From Methanolobus vulcani (GTDB lineage Archaea > Halobacteriota > Methanosarcinia > Methanosarcinales > Methanosarcinaceae), in contig NZ_VIAQ01000017.1 in NCBI RefSeq assembly GCF_006546655.1, forward strand, positions 62,001 through 126,000: a DNA stretch of 64,000 nucleotides, written 5' to 3'. The notes beneath the pieces are model-generated. The model made no database searches. It had not been told where the DNA came from and saw only the letters and a program-made list of their open reading frames with translations. Below, in pieces: positions 1-64,000 of the stretch. The position numbers and the translations under genes were made by a program. Positions within the stretch are counted from its first letter, which is position 1; the number at the start of each line of letters is the position of its first letter.

Positions 1-202
1 TGTGGTCATAAATCAATGAAATTGTAGCAAAGCGTCTTCCGTGTATAACATTCATCCATTCATGATAGTTTATGTAGGTTCTAAGCGTGTCTCTTATGCC
101 TTCTGAACGAGATGAATAGCCTCTGTCTTTAATAATAGTGTCAAATTTCGTGAGAATATTTTCAGGCATTGAAACGCCTATACGAGTTAATTCTGATTCC
201 AT
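1..202 (-). CDS. nikR: NikR-type nickel-responsive regulator, N-terminal part only
   Basis: Reading the minus strand from the ATG at 202 gives a protein starting [17 protein letters not shown], continuing through a region with [12 protein letters not shown] and ending at the window edge within ATISLIYDH. This is the ribbon-helix-helix DNA-binding domain of NikR followed by the start of its nickel-binding ACT-like domain. NikR normally represses nickel uptake genes when nickel is plentiful, which matters in methanogens because coenzyme F430, hydrogenases and CO dehydrogenase need nickel. The metal-ligand His/Cys residues lie beyond the window, so they cannot be checked. The 310 bases upstream carry inverted repeats that may be its own operator. 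Family assignment is confident; the target genes are not visible here. Confidence 0.85.
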
Positions 203-239
203 TTTAATCACTTAACAAATAGAGAAGCATTTTTGGTTT

Positions 240-320
240 GTTACATAATACTAAAATAACAATAAACTATACATATAATATGTTATTTATAATTTTTTGT
301 GTTACTAATTATTATGTAAC
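240..320. promoter_or_regulatory. Putative NikR operator array
   Basis: GTTACATAATA at 240-250 is the exact reverse complement of TATTATGTAAC at 310-320. The right-hand copy also lies in its own imperfect palindrome at 301-320 with GTTAC/GTAAC ends. The sites are in the AT-rich stretch directly upstream of nikR. NikR proteins are known to bind spaced inverted repeats, so autoregulation is a reasonable inference but is not proven. Confidence 0.5.
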
Positions 321-512
321 TTTAATTTTGTAAAACAACAAAAATTGATAGTTGTATCACTCAAGCCATATAATCTGCGAGTGAGGACTTAAAATACAAA
401 TTAAAAAGTAACTAACAAAAGTAGATAATATTTTCAAAAAGAAGGAATGAGTGAATCTATTAATAGATTCTATTCACATTTCGAAAATCTATTGAACTGA
501 TACAACTGGAAT
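321..512. other. AT-rich intergenic region with an 18-bp palindrome
   Basis: This lies between nikR and the DUF3467 gene, both read on the minus strand, and no coding sequence is evident. A perfect palindrome GAATCTATTAATAGATTC occupies 453-470, framed by GTGAA/TTCAC at 451-476. It sits about 37 bases past the DUF3467 stop codon, so it may end that transcript or be a binding site. Confidence 0.5.
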
Positions 513-878
513 TCACATATATCCCTGTATCTCAGTGCTGTCCTGCACAGCCTCTGGCTTCTTTTTTACACCTACCTGTGGTCTTGCTATCGGACCAAAT
601 GCAGCTTCATAATTCTGAATGTGCTGATTCAGCCAGCGCACAAGTTCCACGGCTGCCAGAGGTGACATAATTACCTCGGTCTCAAGCCTTCTCTGGATTA
701 CCTGCTCTCCTGACTTGTTAGTTGCCATTGGCATATCATTGTAAAAACCAATTCTGAAATCATATGGACTGTGGCCGCCCACAGCACCGATAGAGTACAC
801 CTGCTTGAAATCCTCAGGTTTGTGAAGCTCTATTCTTACAGTTTTCTTTTTCTTAGCATCTTCCGGTTTATCACTCAT
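513..878 (-). CDS. DUF3467 family protein
   Basis: This is a small soluble protein of 121 residues from the chosen ATG at 878. An in-frame ATG ten codons upstream (908) is possible, but GAAGGTG lies at good spacing before the inner ATG. The core, with YSIGAVGGHSPYDFRIGFYND and an acidic-hydrophobic C-terminal half (SPLAAVELVRWLNQHI), matches DUF3467, a family of unknown function in archaea and bacteria. The ends are charged and probably disordered. It lies 79 bases downstream of the helicase gene on the same strand, so the two may be co-transcribed. No function can be assigned. Confidence 0.75.
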   Translation of the reverse strand: MSDKPEDAKKKKTVRIELHKPEDFKQVYSIGAVGGHSPYDFRIGFYNDMPMATNKSGEQVIQRRLETEVIMSPLAAVELVRWLNQHIQNYEAAFGPIARPQVGVKKKPEAVQDSTEIQGYM

Positions 879-987
879 TACAACACCTTCGTTTTTTTCT
901 TTGTCCATAATATCATATCCTCCCAGCAGTCTAATCTGACAACATAACTATTATAATTTTTGATATCACACGCAAGAGAAAAACAGT

Positions 988-3465
988 TTATCCCTCAACC
1001 TGCTTTCTTAAACTCTTAGCCTTTGCCGAAATATCACGCTTAGAATAAGCCCCGGCTATCATTTCAACAGCCTCAAGGTTGCGCACCACATTGTCAAGAT
1101 ATCCAAGCACATCACCCGGATAAGCCGTAACGCCATAAAGGTGCTCAAGCTTCCTTACAATACCCTCTGGCTCATATCCTTCCGCTCTGATAGAAATTAT
1201 CTTCTCAGAGAACTTACGTTCTGCACAGCCACAATATGGAGAATCGCGGCAATTACAGGTCAAAAAATCAGCCGCAAACTCGAATAACTGGTCACGCAAG
1301 GTAATATCCAGTTTATCCATATTCTCCCCTTCAAAAAGAATATCCAGAGAAGCGCCCTGGAACACCCTTGAAGGAAGATTTACATTCAGAGCCGAAGAAA
1401 TACGATTAGCATACTTGTAATAGACCGAATCAAAGAATTCAAGATTAGAAACCGTAACGATCGGATCCTGTTCCACAAGAACAGAATCGCGTATGAGAAA
1501 TGCCTTTGAAACTGACAGGAAATGTCCTGCTGCTATCTTACCAAATTTAGTGAGAGATACAAAATCTCCTTTTTTATGAATGAACTTATTCTTGGCAAGC
1601 TTTTCAAGCAGGTAATTGACATTAAAATCTGCCAGCATAGATGAATGAATTTTTTCCAGGTCTTTCTTTGAAGAAGTCACAGCAACCGAAGCAAGAACTT
1701 CCTCTAGCTGTTCGTCTTCCCCATACTCAACTTTAGTATGCTCCATCTCACCTTTAAGCAATTTCAGGGCAACAGCATCCTCTGTATCACCCTTATCACC
1801 TGAATACTTCTTATTCGGAACAGACAGTAGCACAACCTGACCACGGTCGTGGTAATCCGGCCTTCCTGCACGTCCAAGCATCTGGAGGAAGTCCTGCATA
1901 GTGAGCCACTCAATACCCATTGCAAGAGATTCAAATATAACCTGTGAAGCAGGGAAATCAACACCGGCAGCAAGTGCGGCGGTTGTAACCACAACAGGTA
2001 ATTTTCCTTTAAGGAATGCTATCTCAGTCTTTTTTCGTTCCTGACTTGTAAGACCTGCATGATAAGGGGCAGCAGATATCGGAAGTGCTTCAGCTATACG
2101 GTGGCAGTTCCTCCTTGAATTAGTAAATATAATGGTCTGTCCTTTATGTCCTTTTGATGACGTGGTTGCAAATTCCTCCCTCACAAGCCGTGTCATAATC
2201 TTATTTTTGGAATGTTCAGGACATAGAATAAGGTGCCTCTCTATTGGCACAGGGCGATATTCATATTCCACAAGTCTTGCACCAAACTGCTTTGCACGCA
2301 ACTTCGGCTTTGCCACGGTAGCAGACAGATAGATGAACTGGGCACTGGGAGCAACATATTTCAGCCTTCCAATAACACCATCAAGTCGATGTCCTCTTTC
2401 AGAATCCTCAATGGTGTGCACCTCGTCAATAACCACAGTACCAATCTGTCCCAGCAAGTCGGCACTGCCTGTTCTGAGAAGATAATCCAGTCCTTCATAA
2501 GTTCCCACAATTATCTCAGAATCCAGAGTTCTCTTCATAGAAGCGTTTTTGGCGGTTTTGATACGAGCACTGCCAACCCTGATGGATGTTTTAAGTCCAA
2601 TTGGAGAATATCGTTTTGTGAACTGGTCGTATTTCTGGTTTGCAAGAGCCACAAGAGGCACAAGATAGAGCATGCGTCCTTTACCACGCAGTATATTCTC
2701 AATACCCGCAAGTTCTGCTATCAGTGTCTTTCCGGTAGCTGTCACGGAAGTTACAAGCTGGTTCTGGCCCTTTAAAAGACCATTTTCTATGGATAGTGAC
2801 TGAACTGGCAGAAGAGTATCGGATTTTGCCAGCAATATCTTCTTAAAACTTTTATGCAAAGGAAGAGGCTTTATTTTTCCTGTAGGAACCTCTGTGTTTG
2901 CTGCAATGGAATCAAACCTCGTAAGCTCGCGATCAAGGTCTTCAGGACTTACCATGGCCATTGTGCGGTCAAGGTCCTTTGTCTTGAGCATGATCTCCTC
3001 AAATCTCTGACAGGCCTCATCAGCATAGTTCACATGGGAACTCTTAAGCATCCTGTAAAGCTCTTCCCTGGCACAATCTTCGCATATCTTATCCCTGTGA
3101 TATTTAATGGAGCGCCTGTTCAGGAAATTGAACCTGTTCTTTAAAAGACAGAACCTGCATGCATTAACGACATCAGCACTTAGCTGGAATCCCTGGAGCA
3201 TTTCAGCAAACTCTGCTGTATGTTTCTCGTCACCGCCCTTTGCTATCATAATACGCTCAGCAATTCTCAAAAGATCAATGAATTCGGAAGGCGGCCTGTA
3301 TTCACCTTTGCCATCACTTTTGACTTTGAATTTATGAGGCCGGGGACCTGCATCAGTATGCCTCAGGATGAGTTCACCGACAAAAAGAGGAACCTTCTTC
3401 TTATCCCGTATTGGCAGAATAATTATCTTAGACCTTTCAGGGCTTGCAAGTATCCAGAGAGTCAT
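988..3465 (-). CDS. Ski2-like DEAD/DEAH helicase with zinc-binding N-terminal domain (DUF5814 type)
   Basis: This 825-residue superfamily 2 helicase has motif I VTATGKT (about 241-247), DEVH (347-350), SATV, and a motif VI region QMLGRAGRP. The N-terminal ~215 residues hold two CxxC pairs (C103/C106 and C128/C131), a likely zinc site. A second Cys-rich stretch (CNCRDSPYCGC) lies near the C-terminus. This layout matches the archaeal helicases annotated with DUF5814 and related to Hel308/Ski2, which act in DNA repair or RNA processing. The substrate is not known from sequence. The gene runs alone or together with the DUF3467 gene and is divergent from the KaiC-like gene. Confidence 0.85.
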   Translation of the reverse strand: MTLWILASPERSKIIILPIRDKKKVPLFVGELILRHTDAGPRPHKFKVKSDGKGEYRPPSEFIDLLRIAERIMIAKGGDEKHTAEFAEMLQGFQLSADVVNACRFCLLKNRFNFLNRRSIKYHRDKICEDCAREELYRMLKSSHVNYADEACQRFEEIMLKTKDLDRTMAMVSPEDLDRELTRFDSIAANTEVPTGKIKPLPLHKSFKKILLAKSDTLLPVQSLSIENGLLKGQNQLVTSVTATGKTLIAELAGIENILRGKGRMLYLVPLVALANQKYDQFTKRYSPIGLKTSIRVGSARIKTAKNASMKRTLDSEIIVGTYEGLDYLLRTGSADLLGQIGTVVIDEVHTIEDSERGHRLDGVIGRLKYVAPSAQFIYLSATVAKPKLRAKQFGARLVEYEYRPVPIERHLILCPEHSKNKIMTRLVREEFATTSSKGHKGQTIIFTNSRRNCHRIAEALPISAAPYHAGLTSQERKKTEIAFLKGKLPVVVTTAALAAGVDFPASQVIFESLAMGIEWLTMQDFLQMLGRAGRPDYHDRGQVVLLSVPNKKYSGDKGDTEDAVALKLLKGEMEHTKVEYGEDEQLEEVLASVAVTSSKKDLEKIHSSMLADFNVNYLLEKLAKNKFIHKKGDFVSLTKFGKIAAGHFLSVSKAFLIRDSVLVEQDPIVTVSNLEFFDSVYYKYANRISSALNVNLPSRVFQGASLDILFEGENMDKLDITLRDQLFEFAADFLTCNCRDSPYCGCAERKFSEKIISIRAEGYEPEGIVRKLEHLYGVTAYPGDVLGYLDNVVRNLEAVEMIAGAYSKRDISAKAKSLRKQVEG

Positions 3466-3619
3466 TGCTGCACATTGATGACTTTCAGTTTATAAAAACT
3501 ATTGGTACCGATGACAGAAAAAAGGACATTCACAATATTATTGCATGTCATCTAAATCGTAAAAGAAGAGTTTTATAATATTAATCATAATATAATAATT
3601 GCATAAAAGAGGACATACT

Positions 3620-4456
3620 ATGCTGGATCCTGAAAACATGTTAGAATACGAAAATACTACTCCTGATACAGGAGAATCCGCAGATAATGCTGAAAGCTCG
3701 CTTTATGACAGCATCCGAAATCCGGATAAAAACCAGGTAATACACATAGGAGTTAACCTGAAATCAACAGGCATATCTGTTCTGGACAGAACACTTGGAG
3801 GAGGACTGCCAGCAGGGTCACTTACATTTTTTTCAGCTGATTCCCGTTCTATGTCTGAGGTTTTTCTATATCAGTTCACTCAATCCAGAAAAACATATTA
3901 CTTCACAAGCAACAGGAGACCAGGATACGTACTTAATGACGTTATTAACCTTGGTTTTGACCCTTCAAACATAATATTCGTAGATATATATAGCGAATAT
4001 TATTGCACTTCATGCGGAGAAATATCAGATAATCTGAATAATGAGTTCATTGATTCAAAAATACTGGAATTCACTGAATACAATCTACGAAACATTGCAA
4101 ATGACTCCAGTGGAGAGGACGTAAACATAATCTTTGATTCATTTTGTTTCTTTACAGGACTCAAAGCTAACAAGGGACTCATAAAACAGTTAATTAATGT
4201 CATATATGAAACTACAAAGGAACTTAATTGCCTTACTTATCTTTATGGATCAACCTGCACTGCCAATGAGAATCTCAAGGCTTTCACTTACAGTCTATGT
4301 GACGTTATATTCGAATCCCTACTTGACCAGGGAGCTGACAAGGTAGTAAACAAACTGGCAATTCCTAAAATAAGAGGAATGGTACCTAGCACTGAGATCA
4401 TTAAGTTCAAGATTGGCGAGGGTGTCCAGATCGATACTTCAAGAGATATCGCCTGA
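3620..4456 (+). CDS. KaiC/RecA-like protein with degenerate P-loop
   Basis: This 278-residue protein resembles the single-domain KaiC-like (Rad55/GvpD-like) ATPases common in archaea. GISVLDRTLGGGLPAGSLTFF is the usual lead-in to a P-loop, but what follows is SADSRSMSE instead of GxxGxGKT, so the nucleotide-binding lysine is missing. A Walker-B-like segment, VNIIFDSFCFF, remains. The ATG at 3620 is preferred over an upstream TTG at 3599 because GAGG lies eight bases before it. The gene is divergent from the helicase. It probably acts as a scaffold or regulatory pseudo-ATPase; its partner is unknown. Confidence 0.7.
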   Translation: MLDPENMLEYENTTPDTGESADNAESSLYDSIRNPDKNQVIHIGVNLKSTGISVLDRTLGGGLPAGSLTFFSADSRSMSEVFLYQFTQSRKTYYFTSNRRPGYVLNDVINLGFDPSNIIFVDIYSEYYCTSCGEISDNLNNEFIDSKILEFTEYNLRNIANDSSGEDVNIIFDSFCFFTGLKANKGLIKQLINVIYETTKELNCLTYLYGSTCTANENLKAFTYSLCDVIFESLLDQGADKVVNKLAIPKIRGMVPSTEIIKFKIGEGVQIDTSRDIA

Positions 4457-4497
4457 TTGGATAATAAATTAAAATGGATATGGTTAATTAAAACAGT

Positions 4498-5343
4498 TTA
4501 AAGTTCAGCGTCACAACATGCATATCTGCAATTACATGATGGATTCTCAGGAAGTTCACAAATGACGCTGGCCAGAATATCCTGCAACCTTTCTTTAATT
4601 TTATCAAGCGTATCAAGGACATCACTAACAGTCATTTTTCCATTACCAAGGCCACATGCATTATTGGTGATCGTGCAGATGGATGCATAACACATGTTCA
4701 TCTCCTTTGCAAGAACTGCTTCGGGAAGACCGGTCATGCCAACCACATCACCGAACTGCCTCATCATGCGTATTTCAGCTCTGGTCTCAAAGCGCGGGCC
4801 TTCGGTACAGACATAAACCCCTTCAGAATAACCGATATTATTCCTTTCAAGATAATCTGCCATTAGATTCCTTATCTCAGGACAGTATGGTTCAGTTACA
4901 TCAGCATGAACGGTTCTGTCATTGTAAAATGTAGACGGACGAGTGCGTGTCATATCCACGAAGTCTTCCGGCAGGAAGAAACTCCCAATTGGATGGTTCT
5001 TCATAGTTCCTACTGAATTTGTAGAGATCACACGTGAAATTCCAAGTTCGTATATTGCGTAAATATTTGCCCTGTAATTAATCATATGGGGTGGCAGGTG
5101 GCCATTGTCGCCCGAATGTCTCGGTAACAATGCTACATTCTTTTCACCAATATTACTTAGATAGACGGTCACATCACCATAAGGAGTACTGACAATTAAT
5201 TCATCTGACACCTCTTCGGAAGGAAATGCAACACCACCAATTAAAGCAGCCTGAAGATCAAGATCCCTGAAATCCTTCAGATCATTCTTATAATCCTGTG
5301 AACTATCCGGAGAGACGAGACAATTGAGTTCTTTGTCCTGCAT
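4498..5343 (-). CDS. mtnP: 5'-methylthioadenosine/5'-methylthioinosine phosphorylase family
   Basis: This 281-residue purine nucleoside phosphorylase-family enzyme cleaves methylthio-nucleosides with phosphate. Visible motifs are LLPRHSGDNGHLPPHMINYRAN, the STNSVGTM loop, TEGPRFETRAEI and MTGLPEAVLAKEM. The base-binding region reads TNNACG, with Asn where adenine-specific enzymes usually carry Asp. That favours a 6-oxopurine such as methylthioinosine, as known for some methanogen enzymes; this is an inference. Start chosen at 5343 (GGTAGGA spaced before ATG) rather than the longer frame to 5412, which would overlap the upstream gene. The C-terminus is unusually Cys-rich (SCNCRYACC). It is last in the ileS-mptE-DUF373 run. 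Confidence 0.82.
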   Translation of the reverse strand: MQDKELNCLVSPDSSQDYKNDLKDFRDLDLQAALIGGVAFPSEEVSDELIVSTPYGDVTVYLSNIGEKNVALLPRHSGDNGHLPPHMINYRANIYAIYELGISRVISTNSVGTMKNHPIGSFFLPEDFVDMTRTRPSTFYNDRTVHADVTEPYCPEIRNLMADYLERNNIGYSEGVYVCTEGPRFETRAEIRMMRQFGDVVGMTGLPEAVLAKEMNMCYASICTITNNACGLGNGKMTVSDVLDTLDKIKERLQDILASVICELPENPSCNCRYACCDAEL

Positions 5344-5347
5344 GTTC

Positions 5348-6451
5348 CTACCTTTTTGATTTTTTTCCTTTTCCCTGCGGTCTGTTGGAAACCCTGATTC
5401 CTGCCAGTGCAAGAATTATGGCAAACACAATTGAATATACAAATATCTGTAAGCCGGTTTGCAGGCCTGTCTCTGCTCCGCCCATCACTGGATCTATGGA
5501 TATAAGATAGCGTGTGGCCCCCCAAAGAAGGAATCCCAACGACGTGACAAATAATGCAGGACTCATATACTTACCAGTTGGTTCTGAGCGTTGTTTGCAA
5601 TCAATGATCTTACCAGCATCTGCAAACAGAACTGCCAGTACGTATATCCAGATGGTATCATAAATGAAAGATGTAATTAGTGGGATAATTCCGTAATACC
5701 ATATTCCCTGTGAAGTATAAAGTGACCATACACCCATAAGCCCTACCAGAGTGCCTATCAACATCATCAGGGCTGCTGCTGCATAGGTGAAAAAAGTCAG
5801 CCTGCCTGAGTAGAAAGAATCCTTCAGTTTCTCCCAGTAAAGATCCACTGTGTCACTGAAACCTCTGTAAAGCATGTAAAGACCAACAGCCGCCAGAATA
5901 CCAATTATGGCACCCTGAGAGTAGTCAATTAGAAGGAAAAATGCATAGATAAGAGCCGCAAGACCCAGCGGGACAAAGAATGTCTGGGATATTTTCGGAT
6001 CATTGAATGCGTGTTTAATTATGTAATAAGTACTTTCAAGATTCGCACTCTGCATTACCACAATACGCCTGACAGAATCGATCTTCATCCTTGACTGGAC
6101 AATTGGCAAAAGCGTTTCATCCTCGGCACCATCGGAAACGAATATTGCAGATTCTGCAGGGAACTTTTTCAGTAATATGTCGAGTTGGTTTGCTATTTTC
6201 TGGTCGGATATAATACCTATATTCCGATCGCCTGCAAGAGTGATTATCTCAGCATCGACTCCTTTTGCCAGTAGCTCATCAAGTATCTTGACTCCACCGA
6301 AAATCGTATTTGTATCCGAATCTTCAGGGTCTGCTGTTGCAAGTTTCACTGCTGCCTCTATATTTGCTTCCCTGCCTATAAGAGGAGCACGTACATTTGC
6401 TTTGTCTCCAAGGTCATTGTCCCTGTCAATACAGATTACCAGTGTTTGCAT
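5348..6451 (-). CDS. DUF373 family integral membrane protein
   Basis: This 367-residue protein has an N-terminal soluble half that begins MQTLVICIDRDNDLGDKA and resembles a Rossmann-like domain. Its C-terminal half has about six hydrophobic segments from residue ~160 onward. This is the DUF373 architecture, widespread in euryarchaea and of unknown function. It lies between mptE and the MTA/MTI phosphorylase on the same strand, with four bases to the latter, so it is probably in the same transcript. No catalytic function can be assigned. Confidence 0.8.
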   Translation of the reverse strand: MQTLVICIDRDNDLGDKANVRAPLIGREANIEAAVKLATADPEDSDTNTIFGGVKILDELLAKGVDAEIITLAGDRNIGIISDQKIANQLDILLKKFPAESAIFVSDGAEDETLLPIVQSRMKIDSVRRIVVMQSANLESTYYIIKHAFNDPKISQTFFVPLGLAALIYAFFLLIDYSQGAIIGILAAVGLYMLYRGFSDTVDLYWEKLKDSFYSGRLTFFTYAAAALMMLIGTLVGLMGVWSLYTSQGIWYYGIIPLITSFIYDTIWIYVLAVLFADAGKIIDCKQRSEPTGKYMSPALFVTSLGFLLWGATRYLISIDPVMGGAETGLQTGLQIFVYSIVFAIILALAGIRVSNRPQGKGKKSKR

Positions 6452-6550
6452 TCAACTCCTGTAGATATTTATAACGAAAATATAAATAGATTCTGATAAA
6501 ACGATACCTGTGAGTAACTTGGAAAAAAGATAAATTGAGTTTCAAAAAAG

Positions 6551-7180
6551 TCATTTGTTGAGTTTTTCAATTAGCAGACGAGCCCATTTCAGTTTTTTCT
6601 TCTTAATGGGATCAACATTCTCATCATCAAAATCGAATCCAACAAGAGTTATACTGGCCGCACCGAGTTCCTTTGCCAGATACGCACATCTGTCTCCATC
6701 ACTGAAACCACCAAAATTGAAAACATTATCCAGAGGAGATGCCTGGGTACTGCCAATGATCCTGTTAAGTTGTGGAACAAAGTTATTGAGTTTGTCAATG
6801 TTGTCCCCGTGACCATGTACTACTATTATTGATCCGGCTTTGTTGGCAATAATCTCTTTTTCAACATCACCGTCAAGATCGGTTACTATGATATCCGGAA
6901 TAATTTCCCTGTCAACAAGTACAGCAGTAGCTCCATCAGCTGCTATTATCACAAAATCTTTTGGGTTTACCAGTTCAAGATCCTGTGCAAGAACAGGAGC
7001 ATTTCCGCATACAAGAATATCTTTCCCTTCAATAAGGATTTTTAATTCGGAAAGATCAGCAGAATTAGAGGAATTGAGCATATCAGAGAGGATGTGAGCA
7101 GCCTGCTCATCACCTTCCCTGCTAAAGCCCATGTCATTTAGTATGGACTCGTAAATGGGTTCCCATTCATTAAAGTCCAT
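6551..7180 (-). CDS. mptE: 6-hydroxymethyl-7,8-dihydropterin pyrophosphokinase, MptE type
   Basis: The 209-residue protein starts MDFNEWEPIYESIL and has the DUF115/MptE core: GKDILVCGNAPVL, VIIAADGATAVLVDREIIPDIIVTDLDGD, VVHGHGDN and FGGFSDGDRCAYLAKELGA. MptE transfers pyrophosphate from ATP to 6-hydroxymethyldihydropterin in the tetrahydromethanopterin pathway and replaces FolK in archaea. The TDLDGD acidic cluster fits a metal-dependent diphosphokinase. The gene starts eight bases after ileS ends, so the two are almost certainly co-transcribed. Confidence 0.87.
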   Translation of the reverse strand: MDFNEWEPIYESILNDMGFSREGDEQAAHILSDMLNSSNSADLSELKILIEGKDILVCGNAPVLAQDLELVNPKDFVIIAADGATAVLVDREIIPDIIVTDLDGDVEKEIIANKAGSIIVVHGHGDNIDKLNNFVPQLNRIIGSTQASPLDNVFNFGGFSDGDRCAYLAKELGAASITLVGFDFDDENVDPIKKKKLKWARLLIEKLNK

Positions 7181-7187
7181 TATAACC

Positions 7188-10100
7188 TCAGTTTGCCTTT
7201 GAAATGCCGATGGTCATGGATATTCCTTCGACATCCCAGTCCTTTTCAAGTGAACCCGCTGTGTCAACATCAAGGCCAATGACCTGAACGTTTGCACGGG
7301 TTTCTTTTGCAATGAACTGTTCTCTATCAAGTACCAAATCAAGTACCCTTTCATCGTTGATCTGTATGTGGGACTTGATATTGTCATCAACAGCAAGGTT
7401 GAGTTCTTTTCTCATGTCCTGCACCCTGCGGATAACTTCCCTGGTATAACCTTCGGATTCGATCTCACGGGTAAGGTTCGCGTCCACATAGATTATACCT
7501 GCACTTGACTGCGCACTTGCAACCATTTCTGGGAGTGTCTCTATGAAGTTGACCATTTCAGGTTTGATCAGTGCAGTTCCGCCCGGAATTTCCAGCTCGA
7601 ACTGGTCTTCCAGAGCAAGTGTTTTCTTAAGCTGCATTGCATCTGCCTGCTTAATTGCACCGATAACCTTGCCAGCATCACCCTTGAATACCGGACCTAT
7701 CTTTCCGGGATCAGGATTTGCCTCAAATCCAAGTTCATCCCAGGACTCGCCTACTCCAGTGAGTACAATGTCCTTTGAGTTGGTCTGGTCCATGAGTACG
7801 GATTTCAGGTTTGTAACCGCATCTGCTGCCTGCTGGTTTACAGGACTGAGAACTATGCGTGATACAGGCCACCTGAGTTTTCTTCCGACCTTCTGACGTG
7901 CATTGGATGCGGATTCCACAATTGAGCGAACCATATCCATATGAGCTTCAAGGTCTTTGTCTACAAGGCTTTCATCTACCTGTGGCCAGTCGTTCATGTG
8001 AATTGTGACCGGTGCATCCGGATTAACATTTCTGACAAGGTTCTGGTACATTTCCTCTGCCAGGTGTGGCATGAATGGAGCGATTACCTTTGCTGTTAAT
8101 ACAAATACATCATAAAGCACACGATAGACAGCAAGCTTGTCAGGGTCATCTGCTTCTACCCATGTCCTTGGCCTGATAAGCTGGATATACCATCTTGAAA
8201 GGTCTTCAAGAACGAATTCATTAATTGACCTGAGTGCCCTATGCAATGTGCACTTTGACATTGCATCATCAACCTCAGCAACAAGTGACTGGGCTCTTGA
8301 GAGTATCCATCTGTCCTCTTTACGCAGATGAGGAGTGACAGATTCAAGTGAAACCTGTGCCGGATCGAATTTATCAAGCACCATGTAAGGTAATGGGAAA
8401 CGGTAAACGTTCCACAGAATATTGATGGTCCTGTTTATATTGCCAAGTTCATTGCTTACGAATTTAAGATCATCCCATGGAGCACTTGATGATAATACAA
8501 AACTACGCAGAGTATCAGCACCGAACTGTTCAATTACATCGCCTGGAGCTACCACGTTACCAAGGCTTTTTGACATTTTCTTGCTCTCACTGTCAAGAGT
8601 GAATCCATGCATAAGCACACTCTTGTAAGGTGCCTTGCCGAAAGCGACCATACTTGCACCAAGCTGTGAGTAGAACCACCCACGGGTCTGATCCTGTCCT
8701 TCTGTGATAAAGTCGGCGGGCCACCATTTTTCGAAATCTTCGGTCTGTTGTGGGAACCTGAGTGTTGCCCATGAAGCTACGGCAGAATCAAACCATACAT
8801 CGAAAACATCTTCAACACGCTTCATCTTGCCGCCACATTCACAATCAAGCAAAATCTCATCTACATATGGCCTGTGAAGCTCGATATCATCACTGACGCC
8901 GGACATTTCCTGAAGTTCTTCCTTGGTACCGACAACATGCATCTTGCCACAGCTGTTACATTTCCAGACAGGTATCGGAATACCCCAGTATCTCTGACGG
9001 GAAACACACCAGTCACGTGCTCCCTCTACCCAATCCTTGAACCTTGCTGAACCTGCCCATTCAGGATACCATTTTACCTTTTCTATTTCTGAGAGCATCT
9101 GTTCCTTGAGTTCACCAATCTTGATAAACCACTGTTCAGTAGCAAGGTAGATGATAGGTGTCTTACAACGCCAGCAGTGTCCGTACCTGTGTTCAATGGT
9201 TCCTTCGGACAAAAGATTGCCACGTTCAATGAGGTCTTCAATGACTACTTTGTTAGCTTCACGGATGTGCATTCCTGCATATTCACCGGCTTCTTCAGTG
9301 TAACGACCATCTGATCCCACAGGACAGAATATAGGTAGATCGTTCTTCTTCCCAACTTCAAAGTCGTCCATACCATGGCCGGGAGCAATGTGTACACAAC
9401 CTGTATTCTCTGCAGTTACAAAGTCTGCAAGATAGATGCTGTGTTTCATCTCGGCCTGTTTTGGCACCTTGTCAGCTATCGGACTTTCGTATGAGAGTGA
9501 TGTGAGGTCCTCACCAAGCATTGTTTCAAGGACTTCATAATCAACGTATCTTCCCTTCTTGAGTACATTCTCAACAAGGTCTGAAGCGACTATAAGAGTT
9601 TCCTCTTTACTTTCAGAATTTACTGCCTTTACTTTTGAGTACTCAAAAGAAGGATGTACAGCAACTGCTACGTTGGAAGGAATGGTCCATGGTGTTGTGG
9701 TCCAGATAACCACAAAGGTGTTTTCCTCGCCTATTATCGGGAATTTTACGAATATGGATGGATCTTTTCTTTCCTCATATTCTACTTCGGAATCTGCAAT
9801 AGCAGTTTCACAACGTGGACACCAGTTGACAACACGCTTACCCTGATCAAGGAGGTTTTTCTCCTGTGCCTGTTTCATTGTCCACCAGGCAGCTTCGATG
9901 TATTCATCCTTGAGAGTCATGTAAGGGTCTTCCCAGTTAAGCCATGCTCCAAGATCCTGGAACTGCTCTGTCATGTCATCTTTCTGATTTAGAGCGAATT
10001 CCTTACATTTTTCTATGAAATTGCCTACACCATAACTCTCAATGTCCTTCTTGGATGTGAAACCTAATGCACCTTCCACTTTTACTTCGATAGGAAGACC

Positions 10101-10364
10101 ATGCATATCCCAGCCTGCACGGTCAATGATATCAAAACCGTTCATGGAACGGTATCTTAAAATGGAGTCCTTGATAATCTTGTTCCAGGCTGTTCCCAGG
10201 TGAATATGTCCGGTTGTATATGGTGGACCATCTACGAAAAAGAACTTTTTACCACCTTTTCTGTGCTCACGTACCTTGGAATAGGCACTCGTCTCGTTCC
10301 AGAGAGCATGTACCTTCTCCTCTATTTTCTTTGGGTCATACTGGTTGGTGATCTCCTCTATCAT
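7188..10364 (-). CDS. ileS: Isoleucyl-tRNA synthetase
   Basis: This 1058-residue class I aminoacyl-tRNA synthetase charges tRNA-Ile. It has the HIGH-type motif GHIHLG (residues 52-57) after PPYTT, the KMSKS motif in [10 protein letters not shown], the editing-domain segment [16 protein letters not shown], and zinc-type CxxC pairs (CNSCG). The length and long C-terminal region match the archaeal/eukaryal type. It leads a minus-strand operon with mptE. I see no T-box, as expected for an archaeon. Confidence 0.97.
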
Positions 10365-10635
10365 TTAGGATTCTCCATATGAATGTGAATTTTGATTAAT
10401 CTGAATATATGTAAACACTTTGTGTAAACCTATCGTGCTTATCCTACTGCAATATTGAATTTAAATATATTGCATCATGAATCTGCATTCTGCTGATACT
10501 ATCGCCTAAGCCGCCTGAATACTTTCAACTACGGGTATTATGAATCATACATAAAAGTTTCGAATTGGAGATAAAAACGGATTTGAAAAATCAATTACAG
10601 AAAATAAAGAAAAAAGGAGATATCCATTACAGATA
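10365..10635. other. Intergenic region upstream of ileS
   Basis: These AT-rich 271 bases separate the lipoprotein gene from the ileS start. They probably hold the ileS promoter on the minus strand. ACACTTTGTGT near 10414 is a small inverted repeat. No open frame or RNA gene is visible. Confidence 0.5.
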
Positions 10636-10645
10636 TCATATCTCC
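10609..10645 (-). terminator. Hairpin and T-run at the end of the FGE-like gene
   Basis: On the minus strand GGAGATAT (10638-10645) pairs with ATATCTCC (10616-10623), followed at once by a run of T. The hairpin includes the last codons of the gene. It looks like an intrinsic terminator. Confidence 0.6.
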
Positions 10646-11493
10646 TTAACAAGACGGAAACCAATGTAATTCATGCGGCTTCCTTCACCAATACTGTCCC
10701 TGACAGCAGAACGACAATTCTCTTCTGCATTTTCCCAGCTTCCACCACGAATTACTCTTCTATCTACACCGCCTGTCCACTCACTACCGTCAGTCGGTGC
10801 TTTATTGTAATTACTGTGATATTCGTCCTGTACCCATTCAGCAACGTTTCCATGCACATCATAAAGACCCCATGGGTTTGCTTCCTTCATACCAACTGGT
10901 TGGGTCTTGTCCTCTGAATTGTCATCGAACCAACCATAATCAACCATCATTGAAGTATCATTGCCAAATGAGAAAGCAGTGTCTGTGCCTGCTCTTGCGG
11001 CATATTCCCACTCTGCTTCAGTAGGAAGCCTGTAGCTATCAGTTCCCTCCATCTCATTGAGAGCTTCAATGAACTCATTGGCAGCTGTCCAGGAAATTTT
11101 CTCTACAGGAAGGTCGCCATCACCTGTGAAGTAAGAAGGATTCTCACCCATAACTTCTTCCCATTGATTCTGGGTTACTTCATAGGCTCCGATATAGAAA
11201 TCATTTCCAATGGTCACCTGATGAACTGGTCTTTCTGCCCTATCACTGTACTGCTCATCTTCAGGAGCGCCCATCAGGAAATCACCAGCAGATATCTTCA
11301 CAAATTCCATATCAATTGAATTGGTGAATGTACTGTCATCAACCTCTGTTTCTTCAGGAGCCGAGGTTACATCCTCTACAACTTCCTGCGCATCATCATT
11401 TACAGTGTCATCGGAACCGGTACAACCACTTGCCAGGACTGCAGCCAGAAGCACAAGACACATAATAAAAGTCATGTAAGATCTTTTGATCAT
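10636..11493 (-). CDS. Formylglycine-generating-enzyme-like (SUMF1 fold) lipoprotein
   Basis: This 285-residue exported protein has a hydrophobic signal ending in the lipobox LASGC, then an acidic linker and an FGE-sulfatase domain. Family hallmarks are FVKISAGDFLMGAPEDE, YEVTQNQWEEVMG, SWTAANEFIEALNE, YRLPTEAEWEYAARAG, DVHGNVAEWVQDEY and RRVIRGGSWENAEENCRSAVRD. Many archaeal members lack sulfatase partners and their substrates are unknown. Only one Cys is evident in the C-terminal core, so canonical copper-dependent formylglycine formation is doubtful. No sulfatase gene lies nearby. It is likely a surface protein of unknown role. Confidence 0.8.
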   Translation of the reverse strand: MIKRSYMTFIMCLVLLAAVLASGCTGSDDTVNDDAQEVVEDVTSAPEETEVDDSTFTNSIDMEFVKISAGDFLMGAPEDEQYSDRAERPVHQVTIGNDFYIGAYEVTQNQWEEVMGENPSYFTGDGDLPVEKISWTAANEFIEALNEMEGTDSYRLPTEAEWEYAARAGTDTAFSFGNDTSMMVDYGWFDDNSEDKTQPVGMKEANPWGLYDVHGNVAEWVQDEYHSNYNKAPTDGSEWTGGVDRRVIRGGSWENAEENCRSAVRDSIGEGSRMNYIGFRLVKEI

Positions 11494-11798
11494 AAACCTA
11501 TCCTCATATGTATTTACTATAATAACAACCGAAATAATGTTGATTTTTGTCCAAAACCTGATTTAAATGCTTTGGTTTATTATGAAAAATTAGTTATAAA
11601 ATACCGAAAAATGATATGAAATACAGAAATGAGCTAAATGGCACCTTTTAAAGAATAAAAGGTGCCTGTGAGTCCTCCAACCACCTCACATAGAGATAAT
11701 TCTAATCTGCCTGAAAGTATTAGAGATGATAGAATATAAAATGTGCACATTATAAGTAAATATCATCAAGCAATGTTTTTTCATTACGTATCTTTAAT
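11494..11798. other. Intergenic region between the cob operon and the lipoprotein gene
   Basis: These 305 AT-rich bases carry two adjacent stem-loops (annotated separately) and probably the promoter of the lipoprotein gene on the minus strand. No coding sequence is visible. Confidence 0.5.
11640..11690 (-). terminator. Tandem stem-loops downstream of the cob operon
   Basis: GGCACCTTTT (11640-11649) and AAAAGGTGCC (11657-11666) form a perfect 10-bp stem with a 7-base loop. Directly beside it TGTGAG (11667-11672) pairs with CTCACA (11685-11690). They lie 110-160 bases past the cobY stop, so they may end or stabilise the cob transcript. No long T-run follows, so a processing or RNA role is also possible. 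Confidence 0.5.
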
Positions 11799-12434
11799 TT
11801 AGTTCTTGATCGATTTTGCATCCCTTTCAAGAATCATCTCTTTGCATCTTTTCAGGTCATCAACTGTATTGACATTTAAAGCAAATTCAATATCATCCAT
11901 CACAAGGCTGACATATTCCTGTTCATGCTCGACATCTTTACCATCCATTATATTAACGCCTGAAGGAACTATCAGCTTTCCTTCGCCATCCCAGTTAAAC
12001 ACCGTGTCCGGCCTTATACCAAGACTTTTACAAACGGATATTGGAGAAAATATTGACATAGCAGGTTTACCACATACTTTGTATTCAGCAATAACCTTTT
12101 CAAGAAGAGCAGGACTAAGCAATGGTAAATCAGACATGAGAATCATTAGCGGTTTGTTTATACAGGCAACTTTTACCGCATAAACCATGTCACCAACATA
12201 ATTACCTCCACCTGTTGGGATTACCTGTACCTTCCCCTCATACTTTTCCTCTATATAAGATGCTGTTTTAGGTGTTGCCGGAGATACGGCAACATAGATA
12301 TCATCTATACTTTCTGTTTTTTGCAGTGCATCTATCACATATGATATCAAAGGTTTTCCAAGTAGATCGACAAAGGGTTTTTCCCCCATACCTAACCTGC
12401 TTCCAAATCCCCCTGCCATTATTATAGCGTCCAA
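11799..12434 (-). CDS. cobY: GTP:adenosylcobinamide-phosphate guanylyltransferase (CobY)
   Basis: The 211-residue protein starts with the nucleotidyltransferase signature MDAIIMAGGFGSRLGMGEKP, with an acidic LMSDLPLLS metal site further in. CobY is the archaeal replacement for bacterial CobU guanylyltransferase and makes adenosylcobinamide-GDP for nucleotide-loop assembly. The start overlaps the cobS end by 13 bases, so translation is probably coupled. It is the last gene of the minus-strand cob operon and is followed by tandem stem-loops. Confidence 0.93.
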   Translation of the reverse strand: MDAIIMAGGFGSRLGMGEKPFVDLLGKPLISYVIDALQKTESIDDIYVAVSPATPKTASYIEEKYEGKVQVIPTGGGNYVGDMVYAVKVACINKPLMILMSDLPLLSPALLEKVIAEYKVCGKPAMSIFSPISVCKSLGIRPDTVFNWDGEGKLIVPSGVNIMDGKDVEHEQEYVSLVMDDIEFALNVNTVDDLKRCKEMILERDAKSIKN

Positions 12435-13243
12435 ACAATACCTCCATACATCACTACCAGTGTCACGGCGATAAGTGCAATTACCCTTCCAACTTCATTG
12501 GAAGCACCGATAACATCACCATTTACACCACCAAGATGTCTGTTGCTAATATTGATCAAAACAAAAGTTGCTAATATAGCTGCAATGAAAGGAATTATGC
12601 CATTCATACCAAAACCCAGGTAAAATGACATTGCGACACAGGCAACAATACCAATTAAAAATCCCATAAGATATTTAGGTACTGTGGTATTCTTGACAAG
12701 TATTGAGCCAAGTCCTTCGTGTATGGATCTGCCAAATGCAGCAACTGTGAGCATGGATTGCATAGCACTAATCTCTGACACGAACATCGCAAAGAAGAAG
12801 ATTTTTGCCACATCGGCAGCAGATGAATATACAATTAAAGACTGCTCATTTAATGCCACAAGGGTCGCATAGAATGCAATAATAGTAAGGGATGCGTAGG
12901 CAACACCGCCTATTCCAAGGGACATGTCCTTAAGTGCTTTGAGTTTCTTTTCCACAGAACCATGTGCAGTCAGACCGTCACCAAGGTCAGCCATTCCATC
13001 CAGGTGGTTCAGTCCTGTAATATAATAAACAAATACTATTACAAACACAGCAGCAATGTAGATCGGAAGATAACTTACAAGAAGGTATGCAACTGCACCC
13101 ATCAATAATCCAAGTACAATCCCCACTACAAGATGCAGGTATGTTCTCTTGAAGAACTCATCAAGCCCTTCCATTGTAATACCTACAGGAATTGTTGAAA
13201 GGAATCCGAAACTGGACCGCAGAGCTAATAAGAATCCATTCAT
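12422..13243 (-). CDS. cobS: Adenosylcobinamide-GDP ribazoletransferase (cobalamin synthase)
   Basis: This 273-residue integral membrane protein joins adenosylcobinamide-GDP to alpha-ribazole(-phosphate), the last steps of cobamide assembly. The conserved NHLDGMADLGDGLTA segment and several hydrophobic helices identify CobS. The N-terminus, LALRSSFGFLSTIPVG, is typical. It overlaps cobZ upstream by four bases and cobY downstream by 13, so the three are tightly coupled. Confidence 0.94.
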   Translation of the reverse strand: MNGFLLALRSSFGFLSTIPVGITMEGLDEFFKRTYLHLVVGIVLGLLMGAVAYLLVSYLPIYIAAVFVIVFVYYITGLNHLDGMADLGDGLTAHGSVEKKLKALKDMSLGIGGVAYASLTIIAFYATLVALNEQSLIVYSSAADVAKIFFFAMFVSEISAMQSMLTVAAFGRSIHEGLGSILVKNTTVPKYLMGFLIGIVACVAMSFYLGFGMNGIIPFIAAILATFVLINISNRHLGGVNGDVIGASNEVGRVIALIAVTLVVMYGGIVWTL

Positions 13244-13845
13244 CCTGCGATCACATCACTTTTGTTTTCCGGATCATTTTTCTTTTTGTTTTCATTTTTA
13301 GTCTTTTCAGCAGCTTCTGCCATTGCCCTGGTATACATGTTGGCAGAAACTCCACCTATAAGACCACCGATTATGTCATCCATGAAAGGACCAAGTTCAG
13401 CAAGAATTCCTGGTTTTTGTTTGTCAAAACGTACAAATTCAAACATTCCTTTATCACCGCTGATATATTTGGAAATACTCATACCAAGCACTTCATCTGC
13501 AATGATAAATGTCAGGTCTTTTTCGTATGAACTTCTGCTAATGTTAGGTAAACGGCCTTCTTTGCCCTCTTTTTCAAGTAATATACCGGAATAGATAAGA
13601 AGACAGAGATTCGGATCGGATACTGCAATATCAAGTTCTCTGAGGAACTTTTTTTCTGCAAGTTCTCTGGTCTCTATACCCGGATGTGGTGCATAGAGCT
13701 CAAGAGCAGCGTCAACAAGCATCTGAACTGTTATTCCTTCTTCTTCAAGTATCTCGATTATATTCCTGGTGATCTCACCTTCCAGCTCTTTGGACTGGTT
13801 CTTTTTCAGGTCCTTTGATTCTATATCCGATAATTTCATTGACAT
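13240..13845 (-). CDS. cobZ: Alpha-ribazole-5'-phosphate phosphatase, archaeal CobZ type
   Basis: The protein has about 201 residues. GPFMDDIIGGLIGGVSANMYTRAM near the C-terminus and HPGIETRELAEKKFLRELDIAVSDPNLCLLI resemble the CobZ phosphatases of Methanosarcina, which replace bacterial CobC in removing the 5' phosphate of alpha-ribazole or of the cobamide precursor. The gene order cbiB-cobZ-cobS supports this. Starts at 13848 (GTG), 13845 (ATG) and 13839 (ATG) are all possible; no strong ribosome site decides. The C-terminal tail is highly charged (Lys/Asn/Glu). Confidence 0.83.
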   Translation of the reverse strand: MSMKLSDIESKDLKKNQSKELEGEITRNIIEILEEEGITVQMLVDAALELYAPHPGIETRELAEKKFLRELDIAVSDPNLCLLIYSGILLEKEGKEGRLPNISRSSYEKDLTFIIADEVLGMSISKYISGDKGMFEFVRFDKQKPGILAELGPFMDDIIGGLIGGVSANMYTRAMAEAAEKTKNENKKKNDPENKSDVIAG

Positions 13846-13951
13846 CACTTCGGGGAGATTTCATAATAAGATTATTGTTTGAGATTATATCGTTAGATTT
13901 CTAAATTTCAATTATTAGACATAAACAATACCATAATTTATCAATTGTACA

Positions 13952-14962
13952 TTAATCACACCAAATTATAATTGATGATGCGACAATCGCAAAGAACGCT
14001 GCCACAAGGATTATCCATGATGTGAGCTTGATGTCCTCTGATACCGGGTAAACAAAACCATTACCCAGTACATAGGTATTCGGCTTTTCCAGTTTTATTT
14101 TCAGAGCACCTGCAATGGAAGCCATTGGAAAACCTGAATTTGGAGATGGTGTTTTTAGCCCGTCTCTTATACCTGTTTTAAATGCTGTCCTGTAATCAGG
14201 AATTTTGATCTTATGATATACCAGACTCACCACAAGAGTTGCAGCTGACAGGAAAATCACAGACACACGCGCAGGTATCCAGTTGAGCACATCATCTAAC
14301 TTTGCAGAGAACCAGCCTACTTCACGATGACGTTCATCTGTGTAGCCTACCATGGAATCCAGGGTACTTGTAGCTTTGAAGACATACGCTGCTATTAGTC
14401 CGTAAGGTCCGAAACATGCGTAGAACAATAAAGGTGAAAGTATCCCGTCAACATAGTTCTCAGAAGTTGTCTCGATTATTGCTGAAGAGACCTGCCCTTC
14501 TTCCAGTTTTGATGTATTACGGCTCACATACATAGAGAGTTTCTGTCTTGCGCTGTCAAGTTTACCGGCATCAAGCTCAGATCTTACTTCGTTAGCTGCA
14601 CCGTAGAGACAGCGAATAGCAAATGTAGCCTTAAGGAAATAAGCAGCTACCAGATAACGAAGAACTGCCGGAATGGATTCAATGCCCATGAATAACATTA
14701 CAAGATAGGCGATAGTACACCCGAAAAGTATCGTGGTAAGACCAATGAATAACCCGTAAATCCTGCGATTGTTCGCAGGAATGTTCTTTTTGAAAAAACC
14801 TATCAACCTGCCCATCCAGACAACCGGATGGACTGAGAATGGAGGTTCACCAACCGCAATATCAAGAACATAGGCCAGAAGAAGCACTATCACCAGTTCA
14901 CTTGTATCTGGATATACCGGCACCGGCAGGATCATAGATTGCGCTCCATTACTTCCTTCCAT
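13952..14962 (-). CDS. cbiB: Adenosylcobinamide-phosphate synthase (CbiB)
   Basis: This 336-residue membrane protein condenses adenosylcobyric acid with (R)-1-amino-2-propanol phosphate. Family features are AYVLDIAVGEPPFSVHPVVWMGRLI, the ETTSENYVDGILSPLLF segment, and STLDSMVGYTDERHREVGWFSAKLDD. Four to five hydrophobic stretches are visible. It overlaps cobD1 by 31 bases, so cobD1, which makes the aminopropanol phosphate partner, and cbiB are likely translated together. Confidence 0.93.
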   Translation of the reverse strand: MEGSNGAQSMILPVPVYPDTSELVIVLLLAYVLDIAVGEPPFSVHPVVWMGRLIGFFKKNIPANNRRIYGLFIGLTTILFGCTIAYLVMLFMGIESIPAVLRYLVAAYFLKATFAIRCLYGAANEVRSELDAGKLDSARQKLSMYVSRNTSKLEEGQVSSAIIETTSENYVDGILSPLLFYACFGPYGLIAAYVFKATSTLDSMVGYTDERHREVGWFSAKLDDVLNWIPARVSVIFLSAATLVVSLVYHKIKIPDYRTAFKTGIRDGLKTPSPNSGFPMASIAGALKIKLEKPNTYVLGNGFVYPVSEDIKLTSWIILVAAFFAIVASSIIIWCD

Positions 14963-16434
14963 GCTTTTCTGATACTTTCATCGCTGAGACCTTCAGAAAC
15001 AAAGATGGACAATAAGTCATCGACTATCTTTTCCTCATGGACAATAGTACAGTTCAGACAGCTCCATATCTGACCACCACTTGAGCTTTCTATCCAGTTG
15101 CCACCTGTGCGGCTGTCCTCACAAGGATAGAACGGACAGAAGCAGAAAGTACAGTCCTGCTCTTCAAAATGACAGGGATAATAGTCACAATCAATATTGC
15201 TTCCCTTACGGCCGCATTCTGCAGCAGCCTTTATATTTTCCCGAAGCTGTATCTCAGCCTGTTCCCTACCCCATTCATAGATTACCTGACGGATCGTATC
15301 TGCAATACGTTCATTCTCCTCTCTTGTACGTATTGCCACTCTTATGTGATTCTTACCGTTATTCTGGAAAGACTCGCAATCACGTATCAGTACACCATGA
15401 GATGCCATTCTTTCTGCAAGTTCTGATGAATTGAGTGAGAGATCAGTAATATCAACATAAATATAATTAACACAACTCTCTGCAGGTTTGAACCCTCTAC
15501 GAGAGAGTTTAGTCATAAGGAACTTACGTTCCTGTTCTATGAAAGCCCTTGAATCAAGAAGGTATTTGCTGTTCACACCACCTTTCATGCTAAGCAGGGC
15601 AGTTGCAATGGTATCTGAAATACATCCCATGTTCCATGAAAGTCTTGCATTGTTAAGCACACATGCAAATTTAGAAGAAGCAACTCCAAAACCCATTCTG
15701 ATTCCAGGAATTGCAAATGATTTTGTTAAAGAACGCTGGATGAAAAGATAATCATTATTTTCTACAAGATAAGCAACACTCTGCTCCGGTTCTGCCAGTT
15801 CAATGTAAGCCTCATCTACAAAGAGTATAGTCTTTTGGGCTGCACATTGTTCTGCAAGCTTTTCCATCATTTCTTTGTCAAATAGTTTTCCAGTTGGGTT
15901 ATTGGGATTGCATACAAAGATAATTTTAGCTTCAGCAAGAATCTCATCCTCAAGGTCGAAGATATCATCCTGCTCGATGTACTTAATTTTGGCACCCATG
16001 ACACTGCACTGCAATTCATATTCACTGAAAGTGGGTCTTGGAATTAGTACAACATCGCCTTCAGCTACAACACACTCTGCCACCAGTCGTATGATCTCAG
16101 TTGAACCGTTTCCGGGAATGATATTCTCATATGTCATTCCCATTCCCACAAATTCTGCTGCAGCCGTACGGTACTCAAGATAGCGGTTGTCCGGATACTG
16201 CTCAAGTTTTTCAAGCCCTTTACTAAGAAGCTCCTGCAGATCCAGCTCCGGGTCTGGCTGCTCAAAAGGAGTTCCTAATGGATTAAGACTTGCACTTGCA
16301 TCAAGGATATCAGATTCTGGAATGCCGTATTTCTGGGAACTTTTTCTTATCAGCCCACCATGAACGCATGGATCAAGGCTTAGAAGATATTTCTTTACCG
16401 GAAGAGGTGGTCTTTGGTCTGTCACAATAATCAA
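14932..16434 (-). CDS. cobD: L-threonine-O-3-phosphate decarboxylase with Cys-rich C-terminal domain (CobD)
   Basis: The N-terminal ~390 residues of this 500-residue protein are a fold-type I PLP enzyme like HisC/CobD: NPLGTPF, IIPGNGSTEIIRL, CNPNNPTGKLF, FVDEAYIELAEP and the PLP lysine K238 in RSLTKSFAIPGIRMGF. It should make (R)-1-amino-2-propanol phosphate for CbiB. The last ~90 residues are Cys-rich (CDYYPCHFEEQDCTFCFCPFYPC, then SCLNC). A comparable C-terminal extension in Methanosarcina mazei CobD has been linked to an additional L-threonine kinase activity, as I recall it. All active-site elements look intact here, unlike the two paralogs in this window. Confidence 0.92.
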   Translation of the reverse strand: MIIVTDQRPPLPVKKYLLSLDPCVHGGLIRKSSQKYGIPESDILDASASLNPLGTPFEQPDPELDLQELLSKGLEKLEQYPDNRYLEYRTAAAEFVGMGMTYENIIPGNGSTEIIRLVAECVVAEGDVVLIPRPTFSEYELQCSVMGAKIKYIEQDDIFDLEDEILAEAKIIFVCNPNNPTGKLFDKEMMEKLAEQCAAQKTILFVDEAYIELAEPEQSVAYLVENNDYLFIQRSLTKSFAIPGIRMGFGVASSKFACVLNNARLSWNMGCISDTIATALLSMKGGVNSKYLLDSRAFIEQERKFLMTKLSRRGFKPAESCVNYIYVDITDLSLNSSELAERMASHGVLIRDCESFQNNGKNHIRVAIRTREENERIADTIRQVIYEWGREQAEIQLRENIKAAAECGRKGSNIDCDYYPCHFEEQDCTFCFCPFYPCEDSRTGGNWIESSSGGQIWSCLNCTIVHEEKIVDDLLSIFVSEGLSDESIRKAWKEVMERNL

Positions 16435-16486
16435 AGCATGTAGAAAACAGGAAATATATTAACCTGTTCAGTTGATTTTCACAAAA

Positions 16487-18001
16487 TCAAAGCAGAGGCA
16501 CAATGATTTCCTTCCATGCTCTCCTTATATTATCATCAGTGTCTCCGTCTGCCATGAGTGCATCAAGCACCATTTTGGCGACCTTTGGTCTGTGCAATAT
16601 AGTACAATGTTCGCAGCTCCACACATTCCCTCCGGTGGAACTTTCGATCCATTTTCCTCCTGTACGCTCATCCTCACATGCATAGAAAGGACAGAAACAG
16701 AAAGTGCAATCCTGTCCTGTAAAATGACAGGGATAATATTCACAAGTACCACGGCCGGCAGAGGAACTACCGCCATGCTCTATGGTCTCTTCAAGTTTTT
16801 CCCTTGCATCTTCCCTGCTGGTTTCTGCAAAGACGGTATCAAGGGTATGTATTAGTTTCTCAAAATCATCTCTTGATCGGATTGATAGTCTCACATATCG
16901 TTTGTTTCCGTCAAAGAAATCACTGCATTCCCGTATCAATATACCATGCATAGCCAGCCCTTCACTGAGTCTGGCTGAATCAAGAAATAGATCTTTCACG
17001 TCAATAAGTATATAATTAGTACTGCTTTCAACCGGATCAAAACCATAAATCCCTGAAAAGCGCTTGATTATGTATTTCCTTTCATTTTTAATGAACTTAC
17101 GGGAACTAGTTAAGTACTCACTGTGAGGACCACCTTCCATACTCAGGAAAGCTAAACCTATGGCTTCATCTGTCACACCAATATTCCATGAAAGACGTGC
17201 AGAATTGAGCATATTTGCAAGAGAAAGGGAAGCAATACCATATGCCAGTCTTATACCTGGCATTGCCGTGATATTGGATATGGATCTTATTACAAAGAGA
17301 TGATCATTATCCAATGTCAGACCTACAATACTCATATCAGGATCAGCCAGTTCAATTGCTGATTCGTCAACAATAAGCAGGGTACCATGTTCAGCACATT
17401 TTTGTGCAAAATCAGAAAGATTATCTTTTGGAATGAGCTGGCCGGTCGGATTGTTAGGATTTCCGATTACAATGACCTTTGCCCTGTCCAGTGTCATTTT
17501 TGGAAGATGTAATAATTCATCTGTAGTAAAGGAATGAATACGTGCTCCGAAAACTTCTGCTATATGACGATATTCACCGGATGATGGTGAAGTGGTAATT
17601 ACAATATCCTCTTCATTGACAACGGTTTCCATGATCAGACGCAGAAGCTCACATGTACCGTTCCCTGGAATGATATTATCCGCAGATATGTTATGACCTA
17701 CATAAGAGGCAGCAGCCTTTCTGAGTTCAAGATACCTGTTATCAGGATACTGATCGATCCTTTCTGTGGATCTCAAAACAGTTTGATTCAGATCAAGGTT
17801 ACTTGCCGGAAAATTGAATGGTGTGCCAAGTGGATTCGTGTTTGAAGTGAAATCAAGAATATCTGATTCTGCTTTATTAAATCTCATAGGCAGCTCACGA
17901 GTCCTTCCGACATGATTTCTTGCTTGCAGTGCAAGTAAATAATGCTTCAAATGAAGTGGAAAATTTTTTCGGTACACACTTATCAACAATTGGTTACGCA
18001 C
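16487..18001 (-). CDS. CobD paralog lacking the PLP lysine, Cys-rich C-terminus retained
   Basis: This 504-residue protein is clearly homologous to the downstream CobD throughout: NPLGTPF, IIPGNGTCELLRL, GNPNNPTGQLI, VDESAIELADP and a C-terminal CEYYPCHFTGQDCTFCFCPF motif. At the PLP-lysine position the sequence is RSISNITAMPGIRL, so Lys is replaced by Asn243. The stacking Tyr of VDEAY is also changed to Ala. It is therefore unlikely to be a decarboxylase. It may keep the activity of the Cys-rich tail (proposed threonine kinase) or act as a partner of CobD. A GTG start at 18001 is taken because the N-terminal KHYLLAL aligns with CobD's KKYLLSL. It is first in the cob operon. Confidence 0.8.
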   Translation of the reverse strand: MRNQLLISVYRKNFPLHLKHYLLALQARNHVGRTRELPMRFNKAESDILDFTSNTNPLGTPFNFPASNLDLNQTVLRSTERIDQYPDNRYLELRKAAASYVGHNISADNIIPGNGTCELLRLIMETVVNEEDIVITTSPSSGEYRHIAEVFGARIHSFTTDELLHLPKMTLDRAKVIVIGNPNNPTGQLIPKDNLSDFAQKCAEHGTLLIVDESAIELADPDMSIVGLTLDNDHLFVIRSISNITAMPGIRLAYGIASLSLANMLNSARLSWNIGVTDEAIGLAFLSMEGGPHSEYLTSSRKFIKNERKYIIKRFSGIYGFDPVESSTNYILIDVKDLFLDSARLSEGLAMHGILIRECSDFFDGNKRYVRLSIRSRDDFEKLIHTLDTVFAETSREDAREKLEETIEHGGSSSAGRGTCEYYPCHFTGQDCTFCFCPFYACEDERTGGKWIESSTGGNVWSCEHCTILHRPKVAKMVLDALMADGDTDDNIRRAWKEIIVPLL

Positions 18002-18147
18002 AGGAGCTATATTAAACTATTCAAGTTGAGTTGTGCAAAACCCCATTCAATATGCATAGAAAAGGATAAAGCAATAAATACAGGTAACACAAATCATTAT
18101 CACAAGTTCTTCAGGAACATTAAAAGATCGAATCAGAGGGATAATTG

Positions 18148-18930
18148 ATGGCTGACGAAATTGATTATAAGATTATTGGCGACGACATGCAACTTGTAGA
18201 GATAGAACTGGACCCTAGCGAAGCTGTTAGAGCAGAAGCCGGTGCAATGATGTACATGGGTCCAGGAATCAGAATGGAAACATCTACTGGCGGTGGCCTG
18301 CTAAAAGGTTTAAAACGTGCTGTTACAGGTGAGAGTTTCTTTATCACAAGTTTTGTCCATGAAGGAAAAGATAAAGGATATGTGGCGTTCGGAGCCCCTT
18401 ACCCTGGAAAGATAATACCACTTGATCTCAGCAAATTCGGAGGCAGTTTCCTCTGCCAGAAAGATTCATTCCTCTGCGCCGCAAATGGAATAGAGATCGA
18501 AATAGCACTTACCAGGAAAATCGGAGCAGGTCTTTTTGGAGGCGAAGGATTCATACTCCAGAGACTAAAAGGCGATGGAATGGCTTTTGTACATGCAGGT
18601 GGCACCATTGTCGAGAAAGATCTTGCAGCAGGAGAGACCATAAGGGTTGATACCGGATGCCTTACAGCATTTGAGGAAACTGTCGGATACGATATTACAT
18701 GGGCAGGCGGTTTCAAGAACGCACTCTTTGGAGGCGAAGGTCTTGTACTTGCAACACTTACCGGACCAGGAAAGGTATATCTCCAGAGTCTGCCGTTCTC
18801 ACGTCTTGCCGACAGGATTGTTGCTGCGTCAAGATACACTACCAGTAGCCAGAGAGAAGAATCCTCAGGAGTTGCCGGTTTGGGAAGCAGTGCACTGGGA
18901 AGCATACTTGGTGGAGACCGCTCTTTCTGA
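18148..18930 (+). CDS. AIM24/TIGR00266 family protein
   Basis: The protein has 260 residues and starts ADEIDYKIIGDDMQLVEIELDP after the ATG. The repeated glycine-rich beta pattern (GAMMYMGPGIRMET, GGSFLCQKDSFLCAANG, GLFGGEGFILQRLKGDG, NALFGGEGLVLATLTGPG) matches the AIM24 / TIGR00266 family, a trimeric beta-prism-like fold of unknown function found in all domains of life. No signal or membrane segment is seen. It diverges from the cob operon, and GGG upstream of the ATG supports this start over the TTG one codon earlier. The next gene, a phosphoesterase, follows by 37 bases and may be co-transcribed. Confidence 0.85.
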   Translation: MADEIDYKIIGDDMQLVEIELDPSEAVRAEAGAMMYMGPGIRMETSTGGGLLKGLKRAVTGESFFITSFVHEGKDKGYVAFGAPYPGKIIPLDLSKFGGSFLCQKDSFLCAANGIEIEIALTRKIGAGLFGGEGFILQRLKGDGMAFVHAGGTIVEKDLAAGETIRVDTGCLTAFEETVGYDITWAGGFKNALFGGEGLVLATLTGPGKVYLQSLPFSRLADRIVAASRYTTSSQREESSGVAGLGSSALGSILGGDRSF

Positions 18931-18967
18931 GCAGAAATGACAAGAGTCAAAACCGGAGATATTAAAA

Positions 18968-19633
18968 ATGAGATTGTTTGCTATTGCAGATCCACATGGA
19001 AATTACTCAAAGATAGAAGAACTGCTAAAGATTGCAGGTGATGTGGATCTGATACTAATAGCAGGTGACATCACAAATTTTGGGCCCGATGAAAAGGCCC
19101 TTGATCTTTTTGATAAATTCAACCAGAGAATACTTGCTGTCCCTGGCAACTGTGACCATGAATCAATAATTAAAGTTATTGAGGATTCAAAAGCCACTGA
19201 CATTCACAAGAAATCAATATCAATAGATGGCATTAGATTTATAGGAATAGGGGGGTCAAATCCTACACCATTCTGCACTCCATTTGAATTGCAGGAATGT
19301 GATTTTGAAGAGAATACAAAACGCATGCTGGAAGATGTGAAAGCGGATGAAATACTTGTAACCCTTACACACACACCACCTTTTGGCGTTCTTGATATGG
19401 TAGGAGATTCGCATGTCGGATGCAAAGCACTCAACGTATTCCTTGATAAGGCAGACCTGATGGTGTGTGGACATATCCATGAAGCCAGAGGGATAGAAAA
19501 GTCAGGAAAAACTGTAATTGTCAATCCGGGGATGGCTGCTTTGGGATTTGCTGCTGTAATAGATATTGAAATTGAAAATAATAGCCCAATTATAAATGTT
19601 GAACTTATAAAAAGTGATAGAGAAGTTATTTAA
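18968..19633 (+). CDS. Calcineurin-like metallophosphoesterase
   Basis: This 221-residue protein has all metal-binding motifs of the family: ADPHGN at residues 7-12, AGDITNFGP, PGNCDHE, THTPPFG and CGHIHEARG. It is closest in layout to archaeal YfcE/Rv0805-like phosphodiesterases. The substrate cannot be told from sequence. GGAG lies at good spacing before the ATG. It follows the AIM24-like gene on the same strand. Confidence 0.87.
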   Translation: MRLFAIADPHGNYSKIEELLKIAGDVDLILIAGDITNFGPDEKALDLFDKFNQRILAVPGNCDHESIIKVIEDSKATDIHKKSISIDGIRFIGIGGSNPTPFCTPFELQECDFEENTKRMLEDVKADEILVTLTHTPPFGVLDMVGDSHVGCKALNVFLDKADLMVCGHIHEARGIEKSGKTVIVNPGMAALGFAAVIDIEIENNSPIINVELIKSDREVI

Positions 19634-19666
19634 CCATCAGAAATATATTATAATGCAGGTGATCCA

Positions 19667-20167
19667 ATGAAGGCGAAATTATTAATTATACTCCTAATAT
19701 CGCTTTCTCTGCTTGTTGCAGGCTGTGTCGATGACACTGAGACTGCAACAGAAGAGAATGCATCAATGAACGATTCAGTGACTGATGATGTAAATGACAC
19801 TGTTACAGATAATACAGATGACGTTTCTGCTGAAGAAACTGAAACAGAAGATGTTACTTCTGATGAAGATGAGGATGAAGAGCTGGAAGTTACTGAGTAT
19901 GAGGGACCAAAAACATACACATTAAACATGGAAAATTATTTGGTTCAGCCAAGCAACATAACGATAAACCAATATGATACTGTAATGTGGTTCAACCGTA
20001 ATGATCCGGTCCGCCAATTCACACTAGTAAGCAATGAAGAACTCTGGGATAATACAACCATAGGATACAGATTATCTTTCAAATATACATTTAACGAGAC
20101 CGGCACATATACATACAAAGTCCTGGGCTGGGAAGGAAGAATGAAGGGAACCATTATTGTTAAATAA
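19667..20167 (+). CDS. Lipoprotein with cupredoxin-like domain lacking copper ligands
   Basis: This 166-residue exported protein has signal [20 protein letters not shown] ending in a lipobox Cys, an Asp/Glu/Thr-rich linker of ~60 residues, and a C-terminal beta domain of about 85 residues. The domain pattern ([40 protein letters not shown]) follows plastocyanin-like proteins, but the His and Cys copper ligands are not present (VRQF and YTYKVLGW instead). The acidic linker suggests adaptation to the cell surface in a saline habitat. It is probably a structural or binding domain, not an electron carrier. Confidence 0.7.
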
Positions 20168-20189
20168 GAATGCATCTTCAGGGAACCAG

Positions 20190-21341
20190 ATGAATGTAAG
20201 ATCTGTTAAAGAAGGAGATACTGAAGTTCTGGTTCCCATTCCTGAAGAAGGGGCTAATTTTGCTCCTTCTGCAGCACCTGTTTTTTTTAATCCGGTTATG
20301 GAGATGAATCGTGATATCTCCATAGCTGCAACATCTGCTTTTCTTAAAAGAATAAAACCTGACCCTGAGAAGACCATAACTTATGTTGATGCGCTTTCAG
20401 CTTCAGGAATAAGAGGCTTAAGAGTAGCCAATGAAATTGGCATTGAAACAACCCTGAATGACTGGAGCGAAGATGCCTATCAGCTCATACAGGAAAATAT
20501 CGAAAAACTGGGTATAGGCGATCATACATTTGCAAGCCACAAAAATGCCAATGGTCTGTTACATGAAAAACATTTCAATATTGTTGATCTTGATCCTTTT
20601 GGAACACCTGCACCATTCCTTGCAGCTGCTGCCCGTTCTGTAATAGACTTGCTGGAAGTCACTGCAACTGATACCGCACCTCTTTGTGGTGCACATCTGA
20701 ATTCTGGCATCCGCAAATATGCAGCAATTCCTCTTAATAACGAATATCACAGTGAAATGGGTGTGCGCATTCTTCTTGGCAGGATTGCGAGGGAACTCTC
20801 ACTACATGATAAAGCCATGGTTCCTCTCCTGTCACATGCCACCAGGCATTATGTGAGAACTTATCTGCATATCAGAAGAGGAGCAAAGCAGGCGGATAAA
20901 ATGCTGGAGAAGATGGGATTCATTGCCCAGTGTGAATGTGGAAATCGTGAAATTGTTTATGGTCTTGCTGTACATATAAATGATAAATGCAGCCTCTGCG
21001 GCAAGGAAAATACGATCTCAGGACCTATGTGGCTTGGAGAGCTTCATGACCCTGATTTCTGTAATGAGACCATTGAGGAACTGGAGCAGAGGAACTGCAA
21101 AACTAAAGAAATGTCCATTAAGATGCTGGAGTTTTGCAGGGATGAATTGGATGTTCCGATGTTCTATGACCAGCATCTGATATGCAAAAAGCTTGGAGTT
21201 TCTGCATCAACTATTGATACTCTTATAACTGCACTGAGAGATAACGGCTATAAAGCTTCAAGGACGCACTTCAGTGGTATTTCATTTAAGACGGACGCAG
21301 AACTACCGGATATAGAAAGAATAATTATTAATATCCGATAG
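20190..21341 (+). CDS. trm1: tRNA (guanine26-N2)-dimethyltransferase Trm1
   Basis: The protein has about 383 residues. The SAM-binding region has [17 protein letters not shown], the catalytic NPPY-like site reads [13 protein letters not shown], and a zinc-type pair of CxC/CxxC clusters (CECG, CSLCG) is followed by [11 protein letters not shown], all typical of archaeal Trm1. The enzyme dimethylates G26 of tRNA. Start at ATG 20190 with GGG upstream; a longer TTG frame at 20157 would overlap the lipoprotein end and adds no conserved residues. Confidence 0.93.
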
Positions 21342-21450
21342 AAATATATAGTATATTTATTTTAATGATATATATAATAATATATACTACAGGGTATTAT
21401 GATGTTTTTAAAAATAAGGGTTCTAAAAGCTAAATCAGAAGGGAAATCGT

Positions 21451-22032
21451 ATGAGTAAAGAATATGCTGAACAACTTTTTTTACAGGAAAAACCTACCCT
21501 TGCACTTCTGGCTATCTGGTCCCTTCAAAAAACCTATGCATCTGTTATAACTAAAGAAATTAATTCCACTTTTGCCCACACTACCAAAATATTGGCCAAG
21601 ATGGAAGATCATGGTCTTGTACAGTTTTCGGTAGAAGGACGTGTAAAATACGTGGAACTTACAGATCATGGTTACAGGGTTGTTGATGCTCTTAAAAACC
21701 TTATAATGGCAATTGAAGGTGAAACACCAGAAGAGTTACATGAAGAGCACAGCACCGAAACTGGTGAAGAGGAAACAGGAAGCGTTGATGAAGCCAGAAA
21801 AGCAACCCTTGATCATATAGACAGACTGCACCAGCAGATAATGACTACATATAAAGATCTTGCAGAAAATAACACTGAGCTTCAGGTTATGAGAATGAAG
21901 ATAGGTCCTTTTAGCAGGGATATCCAGTTACTCTTAAATTCAATAGAGGAGAATGAAGACCTCATTGATGACGAGGGCCTGGATAAGCTTACAGAGATAC
22001 AAAATATCTTTGACCTTGTGATGAAACAATAA
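21451..22032 (+). CDS. Winged-helix DNA-binding protein with C-terminal coiled coil
   Basis: In this 193-residue protein residues ~15-90 form a winged-helix domain (LALLAIWSLQKTYASVITKEI, TTKILAKMEDHGLVQF, GRVKYVELTDHGYRVVDAL). A Glu-rich linker and a predicted coiled coil (~115-190) follow. The pattern resembles MarR/PadR-like archaeal regulators. It probably binds DNA as a dimer through the coiled coil. It is followed after 14 bases by the DUF2110 gene, so both may be in one transcript. The target is unknown. Confidence 0.7.
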   Translation: MSKEYAEQLFLQEKPTLALLAIWSLQKTYASVITKEINSTFAHTTKILAKMEDHGLVQFSVEGRVKYVELTDHGYRVVDALKNLIMAIEGETPEELHEEHSTETGEEETGSVDEARKATLDHIDRLHQQIMTTYKDLAENNTELQVMRMKIGPFSRDIQLLLNSIEENEDLIDDEGLDKLTEIQNIFDLVMKQ

Positions 22033-22046
22033 CTAAAAGGACAATA

Positions 22047-22733
22047 ATGATGGTCACAAAACTATTGATCAAGATCTATGGCAACAGGGAAAGAGCAACT
22101 CATTCTGCTGAAGTACTGATTAATAACGAACTGGAAGAGCTTGATGCCTCTGCTGAATTCTCAGTTAGTGATGATAACTGGCTTACTGTGGATATTACAG
22201 GAGAAGACAGTGAATTTGCATCTAATTTCCTTATGCAGAAATTTGGGACACCTGTTACAGAGATAATGAAAAATGAAACTTACCACGGATTCATAAGGCA
22301 GATCCATGACGATGAAATCGTCGTTGATGTCGGTATTCTTGTGACCATTCCCCGCAAGAATCTCAACAATCTTGGAAACGGAACCGCTAAGCAGATAGCT
22401 ACTCGTTTTGGCATTATCAGGCATCTGCCTGTAATGATCGAGATTACTGATGAAAAGGCAAATGTAGGTATTTTTACCAAGGAACAAGCAGACCTCTGGT
22501 GGAGCTGGAAAAAGTCAGAACAGGACAGGGTTATTGCTAATTCTGTTACCAGATCGGAACTAAAGGCGGCTATCAAGAAAACAGGTCATGCAAGAGACAT
22601 CTATGGTATTGAAAGACTGGGTCTTATGGAACACATGATTACATGCCGGGAAAATACCGATGGACCGGGCATTGTTGCTGCGATCGGTAAACTGGTAAAA
22701 GGCGAGCTTGGGGTTATTAGAACCTCAAAGTAA
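22047..22733 (+). CDS. DUF2110 family protein
   Basis: This 228-residue protein starts MMVTKLLIKIYGNRERATHSAEV. The conserved middle, YHGFIRQIHDDEIVVDVGILV and NNLGNGTAKQIATRFGIIRHLPVMIEI, matches DUF2110, a family largely restricted to euryarchaeal methanogens and of unknown function. It may contain an RNA-binding beta-barrel (DDEIVVDVGI is S1-like in character), but that is a guess. It follows the winged-helix gene closely. Two adjacent ATG codons at 22047 and 22050 are equally likely. Confidence 0.72.
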   Translation: MMVTKLLIKIYGNRERATHSAEVLINNELEELDASAEFSVSDDNWLTVDITGEDSEFASNFLMQKFGTPVTEIMKNETYHGFIRQIHDDEIVVDVGILVTIPRKNLNNLGNGTAKQIATRFGIIRHLPVMIEITDEKANVGIFTKEQADLWWSWKKSEQDRVIANSVTRSELKAAIKKTGHARDIYGIERLGLMEHMITCRENTDGPGIVAAIGKLVKGELGVIRTSK

Positions 22734-22752
22734 TATTTTTAAAGAATTAACT

Positions 22753-23493
22753 CTAGAGTTTAATCATCTGGAAAATACAGTGATCGCAAGTATCATCGCA
22801 TTTACATACCATTTGCATCACACATTCTTTTCCCATTTTTGCCCTGAATACTCCTTCTAAAACACCCTGAGCAAATGAACATAATGTTTTTTCTTTAATG
22901 GGGATGGAACGGCAGTCAAAAAAGTTGTTTACGGCAAGTTTGATTGGATCGTCTTCAAGGATGGTAAAGCTTCCAATATCATTGTTCTCCCAGAAATTCA
23001 GCATTTCCTGAAGAATGCTTGCAGGTTCCTGTGAGGTAATGTTATTTGATAAACTGTTACCAATATCATTTCCAATCTTGCGCATGATTGGGTCACAATT
23101 AACACCATGTGCCCTGAAACCATATTGAATTGCATGGAAAAGACACTTTAAACAACCAAATGAATGCACATCAGGAGACGATATAAGATCCAGCATTTCA
23201 TTGTAGTGTTTCATTCCCGGTTCCTGGGAACATGCCACATACTGACATCTAAGGTAATAGACTTTTTTTCTTTTGTCTTTAGAGTCAATGGCTTCCTCAA
23301 GGAGATTCTGGCTTTTTAGATCATTGAGATGCACGGAGATTGTTGATTTGGCTTTACCTGTATGCTGCACGATCTCATCAAAAGATTTGCAGCCTGTTTT
23401 GAGAAAATCAAGTATCTTAATCTTTACAGAACCATTAAGAGCAATAACTCCAATATCAGTGGAAAAAATAGCCGTGTTGTCTCCGTTGTTCAT
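22753..23493 (-). CDS. ArsR-like regulator with V4R ligand-binding domain
   Basis: In this 246-residue protein the N-terminal ~75 residues are an ArsR-type winged helix (VKIKILDFLKTGCKSFDEIVQHTGKAKSTISVHLNDLKSQNLL). The C-terminal half (FDCRSIPIKEKTLCSFAQGVLEGVFRAKMGKECVMQMVCKC) resembles the V4R (4-vinyl reductase) domain, a ligand sensor with conserved cysteines, found in many methanogen regulators, some of which control methyltransferase genes. A short C-terminal Cys group (CDDTCDHC) may bind metal. An inverted repeat in its promoter region suggests autoregulation. The ligand is unknown. Confidence 0.78.
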   Translation of the reverse strand: MNNGDNTAIFSTDIGVIALNGSVKIKILDFLKTGCKSFDEIVQHTGKAKSTISVHLNDLKSQNLLEEAIDSKDKRKKVYYLRCQYVACSQEPGMKHYNEMLDLISSPDVHSFGCLKCLFHAIQYGFRAHGVNCDPIMRKIGNDIGNSLSNNITSQEPASILQEMLNFWENNDIGSFTILEDDPIKLAVNNFFDCRSIPIKEKTLCSFAQGVLEGVFRAKMGKECVMQMVCKCDDTCDHCIFQMIKL

Positions 23494-23527
23494 GCATTTA
23501 TGAATAAAACGACAATGTATTTAAACG

Positions 23528-23543
23528 TTCGCTATTTGGCGAA
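23528..23543. promoter_or_regulatory. Inverted repeat upstream of the V4R regulator
   Basis: TTCGC (23528-23532) and GCGAA (23539-23543) form a perfect 5-bp inverted repeat with a six-base spacer, about 35 bases upstream of the regulator's start and in the shared region with the divergent Taw2-like gene. A site for the V4R/ArsR protein is plausible; it is not proven. Confidence 0.4.
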
Positions 23544-23653
23544 TGAGTTATAAACATTATATGCTGCCTTGGTTTAAAACCATAGTATAACCATAATTAT
23601 AACCACACTTACAATCATATCCAGTATTTAAAAATAAATTCCTCCCAGAAAAA

Positions 23654-24673
23654 ATGAACATGAATAAATGCATTCGGGTACCGATACAATATGCGGAAAA
23701 AGTAAGAATCGAACTTGCAGAATCAGGTAGACTTGATCTGAAACGTAAGATTAAGCTTATTGACATAAACCAGCGTTTTCTTGAAATACCTGTTACTGAA
23801 GATATTGAAGGTTTTGAAACTATCTTACAGGAAGACGCTGAGTTTTACAATAAATGGCAGTCACTGGAAGATATACTCAGAGATAAGATATCCCCGGATG
23901 AACTTAAGAAACTGCCTTCTGGCTGGCAAATTATCGGAGATATTATAGTTGTTACAATTGACCCTACTATAGACCATCTCAAATTAATGATAGCTGAAGC
24001 TTTGCTTAAAATGTACCCCTCATGCAATACGGTTGTACGTGACCTTGGAATCTGCGGCCAGTTCAGATTACCAAAGAGAGAGGTTCTCATTGGAAATAAC
24101 ACAGAAACAATCAACAAAGAGCATGGTTGTCTTTTCAAGCTTGATGTTACAAAAGTGATGTTCTCCAAGGGAAATCTCCATGAAAAGAAACTTATGAGCA
24201 ATATTGGAAATGATGAGACAATAGTTGACATGTTTGCAGGAATCGGCTATTTTACTATTCCAATGGCAGTTCATGCAAAACCAGAAAAAATCATTGCAAT
24301 TGAGATAAACCCGCAGTCTTACGGATACCTGAAAGAGAACATAGCCCTGAACAAAGTGGAGCACATTGTTGAAGCCCGAAACGGAGACTGTGCGGAACTT
24401 ACACCAAAAGGAGTTGCTGACAGGGTGCTCATGGGATATGTGAATACCACACACCATTATCTGGACTCAGGAATTGCCGCCCTGAAACCAGAGGGTGGCA
24501 TCATCCATTATCATGAAACAACACCTGAGAGCCTGATATTTTCAAGGCCTGTTGAAAGAATAGAAAATGCAGCCCTGAAAGCTGGAAAGAAGGTTGAGAT
24601 ACTGGACTGCCGTAAGATCAAAAAGTATTCTCCAGGCGTCTGGCATGTGGTTGTAGACGCCAGGATTTGTTAA
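23654..24673 (+). CDS. taw2: tRNA wybutosine-type aminocarboxypropyltransferase, Taw2-like (Trm5/Met-10+ family)
   Basis: This 339-residue class I SAM-dependent enzyme has TIVDMFAGIGYFTIPMAVHA for cofactor binding and IIAIEINPQSYGYLKENIALN. After the motif IV region it reads RVLMGYVNTTHHYL instead of the NLP-type motif of Trm5 methyltransferases. That pattern is typical of Taw2/TYW2, which transfers the 3-amino-3-carboxypropyl group of SAM during wyosine formation at G37 of tRNA-Phe. The assignment to Taw2 over Trm5 rests on this motif and is moderately sure. The first ATG is kept as the start. Confidence 0.75.
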   Translation: MNMNKCIRVPIQYAEKVRIELAESGRLDLKRKIKLIDINQRFLEIPVTEDIEGFETILQEDAEFYNKWQSLEDILRDKISPDELKKLPSGWQIIGDIIVVTIDPTIDHLKLMIAEALLKMYPSCNTVVRDLGICGQFRLPKREVLIGNNTETINKEHGCLFKLDVTKVMFSKGNLHEKKLMSNIGNDETIVDMFAGIGYFTIPMAVHAKPEKIIAIEINPQSYGYLKENIALNKVEHIVEARNGDCAELTPKGVADRVLMGYVNTTHHYLDSGIAALKPEGGIIHYHETTPESLIFSRPVERIENAALKAGKKVEILDCRKIKKYSPGVWHVVVDARIC

Positions 24674-24704
24674 AATTTAAGAAAAAATTAGTTTGAAAAT
24701 GATT

Positions 24705-25178
24705 TTATAGTTTTTTGATCTCGTTTGTCAAATCCGCATCAATGATGTAATCAAAATCAATAAATCCATTCCAATTGCTGTTTATTAGCATTGACTGGAA
24801 ACAGACGCCAATTATCAGTTTGTTCTCGGCATCTTTGGTCAGCTCATCAACAAGCTCTTTCATCTTTTCAGGTTCAACGCCTATCTTTGGCATTGCAAGA
24901 CCACCAAGAAGAACTACAGTGTCTGCGGAAGGGTCCACTTTTTCATCAAGCTGCATTCCATAGGATGAGAATACCATTGAACGTGCTTCATCTGCACGCA
25001 GGTCCGGAAGGAAAACGGTCTCTTTATCACTGCCTCTTAATACAAATGCCATAAGTTCGGCAAATGGTGTGCAGAAACCAACTGTTCCGATAAAAGTGAC
25101 CTTTTTTGAATCACTGACAAGTTTTCTGAATTCAGTAAGCTGGCCACCGATGCCTTTTGAAGTACTTATAATTTCCAT
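24705..25178 (-). CDS. DUF2124 family protein
   Basis: This 157-residue protein starts from ATG 25178, preceded by GGAG at good spacing; a TTG four codons upstream is less likely. VTFIGTVGFCTPFAELMAFVLRG and ADTVVLLGGLAMPKIGV suggest a Rossmann-like alpha/beta fold. It matches DUF2124, seen in methanogens and without assigned function. It lies 84 bases downstream of mch on the same strand, so a link to C1 metabolism through shared expression is possible. Confidence 0.72.
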   Translation of the reverse strand: MEIISTSKGIGGQLTEFRKLVSDSKKVTFIGTVGFCTPFAELMAFVLRGSDKETVFLPDLRADEARSMVFSSYGMQLDEKVDPSADTVVLLGGLAMPKIGVEPEKMKELVDELTKDAENKLIIGVCFQSMLINSNWNGFIDFDYIIDADLTNEIKKL

Positions 25179-25262
25179 TAATATCTCCAAAAGGAAAAAA
25201 GTAATACAACCTTTAAGGTTGTATCGGTATTATTTAAGTATGTCAGAAATCTAAGTCAAAAC

Positions 25263-26225
25263 TTAAATCTCTTTTACGCCGAAGGATTCCAGTAGAATGC
25301 CAGGGTTGATCCTTCCACTTGTGAAGGACTTCTTGCTCTTGACATCGTTCACTGTGATCTTGGCTGGTGCGAACATTCCTGCATCGACCTTGAAGAAGTC
25401 AAATTCTGCTTCCTTGAAGGTTGTGTAGAATGGCTTACCGAAGTCCCTTGAGGTTGTGGATGGTGCTTTCTTGACAAGCTCTTCCAGCTTCTCAACATCT
25501 CCGTACTCAACGGTGTAGTATGTCTCACCACAGTAGATGATACAGTCGTTGGTTGAACCCATGCACTTTGTGTCGTCACCGACAACTGGTGCAATTGGAG
25601 CAACACCGAAACCGCTCTTAATTGTATTGATGTCATATCCAATAGATTCAAGCTTGTGGATACCTGTCTCAACAATACGTGCTGAGATCTGGACACATCC
25701 TGCAATTGATGCTGTTGGTGCAACAGCGATGTAGACGTTCTCAGGGTCAACACTGCAGTGCTTTGCAATGTACTCTACGACCTCTTCATTTGGTATTGCA
25801 CTTGACTCCATTACAAGGACTGCAAACTCGGAGTCGTCCTTGTAGCCTATTTCTTCATACAGTTCTTTTGGTTTAAGACCCAGAGCCCTTGCAGGACCGG
25901 AACCCATTCCGAAATATTTACCGACTGCAATTCTCCAGCCTGCGTACTGGGATGCCATACATGCGATGGTTGGGTGATCTGTTGCTACCTGAATAGCTGG
26001 TACTGGAAGACCGTTCAGGTCGAACTTGGTGTAGCTGATGTCTGCAAGGTCTGCAAGACAAAGACGGGAAAGATACATACCTGCATCATATCCACCTTCT
26101 ACATTCACACCACAGTCAATGACAGTAGCGCCGTTATCAAGCTCTATGGACTGAACCTTAAGTTCTTCTTCCCAGTCAAGCATCTCATCGATTATAGCTA
26201 ATCCCTTTTCGTTGACACTTATCAC
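25263..26225 (-). CDS. mch: N5,N10-methenyltetrahydromethanopterin cyclohydrolase
   Basis: This ~320-residue enzyme of the methanogenic C1 pathway interconverts 5-formyl- and 5,10-methenyl-tetrahydromethanopterin (or tetrahydrosarcinapterin). Typical segments are [79 protein letters not shown] and [14 protein letters not shown]. Two GTG codons three apart (26234 and 26225) could start it; the inner one gives the MISVNE beginning usual in Methanosarcinales and is chosen. Cytoplasmic. DUF2124 follows. Confidence 0.95.
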
Positions 26226-26415
26226 ATTTATCACTCTTAACCTGTTTATCGAGTGACATTAGGCACTGGAGAATATATATCTACCGTCGTTTAGGCGATT
26301 AATAAGCTCAATTAGCTACCTATGGTATCACTCACTGCTCGTTAATATGAAAATATATGATATGAACGTTGTGATTACTATTGACTTGAGTAGCAAGCTA
26401 AAAAATCCACCGTGA

Positions 26416-27891
26416 TTAGTTGGCTTTTTTAAGAGTCAGCCAGAAAATGCTACCCTTTCCTTCAGGATTATCATCCACATCGATGATTTCCATGTGTAGA
26501 TCCATAATCCTCTTGACAATTGCAAGGCCAATGCCAGTTCCACGGATATTTTCCTTATGCAGCCGCATAAAGCGTTCAAAAACAGATGCCTTGCTTTCAT
26601 TGGGTATGCCGTCGCCCTGATCAATAAAACTAAGCTTCCATTTGTTTCCAATATCCATGACATCAATAGTAATAGTACTACCATTGGGACTGTACTTTAT
26701 GGAATTGGAGAGCAGGTTCACAAAAACCCTTTCTATCATAGGATTGGCAAGGGTGAAACAACCTTCATCCATCTTCACAATGATCTCCATATCCTTTTCC
26801 ATTGTCTGGTATTCAAATCCTTTAACTATGTCACTGATTATTGAATTGAGATCGACACGCACAAAACTGATCTCATCAACAGATTCCAATTTAGCAAGAT
26901 GTGCCGCACCATCTATCATAGAAATCAGTTTATCAGTTGCCTTATTGATGTTATTCAAAATGTGCTTTTTACTTTCATCGGTTTCAGTTTCAATAAGTAA
27001 GTCAACAAATGACTGGATAAGACCTGCAGGATTCAGCAAATCATGCCTCATGACATCAGTGAAGAGATCCTTGAGGTCATTGGACCTCTCAAGCTGGGAA
27101 GCATATTCCTTTAGCTGTTTTTCAGCCTTTCTCATCTCGGTGATGTCCTCACCGGATATCAGAATACCCATATTTTTACCTGAATTATCCATCAAAGGCG
27201 AATCATAGCATCTAAGCAAACGTTCTTCACCCGTACTTAGAATGATGGGGACCTCACTATATTCATAGGGTTCAACCTCGCCAGAAATAAGACCATCATA
27301 GTGAGCCCTGATATCATTGACCGAATCATGGGAAATAAAAGATTCTATCCATTCTTTACCAACGATTTTGTCAGGGCTGTAACCCAAAAGATCAGATCCT
27401 TTCCTGTTGATAGTAGTGACCTTGAAATCCAGATCAAGAACGGCTACCAGAACACCAACATAATCCAGATAATAATACGCTTTGTTCTTCTCGGTCAAAA
27501 GAGTATCATGTTGCTTTTTAATTCTAAGAAGTGAATCAATTTTCTTTTCAAGCTCAAACCTGCCAACGGGTTTTTTCAGAAATTCGTCAGCACCGGCCTC
27601 AATTCCCCTCTGATGGTCTGCTTTGTCAGTCAGGGCTGTGACCATTATAATAGGTATGAAATCCATTTTGAAATCGTTACGTATCACCCTGCAAACATCA
27701 TATCCATCCATCTCAGGCATCATAACATCCAGAAGTATAAGGTCAGGACATTCTTCCTTTACTTTTACAAGGGCATCCTTTCCATTGTAGGAAGTAACGA
27801 TATCGTAATTGTCCCCAAGATATACAGACAATAATTCCACATTTAGTGGCTCATCATCAACAATAAGGATCTTACATTTTGAGGGTGTCAT
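26416..27891 (-). CDS. Hybrid response regulator / PAS / histidine kinase
   Basis: The 491 residues contain, in order, a receiver domain (1-120; phospho-acceptor D55 in LILLDVMMPEMDGYD, Lys near 106), a PAS domain (~140-255, with LGYSPDKIVG), a HisKA helix with H283 in DVMRHDLLNPAG, and an HATPase_c domain with N box VNLLSNSIKYSPNG and G boxes DQGDGIP and GTGIGLAIV. No membrane segment is seen, so it is a cytoplasmic sensor that may take phosphate from another kinase. No partner regulator is adjacent. Such hybrid kinases are common in Methanosarcinales and their signals are mostly unknown. Confidence 0.9.
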   Translation of the reverse strand: MTPSKCKILIVDDEPLNVELLSVYLGDNYDIVTSYNGKDALVKVKEECPDLILLDVMMPEMDGYDVCRVIRNDFKMDFIPIIMVTALTDKADHQRGIEAGADEFLKKPVGRFELEKKIDSLLRIKKQHDTLLTEKNKAYYYLDYVGVLVAVLDLDFKVTTINRKGSDLLGYSPDKIVGKEWIESFISHDSVNDIRAHYDGLISGEVEPYEYSEVPIILSTGEERLLRCYDSPLMDNSGKNMGILISGEDITEMRKAEKQLKEYASQLERSNDLKDLFTDVMRHDLLNPAGLIQSFVDLLIETETDESKKHILNNINKATDKLISMIDGAAHLAKLESVDEISFVRVDLNSIISDIVKGFEYQTMEKDMEIIVKMDEGCFTLANPMIERVFVNLLSNSIKYSPNGSTITIDVMDIGNKWKLSFIDQGDGIPNESKASVFERFMRLHKENIRGTGIGLAIVKRIMDLHMEIIDVDDNPEGKGSIFWLTLKKAN

Positions 27892-28266
27892 CTAACACAC
27901 AATATAATTCTACATTTATATATAGTTGCCTAATTATTTTGATGTTACTACTATGCTGATATTTGCATTTCTGCAAGTTCTTGTCCTGAGCAACTTCATT
28001 CGTCCTGATAGTTTCATTCTGCAAAACTGAAAAAATAGGAAATATGTTTGAAAAAACATTTATAATAAATTATATCTAAGTTGAAAATAATAAATATTCA
28101 ATTCGTGGTCATAGAAAATTCAAATATTTCCAGAACAGCACATCATAATAAAAACAGTATGCATCACCAGTGGTTGTAAATATATGAAACGTTTAAACTG
28201 CCTGTTACAGTCAAAATATATCATTTGTTTCATCTATCTGATAATTGTCAACAGTGAGATGGTGAC
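27892..28266. other. AT-rich divergent intergenic region
   Basis: This 375-base region lies between the hybrid kinase (minus) and the HEAT cassette (plus) and should hold both promoters. TATA-like stretches (ATTTATATATAG near 27914, TTTATAATAAATTATATC near 28060) are visible. No open frame, hairpin terminator or RNA gene stands out. Confidence 0.5.
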
Positions 28267-28866
28267 TTGATAAGGGAAAGAACAAAACTAATGATATCAG
28301 CAGGAATTCTCATTCTGGCAGGAATTATCACAATGAGTATACTATTACAGGATGCACCTGTAGTTATACAAATAGAAGGTGAATCATTCAAAATTATTGA
28401 GATTCCCTATTCCTATACTACAGGTGAAGCTTACCTGCTGTTAATATCCGGTTTTTTCTCAGGTTTTGCATTGCACCAGGTATTTTTGTCCCTAGATATA
28501 TATCCGTTTGCGCATGAAAATATTCATGAATCCGATTATGGTATTGAAACCGAAGAAAATTTAGAAATACTGAGCTCTGATGAAAAAGCAGATATTTCTG
28601 ATAAAAATAAGGCTTCAACTCCAGTGGACATGAGAAAAGTACTTCTCATGGCTCTGGAAGGAGACGAGAAAAAAATAGTCAGGACAATTGTGGATAACAA
28701 TGGACAGATGCTTCAGAATGAACTTGTAAACAGACTTGATTTTTCCAAAGCTAAAACATCGCGTATTCTTTCTAATCTTGAAAAGAAGGGCATAATTTCT
28801 AAACAGAAATATGGCCTGACCAACTGCATCTCACTGACCGAAGAGATAAGGGGTGAGAACAAATGA
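28267..28866 (+). CDS. Membrane-anchored winged-helix protein
   Basis: This ~199-residue protein has two hydrophobic segments (about 9-28 and 55-76), with a short polar loop between them that would face outside. A charged linker follows, then a cytoplasmic winged-helix domain (~120-199: KKIVRTIVDNNGQMLQNELV, FSKAKTSRILSNLEKKGIISK). The fold suggests a one-component regulator tied to the membrane. A TTG at 28267 is the longest start; ATG 28291 would shorten the N-terminus by eight residues without losing a domain. The stop overlaps the next ATG by four bases, so it heads the cassette with the CARDB-like and HEAT genes. Confidence 0.7.
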   Translation: MIRERTKLMISAGILILAGIITMSILLQDAPVVIQIEGESFKIIEIPYSYTTGEAYLLLISGFFSGFALHQVFLSLDIYPFAHENIHESDYGIETEENLEILSSDEKADISDKNKASTPVDMRKVLLMALEGDEKKIVRTIVDNNGQMLQNELVNRLDFSKAKTSRILSNLEKKGIISKQKYGLTNCISLTEEIRGENK

Positions 28867-29729
28867 GAAAAGAACTTCCATTAATCCTGGCAGGAATTAT
28901 TCTTGTTTCTGTCATAATATGGTGGCACTATGACAGTAGTGTCGATGTAAAAATTGTCGAGATAAATGCACCCCGGACTCTGGGGGTAGATACTATCAGA
29001 AACGACAACATGAATGAAATTGAACTTGTCATACAGAACAACGAATCAAAAAATGTTGAAGTAAAGATTGAAACTGAAAACGCGTTTGTAGATGAAAATG
29101 GGAAGAGTGCTGATACAGTTATCGTTTTTGGATATAACGGCTATCACTACAGCAATTATATTTCAACACAGGATAAAATCAGCCTTGAGCCCGGCGAGAA
29201 CAGACTAAGCCTGTTGCTTGGATATCAGGTTACAGGAGAACAGAATGTTCACATCAGAATTGTAAATAATGAGGTTGTTCTGGATGAAGAATCTTTTACT
29301 GTAGATGTTTTACCTCCTGAGCTTTCAATTGAATTGGATTATAATCTGGAATCTATCGGAGAACTGGATATCTATAATATTGATGTTTATGTGTTGAATA
29401 ATGGTCTGGGGAGAGCCGAGGATGTTGAAACAACAATCAGTATAATTGATCCTGAAACAAAAGAAGTTGTAGTTTCAGAAAGTAGAAGTATTGTTGTTCC
29501 TGCTTATTCAAAAAGCCCATTCAGCACATGGAAAGATTCACCTGACGCAGTTATAGAACTAAGTTCCGGTAAGAATTCGGATAAGAGTTACATGCCTGCT
29601 CAGCCAGTTTTCAAAGGGAAAACAGGAGAGCAATATATTGTGAAGGTTACTGCTGTATGGCATGATCAGGTCATTGAAAAGGAGATACTGGTGCCTGAAA
29701 ATAGTTCTATGACGGAGGTCGAACTATGA
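28863..29729 (+). CDS. Membrane-anchored exported protein with CARDB-like beta domains
   Basis: In this 288-residue protein one N-terminal hydrophobic helix (LPLILAGIILVSVIIWWHY) anchors or exports it. The rest reads like two immunoglobulin-like beta domains of the CARDB/DUF type found in archaeal surface proteins: VEINAPRTLGVDTIRNDNMNEIELVIQNN, then YNIDVYVLNNGLGRAEDVETTISIIDPETKEVV, with an AW.DQVIEKEI strand at the end. It overlaps both neighbours by four bases, so the three proteins are probably made in fixed proportion. Its binding partner may be the HEAT protein or an external ligand; neither is shown. Confidence 0.65.
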   Translation: MRKELPLILAGIILVSVIIWWHYDSSVDVKIVEINAPRTLGVDTIRNDNMNEIELVIQNNESKNVEVKIETENAFVDENGKSADTVIVFGYNGYHYSNYISTQDKISLEPGENRLSLLLGYQVTGEQNVHIRIVNNEVVLDEESFTVDVLPPELSIELDYNLESIGELDIYNIDVYVLNNGLGRAEDVETTISIIDPETKEVVVSESRSIVVPAYSKSPFSTWKDSPDAVIELSSGKNSDKSYMPAQPVFKGKTGEQYIVKVTAVWHDQVIEKEILVPENSSMTEVEL

Positions 29730-32700
29730 AACAGAGAGCAGAAGGATTGAGAACAAAAGCACATAATTTTATCATAATTGGATTTTTGCTATTAATCCTT
29801 GTTTCTGAATGCAGTGCTTATCAGGAAAATGATAATGCTAAATACACCACTTCAATGGTATCAAATTTTAATCTTTCATCGATCATAGATGCTTTTCGTG
29901 CATACATTAATGTCGAAAATAAAAGCAATCAGGAACAAGATAATGTAAGCCAGTGGATTGAGATTTTTGAAGACAAAAATCAAAATGAAGATGAAAGATC
30001 CCGTGCTGCACACAAACTTGGGGAATCAGGAGATAGCAGAGCTGTAAAAACTTTTATCAAAATTATGGAAGACACAGGAGAATCTGCTCAAATAAGAGAG
30101 TATGCAATTGAAAATCTGGGAAAGGTTGGAAGTAAAAAACATACTAATATATTAATACAAAAGCTTGATGAAGATCCCCTTAGAGCAGGAGCAGCTGTTG
30201 CTCTGGGTAATCTGGGTGATAAAAAAGCAGTCAAGCCACTAATGGAAATAGTGGCAAATGAGAGTCAGCCGGAATATATGCGGGAGCATTCAATAGAATC
30301 ACTTGGAAAAATAGGGGATGAAAGAGCGGTTGAAGTGCTTATTGAATGCCTGAAGGATGACTCGCCGTATTATATAAAAGGTCAGGCTGCATGGGCCCTG
30401 GGAGAAATTGGTGATAAAAGAGCAATTGACCCTTTAACTGAGCTACTGGATACTGAGCATGAATTTGCAGTTACCAGTTCAGCCGAGGCTCTGGACAAAT
30501 TAGGAGCGCCGGTAGAAGAGATACTTCTTGAAAATATTCAAAATCGTAATACTGCTGTGCGGATTAACTCAATCTATGCACTACGTGCATTGGATGAACA
30601 GAGTGCTTATGATATAATTCTGGAAATTGCAGAGGACAAAACAGAAGATGAAGAGGTTAGAAGAGCAGCTATCTCAGCCCTTGGAAAAATAGGGGATGAA
30701 AATACCATTGTGCCTCTTGTTGAAATTCTGGAAAACAAGAATGAAAAAAGGATAATAAGAACCAGAATCCCACGGGCATTAATGAATATTGACGAAAAAA
30801 AGGCTGTTCAAATACTAATTAAGGAACTTGAAATAGAAGACGTGGAAATTCGATTAAGCATTCTGTCTGCATTCAGAGGGTCGGATAATGAGAATAAAGA
30901 GAATCTATCGGTAGCTATCGGACCGGTTAAATACGTTTTATTAAACGATGAAAAGTGGGCTGTGAGAAAAGAAGCTGCACAGATTCTTGCAGATATTGCC
31001 GGAGATGATGCGTCTGATACGCTACTACTGGCTTTGAATGATGAGGAACACGATGTCAGGTATGTTGCAGCAATGAACCTTGTCAACATAGCAGATGAGA
31101 ACTCAACAGAACCTCTGGTAAATGCCCTTAATAATGAAACAAATAATGGCATACGTCAGTATATAACATGTGCTCTTGTTCACACCAATGACAGCAGAGC
31201 AATACCAGCACTTATCCAGCTAATGCAGGATAAGGAAGAATACCTGAATGTGAGAATTAAGGCTGCAACGGGACTTGGAACCATGGGTAATAAAACGGCA
31301 ACCAAGCCCCTGATGGAGATACTTGACAACAGAGATGATTCGCCAGATATCAGAAACACAGCAGCACTTTCACTTGGACATCTTAAAGACCCCACAGCAA
31401 TCGAATTACTTACCAGGATTGCAAATGACAAAGAAGAGTATCCTGTCATCAGACAAAATACCCGGGAGGCACTAGAAAAAATCGAAGAAAACAGTTCTAT
31501 GATAATCAATGAATCTCAGGTAGTTAAAATGGGATTCGATGTTTCTTCGATTGTAGATTTTTTCCGCTCATTTATCCATACAGAAAGAAATGATAATGTA
31601 AGTCAGTGGATTGATGTTCTGGAAAACAAATCAGAAAGTGAAGATAATAGACAACATGCCGCCTACTTGCTTGGGGAATCAGGAGACAGCAGAGCTGCAA
31701 AACCATTCATAAAAATAATTGAAAATACAGAAGAACCAGATTCACTGCGTCAGTCGGTTACCAGATATTTTGGAAAAGTTGGAAATGAACAACATACCGA
31801 TATGGTAATAGAAATGCTGGATGATGACCTTCTCGATATCACAGCAGTTGTTTCCTTAGGTGATCTGGGAGATGAAAAAGCAGTTGAACCACTCATGGAT
31901 ATACTCGCAAATGAAAGCCAGTCAGAAAATATGCGGGGAGCGGCAGCAAAATCACTTGGACAGATTGGCGATGAAAGGGCAGTTGAATTGCTTATTGAAT
32001 GTCTGGAAAACGGACCATGGCAGATACAACCGGAAGTTGCCCGGGCTCTTGGAGATATCGGTGATAAAAGAGCAATTGAGCCTTTAACTAATCATCTGGA
32101 TGATGAGTATGAATTTGCAGTTATAAATTCAGCCGTATCTTTGGAAAAATTAGGAGCACCGGTAGAAGAGATGCTGATCGAAAATCTTGATCATCGGGAT
32201 GCTACGGTCAGAATCAATTCAATCCATGCACTTGGTTCTATTGAGAAAACAGATGTTTATGATATATTCCTTAACATTGCGCAAGACAGGACTGAAGAAG
32301 ATAAGGTGCGAAGAATTGCTATCATTGCACTTGGAAAATTAGGAAATGAAGATGCTATCAAACCTCTTGTTCAGATACTGGAAAATGAAGATGAAAGAAA
32401 GGATGTGAGAAAAAGCGTTCCGTGGGCACTAATGAGAATAGACGAAGAAAAAGCAGTTCAGATACTTCTGGATGAATTTGATATAGAAAATATGGAAGTT
32501 AGAGCAAGTATTGTTTCTTCATTTAGAGGAACAGAAGAAGAAAAGAAAAACCTATCAGTAGCAATCGAACCACTTGGTTATCTTTTACTGAACGACGAAG
32601 AATGGCCTGTGAGAAAACAAGCAGCAATCGCTCTGGGAGGTATAGCCGGAGAAAATGCATCAGATACTCTGGCACTGGCATTGAATGATGAAAATTCAGA

Positions 32701-34798
32701 AGTCAGGTCTGTTGCAGCAATGTATCTTTCCTATATGTCTGATGAGAACTCTATAGAATATCTGATAAATGCTCTGGCAAATGAAACAAACAAGTATACA
32801 CGTAGTGATCTGGCACGTGCACTTGGTCATACAAACGACAGCAGGGCAGTACCTACACTTGTACAGTTAATGCAAAATAAGGATGAATACCTGAATGTAA
32901 GAATCCATGCCACTGAAGAACTCGGAACCATAGCAAACAAAGATGCTACGGAGCCTTTGATGCAGGCACTTGAAAATAAAGAAGATTCACCGGACATCAG
33001 AAACGCAGCAGCAGTTTCACTGGGACAAATCAAAGATTCGACAGCAATTAAGCTGCTTACCGAGATTGCAGCTGATGAAAACGAGCATCCTGCTATCAGG
33101 CAAAGTTCGCAAGAGGCACTTGAGAAAATAGAAGAAAATAATTCTGCAATAAATGATGAATTGCAGGTAGTTAAAATGGGATTCGATATTTCATCGATTA
33201 TCGATGCATTTCAGACATTTATCCATCCAGAAAGAAATGACAACGTAAGCCAATGGATTGATATTCTGGATAATAAGTCTGAAAGTCAGGAAAACAAGTT
33301 TGATGCCGTGTACAAACTTGGCAAATCAGGAGACGGTAGAGCTTTAACTCCTTTTTTGAGAATAATGAAAGATACGGAAGAATCCGAGTCAATACGCCAT
33401 GCTGTTGCGTCAAATATTGGGAAGGTGGGAACTAAAAAGCAGACGGACATGTTGATAAAAATGCTGGATGATGATTTTTTTGATATCGCAGCGGTCGTTT
33501 CTTTAGGAGATCTTGGAGATGAAAAAGCAGTTGACCCACTTATGGATATACTCGCAAATGAAAGCGAATCAACGAATATGAGAGGAGCGGCAGCAAAATC
33601 ACTCGGAAAGATCGGAGATGAAAGGGCAGTTGAATTGCTAATTGAGTGCACAGAAAATGAATCCTGGCAAATACAAAACGAAGCTATCTGGGCGCTTGGG
33701 GAAATAGGAGATAAAAGAGCTATTGAACCTTTGACTGAGTTTATCGACGGTAAGGATGAATTCTTGCTTACCGATTCAGCCGAAGCCCTCATAAAACTGG
33801 GAGAGCCGGTGGGGGAGATGCTTATCGACAATCTTGACGAAAAAGATATAGAAGTCAGGGAAAACTCAATTACTACACTGGGTGTGATCAGAGAACAGAG
33901 TGCTTATAATAACCTTCTGGAAATTGCTGAGGATAATACGGAGGATTCAGAAATGCGGACACGCGCCATCTTTGCCCTCGGAAGACTGGGCAACAAAAAT
34001 GCCATAGAACCACTCACCAATATTCTGGAAAATGAAGAAGAAAAAATGAGTGTGCGAACCAGAGTCCCGAGATCATTATTGATGATCGATGAAGAAAAAG
34101 CCATTCCGATAATGATCAAAAACCTCGGCAGCAAGGATATGCAGGTACGCAAAAGTATTTTGTCTTCACTAAGTTCGTATGAAGAAGGGCAAAAGAGAAA
34201 TTCAGAACTATTTGAAGCAATCGGACGTCATTTATTATATGATGAAGATGGGGTTGTGAGAAGGCAAGCTGCAAGCACCCTGGAATCAATATACGGGAAA
34301 AATGCTTCCGGATTTTTAGCCCTTGCACTGGATGATGAACAATCTGATGTCAGGAACACTGCTGCTGCGAGACTTATGAATCATGCCGATAAAAATTCAA
34401 CCGAGCCTCTGATAAATGCCCTTAACAATGAAACCCGTGAGAATACACGTTATTATATGGTACGTGCGCTTGGCAATACAGGGGACAGCAGAGCAGTACC
34501 TGTTCTTGTGCAGATAATGCAGGACAGAGAAGAATACATAGATGTACGGATTGAAGCTGCAGAAGAACTTGGTATCATCGCAGATACGAATGCGACCATC
34601 CCCCTGATGCACATACTTGAGAATAAGGACGATTCACCCGAGCTAAGAAATACAGCAGCGATCTCACTTGGGAATCTCAAGGACCCAGAGGCATCCGAGG
34701 TTCTCAGCCGGGTTGCAGAGGATAATGCAGAATACCCCTACATCAAGTGGAGTGCAAAACAGTCACTTGAAAAGATACAGGAGGCAAACGCTTCCTGA
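29726..34798 (+). CDS. Exported giant HEAT-repeat protein, three tandem modules
   Basis: The 1690 residues begin with a signal-like hydrophobic stretch (FIIIGFLLLILVSECSA). After it come three long copies of one module of about 550 residues. Each opens with SSI-D-F (S)...NVSQWI-(E/D) and SGDSRA..PFIKI, and is filled by HEAT/PBS-lyase repeats of ~31 residues of the type AVALGNLGDKKAVKPLMEI and SLGKIGDERAVELLIECL. Spacing between equivalent codons is 1668 bases (modules 1-2) and 1647 bases (2-3), so the modules arose by tandem duplication. By length there are around fifty HEAT units. No C-terminal anchor is present. The solenoid probably serves protein binding outside the cell. Function unknown. 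Confidence 0.8.
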   Translation: MKQRAEGLRTKAHNFIIIGFLLLILVSECSAYQENDNAKYTTSMVSNFNLSSIIDAFRAYINVENKSNQEQDNVSQWIEIFEDKNQNEDERSRAAHKLGESGDSRAVKTFIKIMEDTGESAQIREYAIENLGKVGSKKHTNILIQKLDEDPLRAGAAVALGNLGDKKAVKPLMEIVANESQPEYMREHSIESLGKIGDERAVEVLIECLKDDSPYYIKGQAAWALGEIGDKRAIDPLTELLDTEHEFAVTSSAEALDKLGAPVEEILLENIQNRNTAVRINSIYALRALDEQSAYDIILEIAEDKTEDEEVRRAAISALGKIGDENTIVPLVEILENKNEKRIIRTRIPRALMNIDEKKAVQILIKELEIEDVEIRLSILSAFRGSDNENKENLSVAIGPVKYVLLNDEKWAVRKEAAQILADIAGDDASDTLLLALNDEEHDVRYVAAMNLVNIADENSTEPLVNALNNETNNGIRQYITCALVHTNDSRAIPALIQLMQDKEEYLNVRIKAATGLGTMGNKTATKPLMEILDNRDDSPDIRNTAALSLGHLKDPTAIELLTRIANDKEEYPVIRQNTREALEKIEENSSMIINESQVVKMGFDVSSIVDFFRSFIHTERNDNVSQWIDVLENKSESEDNRQHAAYLLGESGDSRAAKPFIKIIENTEEPDSLRQSVTRYFGKVGNEQHTDMVIEMLDDDLLDITAVVSLGDLGDEKAVEPLMDILANESQSENMRGAAAKSLGQIGDERAVELLIECLENGPWQIQPEVARALGDIGDKRAIEPLTNHLDDEYEFAVINSAVSLEKLGAPVEEMLIENLDHRDATVRINSIHALGSIEKTDVYDIFLNIAQDRTEEDKVRRIAIIALGKLGNEDAIKPLVQILENEDERKDVRKSVPWALMRIDEEKAVQILLDEFDIENMEVRASIVSSFRGTEEEKKNLSVAIEPLGYLLLNDEEWPVRKQAAIALGGIAGENASDTLALALNDENSEVRSVAAMYLSYMSDENSIEYLINALANETNKYTRSDLARALGHTNDSRAVPTLVQLMQNKDEYLNVRIHATEELGTIANKDATEPLMQALENKEDSPDIRNAAAVSLGQIKDSTAIKLLTEIAADENEHPAIRQSSQEALEKIEENNSAINDELQVVKMGFDISSIIDAFQTFIHPERNDNVSQWIDILDNKSESQENKFDAVYKLGKSGDGRALTPFLRIMKDTEESESIRHAVASNIGKVGTKKQTDMLIKMLDDDFFDIAAVVSLGDLGDEKAVDPLMDILANESESTNMRGAAAKSLGKIGDERAVELLIECTENESWQIQNEAIWALGEIGDKRAIEPLTEFIDGKDEFLLTDSAEALIKLGEPVGEMLIDNLDEKDIEVRENSITTLGVIREQSAYNNLLEIAEDNTEDSEMRTRAIFALGRLGNKNAIEPLTNILENEEEKMSVRTRVPRSLLMIDEEKAIPIMIKNLGSKDMQVRKSILSSLSSYEEGQKRNSELFEAIGRHLLYDEDGVVRRQAASTLESIYGKNASGFLALALDDEQSDVRNTAAARLMNHADKNSTEPLINALNNETRENTRYYMVRALGNTGDSRAVPVLVQIMQDREEYIDVRIEAAEELGIIADTNATIPLMHILENKDDSPELRNTAAISLGNLKDPEASEVLSRVAEDNAEYPYIKWSAKQSLEKIQEANAS
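29876..34798 (+). repeat. Three tandem ~1.65-kb intragenic modules
   Basis: Equivalent codons for the S-S-I-(I/V)-D motif lie at 29876, 31544 and 33191, and each module ends in A-LEKI-E. The bases have diverged more between modules 1 and 2 than between 2 and 3, as the retained VVKMGFD linker (from about 31520 and 33167) shows. This linker precedes only modules 2 and 3. Confidence 0.8.
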
Positions 34799-34830
34799 TA
34801 TCTTAAATTTAAATCGGATTACCTGATTTT

Positions 34831-36312
34831 CTAAAAATCATCGTCCTGGGCATAACTTCTTCCCAGTTTCAGGGCAAGTTCCGCTTTTTTGAGTTCCTGC
34901 CCAAGATAAGCAGCATGCTCCATCCTGGAAACCAGTTCCATTTTCAGAATTGTGTCCATGACTTCCCTTGCAGTTTTTCCGACAATCGAAACATTGTCAT
35001 GTTCAGCAAGGATGCTGCCATCTTTCATTCCAAAACGATCAGGAATTATACTTATCCTGATGCTGCCTTTTGGATCAACAATCCACATCTTACTCTTTTC
35101 TGCACTTACAAATGTTTCAGGCAGAACAGAATCCGTTCGTCTTCTTTTCTCTTTGATCTCTATCAGGTCGATTCCAAGATCCTTTGGTGAACTTTCACGC
35201 TCTTTTGCCAGCATCATCATCTGGGATGCTCTTTTTAGCTCACTTATGGAACCCTGGGTCTTGTTACTGTATTCCGGAGTAAAGAGAATACTTGCTCCTA
35301 CATCTGCGCCGATTCCACAGAGAGTTGCATTGACACCGGTGGAATCAGCATCAATAAGTTCTGTAACATTGCCTATTCCATAGAAAACCGGGATATCAGG
35401 GTTCTTTTCATGGAATTCCATATACCTTACAATAGAACCGGCAATTCCATGACCTATTGGGTCAAGAACGGGGTCAGCAATTAATTTCTTAATGCCAGCT
35501 TTGCGGGCAAGTTCAATGTTATTCATCAAACTGTCATAACCCTCGCCCTGATCGGGTATCACAACCGCAGGAATATCATGGGTGGCAATTTCAGAAGCGA
35601 TCTCTGCAATATTACCACTATCTAAGCTGAGCACCATATCAATTCCACAATTGAGGGCTTCTCTGATAAGTACAGGATCAAGAGTATCAATACTTACCGG
35701 AAGAACGGTGGTTTTGCGAGCAATACTGATAGCTCGTTTCACATTATCAGGAGTTGCGTGCAGGGATGCACCAAGGTCAATCATGTCAGCTCCCTTCATT
35801 TCAAAACTGCGGATTCGCAATTCAAGTGCTTCAGATTCAAGTCCTGTGGCATCAACCACCTCTGAAAGCACTTTCATACGGGACTCATCACCAATCTTCA
35901 TTCCCCTCAGTTGAAGCAGACAACTGGCAGCATCCTCTAGCTCCTCAACTTTTTCAATAGCCATGGCACGCCTTACATCTGCCAGAAGCTCACAGGCAGG
36001 GACTTCTGTTGAGAATTCCATATTTTCTGCAACCGGTAGAATAAAACCAAGATCATAGGCATGTTTTGGACCAAGCCTTATTTTACATCCAAGTTCCTCT
36101 TCTGCCTTTTCAAAATTACCGGAAACAAGGCCAGGAACGAATATCAAATCATAATTGAAAACAGGAATTTGTTCTTTGATCGCGGCAAGCAGTTTACGAG
36201 GAGTAATGAATGCGGCAACCTGAGTGTCAGCAACAACAACATCTGCGTGGTCACCAATTGCATTCCTTACAGTCTGTTCAGCAAGTCTGCCCGTAGCTAT
36301 CAGTATTTTCAT
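34831..36312 (-). CDS. Dihydropteroate synthase-like protein (TIGR00284/DUF6513 family)
   Basis: This 493-residue protein has an N-terminal domain beginning MKILIATGRLAEQTVRNAI and a C-terminal dihydropteroate synthase-like TIM barrel. The barrel shows FEMKGADMIDLGASLHATPDN, TTVLPVSIDTLDPVLIREALNCGIDMVLSLD, GIKKLIADPVLDPIGHG and FYGIGNVTELIDADSTGVNATL. Such proteins are characteristic of methanogens and may join the pterin to its arylamine in tetrahydromethanopterin synthesis, or perform a related condensation; that role is not established by sequence. The ATG at 36312 is chosen because the conserved region starts there; no ribosome site is evident. It converges with the HEAT gene. Confidence 0.8.
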   Translation of the reverse strand: MKILIATGRLAEQTVRNAIGDHADVVVADTQVAAFITPRKLLAAIKEQIPVFNYDLIFVPGLVSGNFEKAEEELGCKIRLGPKHAYDLGFILPVAENMEFSTEVPACELLADVRRAMAIEKVEELEDAASCLLQLRGMKIGDESRMKVLSEVVDATGLESEALELRIRSFEMKGADMIDLGASLHATPDNVKRAISIARKTTVLPVSIDTLDPVLIREALNCGIDMVLSLDSGNIAEIASEIATHDIPAVVIPDQGEGYDSLMNNIELARKAGIKKLIADPVLDPIGHGIAGSIVRYMEFHEKNPDIPVFYGIGNVTELIDADSTGVNATLCGIGADVGASILFTPEYSNKTQGSISELKRASQMMMLAKERESSPKDLGIDLIEIKEKRRRTDSVLPETFVSAEKSKMWIVDPKGSIRISIIPDRFGMKDGSILAEHDNVSIVGKTAREVMDTILKMELVSRMEHAAYLGQELKKAELALKLGRSYAQDDDF

Positions 36313-36420
36313 GAATGGAAATAGCAGTGAAAGTAAAAAAGAATATCTGCCAATTTTAAAATCCATTTAGGAAAAATTAGCAGATCCGGCTTAATGCCGG
36401 ACTGGTACTGATTAAATCAA

Positions 36421-37626
36421 TCAGTGAATAATGTCAATGATCGATCCGCCGTTGCCCCTGGACTGAATTGGTTCAACAACTGAACGGCTGACCTTGTTCA
36501 CAGATGTGCTTGCACGTCTGTATGCACGTGGTGCCTCTGCCTGAGCAGGTTCACGTGCACTCTCGTATGATACACTACTGCACTGTGGATGCCCGAGGAT
36601 CTGTGCTGACTGGACACCTGTCATGATAGCCATTACACGTACTCTGCCTTCATACTCAGGAGTGATACGTGCTCCCCAGATAACATTTGCACTGGATGAA
36701 AGCTCGTATGTGAGTGAAGCAGCAATCTCTTCAGCCTCTTTAAGACTAAGGTCTGGTCCACCGGTGATGTGTACAAGACTGCCTGTTGCGCCTCTGTAGT
36801 CCACATCAAGAAGTGGGTGGTTAAGTGCTGCACGAACTACATCATCGCTCTTGTCCTGGTTCTTGCTTTCACCAACAAGCATTACTGCAACGCCGCCGCA
36901 TCCCATGATAGCTCTGATGTCAGCGTAGTCGATGTTGATAAGTGAAGGCTGTGTGATTGTTTCTGTGATTCCCTTTACAGTCTCGGAAATGATCTGGTCC
37001 ATTACTGAGAATGCCTGATCGATTGGGAGATTTGGTACATACTCAAGGAGTCTGTTGTTGTCAAGCACAATAACTGTGTCTGCAGCGCGGCGGAACTCTT
37101 CAAGTCCTTCCTCTGCCTTGACTGCTCTTGCCCTTTCAACTCTGAAAGGACTGGAGACCATACCTACGACAATTGCACCCTGTTCCTTTGCGATTTCAGC
37201 TACTACAGGAGCGACACCAGTACCGGTTCCTCCTCCCATACCTGCTGTAACGAAAACAAGGTCTGCATTCTTGAATATCTCTTCAAGGGTGCCACGGGCA
37301 AGTTCTGCTGCCTTTGCACCAACTTCCGGGTATCCTCCTGCACCAAGACCGCGGGTAAGTGTCTTGCCCACGAGAATCTTCTTGTCTGCACGAATGAGGT
37401 CAAGGTGTTGCTTGTCAGTGTTGATAGCTACTGTTTCAGCACCCTCAATACCCATATTGTAAAGTCTGTTAATAGTGTTATTACCTGCACCACCGCATCC
37501 AACGATCATAATCCTTGGCTGGCCAAGAATATCAAACTGATCATCGTTTATTGCAATTGACTGGCGGTACGCTTTCTCTTTCTCTGTGTGTTTTAACGCT
37601 TCCTGAACTATTGACTGCACTTTCAT
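36421..37626 (-). CDS. ftsZ: Cell division protein FtsZ
   Basis: In this 401-residue tubulin-like GTPase the nucleotide-binding [17 protein letters not shown] lies near residue 40, and the tubulin signature GGGTGTG at 131-137. The T7-loop region ([17 protein letters not shown]) and a C-terminal tail with a final GGSIIDIIH are present. The N-terminal ~35-residue extension is typical of archaeal FtsZ. It polymerises at the division site. Transcribed alone on the minus strand, with a tandem ATCAACGTTT repeat about 75 bases upstream. Confidence 0.96.
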
Positions 37627-38101
37627 CCCCTCACGGATTTAGTAACATTACGGTATAGTGTTCTGGTTTTTAGTTGTTGCTCGAATTTTACTGTAACCAT
37701 TCATCAACGTTTATCAACGTTTTGTAATTCTGTAATTGCTATATTTCCCTTATTGTTTTTATACTTATCCTTTTATGCAAGTTTGAAACATTTTACAAAA
37801 AAGGACCCGGAAAGCTGGCAAACAGTAAATAGTACATTTGAGTCAGAAACTATATAAAATTAACCTGCTTAATTTTTATATTTACGAACTGCATAAAAAT
37901 AGTAAGACCAGTTATTCCAGAATATTTTACCCAATATCTGCCCAATCTATTATATACCATTTTTATCATTTATATGATAAAGATATATACCTCGTAAAAA
38001 GAATTAAGAAACAAACCTATCTTGAAAAATCATCTGATAGATTATCTTAAAAATAACCAATTATCGCTTCAACCGAAAACACCAAACGCCGGAGACTTTT
38101 T
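37627..38101. other. Divergent intergenic region upstream of ftsZ
   Basis: These 475 AT-rich bases lie between ftsZ (minus) and the site-2 protease (plus). They contain a tandem direct repeat of ATCAACGTTT (37703-37722), each with an AACGTT palindrome, and an inverted repeat TTTATCAT/ATGATAAA at 37962-37981. A 70-codon open frame at 37838-38050 has no family pattern and is probably chance. Confidence 0.5.
37703..37722. repeat. Tandem 10-bp direct repeat upstream of ftsZ
   Basis: ATCAACGTTT occurs twice end to end. Each copy includes the palindrome AACGTT. Its position about 75-95 bases before the ftsZ start suggests a regulator site. Confidence 0.4.
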
Positions 38102-39838
38102 TTGGACGGAATACACATTGCAATTGCAATTCTTTTGCTTTACTGGATCGTTGTAATAATACTTGACAGGAAAGGAATACTTGAAAAATACAATATCAGC
38201 ACCTACGGTCCTGTTCTTATGATAAGGACTACAAAAGGACTGAAATTACTTGACAAGCTGGCCATACCTAAAAAAGCATGGAGAATCTATGCGGATATTG
38301 GTATCAGACTGATGTTTGTAGGAATGATAGCAATGCTGTTTGTTGTTATCCTTTCAGACCTTGCGATGATTGCATCGTATGAAGCTAACACAATGCCGGA
38401 GCCTAGTAAATTCAACGAAGCAAGGAATATATTCCTCATACCCGGTGTCAATGAGTTCATTCCCTTAACATGGGGTGCCATTGCACTACTCGTCACCCTT
38501 GTTGTCCATGAATTTTCACACGCAATATTATGCAGAGTGGAAGATATCAGGGTCAAATCCATGGGTATCCTGCTTGCTGTTGTCCCTATTGGTGGTTTTG
38601 CAGAACCTGATGACGAAGAGCTTTTCGGAAAGCGGGAAGAAGAGCTTAATGATGAGAACGATCCTTATGGGGACCGGCGCCTTGGAATAATAATAGACAA
38701 GAAGAGCGAAGAAAAGACAATTGTCAAAACCGATGAAAAGGTAGCCACCCGCACCCAGAGAGCAAGAATACTTGCCGCAGGTGTTATGGCAAACTTCGTG
38801 GTGGCTTTTCTGGCTTTTGCACTGCTTTTCGGACCAGTACTCGGTTCACTTGCACCTCTTGGAGATACAATGGTTGTGGGCGTTTCAGAGGATGGTCCGG
38901 CATATTCAGCTGGAATCCGTGAAGATATGATTATAACACAACTGGACGATACAAGCATCAACAACGTCAATGAAATGCTTGATTATCTTGATGGACTTGA
39001 GGCGGGAACTTCGGTGACGGTTTATGCGTCCACTGACCGTGAGATATCAAGTTACCAGCTTGAAGTTACAGATACAGATATTGACCCTGAAGGAGTTCTT
39101 ATCCAGAGCATAGTTGAGAACACACCTGCGGAAGCGGCAGGAATAGAAGCCGGCACACACATACTGTACCTTGACGGAAACCCAATTTATACCTATACTG
39201 ATTTCAGTGAAGTCCTGAGTGAGAGTACCCCCGGACAGGAAATCTCAGCTGTTGTTGAAAACGACGAAGGAGAAACAACTGAATATATGGTCACGCTCGC
39301 AGAACATCCTGATTATGAAGGAAGGGGCTTCCTTGGAGTTACAACAACATCCGGAGGAAATGTCGCAACATCACTTGGTTTCTCTGTGGGCGAATATCCG
39401 GCAGCAGAATATCTTGAATTACTGAAGGGTATTCCGGGCATGCTTGGAGGAGTTGCAGGATGGTACATTATTCTTGTACTTCCAATTAGCGGATTTGCAG
39501 GTGAAGGATTCCCTGGTTTCAGTGAAACACTTTCCCAGTTCTACGTGCCTGTTGGATGGGCAGAACCTTTCGGAATAGGAATATTCTGGCTTGCAAACAC
39601 ACTCCTGTGGGTTGGATGGCTTAACTTCTATGTGGGTCTGTTCAATTGTCTCCCTGCTGTACCTCTTGACGGAGGACATGTTTTCAGGGATTCCATAAAT
39701 GCTTTCATTTACAAGGTCACAGGAAATGAGGAAAAAGCGGAAAATGTGTCAGCATTAATAACAGCCACATTCGCAATGATGATATTATTATCATTCATCT
39801 TCATGGTAATAGGACCATACCTTGTATACGGCTTCTAA
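38102..39838 (+). CDS. Site-2 protease (M50 family) with PDZ domains
   Basis: This 578-residue membrane metalloprotease has the zinc motif HEFSH (136-140) in a hydrophobic helix, and the third metal ligand in NCLPAVPLDGGH near residue 520. Two PDZ-like domains lie between them (GVSEDGPAYSAGIREDMIITQLDD, then VENTPAEAAGIEAGTHILYLDG). It cleaves membrane-anchored substrates within the bilayer. A TTG start at 38102 is supported by CGGAG eight bases upstream. Archaeal members may take part in envelope stress or membrane regulator control. The substrate is unknown, although the membrane-anchored winged-helix protein at 28.3 kb is one conceivable type. Confidence 0.9.
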   Translation: MDGIHIAIAILLLYWIVVIILDRKGILEKYNISTYGPVLMIRTTKGLKLLDKLAIPKKAWRIYADIGIRLMFVGMIAMLFVVILSDLAMIASYEANTMPEPSKFNEARNIFLIPGVNEFIPLTWGAIALLVTLVVHEFSHAILCRVEDIRVKSMGILLAVVPIGGFAEPDDEELFGKREEELNDENDPYGDRRLGIIIDKKSEEKTIVKTDEKVATRTQRARILAAGVMANFVVAFLAFALLFGPVLGSLAPLGDTMVVGVSEDGPAYSAGIREDMIITQLDDTSINNVNEMLDYLDGLEAGTSVTVYASTDREISSYQLEVTDTDIDPEGVLIQSIVENTPAEAAGIEAGTHILYLDGNPIYTYTDFSEVLSESTPGQEISAVVENDEGETTEYMVTLAEHPDYEGRGFLGVTTTSGGNVATSLGFSVGEYPAAEYLELLKGIPGMLGGVAGWYIILVLPISGFAGEGFPGFSETLSQFYVPVGWAEPFGIGIFWLANTLLWVGWLNFYVGLFNCLPAVPLDGGHVFRDSINAFIYKVTGNEEKAENVSALITATFAMMILLSFIFMVIGPYLVYGF

Positions 39839-39880
39839 GACTGGAAAAACGCAGTATGAATGCATAAACAGGGAACTCAC

Positions 39881-40894
39881 ATGAAAAGAAGACACCTCTG
39901 GCATAAAACGCTTCTCAAATCAGTCATTGGAGCCTTTGCCATAATACTGGTGTACATATTACTTTTTATTGAGATTATGATATACGAGGGACAGACTGAG
40001 TATGTAAATATCTATGATGCAATTTACTGGGTCGTAACCACCCTGACAACAGAAGGATACGGAGATATTACAATGACTTCCCCAATAGGGAAGATGTATG
40101 CTGTTTTTGTCCAGCTGACAGGAATACCACTGGTATTTGGAATACTTTTCACCCTTGTAATTATTCCCTGGATGGAGAAAAAGATCCAGTCAAGTATTCC
40201 TTCCAAAGCTCCAAAGAAGCTTGCAGACCATATAATTCTCTGCGGATATAACAAGCTTATAGAGACACTTATCGAAGAGCTGAAGGAAAACGACATCCCA
40301 TATATTCTCGTAGAAGAGGAAGCAGAACTTGTGATGGAACTGCTTAAAAGAAATATTAATGCAATTTATGGCCTGGCAAGTGAGGAAGAAACACTTCGAA
40401 ATGCAAACATAAAAGAAGCCCGCTTCCTGATAGCAAACAGAAGCGATGAGATGAATGCGAATATCGTGCTTACAGCACGTAATATCAGTGAAGTGAACAT
40501 CATTGCAATCGTTGAGGACAGAGCCAACAAGAAATACCTGAAATATGCAGGAGCAACAAGTGTTGTTTCACCAAAGGAACTCTTTGGAAGGTTCATCGGA
40601 AGAAAGGCCGCTGATCCGTTTGTGAACAGGCTCACCGGTGCAACGGAATTCTTTGAAGGGGTCAGTATTGTGGAATTACCAATATACCCAAAAAGTCCGT
40701 TAATGGGTAAAACCATGAAAAATGCGGCCATAAGGGAAAAGACCGGTGCAAACGTTGTTGGTATGTGGAAGGGTGGAAGCCTGACATTTGTTATCAGACC
40801 CGATGACATCATCAAAGATAATTCAGTGCTCCTTGCAATAGGTTCCAATGAACAGTTATCGAAACTTACTAAATTGACTCAATCCGCGGAGTAA
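39881..40894 (+). CDS. Two-transmembrane potassium channel with RCK domain
   Basis: In this ~337-residue protein TM1 (VIGAFAIILVYILLFIEIM), a pore helix with filter TTEGYGD, and TM2 (GIPLVFGILFTLVIIPW) are followed by a TrkA-N domain (IILCGYNKLIETLIEEL) and a TrkA-C domain at the C-terminus. This is the MthK-like layout. The filter TEGYGD differs from the common TVGYGD. The nucleotide motif reads GYNKL, not GxGxxG, so NAD-type binding may be lost and the ligand may be a metal ion or a nucleotide. ATG 39881 is preferred because AGGGAA precedes it; ATG 39860 is possible. Confidence 0.87.
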   Translation: MKRRHLWHKTLLKSVIGAFAIILVYILLFIEIMIYEGQTEYVNIYDAIYWVVTTLTTEGYGDITMTSPIGKMYAVFVQLTGIPLVFGILFTLVIIPWMEKKIQSSIPSKAPKKLADHIILCGYNKLIETLIEELKENDIPYILVEEEAELVMELLKRNINAIYGLASEEETLRNANIKEARFLIANRSDEMNANIVLTARNISEVNIIAIVEDRANKKYLKYAGATSVVSPKELFGRFIGRKAADPFVNRLTGATEFFEGVSIVELPIYPKSPLMGKTMKNAAIREKTGANVVGMWKGGSLTFVIRPDDIIKDNSVLLAIGSNEQLSKLTKLTQSAE

Positions 40895-40898
40895 ATGT

Positions 40899-41588
40899 AT
40901 GGACGACTTAGAATACAAAGATCATATTGTTGTTCTCGGATGTGGAGACGTTGGTAGAAGGGTTGTGGAAACGCTAACTTATGCTAATATCAAATTTGTT
41001 GTTGTTGATTCACAAATAGTTAGTTTTGAAAATGCTGATTACGATTATGTTGTTGGAAATGCAACAGAAGAAGAAGTACTGATTCAAGCAGGAGTTCCTC
41101 AGGCATCAACGATTATAGTTACACTTAACGATGATACTCATGTAATGTTTGCAACACTCATATCAAGGGGACTTAATCCCGATTCAACGATAATTGCAAG
41201 GGCAAATTCATACAAGTCCATTGACAAGATATACAAGGCAGGTGCAAATTACGTTGCAGCCCTGCCAATCGTTGCCGGACAGATGCTTGCGAAAATGACC
41301 TCAAGATGCATTGATATCTCATGCAAGAAGATGGACGAGGATATCATGCTCTATGAAGGCGTGGATATTGAAAAACATACAATCAGACATTATGATGACC
41401 TTGCAAACAAGACTGTCGCAGATATTAGTCTCAGACATAAAGTTGGCTGTACTATTTTAGGAATTGAAAGAGACGGAAAGATCATCACGGACATACTTCC
41501 ATCCACAAAGATACTGAAAGGAGATATCATTGCAGTTGTAGGCGGAAAAGAAGAGATATCCCGTTTCAAGGAAAAGTATGTAAAATGA
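40899..41588 (+). CDS. RCK (TrkA-type) regulatory protein
   Basis: This 229-residue soluble protein has the TrkA-N Rossmann fold (HIVVLGCGDVGRRVVETL, GxGxxG intact), FATLISRGLNPDSTIIARANS, and a C-terminal TrkA-C domain (GCTILGIERDGKIITDILPSTKIL). It starts four bases after the channel gene stop and is probably its separate regulatory subunit, supplying the intact nucleotide site missing in the channel's own RCK domain. It could also serve a Trk/Ktr transporter, but none is near. Confidence 0.85.
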   Translation: MDDLEYKDHIVVLGCGDVGRRVVETLTYANIKFVVVDSQIVSFENADYDYVVGNATEEEVLIQAGVPQASTIIVTLNDDTHVMFATLISRGLNPDSTIIARANSYKSIDKIYKAGANYVAALPIVAGQMLAKMTSRCIDISCKKMDEDIMLYEGVDIEKHTIRHYDDLANKTVADISLRHKVGCTILGIERDGKIITDILPSTKILKGDIIAVVGGKEEISRFKEKYVK

Positions 41589-41619
41589 AATTGTAATCTC
41601 TATAAGGGATGGTTTGTAA

Positions 41620-42369
41620 ATGGAAACTATAGCCTTTGCCGTGATCGTCTTCTTTGCATCCACCCTGTTCTCAATGATAGGGCTTGGAGGTGCAATATTT
41701 TATGTTCCTTTCTTTTACTGGGTGACCGGAGACTTCATTTTTTCCATTACTATTGCACTGCTTCTGAATATAATAACTTCAGGATCAGCAGCAATTACCT
41801 ATATCCGAAAGAAGATGGTGGATTTCAAAATAGCCATCCCTTTCATTATTGCATCAATGACAGGAGCACAAATCGGAGCCTATTTCACACATATAGCACC
41901 TGTGGAATTACTGCTTGGAATGCTTACAATGCTTATGTTCATTGTAGGTGAAGAGATGATCTTTTCCAGGATACGATTCATGTATCAGGAGAAAGAGATC
42001 AAAGGACAGGAAAAATACATTTTTATCACTATGTTCGGATTTCTTGTAGGAGCTATTTCCGGAATGCTGGGAATAGGCGGAGGTACATTCATAGTTCCTT
42101 TGCTATTGATATTCGGATTCGGAATTAAAAGAGCGGTGGCAAGTTCCGGTTTTATTGTCCTTTTCACATCACTTTCAGCTTTTTCGGCGCATGCTGCTTC
42201 ATGGAACCCGGATATCTACCTTATCATTGCCATATCTGTTGCATCATTCCTTGGTGCACAGTTGGGTTCATACCTGATGCATAGCAAGATCAATGCCGAA
42301 ACACTACAAAAGATGTTTGGAGTTGTGCTCTGGTTAATGGCAATCAGAATGCTGACTGACTTTTTATGA
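41620..42369 (+). CDS. TSUP (TauE/SafE) family membrane transporter
   Basis: This 249-residue protein has eight or so hydrophobic segments and two related glycine-rich motifs typical of the family, FSMIGLGGAIFYVPFFYW near the N-terminus and GAISGMLGIGGGTFIVPLLL in the second half. TSUP proteins export or import sulfite, sulfonates or other small organic anions. The substrate is not evident. It starts 31 bases after the RCK gene, on the same strand. Confidence 0.85.
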   Translation: METIAFAVIVFFASTLFSMIGLGGAIFYVPFFYWVTGDFIFSITIALLLNIITSGSAAITYIRKKMVDFKIAIPFIIASMTGAQIGAYFTHIAPVELLLGMLTMLMFIVGEEMIFSRIRFMYQEKEIKGQEKYIFITMFGFLVGAISGMLGIGGGTFIVPLLLIFGFGIKRAVASSGFIVLFTSLSAFSAHAASWNPDIYLIIAISVASFLGAQLGSYLMHSKINAETLQKMFGVVLWLMAIRMLTDFL

Positions 42370-42386
42370 TGGAGAGATTGTTGGGT

Positions 42387-42677
42387 TTAGCTAATAAAAC
42401 GACCCTCAATAATATATAATTCCAGATCCGTCAACTCTTTTTCAGCATTTATATCTTTATCTGTTTTGTTTGTTAAAGAAATGATATGACTTCTTCCAAA
42501 AACAGTCCTTTTAACAAGGTTTGCATCTTCCAGTATACGTACATTTTTAGAAACGCATGCATTTGAAATGTTCAGCTCTTTAGATATTTCTGCTAAATGC
42601 ATGTCTTTAGTGGAAAGAACTTCTAAGATTTTCAATCTCACTTCATTATTAATTTTATTTAAATCCCTGGTAACCAT
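42387..42677 (-). CDS. Small ArsR-like winged-helix regulator
   Basis: The 96 residues fold as a single winged helix: NKINNEVRLKILEVLSTKDMHLAEISKELNISNACVSKNVRILEDANLVKR, with a wing in VFGRSHIISL. No metal-binding Cys pair is seen, so it is probably not a metal sensor of the classic ArsR type. It converges with the TSUP gene and its own promoter lies in the region upstream of 42677. The target is unknown. Confidence 0.75.
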   Translation of the reverse strand: MVTRDLNKINNEVRLKILEVLSTKDMHLAEISKELNISNACVSKNVRILEDANLVKRTVFGRSHIISLTNKTDKDINAEKELTDLELYIIEGRFIS

Positions 42678-43113
42678 AATAATGGCCCTCTAATAATAGT
42701 CCGCTATATCTTTAATCCAGTCTTTTGCCCGAAGATGAGATGCCTATCAGCATACCAATACGGCTGCATATGCATTGCCCATTATACCACACTGTAAAAT
42801 AGAGTACATGTCACAACCACTAACGAGTATAATCCAATAATAATTACATCACAATTAGTTCAATATACCTATAATTTATTTCACAATAATTATTTGTTTT
42901 TAAGATTAGAGACATAAATAAATCCAACATTTATTAATATTTCTATTTCAGGATGCTGCACTTGTTTTATTATAATATTACGAGTTATTTTTATGAGGAG
43001 TTAGAAGTTAAATGGGAGAACTTATCAAATGACAAAAATTAAACAATATACTTATGATTGCTATTTTAATAGAAACATTTAATACCGCCCGTAGCAATCA
43101 GTAGTTGCTTTGC
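42678..43113. other. AT-rich region upstream of tRNA-Arg
   Basis: No convincing gene is visible. There are only very short frames, such as a six-codon one after GAGGAG near 43011. TATA-like TATTTTAATAG near 43062 and CATTTAATA near 43076 may serve the tRNA. The extreme AT content and lack of coding might reflect old integration next to the tRNA gene, but no integrase or attachment repeat is seen. Confidence 0.45.
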
Positions 43114-43117
43114 GGGC
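43087..43117 (+). promoter_or_regulatory. Leader stem-loop overlapping the tRNA 5' end
   Basis: GCCCG (43087-43091) pairs with CGGGC (43113-43117), and AGCAA (43093-43097) with TTGCT (43105-43109), around a seven-base loop. The right arm includes the first four bases of the tRNA, so it would compete with the acceptor stem. Whether all of it is transcribed is unknown. Confidence 0.45.
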
Positions 43118-43209
43118 CTGTAGGGTAGCCAGGATATCCTGATGGGCTTCGATGTAACCATATGGTACGAAGATACCCATCGACTCGTGTTCGAATCGCG
43201 GCGGGCCCG
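43114..43209 (+). tRNA. tRNA-Arg (anticodon UCG) with a 22-nt bulge-helix-bulge intron
   Basis: The acceptor strands GGGCCTG (43114-43120) and CGGGCCC (43202-43208) pair, with discriminator G at 43209. The T arm is TCGTG-TTCGAAT-CGCGG, and the anticodon stem ATGGG pairs with CCCAT (43176-43180). The loop CTTCGA (43147-43152) is interrupted by an intron at 43153-43174. Removal gives a seven-base loop CTTCGAA with anticodon TCG at 43149-43151. The splice sites lie in a bulge-helix-bulge: central helix CTTC/GAAG, bulges GAT and ATA, and an inner stem GTA..CC/GGTAC. No CCA is encoded. The mature tRNA is 74 nt and reads CGA, possibly other CGN codons. Confidence 0.9.
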
Positions 43210-43230
43210 TTCTTTTGCTTATTATTTTTC
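43210..43230 (+). terminator. T-rich terminator after tRNA-Arg
   Basis: The stretch TTCTTTTGCTTATTATTTTT starts within one base of the tRNA end. It is the usual oligo-T form of archaeal terminators. Confidence 0.55.
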
Positions 43231-43386
43231 AAATTCTTTGTTTATTTGATGTTGAATCTGAGTTTTAACAATCTCTTAACAGCATAAATTCAAATGTGGA
43301 AAAAGCAACCTGTGCCTTTTTAACATAAATACTAACTGATACATAAAAAATATAATATCAAGTCCATAACGAGTTCAGCGTATATC

Positions 43387-43417
43387 TTTTTATATCATTA
43401 TGTTCGTCAGAACATAA
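43387..43417 (+). promoter_or_regulatory. Promoter and operator of the SBP/radical SAM operon
   Basis: A TATA-like TTTTTATATC (43387-43396) is followed directly by a perfect inverted repeat: TTATGTTC (43398-43405), spacer GTCA, GAACATAA (43410-43417). The repeat lies about where transcription should start, 35-54 bases before the first gene, so a repressor bound there would block the promoter. A metal- or ligand-sensing repressor is the obvious candidate, but none is encoded next to it. Confidence 0.55.
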
Positions 43418-43451
43418 CGATAAAAACATTTAATGTTTTACAGGTGTTGTC

Positions 43452-44537
43452 ATGAACGTAAAAAATGGTACATTACTTCTTATTTTTATGGTTCTGCTGG
43501 CTGTTACTACATGTGGATGTATGGAACAGACAACTGCAGAACAGGTACAGGATACTACAAATAACACGGTGGAAATCACGGATATGCTTGGAAGGAACCT
43601 GACAGTGCCCGAAGAGATTACGTCGGTTTACGCTACATCTCCTCCTTCTACGATTCTTGTTTACATGCTTGCACCTGAAAAAGTCGCAGGCTGGAATTTT
43701 GTAAACACTTTTAATCACACACTAATGAACGATGAATACCTCAATTTACCGGTTCTTGGAGGGTGGTTCGGCACACAAACAGGAAATTACGAGACAATTA
43801 TCAATATTCATCCTGACATCGTTATCGAAGGATTCACAACAGATGGCCAGATAGATGAAGCTATTGTACGCAGGCAGGAATCTTTTGGAAATATTCCGGT
43901 TGTAGCTGTTGATAACTCAATTATTTTTGTAGAAAAATCTGACCCAACAATTGAGTATGTGGGAGAACTCCTTGATTGCGAGGAACAGGCCGCTGACCTC
44001 ATTGAATTCAGAACCAATATCCTTGATGAAATAGACAGCAAGGTTTCCGATATTCCTGAAGATGAAAAGGTAACAGTCTACTATGCAGAAGGACCGACTG
44101 GCCTTAAAACCGATCCATCCGGCTCACAGCATTCACAGGTGATCGACATCTGTGGAGGAATAAATGTTGCAAACTGTTCCCTTACCCCCGGAAATGGTAT
44201 GACACCTGTCTCTATAGAACAGGTAATGGAATGGAACCCGGAGGTAATTCTCACATCAAATGCCAAGTTCTACAATACAGTTTACTCAGATCCACTCTGG
44301 GAAAACATCGATGCGGTACAGAACGAACGTGTTTACCTGTCACCACTGAACCCATATTGCTGGATAGACAGACCACAGGGACCACATCTCATCATCGGAA
44401 CTGCATGGACAGCTACAGTATTGTACCCTGATCTTTTTGATGACATGGATATGGAACAGACTACAAGTGATTTCTATTCACAATTCTTCCATTACGATCT
44501 CACAGACGAGGAGTTAGAATCACTACTGAATCCTTAA
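43452..44537 (+). CDS. ABC transporter substrate-binding lipoprotein, FepB/BtuF-like (copy 1)
   Basis: This 361-residue lipoprotein has signal to a lipobox ending at C23 (TTCGC), then a periplasmic-binding domain of the metal-chelate/cobalamin class (EITDMLGRNLTVPEEI, LAPEKVAGWN, NIHPDIVIEG, QVMEWNPEVIL, NERVYLSPLNPYCWIDRP). It would sit outside the membrane and deliver ligand to the FecCD-type permease encoded downstream. Copy 2 follows at once, with long identical blocks. The ligand is not known from sequence. GGTG precedes the ATG. Confidence 0.87.
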   Translation: MNVKNGTLLLIFMVLLAVTTCGCMEQTTAEQVQDTTNNTVEITDMLGRNLTVPEEITSVYATSPPSTILVYMLAPEKVAGWNFVNTFNHTLMNDEYLNLPVLGGWFGTQTGNYETIINIHPDIVIEGFTTDGQIDEAIVRRQESFGNIPVVAVDNSIIFVEKSDPTIEYVGELLDCEEQAADLIEFRTNILDEIDSKVSDIPEDEKVTVYYAEGPTGLKTDPSGSQHSQVIDICGGINVANCSLTPGNGMTPVSIEQVMEWNPEVILTSNAKFYNTVYSDPLWENIDAVQNERVYLSPLNPYCWIDRPQGPHLIIGTAWTATVLYPDLFDDMDMEQTTSDFYSQFFHYDLTDEELESLLNP

Positions 44538-44628
44538 CTGGATTCTGAAAACGATGATAAGCACAGGTATTCGCACGAACCTTCCTACCTGTGCTTTCTT
44601 AAAATACAAAACAAATGGTGGTGAAAAA

Positions 44629-45750
44629 ATGGATAAGAAACTCTATCCAGGTATTTCCTTATTACTAATTCTGATTCTAATTTTAGCAACTGCAATCAGT
44701 GGATGTACTGACCAGACACAACAATCCTTAGTCCAGCAAGAAGAAACTGTGGAAACAGTAGAAATAACCGACATGCTGGGCAGGAACCTGACAGTACCTT
44801 CTGAAATAGATAATCTTGTGACCTCAACAGGCCCCTATTCCATACTTGTTTACATGCTTGCACCTGAAAAACTTGCAGGCTGGAACACATTTACTCCTGT
44901 AGACCACATGCTTATGGACGAGAAGTATACATCCCTTCCCGTAGTTGGTTCATGGGGTGCTGCCCAGACAGCAAACTATGAAACTATCATCGGTCTAAAT
45001 CCAGAAATTGTTATGGAAGGGTACACTGTAAACAAGAAAGGACAGATCAGCGAACAGGTTACCGAAAGACAGGAGAAATTCGGGAGTATTCCTGTGGTTG
45101 CCATCAATGGTTCTATAATTGCCATAGGCGATGGAGACGATACTATCGAATATCTGGGTCAACTGCTTGATTGTGAAGAAAAGGCTGCTGCGTTCATCGA
45201 TTTCAGGTCATCTGTTCTCAATGACATAGAAAACAAAGTCGGCAATATACCGGATGATGAAAAGGTCCGTGTATATTATGCAGAGGGTTCTACCGGTCTT
45301 AAAACCGATCCTTCCGGTTCATTGCATTCTGAAGTAATCACTATATGTGGCGCTATTAATGTTGCAGACTGCCAGCTCACACCCGGAATGGGAATGACAC
45401 CAGTTTCCATCGAACAGGTTGCAGAGTGGAATCCTGAGGTCATACTGACAACAGATTCCGAGTTCTATAATTCTGTTTATTCCGATCCATTATGGACAAA
45501 TATTGATGCTGTGCAGAACAAACGTGTGTATCTTGCACCACGTAACCCATTCTGCTGGATAGACAGGCCATACGGTGTACACCGTGTGATAGGAGCTGCA
45601 TGGACTGCCAATGTACTCTATCCTGATCTGTTTTCAGACACTGAACTTGAAGAATTAACAACCGAATTCTATTCAGAATTCTTCCATTATGACCTCAGTG
45701 ATGAAGAACTGGACAATTTACTGCATCCTGAAACGGAGGCATCAGCATGA
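44629..45750 (+). CDS. ABC transporter substrate-binding lipoprotein, FepB/BtuF-like (copy 2)
   Basis: The 373 residues start at ATG 44629, which has GGTGGTG spaced before it; an earlier frame from 44554 lacks a signal peptide. The lipobox ends at C26 (AISGC). The domain matches copy 1 along its length (EITDMLGRNLTVPSEI, LAPEKLAGWN, VYYAEGSTGLKTDPSGS, QVAEWNPEVIL, RVYLAPRNPFCWIDRP), so the pair arose by tandem duplication. Two binding proteins with one permease may widen ligand choice. The stop overlaps the methyltransferase start by four bases. Confidence 0.87.
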   Translation: MDKKLYPGISLLLILILILATAISGCTDQTQQSLVQQEETVETVEITDMLGRNLTVPSEIDNLVTSTGPYSILVYMLAPEKLAGWNTFTPVDHMLMDEKYTSLPVVGSWGAAQTANYETIIGLNPEIVMEGYTVNKKGQISEQVTERQEKFGSIPVVAINGSIIAIGDGDDTIEYLGQLLDCEEKAAAFIDFRSSVLNDIENKVGNIPDDEKVRVYYAEGSTGLKTDPSGSLHSEVITICGAINVADCQLTPGMGMTPVSIEQVAEWNPEVILTTDSEFYNSVYSDPLWTNIDAVQNKRVYLAPRNPFCWIDRPYGVHRVIGAAWTANVLYPDLFSDTELEELTTEFYSEFFHYDLSDEELDNLLHPETEASA

Positions 45751-46364
45751 GTATGGATGATAAATCCGGAAACTTTCAGGATATCGCAGAGAATGTATTT
45801 GCCCCCATATATCCCATTATAGCTTCTGATATTGCAGATTCAAGTGGTATAAAGGAAGGTATATGCCTTGATCTTGGATGCGGAATCGCATCCCTTGGCA
45901 TTGCTTTTGCAGAACAGACGGAACTTAAGGTCTATGCTGTAGACATATCCGAGAAAATGTATGTGCTGTCAATTGAAAAAGCAGCCAGACACGGCGTTTC
46001 TGACAGGCTGGAACCTGTGCTTGCGGATGTACATAAGCTTCCATTTGATGATAACTTTGCAAACCTTGTTGTAAGCCGTGGCTCCGTATTCTTCTGGGAT
46101 GATCTGCCTGTTGCCTTTGGAGAAATTGCCAGAGTACTTGCTCCGGGAGGCGAGGCATGGATTGGTGGTGGTTTTGGTACCGCTGAGCTTCGCCAGCAGA
46201 TAGCAAAGACGATGGAAGAACGTGATCCTGGGTGGCAGGAAGGTTCTAAAGAAAGGCTCAGCCCTGAGAACAAGCAGGCAATGAAAAATGCCTGTGCCAG
46301 TACAGGACTGCAATTCAGAGTTGTGGATGATGACGCTGGTTTCTGGGTGGTTATGAACAAGTAA
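45747..46364 (+). CDS. Class I SAM-dependent methyltransferase
   Basis: In this 205-residue protein motif I reads LDLGCGIASLGIAFAEQ, followed by VYAVDISEKM, ADVHKLPFDDNFANLVVSRGSVFFW and RVLAPGGEAWIGGG, the usual layout of small-molecule methyltransferases such as UbiE/BchM-like enzymes. Placement between the substrate-binding proteins and the radical SAM gene suggests that its substrate is the transported ligand or a product of the radical SAM enzyme. No membrane segment. It starts with a four-base overlap with copy 2. Confidence 0.82.
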   Translation: MSMDDKSGNFQDIAENVFAPIYPIIASDIADSSGIKEGICLDLGCGIASLGIAFAEQTELKVYAVDISEKMYVLSIEKAARHGVSDRLEPVLADVHKLPFDDNFANLVVSRGSVFFWDDLPVAFGEIARVLAPGGEAWIGGGFGTAELRQQIAKTMEERDPGWQEGSKERLSPENKQAMKNACASTGLQFRVVDDDAGFWVVMNK

Positions 46365-46384
46365 AATGAAACGGAGGCAAAAAA

Positions 46385-48157
46385 ATGAAGTGCAAGATAT
46401 GTGAAATGGCTTGTGATATAAACGAGCATAGTACCGGCAGATGCAAAACCTACCAGCTTGACGGTGACAAAATAATCCAGGACCCTGATCTTGGATATCT
46501 GGGAGCGTTTCCTGTTTCAATTGAGACAATTCCTATGCTCCACTACTATCCTGCAGGAAAATTCCTTCAGGTATTCAGCACAGGTTGTAACTTCAAGTGT
46601 CCGGGATGTATTGCAAGACTTCTGGCTACAAGAAGGTCACTTGGATGGCCTACACTAAGTCCTGATCAGGTTATTGAAACCGCAGTAAAACTTGGATGCA
46701 TTGGAATAGTTTCCACACTTAACGACCCGGCAGCAAACTTTTTTATGTTCCGTGAACTGGCACTTAAAGCTAAGGAAAACGGTCTCCTTGTTGGATGTTC
46801 TTCTAACTGCTACTTTACGGAAGAAACTATTGAAGAACTTGCCCAATTTGTCAATTTTATGAATGTAGGAGTTAAGGGATATTCTGACGACACATACAGG
46901 AATTGTGGTGTCCTGTCCTCTAAACCTGTATTTCGAAATATAGAGAAACTATATAGGATGGGAGTTCACGTTGAGGTTTCAGTAGTCCACATAAAAGGAA
47001 AGGAAGAAGAGGTTATCCAGGTTGCCAGAACCCTTGCAAACATATCGACTTCCATTCCTTTGCAACTCATGAGATTCCTTCCATTCGGCGATGCACCAAT
47101 TACACATGAGCCTTCCATAGGTGCATCCGAAAGACTGTGCAACAGCCTTCATGACCACCTGGAACATGTATACCTCTTCAACTCACCCGGCACAGGACTT
47201 ATGGATACATTCTGTCCAGAATGTGGAGAAATAATTACACAAAGAGAGTTCTACGGACCCATGGGTTCCAGACTCCTGAAACCATGGAGCAATTATACAT
47301 GCGAATGTGGCCATGATATCCCAGTTACAGGCACTGGAGCCATTGAAAGTTTCAGCGAATCCGGATTTATGGGTGGATACAGGATAAGCCGTGCTTTTGG
47401 AATGGTTCATGCTGTCCTTACATGCCTCGGAATCCCCGAAGAAGAAAGGATGCTTGAGGTCTGGAAGGAAATTTACAGCTCAGAAGCACTCATGGATATT
47501 CATCACATGATACAGAATCCAACTTCATATCTGGAATATATCAGATTGATCGCTGACAAGGCAGGTGTGCAGGAAAAAGGAGAAGACCTTATTTCATTTA
47601 TCAGCAAGCGCATGGAACTGATTAAAAAGGTCGCCGCGGAAAACGATGGCGGAAGTGCATACTATTGCATGGGATCACCGCTCTTTGCACTGAATCCCGG
47701 AAGAATGGAAAACAATCTTGTTAATTTTGCCGGAGGACAGAGTATCAACAAATTGCTTCAGAAAGAAGGTAAGCCTGGTTTCAACATCGATCCGGGATTT
47801 ATCAACGATAATAACCCCAAAACGATATTCATCTCCGGTTTTCTTTCCCGTCCACTTTATGAGTTCTATGGTCTTTGCAAGTATTATGGAATTAAAGCGG
47901 ATGCAGTAAAGCAGCAGAGAATCTATGCAATTCACCCTTCATGGGATTTTGGCAGTCCCCGCTGGATACTCGGACTCCTTTATATCGCAGATAAACTGCA
48001 TCCGGGAAAACTTGGAATCGATATTGAGCAGGAAGTAAATACATTCTACAAGCGTTTCTACGGCATATATTACAGTGAAGCGAAGCCTAACAGGTCTTTC
48101 CACAGGCCATCCTCAGGAATCTGGCCCAGAGAGGTTACGGGGTGCACTCATGCCTGA
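46385..48157 (+). CDS. Radical SAM enzyme fused to a substrate-binding-protein-like C-terminal lobe
   Basis: The 590 residues open with a Cys-rich motif (C3, C6, C10, C20) like that of AmmeMemoRadiSam-type activators. The radical SAM cluster motif CNFKCPGC follows (C68, C72, C75) in a TIM-barrel-like region to ~300. Two CxxC/CxC sets at ~275-310 (FCPECGE, CECGHD) could hold zinc or an extra Fe-S cluster. From ~424 to 560 the sequence follows the C-terminal lobe of the neighbouring binding proteins: AYYCMGSPL, QQRIYAIHP, LLYIADKLHP and VNTFYKRFYG correspond to VYYAEG, NERVYLSP, AWTATVLYP and TSDFYSQFFH. No signal peptide, so this lobe should bind ligand in the cytoplasm. The reaction is unknown. 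Confidence 0.8.
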   Translation: MKCKICEMACDINEHSTGRCKTYQLDGDKIIQDPDLGYLGAFPVSIETIPMLHYYPAGKFLQVFSTGCNFKCPGCIARLLATRRSLGWPTLSPDQVIETAVKLGCIGIVSTLNDPAANFFMFRELALKAKENGLLVGCSSNCYFTEETIEELAQFVNFMNVGVKGYSDDTYRNCGVLSSKPVFRNIEKLYRMGVHVEVSVVHIKGKEEEVIQVARTLANISTSIPLQLMRFLPFGDAPITHEPSIGASERLCNSLHDHLEHVYLFNSPGTGLMDTFCPECGEIITQREFYGPMGSRLLKPWSNYTCECGHDIPVTGTGAIESFSESGFMGGYRISRAFGMVHAVLTCLGIPEEERMLEVWKEIYSSEALMDIHHMIQNPTSYLEYIRLIADKAGVQEKGEDLISFISKRMELIKKVAAENDGGSAYYCMGSPLFALNPGRMENNLVNFAGGQSINKLLQKEGKPGFNIDPGFINDNNPKTIFISGFLSRPLYEFYGLCKYYGIKADAVKQQRIYAIHPSWDFGSPRWILGLLYIADKLHPGKLGIDIEQEVNTFYKRFYGIYYSEAKPNRSFHRPSSGIWPREVTGCTHA

Positions 48158-49169
48158 TTACAGGCGATGTGCCACCATCACTATTTATTTGCTCCCAATA
48201 TTGCTGTTAGTTGCTTCACTCTTTGTTGGCAGATATCAGATGCCAGCATCACTCGTAATTGCTGACATCGTGAATACAATAATTTCCTTTATAATTGGAA
48301 CTGCAAGCCCGATGTCCACACAGCATACTGTGCTTTTCAGCGTGAGATTACCAAGAATACTTGCAGCCTTACTTGTTGGCTCATCACTTTCTGTTGCAGG
48401 AGTATCATTCCAGGGTGTTTTCCGAAACCCTCTGGTATCTCCTTATATTCTTGGCGTGGGTGCTGGTGCAGGTTTTGGTGCATGTGTCGGAATTTTGCTA
48501 TGGGACAGCCAGCTTGCAATCCAATTGCTGTCGTTTGCCTGCGGACTGATAGCAATGTTTGGCGCTATCAGTATGGGCAAGGTCAGCAAAGGTACGGGGA
48601 CTCTTGTATTCGTTCTTTCGGGAATAATCGTGGGTTCGATATTCACAGCCCTTATCTCACTTGCAAAATACGTGGCTGATCCGTATGATGACCTGCCTGA
48701 GATCGTATTCTGGCTCATGGGAAGCCTGTCTTCGATAAGATATAATGACCTGCTCTGGATTATAGTACCGATGCTCTTAGGAACATTGGTACTTTTCCTC
48801 CTGAGATGGCGTATCAATATTCTTTCACTGGGCGATGAGGAAGCACGCTCTCTTGGTGTGAATGTTGACCAGATACGCCTGATAATTATTGTCTGTGCCA
48901 CTCTTGTTACATCGGCTGCCGTTAGTATCAGCGGTGTTATCGGATGGGTGGGACTGGTCGTGCCACATATTGCAAGGATGATAGTAGGTCCGAATTACAA
49001 CAGACTTTTACCGATGAGCATGATGATCGGTGCATCCTTCATGCTTCTGGTAGATGATCTTGCAAGAACTGTAACTGCAACTGAAATACCGCTGGGTATA
49101 ATCACCTCCCTGCTTGGTGCACCGTTATTCGCATATCTTCTGAAAAGGGGGCGTATGGGATGGAATTAA
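48150..49169 (+). CDS. FecCD-family ABC transporter permease
   Basis: This ~339-residue membrane protein has about ten hydrophobic segments and the family motifs LRLPRILAA-type VRLPRILAALLVGSSLSVAG, FRNPLVSPYILGVGAGAGFGA, and ISGVIGWVGLVVPHIARMIVGPNYNRLLP. FecCD permeases import iron chelates, heme or cobalamin. ATG 48150 overlaps the radical SAM stop by eight bases and has GGGGTG upstream; the longer frame from 48075 has no conserved residues. The next gene overlaps its end. Confidence 0.9.
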   Translation: MPDYRRCATITIYLLPILLLVASLFVGRYQMPASLVIADIVNTIISFIIGTASPMSTQHTVLFSVRLPRILAALLVGSSLSVAGVSFQGVFRNPLVSPYILGVGAGAGFGACVGILLWDSQLAIQLLSFACGLIAMFGAISMGKVSKGTGTLVFVLSGIIVGSIFTALISLAKYVADPYDDLPEIVFWLMGSLSSIRYNDLLWIIVPMLLGTLVLFLLRWRINILSLGDEEARSLGVNVDQIRLIIIVCATLVTSAAVSISGVIGWVGLVVPHIARMIVGPNYNRLLPMSMMIGASFMLLVDDLARTVTATEIPLGIITSLLGAPLFAYLLKRGRMGWN

Positions 49170-49948
49170 TATTAGAAGTAGATTCACTGGCATATTCATA
49201 TGGTAAAGGACCCGTCTTTGAGGATGTATCATTTTCGATGAAGAGCGGAGAAGTAATGTGTGTACTTGGTCCTAACGGAGTGGGTAAATCCACACTGATT
49301 AAATGCATTGCAGGTATTTTCAAACCTGCTGCAGGTTCTGTCCGTATACAGGGCGAAGATACTCAAACAATGACTTCAGGGTCTATTGCAAAGAAAGTTG
49401 GCTATGTACCACAACAGAACGAGACTGTTTTCCCATTCGACGTAATTGATTTTGTGGTCATGGGACGAACACCCCATCTTTCACTTTTTGGTTCACCCGA
49501 AGAAGAAGATATAGAAATTGCAAGAAAATCTCTTGAAACGGTTGGTGTTGAACATCTTTCAGACAGGACACTTAACAGTCTCAGCGGAGGACAGCGACAG
49601 ATGGTGCTGATAGCCCGTGCTCTTGCACAGGAACCAGCCCTTCTTTTACTGGACGAGCCTACTGCACATCTTGATTTTGGAAACCAGGTGTTGGTCCTTG
49701 AAACCGTACAGAAACTTTCAGCATCAGGAATGTCGATTGTTATGAACACTCATATGCCTGACCATGCTTTCCTTGTAGGCAGTAATGCTGTTGCTCTTAC
49801 AGGTGGAAAGCTGCTTGCCTGCGGACCGGTTCCATCGGTTGTGAATAGCCAGATAATGTCATCGGTATATGGCATAGATGTCACTGTAAGAGATATAACT
49901 GACATTAACAGAAAAGTCTGTGTTCCATGTGGAAGTGGAAAGTGCTGA
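49160..49948 (+). CDS. ABC transporter ATPase (FecE/BtuD-like) with Cys-rich tail
   Basis: This 262-residue protein has Walker A GPNGVGKST, Q-loop VGYVPQQNE, signature LSGGQRQMV and Walker B LLLLDEPTAHLD, followed by the H-switch segment in NTHMPDHA. It pairs with the upstream permease. The final residues, KVCVPCGSGKC, add a CxxC and a further Cys, which most members of this family lack; they might bind metal or a cluster and sense supply. The start overlaps the permease by ten bases. Confidence 0.9.
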   Translation: MELILEVDSLAYSYGKGPVFEDVSFSMKSGEVMCVLGPNGVGKSTLIKCIAGIFKPAAGSVRIQGEDTQTMTSGSIAKKVGYVPQQNETVFPFDVIDFVVMGRTPHLSLFGSPEEEDIEIARKSLETVGVEHLSDRTLNSLSGGQRQMVLIARALAQEPALLLLDEPTAHLDFGNQVLVLETVQKLSASGMSIVMNTHMPDHAFLVGSNAVALTGGKLLACGPVPSVVNSQIMSSVYGIDVTVRDITDINRKVCVPCGSGKC

Positions 49949-50020
49949 CACTTTCCGCTTTTAACTGGGATTCAAAATCGGAAACAAAAAAAGAATTAAA
50001 ATTGAAATATGGTTTGAAGA

Positions 50021-51640
50021 TCAATCCAGAAGATCGATCTCAAATCCGACAACCGGCTGACCAAGGCCAAAGTTAACTATAACCTGTGGGAACAGTTCTC
50101 CCATGACACCTATTTTTTTTCCATTTACGATAATGTCAGCCCTTCTGCCTTCCATGAAAGCAGGGTCTTCTGATTCTACAACCTCGTACTCCACAACTCT
50201 TTCACGCATAAGAGCATCAACAAGTTCCCTTACTTCTGTGAAATTTGCCTGCGGGCTTATGGAAACTGCTGCAAGGTGAAGTCCGTTCTTACCGTTGATA
50301 ACAACGTCACCAGCCTCAAATATTCTCTGTGGAAGTTCCCTGTGCTGGTTCATGGAAAGGATCTCAATGAGGTTCGGCAGGATAGTTGTCCTGACCATTG
50401 TCTGGTCCTCGCTTATCGGATGCATTACATAGGTGACATCATCGGTCTTTTCCCTGCACATCCAGTCAAAGTGAACCCTGTCGCTTGTAAGTGTGAAAGG
50501 CATGACCTGAAGATAGCCAAGTCCGGTCATTATCTCACGCATGTCAGAACTTATGTCTGAAAGCATGTGAGACTTGCCTACTGTTGCATTCATCGGGAAA
50601 ACAGCAGGGATCTTGTCAAAGCCGTATCCTACTGCAATGTCTTCAATGATGTCTGAGTTGTCAAGAATATCTGCACGGTAACGTGGGATCTGAACTTCAA
50701 TACGTCCATCCTCAAGTTCTTTTGCACCGAATCCCATTCTTGAAAGCTGGTTAACTATCTCATCTGCCGGAAGTTCCATACCAATAAGACCGTCGATCTC
50801 TGCTCTTTCAAGCACCTTTACCCTTGGGCTAAGATCAAGAGGAATATCTTCGGTTCCATCTGCATTGACAACCTTAACATACTCTATTTCTCCACCACGT
50901 TCTGCAAGAGCTGTTGTAACTATGTTGAGTGCAGTGTACACTTCGTTGCTGAGTCCCGTAACATCCACCAGAAGATCAGTTGTTTCCTCGGTGACCATCG
51001 TGAGTGTACCGTTAATAATTGGGGGGAATGAGAGCACATTGTCGTTTGCATCGAGAATAAGTGGATACATATCAAAACCATCAAGGATGTGTGCGAAGCG
51101 TGTTCCTTTCGGATGCTTCTCAAGTATTTCCTTCATGGTCATTGGTTCTGTGAAATCAAGAGGAACGAAACTATAATCCGGGTCTGCTGCAATGTATCTG
51201 AAAGGAGGCTGTACCTTTGAGAGATCGTGCACACCTATTGATACTTTCTTACGGTCACGTCCAAGTCCCCAGTGAAGTGATTCCTGAAGGTCCATCAGGG
51301 TTTTGATAGCGCTTGAATTGAACTTAACACCACGGACGATTGCACAGCCAAAAATCGGACGAACTGAATCTATATTCTCGTCCTTTGTTATTTCTACAGT
51401 GTAAGGTTTGACCTCATATTCACGAAAACCGGTTTCAATATCCAGAAAACCACGCAGTGCACGTGCAACACCCTCAACACTGTAAAGGTCCGGGCGGTCA
51501 GGGAAGAATTCGATATCTATTGACTCATCTTCTATACGCTCGATATCTGCACCTATCATTGGCACGCGTTTAATAATAGTATCCTTGTCTGTTCCGGTTA
51601 ATTTTTCAAGGTCGTCATATGGTAAGGTTATAATAGGCAT
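50021..51640 (-). CDS. pheT: Phenylalanyl-tRNA synthetase beta subunit
   Basis: This 539-residue archaeal-type PheRS beta chain starts [20 protein letters not shown]. It has [25 protein letters not shown], the B5-like region ([25 protein letters not shown]), and the C-terminal catalytic-like fold. It pairs with PheS, encoded elsewhere, to charge tRNA-Phe. Transcribed alone on the minus strand. An inverted repeat at 51707-51731 lies upstream of its start. Confidence 0.94.
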
Positions 51641-52160
51641 AGGGTTTTCCTCAGTTCCTTCCCTGGTTTTATTTTAAGCTAAATATAGCAGAACATAGCC
51701 ACCTTTACATTTAATATTTGTGTTTAAATGTGGTTTTCGGGAATACGTGCAGTTAGTTTTTGGAGTTCTGATTCGTTTTTTGTAGAGGAATTAGAACCCT
51801 GTGCCTCAAACATTGTGAGTTTGTAAACTGATTTATCGTAAGTCATGAATCACTTAAGCAAACCCGAAGGACCCGGCAAAGCCGGCGTTTTCCCATAAGT
51901 CTAAACGAAATAATCTGCACAATACTCTGAAATATTTTCTTTGCAGAATTTCTGTACTGAATTCTCAACAAAAATGCAATAATCTTAGGAATATTCTTCT
52001 GTGCAGTAGCATTGGAATGAGCTACCTTCGGCGGATGGTCATTTTGTTTTTAGATCAAAGGTTATTTTTGTGGAAACGAAAATGAGCAAAGTTTGTGTCA
52101 CTCATATAATCCGAAATTGAACAGAAATTCACGGAGACGATTAAATATTGAATTTAATGC
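51641..52160. other. Long intergenic region, possibly holding an RNA
   Basis: These 520 bases lie between ubiA and pheT, both on the minus strand. An inverted repeat ACATTTAA/TTAAATGT (51707-51731) lies close to the pheT promoter. A GC-rich island at 51862-51894 in this AT-rich stretch contains a small hairpin, CCGGC (51873-51877) with GCCGG (51881-51885). No frame of protein-like composition is visible. The GC island might belong to a small RNA, since stable RNAs stand out this way in AT-rich archaea, but I recognise no family. Confidence 0.45.
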
Positions 52161-53069
52161 TCAGAAAACACTAAGCATTGTAACGTACTTTCCTGCGAAT
52201 ATGAATACTGACCACATAATTGGTTCAAATGCTGCAAAGATGTAGGATGTGTATTCGTTTCTTGATTTTATAACCCTGTTAATGTAGCTTACAGCATAAT
52301 AGAACATTGGAGTGATTGCAAGTGTGAAAGCTGGCAATAGACCCTTTACAACGCATGCCAGCATGAAAATGATTGATACGATGTTGATAAGTCTGAGAAT
52401 AAATGGGTATTTTTTATCACCAAGAATTACCGGGACTGTCAGAAGACCATCTTTACGGTCGCCTTCCATATCTCTTACATCGAAAAGGATCTGAATATTC
52501 ATCATGCGGATAAAGACAAAGAGTGCAAGCATAATTGCACCATATGTAATTGGCACTGAATAATAGATGAATGCAAAGATTGCCATAAATGCCCAGACGA
52601 CAGAAACAAAGACATTCTTGAATGCCGGAATCTTTTTAGTTAATTTCTTAAAGTGACTCCCATAGAGAAGACCAAGAATCAGGATCGACATTCCTATAGC
52701 AGTTATAGTAAGTGATGTGAAGATCATCATTATGGTGAAAAGAACCAGAGATGTGATAATGACTGTACACTTGCTTTTGTTCTTACATAATAGATACTTT
52801 GCACGGCTGCTGTTTGTAGCTTCATCAGAGGATGCACCCTGCAAGTAGTCATAAAGATAGATTGCGTAGAACAGAAGATATGTCACAAAGAGAATATCCC
52901 AGCTTACCGGGATCATAAACACAATGGAGCAAGCCATTACGACAGAAACTGATCCTATAGCGAAGAGATGGCCACCAAATACCAGTTCTCTCCAGAGTAT
53001 CTTCATAAGCACTAATATATCATTTTTAAATCCAAATATGGAACCTACTGCATGTACATCAGAAATCAT
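52161..53069 (-). CDS. UbiA-family prenyltransferase
   Basis: This membrane protein of up to 302 residues has about eight hydrophobic segments. The first Asp-rich region is degenerate (YDYLQGASSDEATNSSR); the second reads FDVRDMEGDRKDGLLTVPVILG, the usual DxxDxxxD type. UbiA enzymes attach prenyl chains to aromatic or lipid acceptors, such as digeranylgeranylglyceryl phosphate in archaeal lipids or quinone-like carriers. The acceptor is unclear. ATG 53006 (MKILWREL) would remove 21 residues that lie outside the fold and is an alternative start; no ribosome site decides. Confidence 0.78.
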   Translation of the reverse strand: MISDVHAVGSIFGFKNDILVLMKILWRELVFGGHLFAIGSVSVVMACSIVFMIPVSWDILFVTYLLFYAIYLYDYLQGASSDEATNSSRAKYLLCKNKSKCTVIITSLVLFTIMMIFTSLTITAIGMSILILGLLYGSHFKKLTKKIPAFKNVFVSVVWAFMAIFAFIYYSVPITYGAIMLALFVFIRMMNIQILFDVRDMEGDRKDGLLTVPVILGDKKYPFILRLINIVSIIFMLACVVKGLLPAFTLAITPMFYYAVSYINRVIKSRNEYTSYIFAAFEPIMWSVFIFAGKYVTMLSVF

Positions 53070-53437
53070 ATAATCTGATACTTTTGGACATGCATGTCAA
53101 GATAATGAATATAAATGTATTTTTATAGATAATTATATGAACATTTGATATATACTAATGTATATGTAACTACCTAGATAAACATCTATGAAACAACATA
53201 GAATGGAATGCTAAAATTTGCAAATTCCTGCAACTAATGCACAACATATACAAAGAATTCATAGAGACCATGCATATTGTAAGGTCGTAAATTCACATTC
53301 TTACAATACATTTAATTACCAGAATAGTATAATTATAATATGAATATAATATAATCAATAATGCTTCTGGTACCTTATACATTACCAATAACAAATAATT
53401 GATTACAAAATCAAATTATTCATCCAGCGGTGAAACA
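53070..53437. other. AT-rich divergent promoter region
   Basis: This lies between ubiA (minus) and the secretion ATPase (plus). A perfect 12-bp palindrome GACATGCATGTC (53087-53098) lies 18 bases upstream of the ubiA start. Several TATA-like stretches (for example TATAATTATAATATG near 53330) could serve the plus-strand operon. No gene is visible. Confidence 0.5.
53087..53098. promoter_or_regulatory. 12-bp palindrome near the ubiA start
   Basis: GACATGCATGTC is a perfect palindrome just upstream of the ubiA start codon. It may be an operator. Confidence 0.35.
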
Positions 53438-55516
53438 ATGGCCGATGATCAATCTAATATTTCTGAGGAAAAATCTTCCATTCAAAATAAAAAAGACAAT
53501 CCTGACGAAGTTTCCAGTGACCAGGAAATTGACGATGAAATCCTTAACACGGATATAATGAAGGAAATGTCGGAAATAGAAAATGAAAGAGATAAATTCG
53601 AGAAGGATTTTGCTCAACTGCTTAGTGCAACTGAGGCCATAATCGATGAAGATAATGAGGAAGAGGAGAATGAAGAAGAAGGAAATGACGAAGATTTTGG
53701 CATTTTACTTCCAAGATCACCTAATTTCGGACCTCCAAAACCATTAATCACTGAAATTGATGAGGAAAATGCTCCTGAACCGATTAAAGAAGAAGTGAGC
53801 ATAGACAGCGAAAGTGAGGACGATACCGACTCAGAAGAACTTGAAAGTATCGAGCCGGAAAAAGAACTGATATCCTCAGAAGCTCCAGACTTAGAAACTG
53901 AAGAAGAAGCTCCGCAAGAACAGGAAGAAGAAAAAGAAGAGAAACTGGGATTTGTTGGAAAGATCAAGAATATTTTCAAACAAACAGAGATCGAGATCGA
54001 ACCATATGACCTGGAGCTACACGGACCAATTACAGAGTTCGAAGGCCTGGAAGGATATGAAGAAGTTGAACGTTATTGGGTAAATGAACCCTACGCATTC
54101 ATAGTTATCTTATTCAACGAAGACCGCAACAGTCATCTTTACTATATTGTAGAACCAAAGCTTACTGATTTTGAACATACCTTCCTTCTTGAGATCAAAG
54201 ACAGATTAAGAGACGTGCTTCTTGTGGAAGAAATCGATGAGGAAGCAGATGACAAGGAAGCTGTGCTTGAATCAAAGATCAGGTCAATAATTAAGGATTA
54301 TACTATAGAGATCACGCCACCAATGCTGGAAAAGATATCATATTACATCAAAAGGGACTTTGTCAGATTCGGAAAGATTGATGCCCTGATGATGGATGAC
54401 TCCATTGAAGATGTATCCGGCAATGGCCATGACGTTCCTATTTTCCTTTATCACAGGGCACACACGAATATCGCAACCAATGTTGTCTATGAAGAAGACG
54501 AACTGAATTCATTCATCATTCAGATGGCTCAGAGAAGTGGCAAGCACATCTCAGTTGCAGAACCTATGGTTGACGCAACCATGCCGGACGGGTCAAGGAT
54601 CCAGATGACGCTGGGTACAAGTGTTACAGCACATGGTAGTACATTTACCATCCGTAAGTTTAGTGACACGCCAATCACCCCGGTGGATCTTATCAAATGG
54701 GGAACTTTCTCCTCAGAATCCATGGCATATCTCTGGCTCTGTATCGAGAACAACAAGAGTTTGATCTATGCAGGAGGTACTGCATCAGGTAAGACTTCTT
54801 CACTTAACGCTGTTTCACTCTTTATACCTGAAAAAGCCAAGATCATCACACTTGAAGATACAAGGGAACTCAAGCTTCCTCATCCAAACTGGATTCCAAG
54901 TGTTACAAGGGATTCCTTCACTGCAGATGAAAGGGGAGCTGTTGACATGTACGACCTGCTAAAGGCAGCCCTGAGACAAAGACCTGAGTTCCTGCTTGTG
55001 GGTGAAGTAAGAGGTAAGGAAGCACTCACACTTTTCCAGGCAATGTCAACAGGACACACAACATTCTCAACAATGCACGCTGACTCTGTTGCATCTGCCA
55101 TTCACAGACTTGAGAACCCACCTATCAGTGTTCCACGTACAATGATCCAGGCACTGGACATCATGAGCATCCAATCCCAGACTTACACTAAAGGTAAGCG
55201 TGTAAGAAGGAACATCAAGCTGGTTGAGATCGTTGACATTGACCCGAATACCAGGAATATCAGGACAAACGACATCTTTGTGTGGGATTCAGAATCTGAC
55301 ATGTTTATCCGTACAGGTGAATCAAAAGCACTTTTCGATATTAAGATGAGGCGTGGTTGGGCACAGGGGAAGGTAGATCAGGAATTGTACTATCGCCAGA
55401 AGGTCCTTGAATACATGGTAAACAATGGTATTACTGATTTCCAGGAAATCTCCGATATTATCAATGCTTACCAGTCTACACCGGAAAAGATACTGAAGAA
55501 ATTGCAACTGGTATAA
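53438..55516 (+). CDS. Type IV pilus/type II secretion ATPase (TadA/ArlI-like) with acidic N-terminal extension
   Basis: The 692 residues start at ATG 53438, with GGTGA upstream. The first ~170 residues are strongly acidic and low in complexity. The ATPase core follows: the N-domain (ERYWVNEPYAFIVILFN), then the Walker A GGTASGKTS at about 444-452, the Asp box LEDTRELKLPHPNW, the Walker B-like EFLLVGEVRGKEAL and the His box MSTGHTTFSTMHAD. It drives assembly or retraction of pilus-like filaments at the inner face of the membrane. The next gene is its membrane partner. No pilin or prepilin peptidase gene lies near. Confidence 0.9.
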   Translation: MADDQSNISEEKSSIQNKKDNPDEVSSDQEIDDEILNTDIMKEMSEIENERDKFEKDFAQLLSATEAIIDEDNEEEENEEEGNDEDFGILLPRSPNFGPPKPLITEIDEENAPEPIKEEVSIDSESEDDTDSEELESIEPEKELISSEAPDLETEEEAPQEQEEEKEEKLGFVGKIKNIFKQTEIEIEPYDLELHGPITEFEGLEGYEEVERYWVNEPYAFIVILFNEDRNSHLYYIVEPKLTDFEHTFLLEIKDRLRDVLLVEEIDEEADDKEAVLESKIRSIIKDYTIEITPPMLEKISYYIKRDFVRFGKIDALMMDDSIEDVSGNGHDVPIFLYHRAHTNIATNVVYEEDELNSFIIQMAQRSGKHISVAEPMVDATMPDGSRIQMTLGTSVTAHGSTFTIRKFSDTPITPVDLIKWGTFSSESMAYLWLCIENNKSLIYAGGTASGKTSSLNAVSLFIPEKAKIITLEDTRELKLPHPNWIPSVTRDSFTADERGAVDMYDLLKAALRQRPEFLLVGEVRGKEALTLFQAMSTGHTTFSTMHADSVASAIHRLENPPISVPRTMIQALDIMSIQSQTYTKGKRVRRNIKLVEIVDIDPNTRNIRTNDIFVWDSESDMFIRTGESKALFDIKMRRGWAQGKVDQELYYRQKVLEYMVNNGITDFQEISDIINAYQSTPEKILKKLQLV

Positions 55517-55542
55517 TGCTGGTGTAACAAGGGGGCGATATT

Positions 55543-57747
55543 GTGACTGAGATCAAAGAAAGTTCTGAACTAACAGAGAATGTCCCGGAGGATATTATTG
55601 AAGATATCGAAGAAGGGAACATATCTGCTGAAAATCAGACTGTACAGGAACCGGCAAGTACTGACAAGAAAGGAAAAAAGAAACAGAGATCAAATAAGTC
55701 AAAGAGCAGCTTTGATCCCGATCAGTACATGAAGAAGGTTTCAATTTATGTAGATATACTAAAGAAGATACCTTATGTCCTTCTTGGCGACAAGATCAAA
55801 GCCAGAAAGGAAAGCTATGAAAATCTTCAGAAACAGCTTAACCAGGCACGCATACCCATATCCCATGAGATGTATATCTCAAATGCTATTTTCTATTCCC
55901 TTGTTGCAGGAATAGCAGGCGCCCTTATAGGACTATTCCTCACATATACCGTAATTGTCCTTGTTGGATTGCCGGATCAGTTGACAAACATAACATTCAG
56001 TCCGAGGATGTCGTGGCTGTTGTCCTTTAAGGAGTTATTTGTCGGCGTTTTCATTACGGGTATTTTCATAGTTGGTATGGGGGGAATTGTCTATGCACTT
56101 TTCATGCTCCTGCCAGGATTCCAGGCAAGTGAGAGAAAAGCTAAGATAGATATGCAGCTCCCTTATGCTGTTACATTTATGTACGCCCTCAGTAAAGGCG
56201 GAATGAATATCATCGATGTGTTCAGGGCACTTGCAAGGTCAGAGGACACATACGGTGAAGTTTCCAAAGAAATAGATTCCATTGTAAGGGACATGGACTA
56301 TTTCGGACATGACCTGAGAACTGCACTTTCAAGTGCCTCGGAAACAACTCCATCAGATAGGTTCCAGGACCTCATTTATAATCTCCTTACTGTTATTGAC
56401 AGTGGAGGAAATATTCCTAACTATTTCCGTGACAAATCTGAACAATATCTTGTCAAAGCGGAAGTGGACCAGAAAGGTTTCCTTGAAACTCTTGGATTGC
56501 TGGCAGAATCATATGTTACTGCTTTTGTAGCAGGTCCTCTTTTCATAATCATCATGGGGGTCATGATGGCTGTTATGGGTTCAGGGACCAGCACCATGGT
56601 TTACGCAATCATTTACGCAGTATTGCCTATTGGTTCCATAATGTTCGTTGTGATGATCAGCATTATCACGCCAACAGAAATGGGAGAACCAAAACTTCTG
56701 CCTACCAATGAAACTCTGGACCATGGAATACCGGATGTTCCCGGAAATCTGGAACAGGCTTATGATGAAAACGGAGAACTCATCGACGAAACAGAAGAGA
56801 AGATCCGCAATAGAGGTTATTTTGAAGGTTTCATCAAATCGAAGAAATTCCTTGCATTGAAAAATATTGCAATGAACCCTCTGAAACCAATGCTTAAGGA
56901 ACCTCTTACTACGCTTGCCATTACAATTCCAGTGGCTCTGCTTGTAATCATTTTACCCATATTAATGGACATGAACAAGATACGCGATACAGCCTACTTC
57001 ATTGATTTTATTGATGACATGATCGTACTTGCACTGTTTATAGTCATTGTGCCACTTTCGATATTCCATGAAATAAAGGCCAGAAGGAAAAGAAAACTGG
57101 AAAATAGCTTCCCTGATTTTATGAAAAAGCTTGCCAGCACCAATGAAACAGGTATGACCCTCAGGGATTCGATCAGACTTATGGCTAAATCCGACACAGA
57201 TTCTCTTAGCAAAGAGATCAAGAAGATCTGGCGGGATATTTTCTGGGGACTTGAGATTAACGATGCACTGATACGATTTGCAAATCGTTTGAGGACGCAG
57301 GTTGTCACAAGATCACTCTCACTTGTCACAAAGGCCAATGAATCAAGCGGAGATATTGGTGAGGTTCTGCTGGTAGCTGCCAGGGATGCAGCATCCGAGC
57401 AGGGAATGAAAAGAGAACGTGGCATGAGTATGATGATCTATATTGTTATTATCTACATATCGTTCCTGGTCTTCGTCGGTGTCATCTTTGTTATTTCCAC
57501 GACCTTCCTTACTGAAATGGCAGCAGCCGGAGAACAAATGGCAGCTTCAGGTTCATCGAGTGGAGGCTTCCTTGGTAGTTTTGACCTTGAGGCATACACA
57601 CGTCTGTTCAAGCACGCATCCATTATCCAGGGACTGAGTTCAGGACTTATGGCAGGTGCAATGGGAGAAGGAAATGTAATGTCCGGTCTGAAGCACTCCA
57701 CCATTATGATGGCTATAGGATATGTGATATTCACGCTTTTCGTGTGA
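55543..57747 (+). CDS. Type II secretion/pilus assembly membrane protein (TadC/ArlJ-like) with two T2SF domains
   Basis: In this 734-residue protein a charged Lys/Glu-rich N-terminus (~1-70) precedes two T2SF helical domains. The first contains MQLPYAVTFMYALSKGGMNIIDVFRALA, the second FPDFMKKLASTNETGMTLRDSIRLMA, each flanked by several membrane helices. It anchors the ATPase and the filament base. A GTG start at 55543 is supported by GGGGG upstream and lies 26 bases after the ATPase stop. A clear hairpin terminator follows, so the two genes form one transcript. Confidence 0.9.
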   Translation: MTEIKESSELTENVPEDIIEDIEEGNISAENQTVQEPASTDKKGKKKQRSNKSKSSFDPDQYMKKVSIYVDILKKIPYVLLGDKIKARKESYENLQKQLNQARIPISHEMYISNAIFYSLVAGIAGALIGLFLTYTVIVLVGLPDQLTNITFSPRMSWLLSFKELFVGVFITGIFIVGMGGIVYALFMLLPGFQASERKAKIDMQLPYAVTFMYALSKGGMNIIDVFRALARSEDTYGEVSKEIDSIVRDMDYFGHDLRTALSSASETTPSDRFQDLIYNLLTVIDSGGNIPNYFRDKSEQYLVKAEVDQKGFLETLGLLAESYVTAFVAGPLFIIIMGVMMAVMGSGTSTMVYAIIYAVLPIGSIMFVVMISIITPTEMGEPKLLPTNETLDHGIPDVPGNLEQAYDENGELIDETEEKIRNRGYFEGFIKSKKFLALKNIAMNPLKPMLKEPLTTLAITIPVALLVIILPILMDMNKIRDTAYFIDFIDDMIVLALFIVIVPLSIFHEIKARRKRKLENSFPDFMKKLASTNETGMTLRDSIRLMAKSDTDSLSKEIKKIWRDIFWGLEINDALIRFANRLRTQVVTRSLSLVTKANESSGDIGEVLLVAARDAASEQGMKRERGMSMMIYIVIIYISFLVFVGVIFVISTTFLTEMAAAGEQMAASGSSSGGFLGSFDLEAYTRLFKHASIIQGLSSGLMAGAMGEGNVMSGLKHSTIMMAIGYVIFTLFV

Positions 57748-57769
57748 TTGGACAAATATTATAGATAAA

Positions 57770-57806
57770 GCCAGGAACTTAAACTTGTCCTGGCAAATAC
57801 TTTTTT
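57770..57806 (+). terminator. Intrinsic terminator of the secretion operon
   Basis: GCCAGGA (57770-57776) and TCCTGGC (57788-57794) form a perfect 7-bp stem with an 11-base loop, followed by T6 at 57801-57806. Position: 23 bases past the membrane protein stop. Confidence 0.75.
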
Positions 57807-57848
57807 AGAATCAGAATCCTTTGTACTGCTAGCAGAGATGATTTGTTC

Positions 57849-58520
57849 ATGAAAATAGCCGGATTAGATGAAGCTGGAAAGGGACCGGTAATAGGACCAA
57901 TGTGCATTGGAGGAGTTATGATTGACGATGCAAAAGAAAGTACATTGAAGAACCTGGGAGTTGCAGATTCAAAGAAACTCAGTCCTAAAAAGAGAGTACA
58001 TCTTGCAGGCCAGATAGAAAAGTATTCTGAAAAAGTTTTTGTTTTAGAGATAACAGCACAGCAGATTGATGAGCTCAGGACCCTTATGAGCATGAATGAT
58101 ATTATGGTGGTTGCATTCTCAAAAGTGCTTGAACAACTCCATCCTGAAACTGCTTATGCTGATGCTGCTGATGTAAAAGAGGAAAGATTTGGTGTCAGGC
58201 TTCTGGAAGAGTACAGGAAGAACAATCCTGAAAAAGCTGACAATCTAACGATTATTTCAAAGCATCAGGCAGATGCAAGCTATCCTATAGTCTCTGCTGC
58301 ATCCATTGTTGCAAAGGTTCGCAGGGACCAGCTTATAGAAGATTTAAAAGCTGAACATGGAGTGGATTTTGGAAGCGGTTATCCTTCTGACCCTAAAACA
58401 AAGAAATTCCTTGCTGACTGGTATGGAGAATATGGAGATTTTCCGGATTATGTGAGACATTCCTGGAAGACTGCGGAGAATGTTATTAAAAATGCTGAAG
58501 CTGAAAATAATCAGGAATGA
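57849..58520 (+). CDS. rnhB: Ribonuclease HII
   Basis: This 223-residue enzyme removes RNA from RNA-DNA hybrids and single ribonucleotides. Acidic metal ligands D7 and E8 sit in AGLDEAGKGPVIGPM, the third in ETAYADAADV, and the fourth near DFGSGYPSD. Other family traits are SKHQADASYPIVSAASIVAKVRRD and TKKFLADWYGEYGDFPDYVRHSW. ATG 57849 is chosen; a TTG two codons upstream is possible. It follows the secretion terminator and is probably transcribed separately. Confidence 0.95.
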   Translation: MKIAGLDEAGKGPVIGPMCIGGVMIDDAKESTLKNLGVADSKKLSPKKRVHLAGQIEKYSEKVFVLEITAQQIDELRTLMSMNDIMVVAFSKVLEQLHPETAYADAADVKEERFGVRLLEEYRKNNPEKADNLTIISKHQADASYPIVSAASIVAKVRRDQLIEDLKAEHGVDFGSGYPSDPKTKKFLADWYGEYGDFPDYVRHSWKTAENVIKNAEAENNQE

Positions 58521-58658
58521 GGATAAAGAATAACTGACAATTGCCGAAAACGAGTTCTGCGGAAACTCTCAAAAGCATAGTCGATTTTTATGTGTAGTTG
58601 ATGATAACTCCGGCAAATGGATTTGAATCGGATTCTTCGTAAAGTTTTAAGATAATAT

Positions 58659-60167
58659 GTGTTACTAAATAATAGCAGCTTTAATAGTAGGCAATTAAAA
58701 CGGTACTTAATGAAAATGAACCATGCAAACAATATATCGGAAAACTCCCTTAACAACAAAACCCTTTCAGACATATCCCGGCAATTCAACATTGACAAGA
58801 ACTGCCTGATGGAGCTTCGGGGTCGTTCAAATCCTTTTGGCAGTCCATTTGAACATGGTGAACTATATATTGCCATACAAAACATCGATTCTCATAAGCA
58901 AACGCAAGAATGCTCTGCATCCGATTCACAGCTTGAATTCAAAAGAGCGGCAGTTTCCTTTGTAGATATGGTAATCAAGACTGAAAATATACTTCCTGTT
59001 ATCGGAAAAAATCTATGGGGAAGGGTCGTTGAGACCTTACTGGATAAAGAAGAAAAGATATTAGTTCCTCACTCATGTTCTCCTGAATTCACGTACAATA
59101 TAAATGAAAATCTCATAATGAATGATCATCAGGACAACGGATGCCTGAAAGATATACCGGAAAAATCCCTGGATAAAGCTGGAATTGTACTGATAGCCAA
59201 TCCTGCTCATCTGAGCGGTGCTTTGCTGTGTTCTGACGATATAATATATCTTGCAGGGCGTTGCAGGGAAAAAGGAACTTTACTTTTTGTTGATGAAACA
59301 TTGATAGAATTAACCGACCCGTACCAGAGCGTTGCATCAATTGTCCGGGAAAATGATAATGTCATTATCCAGCGTTCAATATCCAATACATTTGCTATTT
59401 CAGACCATGATGTGTCTTTTGCGATAGCTTCGGAAAAAATGATAGAGAAACTCAGCCACTCATCTGCAGAAAACGATACAGACATACTGCCGTTATCCAT
59501 TGGAACTTCTTTGATGGAAATGCAGGGCGGAGGTAATAGCTCTTATCTGGAAGATTCCAGAAATTTTATCAAAGAACAGCGAAAATACCTTACAGACCTG
59601 TTCTCAAGCCGCGGTTACGTACCGGAAAAAAGCGATTCCAGCTATATCCTTGTCAAGCTGAACTTTTTAATGGGACTGGAAGAACTTACGCAAAGACTTG
59701 CATCACACGGAGTGTTGATACTGGATTGCCGCTCGTTCTACATCCCTGATGAAGATTATGCAAGAGTAGCAGTTACTACCAAAAGCAATGTTGATAATTT
59801 CGAGGAGATATTCGGCATCGTTCTTAGCGAATGGGCAAGAGACCTCGCTAAAGCAAAACTCGAAGAAACGCTGAATTCAGGTAAACTTATGGGAAGAAAT
59901 ACAGAATGCCCATATTACCCCTGTCACTTCCCCGGCCAGGACTGCACTTTCTGCTATTGCCCCTTCAACCCGTGCAAAAACGAGAAGACTGGAGGAGAAT
60001 GGATCACCGGTTCAAAAGGAAGAAAAGGATGGAGCTGCATGAACTGTCGTATAGTCCACGAACCTGAAATTGCACAGGAGATTCTGGACGCACTTCTGGA
60101 AGATAATGATCTGGAAACAAACAAAAAAGCCGCCTGGAAAAATGTGATCGAATCACGTCTTTTGTGA
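58659..60167 (+). CDS. Divergent CobD-like protein without PLP site, Cys-rich C-terminus intact
   Basis: The 502 residues align with the two CobD proteins of the cob operon, but the PLP site is eroded. RSISNTFAISDHD has Asn243 in place of the lysine, NPNNPTG has become NPAHLSG, and the C-terminal substrate Arg region reads DYARVAVTTKS instead of a RxxIR form. Yet the C-terminal Cys-rich domain is kept almost unchanged: CPYYPCHFPGQDCTFCYCPFNPC and SCMNCRIVHE, then a helical end. It lies away from the cob genes, after rnhB. It may work through the Cys domain alone or as a sensor. A GTG start is assumed because the RQLKRYL segment aligns with CobD. Confidence 0.75.
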   Translation: MLLNNSSFNSRQLKRYLMKMNHANNISENSLNNKTLSDISRQFNIDKNCLMELRGRSNPFGSPFEHGELYIAIQNIDSHKQTQECSASDSQLEFKRAAVSFVDMVIKTENILPVIGKNLWGRVVETLLDKEEKILVPHSCSPEFTYNINENLIMNDHQDNGCLKDIPEKSLDKAGIVLIANPAHLSGALLCSDDIIYLAGRCREKGTLLFVDETLIELTDPYQSVASIVRENDNVIIQRSISNTFAISDHDVSFAIASEKMIEKLSHSSAENDTDILPLSIGTSLMEMQGGGNSSYLEDSRNFIKEQRKYLTDLFSSRGYVPEKSDSSYILVKLNFLMGLEELTQRLASHGVLILDCRSFYIPDEDYARVAVTTKSNVDNFEEIFGIVLSEWARDLAKAKLEETLNSGKLMGRNTECPYYPCHFPGQDCTFCYCPFNPCKNEKTGGEWITGSKGRKGWSCMNCRIVHEPEIAQEILDALLEDNDLETNKKAAWKNVIESRLL

Positions 60168-60360
60168 GTATGGCAAGTTACTGCTGCATATTTAGGAGTC
60201 AGAAAACAAAATGGACGGATATAAATATGCAACTTGTTACTGTTTTTTATTCTATGCATGAATATGAAAATCATTTATTGAAGTGCAATTTTTGAAGATT
60301 TTTGTGATAAATAAGGATTTCTACAGAGCCAATATTGAAATTAAAGAAAAAAGAGTGGAA

Positions 60361-61056
60361 TCAATTTTTGGAGATGAACTCCACCATTGATTCGAATATC
60401 CTGATACCGTCTTTTGAGCCGAGTATTTCTTCGGAAGCTCTTTCAGGGTGTGGCATCATGCCGAGTACATTCTTTTTGGTACTTACAATACCTGCAATGT
60501 TTTCCTGTGAGCCGTTAGGATTTGCCTCGTCTGTGACCTTGCCTTCCCTGTCAACATACCTGAATGCAACCTGACCGTTGTCTTCGAATTTTGAAAGGGT
60601 TGCTTCGTCTGCATAGAAATTACCTTCCATGTGAGCGATAGGAATACTGACCACTTCACCTTTCTTGAATTTTGATGTAAATGGTGTGTCAGTTGTTTCA
60701 ACTCTTAGAAGTGTGGATTCACATTTAAATTTTGGATAGTTGTTGGTTGTAAGAGCTCCATCCAGCAGGCCGGATTCTGTGAGAATCTGGAAACCGTTGC
60801 ATATACCTATAACAGGCTTGCCTGCTTCTGCAAGTGCTTTGATGGAAGCCATGACAGGAGTACGTGCTGCAATAGCACCGGCTCTTAGGTAGTCACCGTA
60901 TGAGAAACCACCGGGAACAACTATTCCGTCAAAACGGGAAAGGTCTTCTTCCTTGTACCATACGAGTTCAGCGTCAACTCCGATTACATCTTTCAGGACA
61001 TGCAACACGTCAAGGTCACAATTGCTGCCACCAAACTGTACAATACCTATACTCAT
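60361..61056 (-). CDS. purQ: Phosphoribosylformylglycinamidine synthase, glutaminase subunit
   Basis: This 231-residue class I glutamine amidotransferase supplies ammonia to PurL in purine synthesis. The nucleophile C86 lies in GICNGFQILTESGLL; the His-Glu pair is in MMPHPERASEE near the C-terminus. VVPGGFSYGDYLRAGAIAA is also typical. It overlaps purS by four bases; purL is not in this window. Confidence 0.96.
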   Translation of the reverse strand: MSIGIVQFGGSNCDLDVLHVLKDVIGVDAELVWYKEEDLSRFDGIVVPGGFSYGDYLRAGAIAARTPVMASIKALAEAGKPVIGICNGFQILTESGLLDGALTTNNYPKFKCESTLLRVETTDTPFTSKFKKGEVVSIPIAHMEGNFYADEATLSKFEDNGQVAFRYVDREGKVTDEANPNGSQENIAGIVSTKKNVLGMMPHPERASEEILGSKDGIRIFESMVEFISKN

Positions 61057-61304
61057 TGCAGTTCCCTCAGGGAGATTTCATAATTATGGATGATCGGGTT
61101 TGCGATGAGCTTCTGGCACATCTGCTCAACTATCTCTCTGGCATCGTGGATATTCTCTGCCTGAAGATCAATTGTGTATTTCTTTGCTGTTTTTACACTG
61201 TCGGTCTCATATCCTAAGTGTTCAAGTGCCCTTTTGATCGTTGTGCCTTCAGGGTCAAGCATACCGCTTTTGAGTTCAATGGTTACATCTGCCTGGTATT
61301 GCAT
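61053..61304 (-). CDS. purS: Phosphoribosylformylglycinamidine synthase subunit PurS
   Basis: The 83 residues begin MQYQADVTIELKSGMLDPEG and contain TIKRALEHLGYETDSVK and the C-terminal helix, as expected of PurS, the small subunit that holds PurL and PurQ together. It is first in the purS-purQ transcript, with a four-base overlap. Confidence 0.95.
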   Translation of the reverse strand: MQYQADVTIELKSGMLDPEGTTIKRALEHLGYETDSVKTAKKYTIDLQAENIHDAREIVEQMCQKLIANPIIHNYEISLRELQ

Positions 61305-61423
61305 TTGGAATCCTCATTTGATGATGTATATTGATAATAATATAACAGTTAACTAGGCAATTAATAATAACGCCTTATATTATAAACTTTGCATTGGGAC
61401 ACCCTATTTCTAATTCCATAATA

Positions 61424-61439
61424 CAAAAAAACAAAAAAC
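61424..61439 (-). terminator. Oligo-T terminator of the CDP-alcohol transferase gene
   Basis: Runs of seven and six A on the plus strand (61425-61431 and 61433-61438) read as T-runs in the minus transcript, about 35 bases past the stop codon at 61472. Confidence 0.5.
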
Positions 61440-61471
61440 AATAATGAAATACGAAATTCTAAAACAGAAAA

Positions 61472-62059
61472 TCATGAAAGCTCTTTTTTTGCATAGAGCA
61501 AACGCTGGATCATTGTTATGTGAGTAAGGATAACTATCAGAACAATGGATTCCAAAAGATATCCGCTTAGGGAACCAGCCACAAGGATGATCATACGTTC
61601 CGGTCTTTCAGCAATACCGATATTCATTGAACCTACACCTGCACTTTCTGCCCTTGAACGCACGTAACTTACCATATATGATCCCATGATGGCAAAGACA
61701 ACCCAGAACCATATTGGAACTGAGAACAAGCTGTTCTGCACAATAGTACCGGTAAATGATCCGTAAATAATCCCGGCAAAGACAATTGCGTCTGCATAAC
61801 GATCACATACAGAATCCAGTACAGCCCCAAACACAGTCATCCTTCCTTTGGCACGTGCAACGGCACCGTCTATCATGTCAAAGAAACCGCTGAAAAGGAT
61901 GAGTAAAGCTCCTGCCATCAGGTCACCGGTGGCAAAAACAACGGCTGCCCAGAAGCTAATCAGAAGACCAATTATGGTGAGCAAGTTTGGAGATAACGGT
62001 ATCCATTTAACAAATGGTAATATTGAAGACCTGATCTTATCTTTGAGTTCACTGAACAT
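61472..62059 (-). CDS. CDP-alcohol phosphatidyltransferase, likely archaetidylinositol-phosphate synthase
   Basis: This 195-residue membrane enzyme has the motif DxxDGxxARxxxxxxxxGxxxDxxxD in DMIDGAVARAKGRMTVFGAVLDSVCDRYAD, preceded by PLSPNLLTIIGLLIS. It joins a CDP-archaeol to a polar alcohol. In methanogens a close relative makes archaetidylinositol phosphate; the serine-using type is another option and cannot be excluded. About five hydrophobic segments are present. It is transcribed alone. Confidence 0.85.
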   Translation of the reverse strand: MFSELKDKIRSSILPFVKWIPLSPNLLTIIGLLISFWAAVVFATGDLMAGALLILFSGFFDMIDGAVARAKGRMTVFGAVLDSVCDRYADAIVFAGIIYGSFTGTIVQNSLFSVPIWFWVVFAIMGSYMVSYVRSRAESAGVGSMNIGIAERPERMIILVAGSLSGYLLESIVLIVILTHITMIQRLLYAKKELS

Positions 62060-62318
62060 TATATGCCTCTGTCCTGTAACTGTTGTAACTATTTAGAATC
62101 TCATTCTATTTCATCTGTTGCATTTTATGAAATAAAAGCCAACAGCGTAAATTGATAAACTCATAATAATGATGCTCATTAGACAATATAGTGTAGAAAA
62201 GATTAAATAGTAATTTGAGAAAGCAGCAATTGCAGTTATAGTTTCACAATTTAAGAATTAATTTGTGAAAATACCCAGGGTGTTATACCCTTCTGCTAAA
62301 AACAATTGAGGAAAATAA

Positions 62319-62705
62319 ATGAAGACCGAACGTAAGATTCTGGTATGCGAGAATGGTAAGCTGGTACTTAGGAAAATATCACTTGCCTACACGGACTCTA
62401 ACGGAGAGACCGCATATTTGTTCGAGCCTGAAAAGAAGGTAGAGAAACAAACAGAGAACTATTACGAACATATAGAGAACAATTTCCTGCTCATAGGTCT
62501 TCTCAGGAAAGTGGATATGTCAAAACTTAGCAACGAAGAAGTTGAGAATCTTATGCTCAGAAAGCATGAAAAGGAAGAGAATTTCCTCAGAGCCGGAAGA
62601 GCCCACGGATACAACCTTGGCCTTGACATGAATCCAGAGGATATTTTGAAATTCTACATCTCACTTACACCCGAAGAACGTGTTGCTCTGGAATGCAAAC
62701 CCTGA
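62319..62705 (+). CDS. Unrecognised small soluble protein
   Basis: The protein has 128 residues. The N-terminal ~45 (KTERKILVCENGKLVLRKISLAYTDSNGETAYLFEP) look like a small beta sheet; the rest is helical and charged (NEEVENLMLRKHEKEENFLRAGRAHGYNL). No family, membrane segment or Cys site is recognised. The codon use and clear ribosome site (GAGG before the ATG) support a real gene. It stands alone with a T-rich terminator after it. Confidence 0.65.
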   Translation: MKTERKILVCENGKLVLRKISLAYTDSNGETAYLFEPEKKVEKQTENYYEHIENNFLLIGLLRKVDMSKLSNEEVENLMLRKHEKEENFLRAGRAHGYNLGLDMNPEDILKFYISLTPEERVALECKP

Positions 62706-62709
62706 ACAC

Positions 62710-62730
62710 GTCTTTTTTCCTTTCATTTTT
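62710..62730 (+). terminator. T-rich terminator after the small protein gene
   Basis: Two T-runs (62713-62718 and 62726-62730) start eight bases after the stop codon, with more T-runs further on near 62765. Confidence 0.5.
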
Positions 62731-62855
62731 AACTTCAATTCATTTATTCAAACGATCCTCTCTTTTTCATTTTTTTATTTCTTGTAGTGCTCTACTCAAA
62801 GCATTTATCAGACTTTAACACCTCCTTGAACTAAAAACAGGTCACCGATCAGAAT

Positions 62856-64000
62856 ATGTGCTCAATTACAGGCTTTTTTAACAATGACAATTCACTGAAA
62901 CATGCACTGAGTTCCCTTGAGATCACAAAGAACAGAGGACTCGATGGTATTGGAATCTGCACCTCAGAGAAAATATTTCGTGCAGAAGATGTTGATTCAC
63001 TTGGAATAGACTCTAAAACTGCAGAGAGAAATGTACTGGGACACAGACTTCATTCAATGGTGAACTACGTCCTGCAGCCACTTGCCTATAAAGGTAAAAT
63101 GGTTGCCAACTGTGAGATATACAACTGGAAAGAGCTTGTTGAGAAATACGAGATCGAAGCTGAGAATGACACTGACCTGCTGATACAGTTAATTGAGAAG
63201 AAAGCCGGAGATTCCAGAAGCAACAACATGATGCAGCTAATAGATGAAGTGCTCCTGGAAGTCATTGGAGTCTATGCCATCGCATACTGGCTGGATGATA
63301 CAGTTTACGTTGCAAGGGATATCGTTGGCCTGAAACCACTCTGGTACAGCAACTCCGATGGTTTTGCATTTTGTTCCGAGAAAAAAGCGCTTGCAAGAAA
63401 CGGTTTTGCAGATATCAAGGAACTAAACCCAAGAGAGATACTGGCCTACAACATCAAAACCGGAAATCTGGAGAAATTCAACAGGGAATTCTTCTCCATT
63501 ATACCGGAACACGAAGGCAGCATCGATGAACTTGAAAAAGTGATGCTTGAAAAACTTGAAGATGCGGTATCTATCCGAATGCCGGAAGAGAAATTCGGAA
63601 TCCTTTTTTCAGGAGGACTTGATTCCACAATAATCGCCTGTCTGTGCAAACTGATGGGAAAAAAGCCAGGGATCGATTTTACATGCTACACCGCAGGTCT
63701 TGCAGGAGTACAGCTTCCACCGGATGTAGAATATGCAAAGAAGATGGCTGATGAACTCGGACTCGACCTGAAGATCAAAATCATAGACCTTGACGAAGTT
63801 GAAGAATATCTCAAAGACGTGGTTCCTCTTGTTGAAGATAGCAACGTTCCAAAAGTTGGTGTTGCTCTCACCATGTATGCAGCATGTGTGGCTGCAAGAG
63901 AAGACGGCATCAGGGTAATGTTCTCAGGCTCAGGAGCCGATGAGATCTTTGCAGGTTATGACCGTCACAAGCGTTCCACAGACATAAGCAGGGACTGCTA
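62856..64000 (+). CDS. asnB: Asparagine synthase (glutamine-hydrolysing), partial
   Basis: The frame is open from ATG 62856 to the window end, giving 381 residues. It starts MCSITGFFNND, so Cys2 is the glutaminase nucleophile. The N-terminal class II amidotransferase domain (HRLHSMVNY, CEIYNWKEL, RDIVGLKPLWY) is followed by the ATP-pyrophosphatase motif LFSGGLDSTIIA near residue 250 and FSGSGADEIFAGYDRHK. The latter belongs to the Asn synthetase domain. It makes asparagine from aspartate, or transfers an amide to another acceptor, as some archaeal paralogs may. The C-terminus is missing. Confidence 0.92.
   Translation, partial: MCSITGFFNNDNSLKHALSSLEITKNRGLDGIGICTSEKIFRAEDVDSLGIDSKTAERNVLGHRLHSMVNYVLQPLAYKGKMVANCEIYNWKELVEKYEIEAENDTDLLIQLIEKKAGDSRSNNMMQLIDEVLLEVIGVYAIAYWLDDTVYVARDIVGLKPLWYSNSDGFAFCSEKKALARNGFADIKELNPREILAYNIKTGNLEKFNREFFSIIPEHEGSIDELEKVMLEKLEDAVSIRMPEEKFGILFSGGLDSTIIACLCKLMGKKPGIDFTCYTAGLAGVQLPPDVEYAKKMADELGLDLKIKIIDLDEVEEYLKDVVPLVEDSNVPKVGVALTMYAACVAAREDGIRVMFSGSGADEIFAGYDRHKRSTDISRDC

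Follow-up and report, generated by a model that had tools for sequence, protein, structure and literature searches.

We describe a lysine-less paralog of the vitamin B12-pathway enzyme CobD, the third copy in this methanogen, named CobD3, which is encoded outside the cob operon and which, as judged from its sequence, has lost most of the residues needed for PLP chemistry. Its gene, recognized as an ORF and by homology, occupies 58659..60167 on the forward strand of the window (the whole 64-kb stretch of DNA analyzed here). CobD3 has the archaeal CobD-plus-tail architecture, with a CobD/HisC-type core under selection, an intact Cys/His tail and an isolated gene. The reading that we favor, with about even confidence, is that CobD3 is a neofunctionalized pseudoenzyme whose scaffold core and tail would act as a regulator or adaptor by binding proteins of the cobamide pathway. 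This reading is drawn from active-site replacements in both known orthologs, retention of the tail ligands, selection over the whole frame and an intact predicted fold, and also from a similar trend in a second copy (CobD2), the existence of the tail as a stand-alone gene and the location of the other ortholog, from genome G069, in a salvage cluster. CobD3 is the extreme member of a larger group of catalytically dead CobD copies, among which CobD2 may be the more important case.

Results

The cobD3 frame is intact and encodes 502 amino acids counted from the GTG at 58659; translation may instead begin at an in-frame ATG at 58710, and AlphaFold models residues 1-27 with low confidence. A first-pass annotation of this DNA had placed a third CobD-like copy outside the cob operon, and this is where we find it, about 40 kb from the operon that contains CobD1 and CobD2. 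The PLP-fold core (58770..59828, forward strand; residues 38-390) is delimited by Pfam family PF00155, with an aminotransferase class I/II match at residues 86-381, and by a fold match to the CobD structure 1lc5. The predicted model of this core, with a mean pLDDT of 83 and a TM-score of 0.83 (on the target) against 1lc5, is that of a fold-type I PLP protein. The tail (59907..60065, forward strand; residues 417-469) carries 8 Cys and 2 His that are invariant and belongs to the Cys-rich, zinc-finger-like family PF04071, which scores 83.8 bits over residues 412-482 against a cut-off of 27; a C-terminal PF04071 domain with all of its invariant Cys and His residues is the archaeal MM2060-type architecture. 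The best NCBIfam match of CobD3 is the CobD family TIGR01140, but at 92.2 bits it falls under the equivalog cut-off of 290.55 bits. A search of the 64-kb window for RNA elements gave no Rfam match at the gathering score.

Active-site positions were mapped onto Salmonella enterica CobD, with numbering through the 1lc5 alignment and with residue roles after the published structures. H8, Y56, N157, D185, S213, K216, R224, R323 and R337 are essentially invariant among 73 lysine-bearing homologs. At these positions CobD3 and its ortholog, respectively, have N and N for H8, A and S for Y56, H and F for N157, N and D for K216, D and Q for R224, and L and M for R323; only D185, S213 and the R337 equivalent are kept by both. 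The D185 equivalent is the Asp that faces PLP N1, R224 binds the PLP phosphate and R337 is the substrate Arg. In the homolog alignments, Asn243 (59385..59387) stands at the site of the PLP lysine, NPAHLSG (59199..59219) is found where an alignment of 107 homologs places the NPNNPTG loop, and SDHD (59400..59411) replaces PGIR, with loss of the Arg224 equivalent; Arg369 (59763..59765), the equivalent of R337, lies in an invariant column of a 64-row alignment (all on the forward strand). The first-pass annotation had reported the lysine, the loop and the Arg region as missing. The first two are indeed gone; of the arginines that go with K216 and NPNNPTG in a TIGR01140-type site, R224 and R323 are replaced, whereas R337 is still present. 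With K216, N157, R224, R323 and other residues replaced, neither covalent PLP binding nor decarboxylation of L-Thr-P by CobD3 is to be expected.

The tail presents a different picture. An alignment of 37 tails, which include separate small ORFs located just 3' of cobD in genomes from a different order of the class, contains 14 invariant columns (8 Cys, 2 His, Q, P, F and W), and CobD3 matches 14/14. Of the positions that are at least 95% conserved where the PLP lysine is present, the two CobD3 copies both retain 23/25 in the tail versus 31/77 in the core (Fisher P = 5e-6), in agreement with the earlier description of a Cys-rich C-terminal motif kept nearly residue for residue. The constraint on the tail is independent of PLP catalysis. 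The separate ORFs are free-standing PF04071 genes just downstream of, and often overlapping, a tail-less cobD (L095-L102, f7 genomes; for example, L095:5242-5514 and L102:4835-5116), and the neighboring CobD bears the lysine. The presence of the tail as an ORF of its own after cobD in another order indicates that it can stand alone. A PDB fold search with the tail gave no match at an E value of ≤0.001 and hence no structural relative to hint at its mode of action, which weighs against the favored reading; the weak sequence matches were to designed proteins, in the first part of the alignment, at the linker, and not over the whole Cys motif.

We infer that the CobD3 tail binds metal because metallocentres are reported for the tail of Methanosarcina mazei CobD, at least in the citation of Tavares et al. 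2019 given in PMC9986279. This report and the invariance of 8 Cys and 2 His would also suit an iron or zinc store or carrier, in which the core merely holds the tail. We consider such a role unlikely, as a carrier would not require a core of 390 residues that is still 52% identical between genera.

Comparisons of CobD3 are between two sequences, one from the window genome (G000) and one from a Methanomethylovorans MAG (G069; contig matching JACIVZ010000019.1), which are 56% identical. Between these genomes, core and tail identities are 64.6 and 71.7% for CobD1, 41.0 and 79.2% for CobD2 and 52.3 and 83.0% for CobD3. With a 53-residue tail, the core/tail distance ratio is 1.34 for CobD1 (95% interval, 0.77-2.63), 4.42 for CobD2 (2.51-9.7) and 3.83 for CobD3 (2.05-9.4), and with an 86-residue tail the ratios are 0.79, 3.08 and 1.91, respectively. 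Bootstraps over the columns of this one genome pair, with columns treated as independent, gave a CobD3 ratio at or below that of CobD1 in 1.1% of cases for the 53-residue tail and 0.25% for the 86-residue tail. As the CobD3 ratio lies above that of CobD1, divergence is unequal between the two parts, with the tail evolving more slowly (ratios of 1.9-3.8 for CobD3 against 0.8-1.3 for CobD1). The first-pass annotation had offered this ratio as a check on its view of the tail, and had named frameshifts in relatives and equal divergence of both parts as evidence to the contrary; there are no frameshifts, the ortholog frame being open in the second genus, and the divergence is not equal. For the CobD3 pair, NG86 estimates were 0.353 for dN and 2.96 for dS, and the dN/dS of about 0.12-0.14 is indicative only since dS is saturated.

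The same annotation held that selection had kept the tail while the PLP site decayed. Our results agree that the tail is favored and that the PLP site is lost, but not that erosion of the core is ongoing. A core that is 52% identical between genera, with a low dN/dS and a predicted CobD fold, must also be selected, in a noncatalytic capacity, and "decay" is too strong a word for a core under purifying selection. CobD3 has neither frameshifts nor stop codons, and constraint is not relaxed across its frame; as this applies in both genera, we rejected the possibility that it is a pseudogene.

Loss of the PLP lysine extends to the cob operon itself, a point absent from the first-pass annotation. 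CobD1 (14932..16434, reverse strand) bears the lysine and, at 291.5 bits, exceeds the TIGR01140 cut-off; directly upstream is CobD2 (16487..18001, reverse strand), a tandem copy that has Asn in place of the lysine and otherwise retains the site, along with the tail (221.0 bits). The neighbors of this pair are cbiB, cobZ, cobS and cobY. A lysine-less tandem CobD2 occurs in every genome of the window's genus (27/27), mostly with Asn at the lysine site and in three cases with Asp, Gly or Arg, and in all six Methanomethylovorans genomes, with His. Three lysine-less copies that were checked in genus g10 (L058:4505-5995, L065:5009-6499 and L206:1006-2496) have Asp, Asn or Tyr and are located away from the CobD1 of their own genome. 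The CobD2 proteins of genera g1 and g11 form a single clade, whereas the g10 copies group with lysine-bearing copies; a joint clade was rejected (AU P = 1.2e-4), which indicates that the PLP lysine was lost at least twice, with the tail kept each time. Over 190 genome pairs, tail divergence was 0.236 for CobD2 versus 0.244 for CobD1, while core divergence was 0.742 versus 0.351, twice as fast in CobD2. Two further observations concern copy number. In G024 (genus g7), a second CobD is split over two overlapping frames (L041:6403-7910), which may represent a frameshifted CobD2 or an assembly error. Genus g9 has two nearly identical lysine-bearing copies in separate places (L054/L055 in G029; L042/L043 in G030).

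Fold-type I PLP enzymes form their active sites at the dimer interface, and a lysine-less copy could pair with CobD1 and complete or tune its active site in trans, in the manner of LCB1/SPT1 with LCB2/SPT2. CobD2 would fit this proposal well. The tyrosine of its YPDN motif is kept throughout the genus (27/27 genomes), and all 15 tabulated CobD2 proteins of the genus keep H8, R224, R323 and R337, a pattern that, at the level of sequence, would suit either a heterodimer subunit or a kinase-only enzyme. Like CobD2, CobD3 shares its genome with a lysine-bearing paralog, CobD1, but, where CobD2 keeps the tyrosine, CobD3 lacks the equivalent of Tyr56, the residue donated to the PLP phosphate of the partner in HisC-type enzymes. 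Since H8 and R323 are lost as well, completion of an active site in trans by CobD3 is unlikely; overall, we assign a low probability to such a heterodimer, although a regulatory pairing of CobD3 with CobD1 is possible. A remnant L-threonine kinase, that is, a PLP-less copy of the reportedly bifunctional MM2060-type CobD that retains the kinase activity alone, seems to us marginally less probable again. A kinase activity has been published for the M. mazei enzyme, according to the mention of Tavares et al. 2018 in PMC9986279, but around the substrate site CobD3 lacks H8, N157 and R323. As CobD2 keeps the substrate-binding residues, the kinase proposal fits CobD2 better than CobD3.

CobD3 is rare, being present in 2/238 genomes of the class. 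Searches of the class (238 genomes), the phylum (393 genomes) and the genome contigs detected no CobD3 besides that of G069, and the 26 remaining genomes of the window's genus had no close match anywhere. Plasmids yielded nothing beyond generic CobD similarity, the viral contigs searched had no match, and no second copy was seen at haloarchaeal plasmid cobD loci. In 14 congeneric genomes, including the closest relatives, a single locus contains rnhB and purQ without cobD3 between them, with a gap of 57-339 bp in five of these relatives; in the window this gap contains cobD3. The simplest reading is probably a recent insertion, with differential loss as a possible alternative. No convincing target-site duplication or terminal inverted repeats were found in the flanks of the insert. 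The rnhB-purQ gaps of L124, L125 and L126, from close relatives, contain GC-rich, palindrome-like sequences, such as ACGCCGAAGGCGGCACATT, which may represent a small mobile repeat where CobD3 is located in the window. A clade of CobD2 and CobD3 is compatible with the tree (AU P = 0.35), in which the CobD3 branch is long.

This sporadic distribution, with absence from the rest of the genus and an empty gap in relatives, is what might be seen with a nonfunctional, decaying duplicate. We regard that explanation as very improbable, given that a frame of more than 480 codons is open in two genera with a low dN/dS, that all tail ligands are kept and that the same positions are replaced in both CobD3 copies.

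In G069, cobD3 has nitrogenase-like genes on one side and cbiZ-btuFCD, a cluster for corrinoid salvage, on the other; all of these genes and one for a large surface protein share the same strand (L037:350-8886 and L190:2265-5761). This neighborhood would tie CobD3 to corrinoid salvage, but as a single observation it is only suggestive. No cobamide genes adjoin cobD3 in the window, which weighs against the favored reading; in G000, cbiZ occurs at two other loci, one of them with btuFCD. In G061 (L192), cbiZ-btuFCD is followed by nitrogenase-like genes and, as judged by eye, a possible CbiX/CbiK-like chelatase gene. The gene orf274, located beside the G069 copy, was rejected as a companion of CobD3, being absent from G000 and sporadic elsewhere.

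Discussion

Our results suggest that the tail of CobD3 probably has a job independent of the original enzyme reaction. The first-pass annotation had proposed an independent function for this domain; the sequence data are consistent with that proposal, but they would be better explained by a function in which scaffold and tail take part together. In the favored pseudoenzyme reading, the core would now provide scaffolding or docking, and the tail, loaded with metal, would be a metal- or redox-responsive regulatory or adaptor element. Such a protein may act in the aminopropanol/nucleotide-loop branch of cobamide synthesis or in salvage, by binding CobD1, CobD2, CbiB or CbiZ and without catalysis.

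Cobamides drive methylotrophic methanogenesis. A broader and more tentative interpretation, to which we give well below even weight, is that methylotrophic Methanosarcinaceae have more than once converted CobD copies into pseudoenzymes that lack the lysine and carry the metal-binding regulatory tail. These would add a metal- or redox-gated layer of control to the synthesis of cobamide side chains and to salvage, and CobD3 would be their free-standing, horizontally moving form. Copies with a dead site and a conserved tail are natural separation-of-function variants; one genome carries two of them, and they arose separately in at least two lineages. With such copies, regulation, metal carriage and support of the reported threonine kinase activity can be tested directly as roles of the tail.

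Among known systems, M. mazei MM2060 (L-Thr kinase/L-Thr-P decarboxylase) has the two-domain layout, PF04071 Cys/His pattern and fold in common with CobD3; unlike MM2060-type enzymes, CobD3 has no PLP lysine, NPNNPTG loop or R224 and R323 equivalents and is encoded outside the cob operon. CobD2 of the same genus is likewise lysine-less, with a conserved tail and a core that diverges faster than the tail, but it resides in the cob operon of 27/27 genomes and keeps most of the other site residues, whereas the CobD3 gene is isolated and rare and its product much more altered. Salmonella enterica CobD (1lc5, 1lc7, 1lc8 and 1lkc) resembles CobD3 in its PLP-fold core, by the TM-score of the predicted model, but has an active PLP lysine and no Cys-rich tail. 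SPT1/LCB1 is also a fold-type I PLP protein that lacks the PLP lysine and is selected beside a lysine-bearing paralog (PMC6148460); CobD3 differs in its additional putative metal tail and in the absence of the trans-donated Tyr, and its partnership with CobD1 is hypothetical. Finally, the free-standing PF04071 proteins share the invariant Cys/His pattern of the CobD3 tail and adjoin cobD but, unlike CobD3, they are small, have no PLP-fold core and are encoded beside a lysine-bearing CobD.
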